NCBI GenBank assembly: GCA_946645735.1
Contig: CAMPCK010000071.1
Coordinates: 1 to 5,705, forward strand
Source of the DNA: an uncultured Clostridia bacterium
GTDB taxonomy: Bacteria; Bacillota_A; Clostridia; Peptostreptococcales; Anaerovoracaceae
Length of the DNA stretch: 5,705 nucleotides
Direction of reading: 5' to 3'
Shown here: positions 1 to 5,705 of the stretch, one piece after another
Position numbering within the stretch: the first letter of the stretch is position 1
How the letters are laid out: the number at the start of each line of letters is the position of its first letter
Program-made: the position numbers and the translations under genes
The notes under the pieces: model-generated
The model's input: only the letters and a program-made list of their open reading frames with translations
Told to the model about the DNA's origin: nothing
Database searches by the model: none

Positions 1-36
1 AAGAGACCGCACCGCTTTATAAATAACTTGACATAA
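1..36 (+). other. Possible 3' end of an upstream plus-strand gene (frame undecided)
   Basis: A strong plus-strand terminator follows at 42-68, so a transcript must enter from the left edge. All three plus frames meet a TAA stop here, at 20-22, 24-26 and 34-36. The reading frame and product therefore cannot be decided from this window. The TTGACA at 28-33 has no matching -10 element and is probably chance. Confidence 0.3.
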
Positions 37-41
37 GTATT

Positions 42-68
42 AAAGGCTGCCTTTGGGCAGCCTTTTTT
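42..68 (+). terminator. Intrinsic terminator of the gene left of the window
   Basis: The stem is GGCTGCC (45-51) with GGCAGCC (56-62) around a TTTG loop, extended by A-T pairs at its base. Six T's follow at 63-68. The T run is on the plus strand, so it ends a transcript entering from the left. It faces the minus-strand terminator at 471-494, which marks the DNA between as a convergent intergenic region. Confidence 0.85.
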
Positions 69-87
69 ATTTGTACCGAGGTGGCTA

Positions 88-126
88 TGCGGACAAAAAA
101 TCTGTTTTTTACTGAAATTGTCCGTA
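88..126. repeat. Palindromic 39-bp unit 1
   Basis: The left end is TGCGGACA (88-95) and the right end TGTCCGTA (119-126), an inverted repeat with one mismatch. The core contains A6-TCTG-T6, which could extend a hairpin. Its last 12 bases are identical to the last 12 bases of the reverse complement of unit 3, so those two are related in opposite orientation. The left flank GTGGCTA resembles the flank of unit 4 (GAGGCTG). Confidence 0.75.
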
Positions 127-137
127 CACAATCCCCC

Positions 138-176
138 TGCGGACAGATTTCAATATTCTGCAAAAAACTGTCCGCA
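138..176. repeat. Palindromic 39-bp unit 2
   Basis: This unit has perfect 9-bp inverted ends, TGCGGACAG (138-146) and CTGTCCGCA (168-176), around a 21-bp AT-rich core. It matches unit 4 at 36 of 39 positions in the same orientation. It starts exactly 50 bp after unit 1, with an 11-bp spacer between them. Confidence 0.8.
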
Positions 177-305
177 TGAACCACTTCTTCCACTATAAAG
201 AATTGTCGAAAAATGTCTGTTTGTGTCAGATTAATATGTTCAGGCGCCGGTTCTTTGAAGATTCTGTTGTTTTCACAGTAAATAATCCTGATATGATGCA
301 TGTGC

Positions 306-344
306 TACGGACAATTTGGAGGATTTTCTTTAAAAGTGTCCGCA
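306..344. repeat. Palindromic 39-bp unit 3
   Basis: The left end is TACGGACA (306-313) and the right end TGTCCGCA (337-344), with one mismatch. Its reverse complement shares the first 8 and last 12 bases with unit 1, while the 19-bp centre differs. It therefore looks like a unit-1-type element in inverted orientation. It starts 218 bp after unit 1. Confidence 0.75.
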
Positions 345-355
345 CTCGGAGGCTG

Positions 356-394
356 TGCGGACAGATTTCAATATTTTGCAAAAAAATGTCCGCG
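356..394. repeat. Palindromic 39-bp unit 4
   Basis: The left end is TGCGGACA (356-363) and the right end TGTCCGCG (387-394). It is a near copy of unit 2, differing at three positions including the last base. It starts 50 bp after unit 3 and 218 bp after unit 2, so the layout of the first pair is repeated exactly. Confidence 0.8.
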
Positions 395-470
395 AATCAC
401 AGCACAAATCGCTAAGAATGCAAAAAACCATCCCCACGTCACTAGTGAAGTGAACCCCTTTCGCTTATAC

Positions 471-494
471 AAAAACGGCAGCCTCAGGCTGCCG
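471..494 (-). terminator. Intrinsic terminator of the E2-like gene
   Basis: An 8-bp perfect stem CGGCAGCC (476-483) / GGCTGCCG (487-494) has a 3-nt loop. The A5 at 471-475 reads as U5 on the minus strand. The hairpin begins 14 nt after the TAA stop of the minus-strand gene. Its stem uses the same GGCAGCC/GGCTGCC sequence as the plus-strand terminator at 42-68. Confidence 0.85.
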
Positions 495-508
495 CATATT
501 GTCTCCTG

Positions 509-1381
509 TTATTTGCAGATCCACTTGATGGGTTTCTTTACATCGGGGTCCCAGTTGATCTTTTCGGGGGGCTGCTCCAGAATCTCGGGGTTCTTCAGAT
601 ATTTGTCGAATTCTCTGAAGCACCGGCCCATATAATGGCCGTTGGCGATACGCTCATCCGTCACTACGCCCAGCTCCATGATCTTTTTTTCATAAGGGTT
701 CCCGTCGGAATCCAGGTAGGTCTTCTTCACGGGTTTTCCCATGGAGATGAACACTCCCGTGGTGCCGAATTCATAGAGATGGTGGTTTACGGTATCCGTC
801 CTGATGGATGCCAGGTTCGTCACAAAGAGGGACGTGTGGAAGGGGCTGATGTCCACCATGGTGAAGGGCATGGTGAAGTACTTGTCGAGAAGCTTAAGAC
901 CCCCTACTGCCACCCTCATTAAGAAAGGCACTGCAAGAAGCTTCGGCATGAAGTTATCCATGGCGTTGTTCTCATCCAGCACCTGGACCTTCTCAATGGC
1001 CTCCTCGATTTTGCGGTTAACGGTGAAAATGTCATCGTCAAGATTGAAATATACCTTGGTCACCGTATCCGTATCCTGATCCGGCTTAAGGGTAACAAAA
1101 GATACGCAGAAATGATTTCTTGCGTAGATTTTTTTGTTCATGGCAAAGCGGTTTACCAGGGGGTTCTGTGATGTGAGCCTCAGATAGGCTGCGATCAGGA
1201 TGGCCATATGGCTCATCTTGATCCCCTTTGCTCTGCACTTTCTTATATAATCCTGCATCTTTTCCAGGTCTGCGTCTACTTTGATGCTGTTTGATGCGTC
1301 GAATCTTTTTGGCATGATATAGGGGACGATCTCATACATGGCGTCCTTGGTCCTTACCCTGTATCCATCAGTTCTGTACAT
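509..1381 (-). CDS. Stand-alone 2-oxo acid dehydrogenase E2 / CAT-fold acyltransferase-like protein
   Basis: This 290-residue protein resembles the catalytic core of the E2 acyltransferases (the chloramphenicol acetyltransferase fold). It shows the core N-terminus (IVPYIMPKRFDAS, residues 18-30), the SPFHTSLFVTNLASI strand (179-193), and the C-terminal block VTDERIANGHYMGRCFREFD (240-259) followed by LKNPEIL. No lipoyl or subunit-binding domain is present, and no E1 or E3 gene lies nearby, so it is not an ordinary dehydrogenase-complex subunit. In the usual DHRxxDG catalytic motif, His is replaced by Glu243 and Asp by Asn247. Classical acyl transfer is therefore doubtful, though the substitution may be typical of this clostridial subgroup. 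The start is supported by AAGGAG at 1388-1393, six bases upstream. It forms its own transcription unit, with a promoter at 1443-1471 and a terminator at 471-494. The fold assignment is fairly sure; the function is unknown. Confidence 0.85.
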   Translation of the reverse strand: MYRTDGYRVRTKDAMYEIVPYIMPKRFDASNSIKVDADLEKMQDYIRKCRAKGIKMSHMAILIAAYLRLTSQNPLVNRFAMNKKIYARNHFCVSFVTLKPDQDTDTVTKVYFNLDDDIFTVNRKIEEAIEKVQVLDENNAMDNFMPKLLAVPFLMRVAVGGLKLLDKYFTMPFTMVDISPFHTSLFVTNLASIRTDTVNHHLYEFGTTGVFISMGKPVKKTYLDSDGNPYEKKIMELGVVTDERIANGHYMGRCFREFDKYLKNPEILEQPPEKINWDPDVKKPIKWICK

Positions 1382-1442
1382 AAAGCACTCCTTATTTATC
1401 TGCCCGGAGAAGTTCCCTCGGCGTTAAGATTTTGTTAATAAT

Positions 1443-1471
1443 AATATATCACAAGTCACTTCACCTGTCAA
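1443..1471 (-). promoter_or_regulatory. Promoter of the E2-like gene, with a dyad in the spacer
   Basis: On the minus strand a perfect -35 TTGACA (1466-1471) and a -10 TATATT (1443-1448) are separated by exactly 17 bp. The predicted start is near 1436, giving a leader of about 55 nt. The stretch ACAGGTGAAGTGACTTGT, running from the end of the -35 into the spacer, is an imperfect dyad (ACAGGT against ACTTGT). It could be an operator, though no regulator is identifiable. Confidence 0.8.
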
Positions 1472-1490
1472 AAAAATGCACTAAAAATAC

Positions 1491-1521
1491 AAAAAATGGA
1501 CTGCAGTCAAACTGCAGTCCA
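1491..1521 (-). terminator. Intrinsic terminator of the tdh-kbl operon
   Basis: A perfect 10-bp stem TGGACTGCAG (1497-1506) / CTGCAGTCCA (1512-1521) closes a 5-nt loop. A6 at 1491-1496 gives U6 on the minus strand. It starts 21 nt after the kbl stop codon and ends only 19 bp before the -35 of the next gene, so the E2-like gene is transcribed separately. Confidence 0.92.
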
Positions 1522-1542
1522 TATAGTTTAATATCAGAAATA

Positions 1543-2730
1543 TTACAGTCCCATTTCTTCCTTGACGGCCTTGAAGCAGGAAACTGCGAAGTCCAGATCT
1601 TCCTTGGTGTGGCCTGCGGATACCTGGGTCCTGATCCTTGCCTTTCCCTTGGGAACTACAGGATAGGTGAAGCTGGTGACGTATACGCCCTTCTTGAGCA
1701 TTCTGTCAGCAAACTCTGCTGCGACCTTTGCATCGTAGAGCATTACAGCTACGATGGGATGATATCCGGGAAGAAGGTCGAAGCCTACCTTTTCCATCTC
1801 AGCTCTGAAGTATGCGGTGTTCTCGTGTACCTTGTCTCTTAAAGCTGTTGACTCTGAGAGCATCTCGAAGGTCTTTAATGATGCTGCGCAGATGGCAGGA
1901 GCAAGGGTATTTGAGAAGAGGTACGGACGGCTCCTCTGACGAAGGAGGTCGACGATTTCCTGACGTGCAGCTGTGTATCCGCCGGAAGCTCCGCCGAGGG
2001 CTTTTCCAAGAGTTCCTGTGATGATATCAACTCTGCCTTCAACTCCGCAGAATTCTGCAGTTCCTCTTCCATGCTCGCCCATGAAGCCTACGGAATGGCT
2101 GTCATCTACCATGACGAGGGCATCGTATTCTTCTGCCAGGTCGCAGATGGTCTGAAGGTTTGCAACATATCCGTCCATTGAGAATACTCCGTCGGTGGCG
2201 ATGAGCATGAGCTCAGCTCCGTTTGCCTTTGCTTCTTCAAGCTTGGCCTTAAGGTCATCCATGTCGCTGTTCTTGTATCTGTATCTCTTGGCCTTGCAGA
2301 GTCTGGTTCCATCGATGATGGATGCGTGATTCAGTTCATCGGAAATGATGGCATCATCTGCTCCCAGGATGGTCTCGAAGAGTCCGCCGTTGGCGTCAAA
2401 GCAGGATGAATAAAGAATAACGTCATCCATTCCCAGAAAGTCTGCGATCTTTTTCTCAAGATCCTTATGGATCTGCTGTGTGCCGCAGATGAATCTTACA
2501 GAGCTTAAGCCGAAGCCCCATCTGTCATAGCTTGCCTTGGCAGCTTCGATCAGTTCCTTGCTGTCGGATAAGCCCAGATAGTTGTTGGCGCACATATTAA
2601 CAACATGAGGCGCCTCAGTTGTGTCGATCCTGGATCTCTGAGGAGTGGTTATGATCCTCTCGTTCTTCCAGGTGCCGCTTTCTCTGATCTCTTCAAGAGT
2701 CTTTCTGTATTTCAAAATTGCTGATTTCAT
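1543..2730 (-). CDS. kbl: Glycine C-acetyltransferase (2-amino-3-ketobutyrate CoA ligase)
   Basis: This PLP enzyme cleaves 2-amino-3-ketobutyrate with CoA into glycine and acetyl-CoA, the second step of threonine catabolism. The 395 residues match the usual length (398 in E. coli). Alpha-oxoamine synthase marks are clear: NNYLGLS (49-55), [10 protein letters not shown] (83-92), [11 protein letters not shown] with the cofactor-stacking His135 (131-141), [11 protein letters not shown] with Asp209 and His212 (208-218), and [10 protein letters not shown] with the PLP-binding Lys243 (239-248). No key residue is missing. A GGGAG sequence at 2739-2743 sits 8 bases before the ATG. The gene follows tdh by 38 bp with no terminator between them, so they are one operon, in the order tdh-kbl rather than the kbl-tdh of E. 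coli. Relatives such as KAS synthases and 8-amino-7-oxononanoate synthase (BioF) share the fold, but the tdh neighbour and sequence pattern favour Kbl. Confidence 0.97.
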
Positions 2731-2768
2731 TTCATTATCTCCCGTGAATTTTTTGTAAAATCATATTA

Positions 2769-3806
2769 TCAGTCAGTCCAGCTCAGGACGACTTTACCGG
2801 ACTTGCCGCTGTTCATGGCTTCGAAGCCCTTTTCGAAGTCCTTGTAATTGAAGCGGTGTGTGATAACAGGCGTAAGATCAAGTCCGCCCTGCACCATGTA
2901 TGACATCTGGTGCCAGTTGTCCATTCTTCTTCCGTAGATTCCCTGAAGGGTCAGTCCTCTTCCGATGATCTCGTTCATATCGATGGATACGGGAACATTG
3001 GAAATACCGAGAAGGCTGATCTTGCCGCCGTTTCTCATGACAGAAAACATCTGATTGAGGGCTGCTCCGTTACCGGACATCTCAAGGCCTACGTCAAAGC
3101 CTTCCACGATGGACAGGTCCTTCATGACGTCTTTTAAATCTTCCTTTGTGATGTTTACCGCTCTGTCAACGCCAAGCTTCCTTGCAAGGTCCAGTCTGTA
3201 TTCATTGGTATCAGTTATAACTACGCGGCGCGCTCCTGCGTATTTGCAGATGCCGCTGGCAATGATGCCTATGGGACCTGCTCCTGTGATGATAACATCC
3301 TCACCTACCAGGTTCCATCTTAAGGCTGTATGAGTAGCATTTCCGAAGGCATCGAAGAAGGCTACTACGTCTTCGTCCAGATTGGGATCTATCTTGATAA
3401 CATTGCTTGCCGGGATACATACATACTCAGCAAAAGCACCATCCCTGTCAACTCCGACGGATACGGTATCCTTGCACCACTGGATATCTCCGTTATGGCA
3501 GTTTCTGCAGTGTCCGCAGGTGATATGACCTTCGCCGCTCACTCTCTCGCCGATTTCCAGTCCTTTTACACCGGCACCGAGCTCCGCGATCTCTCCCACA
3601 TATTCATGTCCTATGGTCATAGGCGGCTTGATATGCTGGGTAGCCCAGGGATCCCAGTTATAGATATGTACGTCTGTTCCGCAAATGGCTGTTTTATGCA
3701 CCTTGATAAGCACTTCACCGGGACCGGGTACAGGTACGGGAACTCGTCTCAGTTCCAGGCCGGGGCCGGCAACGGGCTTAACGATGGCATCCATCATTCT
3801 CTCCAT
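2769..3806 (-). CDS. tdh: L-threonine 3-dehydrogenase (zinc-dependent, NAD+)
   Basis: This cytosolic medium-chain dehydrogenase oxidises L-threonine to 2-amino-3-ketobutyrate, which Kbl then cleaves. With the start at 3806 it has 345 residues (341 in E. coli). The line-up with E. coli Tdh as I recall it is close: KTAICGTDVHIYNWD with catalytic zinc Cys42, GHEYVGE with His67 and Glu68, GEGHITCGHCRNC plus a later Cys giving structural zinc Cys97, Cys100, Cys103 and Cys111, the substrate-pocket His94, the Rossmann loop GAGPIG (175-180), and VITDTNEYRLDLARK, whose Asp199 fits NAD+. An in-frame ATG at 3816-3818 would add four residues (MEVI), but the GGAGG at 3812-3816 lies inside those codons and is ideally placed for the ATG at 3804-3806, so I prefer the latter. 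It is first in the tdh-kbl operon. Confidence 0.96.
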   Translation of the reverse strand: MERMMDAIVKPVAGPGLELRRVPVPVPGPGEVLIKVHKTAICGTDVHIYNWDPWATQHIKPPMTIGHEYVGEIAELGAGVKGLEIGERVSGEGHITCGHCRNCHNGDIQWCKDTVSVGVDRDGAFAEYVCIPASNVIKIDPNLDEDVVAFFDAFGNATHTALRWNLVGEDVIITGAGPIGIIASGICKYAGARRVVITDTNEYRLDLARKLGVDRAVNITKEDLKDVMKDLSIVEGFDVGLEMSGNGAALNQMFSVMRNGGKISLLGISNVPVSIDMNEIIGRGLTLQGIYGRRMDNWHQMSYMVQGGLDLTPVITHRFNYKDFEKGFEAMNSGKSGKVVLSWTD

Positions 3807-3811
3807 GATAA

Positions 3812-3816
3812 CCTCC
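3812..3816 (-). promoter_or_regulatory. Ribosome binding site that decides the tdh start
   Basis: GGAGG on the minus strand lies 5 nt upstream of the ATG at 3804-3806. It overlaps the upstream in-frame ATG (3816-3818), which itself is preceded only by an A7T7 tract with no Shine-Dalgarno sequence. Initiation should therefore occur at 3806. Confidence 0.75.
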
Positions 3817-3846
3817 ATAAAAAAATTTTTTTACTCAGCTTTAATC

Positions 3847-3875
3847 ATTATAACACCGGCAGATATAAAAATCCA
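3847..3875 (-). promoter_or_regulatory. Extended -10 promoter of tdh-kbl
   Basis: On the minus strand a perfect TATAAT (3847-3852) is preceded by TG one base away (TGTTATAAT), the extended -10 form. A weak -35 TGGATT (3870-3875) sits 17 bp upstream. The predicted start is near 3840, giving a short leader of about 34 nt that contains an A7T7 palindrome (3819-3832). No CodY-like box is evident here. Confidence 0.75.
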
Positions 3876-3884
3876 CCTTACATT

Positions 3885-3910
3885 AAAAAAGGACTGCCCT
3901 AAAGCAGTCC
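3885..3910 (-). terminator. Intrinsic terminator of the symporter gene
   Basis: A perfect 7-bp stem GGACTGC (3891-3897) / GCAGTCC (3904-3910) has a 6-nt loop. A6 at 3885-3890 gives U6 on the minus strand. It lies 28 nt past the symporter stop and just upstream of the tdh promoter, so the symporter and tdh-kbl are mainly separate units. The stem shares GGACTGC/GCAGTCC with the kbl terminator. Confidence 0.9.
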
Positions 3911-3938
3911 CTAAGCGAATAATGTTGTTGAAAAACAT

Positions 3939-5522
3939 TCAGTCCAGAGCTTCTTTCTTGGCAACGGACACCTTTTCATCGTAGCAGGAGAAGATCTCCT
4001 CCACTTCCTCTTCGTCCTGCTTTGAAGTGAACAGGCTTACAACAGGAACGATTATAAGTCCGCCAACCATGGCGATAACGCCGGATCTTACGGATGATGC
4101 GAAGATGTATCCCAGGACGGGTCCCCAGCCTGACACATCTACTCCTCCGAGTGAAACCACCATCTGGATCACCATGAGTATGCAGCCCCAGGCAAAGGAT
4201 ACATAGCAGGAAGCCTTTGTGGTCTTTTTCCAGTATAAGCCATAGAGGAAAGGAGCCAGGAATGATCCCGCAAGAGCTCCCCAGGAAACACCCATCATCT
4301 GGGCGATGAAGGTGATCTCAGGATGTGCGTCTTTTATCACTGCGATCACAGCGGATACGATTATGAAGAATACGATTAGTATCCTCATGATCCTTACCAG
4401 ATCGTCCTCTCTCATGTCTTTTTTGCTCATGGGCTTGATCACGTCAAGAGTAAATGTTGAGCTTGATGTGAGCACAAGGGATGAGAGCGTGGACATGGAT
4501 GCGGAGAGCACCAGAACGATAACCACGGCGATAACAAGAGCCGGAAGAGTCGCAAGCATGGCGGGAACGATGGAGTCAAAAAGCGGTGTAACACCGTTTG
4601 ACTGATACTGGATCTTATCGGCATAGAGTCTTCCGAAACCGCCGAGGAAGTAACATCCGCCGGCAACAATTATGGCGAATACTGTGGATATCACAGTTCC
4701 CTTATGGATATCTCCCTCACTCTTGATGGCATAGAACTTGTTTACCATCTGGGGAAGTCCCCAGGTGCCGAGAGATGTGAGCAGCACCACGAAGAGAAGT
4801 GCCAGAGGATCAGGTCCCAGGAAGGATGTGAAGGCTCCGCCCGTCCAGTCCTCAGCAGGAACAGCAGAAAGCTTCTTCACTGCTTCCATGAAGCCGCCGT
4901 TGGCATTTAATACGAATCCGATTACTGCACAGATTCCGAAGAGCATGATGATTCCCTGAATGAAATCGTTTATAGCTGTAGCCATGTATCCTCCGAAGAT
5001 TACATAGATACCGGTGAGCACCGCCATAAGAGCGATTACTGCCCAGTAAGGCACGTCGAAGACAAGGCCGAAAAGACTTGAAAGTCCGTTATAGAGAGAG
5101 GCTGTATAAGGAATAAGGAAAATGAACACGATAACCGATGCGATGATCTTCATATTCACTGAATCGAAACGCTTGCCGAAGAAGTCCGGCATGGTCTTGG
5201 CATCCAGATGCTGAGTCATGATACGGGTACGGCGTCCTAGGATGTTCCAGGCCATGAGAGATCCGATAAAGGCGTTTCCAAGGCCTGCCCATGTGGCAGA
5301 CATACCAAAGTTCCAGCCGAACTGACCGGCGTATCCTACGAAAATAACTGCGCTGAAGTATGAAGTTCCGAAGGCAAAGGCCGTGATCCACGGACCTGCT
5401 TTCCTGCCGCCCAGGACAAAACCGTCAACGGTCCTTGCGCGCTTTCTTGTGATAACTCCTACTGTGATCATTACTGCAAAGAATATGATCAGCATGATCA
5501 CGCTGATAAATTTGGTGTTCAT
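3939..5522 (-). CDS. Sodium:solute symporter family (SSF/SSS) transporter, substrate unknown
   Basis: This 527-residue inner-membrane protein belongs to the Na+-coupled symporter family that includes PutP and PanF. About 13 hydrophobic segments can be marked, near residues 5-24, 47-66, 74-94, 124-145, 158-177, 184-206, 238-259, 276-297, 320-348, 378-398, 404-430, 436-458 and 468-499, as expected for the family. Signature parts are GGRKAGPW after the first helix, GGYMATAINDFIQG (177-190) and SASMSTLSS (340-348). In the last, Ser344 and Thr345 correspond to the Na+-binding Ser340 and Thr341 of PutP. The tail after about residue 500 is short, acidic and cytosolic. AGGGAGG at 5528-5534 lies 5 bases before the ATG. 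The substrate cannot be read from sequence. CodY boxes upstream and the threonine-catabolic operon downstream suggest an amino acid or related nutrient. The family call is firm; the substrate is inference. Confidence 0.93.
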   Translation of the reverse strand: MNTKFISVIMLIIFFAVMITVGVITRKRARTVDGFVLGGRKAGPWITAFAFGTSYFSAVIFVGYAGQFGWNFGMSATWAGLGNAFIGSLMAWNILGRRTRIMTQHLDAKTMPDFFGKRFDSVNMKIIASVIVFIFLIPYTASLYNGLSSLFGLVFDVPYWAVIALMAVLTGIYVIFGGYMATAINDFIQGIIMLFGICAVIGFVLNANGGFMEAVKKLSAVPAEDWTGGAFTSFLGPDPLALLFVVLLTSLGTWGLPQMVNKFYAIKSEGDIHKGTVISTVFAIIVAGGCYFLGGFGRLYADKIQYQSNGVTPLFDSIVPAMLATLPALVIAVVIVLVLSASMSTLSSLVLTSSSTFTLDVIKPMSKKDMREDDLVRIMRILIVFFIIVSAVIAVIKDAHPEITFIAQMMGVSWGALAGSFLAPFLYGLYWKKTTKASCYVSFAWGCILMVIQMVVSLGGVDVSGWGPVLGYIFASSVRSGVIAMVGGLIIVPVVSLFTSKQDEEEVEEIFSCYDEKVSVAKKEALD

Positions 5523-5545
5523 TTTAGCCTCCCTGAGATGTATAT

Positions 5546-5625
5546 ATAAGCAATTCCGCGGCGCCGGCGCTAACCGATTAGTCCGCCTGAAGATGCCCTC
5601 CGGCGCCGGCTTACGAAATGCTTAT
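5546..5625 (-). promoter_or_regulatory. Structured GC-rich 5' leader of the symporter mRNA (candidate cis-regulatory RNA)
   Basis: In the transcript, AUAAGCA (5625-5619) can pair perfectly with UGCUUAU (5552-5546), closing the leader. Inside lies GCCGGCGC (5610-5603) against GCGCCGGC (5570-5563), or alternatively a 9-bp pairing of 5608-5600 with 5567-5559. Within the loop is a small hairpin CUAA-UCGG-UUAG (5581-5570). The closing stem starts about where transcription is predicted to begin and ends 11 nt before the Shine-Dalgarno sequence. I do not recognise a known riboswitch class. Confidence 0.5.
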
Positions 5626-5631
5626 GGGCCT

Positions 5632-5660
5632 ATATTACTACCTTTGGGAGTCCATGTCAA
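5632..5660 (-). promoter_or_regulatory. Promoter of the symporter gene
   Basis: On the minus strand a perfect -35 TTGACA (5655-5660) is separated by 17 bp from a -10 TAATAT (5632-5637; 4 of 6 to consensus). The predicted transcription start is near 5625, leaving a leader of about 100 nt. A CodY box begins 3 bp upstream of the -35. Confidence 0.75.
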
Positions 5661-5663
5661 GAG

Positions 5664-5678
5664 AATTTTCAGAAAATT
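5664..5678 (-). promoter_or_regulatory. CodY box, perfect match
   Basis: The 15 bases read AATTTTCTGAAAATT on the minus strand, an exact match to the CodY consensus AATTTTCWGAAAATT known from Bacillus and Lactococcus. It lies inside a longer 9-bp inverted repeat with a single central base (5662-5680), 3 bp upstream of the -35. CodY senses branched-chain amino acids and GTP and usually represses uptake and catabolic genes in rich conditions, so nutrient-repressed expression is expected. Confidence 0.75.
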
Positions 5679-5681
5679 CTG

Positions 5682-5696
5682 AATAATCTGAAAATT
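5682..5696 (-). promoter_or_regulatory. Second, degenerate CodY-like box
   Basis: AATTTTCAGATTATT on the minus strand matches the CodY consensus at 13 of 15 positions. It lies 18 bp, start to start, from the perfect box. Two adjacent boxes are common at strongly CodY-bound promoters, which strengthens the call. Confidence 0.55.
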
Positions 5697-5705
5697 AACT
5701 TTTTA

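Follow-up and report, generated by a model that had tools for sequence, protein, structure and literature searches.

Phased arrays of inverted half-sites in genomes of certain gut bacteria and their link to a predicted PD-(D/E)XK-like nuclease family

Four spaced palindromes found in a contig of an uncultured Clostridia bacterium belong to a class of helically phased arrays built from inverted half-sites of about 7 bp. Arrays of this kind cover the upstream region and the first codons of genes for PD-(D/E)XK-like nucleases and are also found in unrelated, mostly intergenic places. We regard it as nearly certain that array and nuclease belong together. For the palindromes analyzed here, we lean towards the reading that they are a scattered (solo) copy of such a nuclease-partnered array, where the nuclease would bind the arrays, control its own gene and spread or maintain the copies. 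This reading was derived from sequence comparison.

Array units in the window

The analyzed stretch of DNA (the window) has a length of 5,705 nt. A first-pass annotation had described four exact 39-bp spaced palindromes between two converging terminators. All four were recovered as exact fits to its pattern, located within positions 88-394 (Table 1), and no fit occurred in 200 of 200 dinucleotide shuffles. The search resulted in seven rows for the four units, since three of them also match on the opposite strand. The inner six bases of the 8-base ends form perfect inverted repeats in 4 of 4 units, and the symmetry is broken by one outer base pair in units 1, 3 and 4. The distance of 31 bp given earlier for the ends is correct for the starts of the 8-base ends. 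Within positions 1-510, eight exact CGGACA/TGTCCG half-sites were found, every one inside the four units, and three more are present in the rest of the window.

Table 1. Positions of the array units and of the neighboring features in the window.
Feature	Position	Strand	Description
Array unit 1	88..126	.	TGCGGACA-N23-TGTCCGTA
Array unit 2	138..176	.	TGCGGACA-N23-TGTCCGCA; start +50 bp from unit 1
Array unit 3	306..344	.	TACGGACA-N23-TGTCCGCA; start +168 bp from unit 2
Array unit 4	356..394	.	TGCGGACA-N23-TGTCCGCG; start +50 bp from unit 3
Direct repeat (70 bp), copy 1	106..175	+	probable array duplication
Direct repeat, copy 2	324..393	+	77% identity to 106..175; 218 bp downstream
Terminator-like site	42..65	+	gene entering at left
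Terminator-like site	475..495	-	gene at right
Flanking gene	509..1381	-	weak 2-oxoacid_dh (acyltransferase catalytic domain) match

Given that both unit pairs have the same start-to-start distance and that the 70-bp stretch at 106-175 recurs at 324-393, a two-unit array seems to be present here twice in tandem. Terminator-like matches were found six times in positions 1-560 (shuffle mean 0.7), including the two of Table 1. Both of these sites do flank the units; the converging orientation on the left rests on the terminator, since the window holds only the end of that gene.

The genes between 509 and 5522 are, in this order, acyltransferase-like, an aminotransferase of class I/II, a zinc dehydrogenase and a sodium-solute symporter (Pfam names). 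The aminotransferase is probably glycine C-acetyltransferase-like and the zinc dehydrogenase probably threonine dehydrogenase-like, and the region looks like a cluster for threonine/glycine use.

Distribution of the CGGACA family

Related genomes were found through the flanking gene. Its relatives, 68-85% identical in amino acids, come from four assemblies with the labels Clostridiales or Bacillota; goat abomasum is the source of one, and the others carry RUG names, which belong to a rumen series. At the four related loci, no CGGACA half-site was found downstream of the flanking gene (128 to about 550 bp examined), and the strict pattern had no unit in the seven genomes of the genus nearest to the window.

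Among 349 genomes of the family to which the relatives of the window belong, the strict pattern was identified in seven; the window itself is placed in this family through its flanking gene. Six of them (G296-G301) are consecutive in the list, and the seventh (G270), with a single GC-rich match, looks like chance. The relaxed pattern CGGACA-N23/24-TGTCCG resulted in 8, 11, 8, 9, 13 and 16 units in G296-G301, with 0 or 1 for the reversed-pattern control, and in no unit in five other genomes searched; among the matches listed, some single GC-rich units may be due to chance. Thus, the units are not restricted to a single locus, the outcome that had been named as speaking against a repeat family. 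The suggestion of a dispersed family holds: it is multi-copy and mostly intergenic, and its units have a constant length and conserved ends, whereas their cores are free.

In viral contigs, densely packed TGCGGACA/TGTCCGCA half-sites were observed at L014 11463, L019 3579 and L028 228, with spacings other than 23 bp.

Anatomy and conservation of the arrays

The half-sites are about 7 bp long. Two of them in inverted orientation form a pair around a 23-bp spacer, and each array contains several such pairs. Pairings of a forward with a following reverse half-site within 80 bp were counted at 17 loci, of which L041 and L044 overlap, and in the window. For 37 of the 42 pairings the distance was 29 bp, for three it was 30 bp and for two it had another value. 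Whole spacing templates recur at different loci; in the commonest one the sites are located at 0, 29, 100, 121, 145 and 174 bp, with fixed orientation.

In four orthologous array pairs, 160 of 162 half-site bases were identical compared to 481 of 585 bases of the intervening DNA, and no indel was found inside the arrays. The sites were defined as exact in one member per pair, and two of the four pairs represent one orthologous group. Because the array flanks are 66-89% identical, only the half-sites and the absence of indels stand out. This agrees with the earlier proposal that selection acts on the ends and their spacing, with the intervening DNA left to drift.

For three words (37, 20 and 9 thinned units), pairing between symmetric core positions did not exceed that of shuffled partners; the observed value was reached in 35, 271 and 59 of 300 shuffles for the three words. 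The spacing of the units follows a period of 10.3 bp for 65 unit-to-unit distances and of 10.25 bp for the 25 distances left after removal of within-word repeats, and a period as strong was found in none of 2,000 jittered sets. The helical period is taken as support rather than as a clean test, since the distances are not independent. The unpaired cores, the constant spacing and the helical phase all speak for a protein on double-stranded DNA, and it is very likely that the arrays act as protein sites in this form. Of the three candidates put forward in the first-pass annotation, the multi-site protein-binding array is the best. The arrays do not resemble CRISPR or other tandem guide arrays: the repeats are inverted half-sites, and the intervening DNA drifts by substitution between orthologues.

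Nuclease genes linked to the arrays

The nuclease family was detected in 227 of the 349 genomes (best seven matches scored per genome), is multi-copy and has no Pfam entry. One relative of the nuclease (P0047) carries the source label Anaerovoracaceae. The predicted protein shows the alpha-beta core with PD...E residues of the PD-(D/E)XK fold, and the residues E164, D194 and E208 are invariant in 47 of 47 rows, two of which are the same gene. Gene-linked and solo arrays share one common spacing template.

For the analysis of the gene surroundings, 90 nuclease loci were used (the 30 best and 60 taken by hand from the list), with the gene start extrapolated from the profile; some counts refer to 89 loci, as L103 has no upstream DNA. 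These loci were searched, without a preset word, for inverted 6-mer pairs 27-33 bp apart that occur two or more times, which gave hits on the 5' side of 40 of the 90 genes and on the 3' side of three, and none in shuffles. MITEs and classical transposons have inverted repeats at both ends and a target-site duplication; since 3' arrays are mostly missing at the nuclease genes, this does not look like an ordinary two-ended transposon. The predominance of the 5' side differs from Tn7-like elements, in which TnsA is accompanied by TnsB and TnsC, and from other multi-site transposon ends.

Three further loci were noted. At L127, CTCATAC arrays with equal spacing (about 962-1066 and 2193-2298) flank a nuclease gene on both sides, unlike the usual 5'-only layout. 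In the genus nearest to the window, seven TGTGTC units with an offset of 30 are located 5' of a nuclease gene (L190, G001:C23). Upstream of another nuclease gene, whose match has one internal TAA, five GTGTCA units were found in a row (L118/L157, G002:C52).

A half-site pair inside the nuclease coding sequence

A scan of 38,540 cells, in which loci were not chosen by motif, revealed one standout at nt 32 with an offset of 31, where an exact 6-bp pair is present in 32 of 89 genes compared to a mean of 0.06. With 7-bp arms at nt 32-38/62-68, numbered 0-based from where the profile begins, 39 of the 89 genes pair at 6 or more of the 7 bases and 21 of these at all 7, and each of 40 control offsets gave at most one gene. 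The 39 genes use 25 different words. At least two more copies of the gene's own word were found within 470 bp upstream in 25 of the 39 genes and downstream in one.

Pairing was above 500 of 500 shuffles at each position of nt 32-37, for all 89 genes and for a thinned set of 69, with several base-pair types per position; inward from nt 38 and outside nt 32 it was within the shuffle range. The inverted site is thus written by codons 11-13 and 21-23, with letters that vary by subfamily. The half-site word tracks both protein domains of the nuclease, so that either domain may be the one that reads it. Two paralogues were resolved in each of four genomes, and their words differ in 4 of 4 cases. Overall, the coding site and/or a repeated upstream pair was found in 53 of the 90 loci and neither in 36-37.

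Outside this family, 20 nuclease loci from the same class were compared, and none of them has the coding-embedded site. Repeated pairs were present upstream of nine of these 20 and downstream of five, a difference of less than 2-fold, and some are plain tandem repeats. The set started from 30 loci; L231, L234 and L242 (same family) and L255-L260 (partial) were left out, and of the remaining 21, L254 (G228) was dropped as belonging to the same family. Tandem repeats with inverted pairs were observed upstream of the nuclease genes at L244, L249 and L252, with periods of 75, 83 and about 61 bp, respectively.

The nuclease gene, its coding-embedded site and the subfamily-specific words had been missed in the first-pass annotation because they are located outside the window.

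Scattered arrays predicted from nuclease words

Arrays elsewhere were predicted from the words that the nuclease genes contain; sites at these genes are included in the following counts. The pattern GTGWCA-N23-TGWCAC was found 13 times in G002, which belongs to the genus nearest to the window, and 16, 9, 18 and 15 times in G044-G047, with no match for the controls. In two genomes whose nuclease genes use other words, 2 and 4 units were found, with one control match. For TTGGCA, 10 and 13 units were identified in G298 and G301, both of which have a TTGGCA nuclease, 1 in G299, 4 in G300 (control 1) and none in G296, G297, G001 and G002. The prediction for TTGTAC largely failed and resulted in three units, two of which are sites in nuclease genes and one solo.

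According to the CGGACA and TTGGCA counts, both array types coexist in no fewer than two genomes (G298 and G301). Among the nuclease genes read, no cognate nuclease was found for the CGGACA arrays of G296 and G298 or for the TTGGCA arrays of G300, and these assemblies may be incomplete.

Possible copying and tandem duplication of arrays

With the half-sites masked, arrays at apparently unrelated loci are still alike in sequence, nearly all of it within the array. Such matches were found, for example, within one genome (L093 and L095) and between two genomes (L052 and L055), and the match of L055 and L058 extends about 26 bp beyond the array. An intergenic array of G047 is missing at the same place in three relatives. 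No target-site duplication was readable at this site, where the junctions are too diverged, and both gain and loss are possible. A tandem array duplication was also found, with two copies in G044 and G046 and one in G047. In addition, about 1.8 kb of G047 (L144 484-2321) can be aligned in G046 and is missing from the G045 stretch adjoining an orthologous array.

Proposed function and alternative explanations

The nuclease itself is probably the array binder. A nuclease dimer would bind the inverted pair on double-stranded DNA and read the half-site in a subfamily-specific manner. A complex of several dimers, all bound to the same face of the helix, could repress the nuclease gene, so that the gene-proximal array would serve as its operator. 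As a more tentative suggestion, the spread of the arrays may be driven by the nuclease: nicks or breaks at or near arrays could lead to array copying to new places and to tandem duplication. Solo arrays would then be non-autonomous passengers depending on the nuclease, comparable to REPINs on RAYTs. In this scenario, the units of the window would go back to a CGGACA-type array that was copied to a convergent intergenic spot and then duplicated once. More generally, we consider it fairly likely that an un-named PD-(D/E)XK-like family with subfamily-specific 7-bp words and its own site at a fixed codon position maintains phased chromosomal arrays, its specificity diversifying between co-resident paralogues.

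The overlap of the arrays with the upstream region and first codons of the nuclease genes, the half-sites kept between species and the position of some arrays upstream of genes would also fit a system of operators only, in which a regulon is under repression by the nuclease or a regulator and the scattered arrays serve other genes as immobile operators. This is unlikely. In a raw count of 50 array rows, which is based on crude ORF calls with repeated orthologues, four spurious-looking small ORFs and one probably mis-assigned locus (L145), 16 were between converging ORFs and 4 between diverging ORFs (two of these at nuclease genes), with 19 co-directional, 7 at contig edges and 4 inside the small ORFs. 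Furthermore, the catalytic-looking residues are retained in every nuclease row, and apparently unrelated array loci are alike beyond their half-sites.

A role in defence or self-marking, where the nuclease attacks invading DNA and the arrays restrain it or mark self DNA, is distinctly unlikely. The nuclease domain matches the C-terminal part of the PADLOC candidate PDC-S68 (6e-28), and several paralogues per genome, with differing words in the four genomes with two resolved, are in line with such a role; however, PDC-S68 itself is only a candidate. Phage and plasmid records contain the family only rarely, an observation that does not decide for or against a defence function. Apart from the common nuclease domain, PDC-S68 differs in size, its models having 1202-1273 positions compared to about 270 residues in this family.

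Selection at the RNA level, with the units forming a chain of hairpins (terminators, sRNA or mRNA elements), was also among the earlier candidates; it is very improbable, since the better folding of six tested 39-nt units than of their own shuffles (z -3.5 to -4.7) is explained by the ends alone, and, despite T runs after some units, the cores pair like shuffled ones in three word families, pairing ends at about 7 bp with a constant 23-nt gap across 25 words, the spacing is helically phased and no Rfam family was found at gathering score in window positions 1-520. Helically phased, mostly intergenic arrays could also be bound by some other protein that organises chromosomes or acts in recombination, the link to the nuclease gene being due to hitch-hiking alone. 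Very little room is left for this by the constant codon position of the site, seen with 25 words in 39 of 89 nuclease genes, and by the arrays predicted elsewhere from nuclease-gene words.

Comparison with known systems

By analogy, the mode of working proposed for nuclease and arrays would be most similar to that of REPIN-RAYT systems. REP elements are short, dispersed, intergenic inverted-repeat elements with more than one family per genome, and the arrays are likewise dispersed, multi-copy and mostly intergenic, with more than one word in some genomes. An enzyme gene with the element beside it is shared in part. The repeat anatomy differs: the arrays have half-sites of about 7 bp at a distance of 23 bp with free, unpaired cores, whereas REP elements are near-perfect hairpins with a conserved body. 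The copy number is about ten units per word and genome here, compared to over 100 for REP. The RAYT partner suggested in the first-pass annotation was not found beside the arrays; the linked enzyme is predicted to be PD-(D/E)XK-like, whereas RAYTs are HuH/Y1 enzymes. The helical phasing and the one site inside the enzyme gene are further differences. A GTAG or CGTC tag beside the palindrome is a feature of REP elements, as the title of one report indicates (PMC3733652).

The arrays share with BirA-type operators two inverted half-sites located far apart. In the latter, two distant inverted half-sites are read by a dimer, as single operators at a few promoters, whereas the present arrays are multi-unit, often between converging genes, and have words that differ between paralogues. 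Homing endonucleases such as the PD-(D/E)XK enzyme I-Bth0305I cleave a target that is destroyed by their own insertion; the point of comparison here is the spacing template that gene-linked arrays share with solo arrays. Matches of the nuclease to Bax1/DUF790 endonucleases are weak, and Bax1 is longer than this nuclease and works with the XPB helicase.

No description of such a nuclease-array system was found in the literature searched. We place the nuclease-plus-repeat system as new in kind, because we are not aware of any other enzyme whose gene contains, at one constant codon position, a recognition site that varies between family members and recurs as the same word in phased arrays elsewhere. 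A milder placing would follow if the REPIN analogy proves right.

The analysis connects intergenic repeats of a type not noticed before with a large family of nucleases that has no entry in Pfam. For the coding-embedded site, 39 genes supply 25 natural words, which makes it a data set on how a protein changes its DNA specificity while its own gene has to go on spelling the new site. If the nuclease does not spread the arrays, they would represent a multi-paralogue regulatory or defence circuit for which no description was found in the literature searched. If the nuclease does spread the arrays, the REPIN-RAYT way of life would have a second solution that is unrelated to the first.
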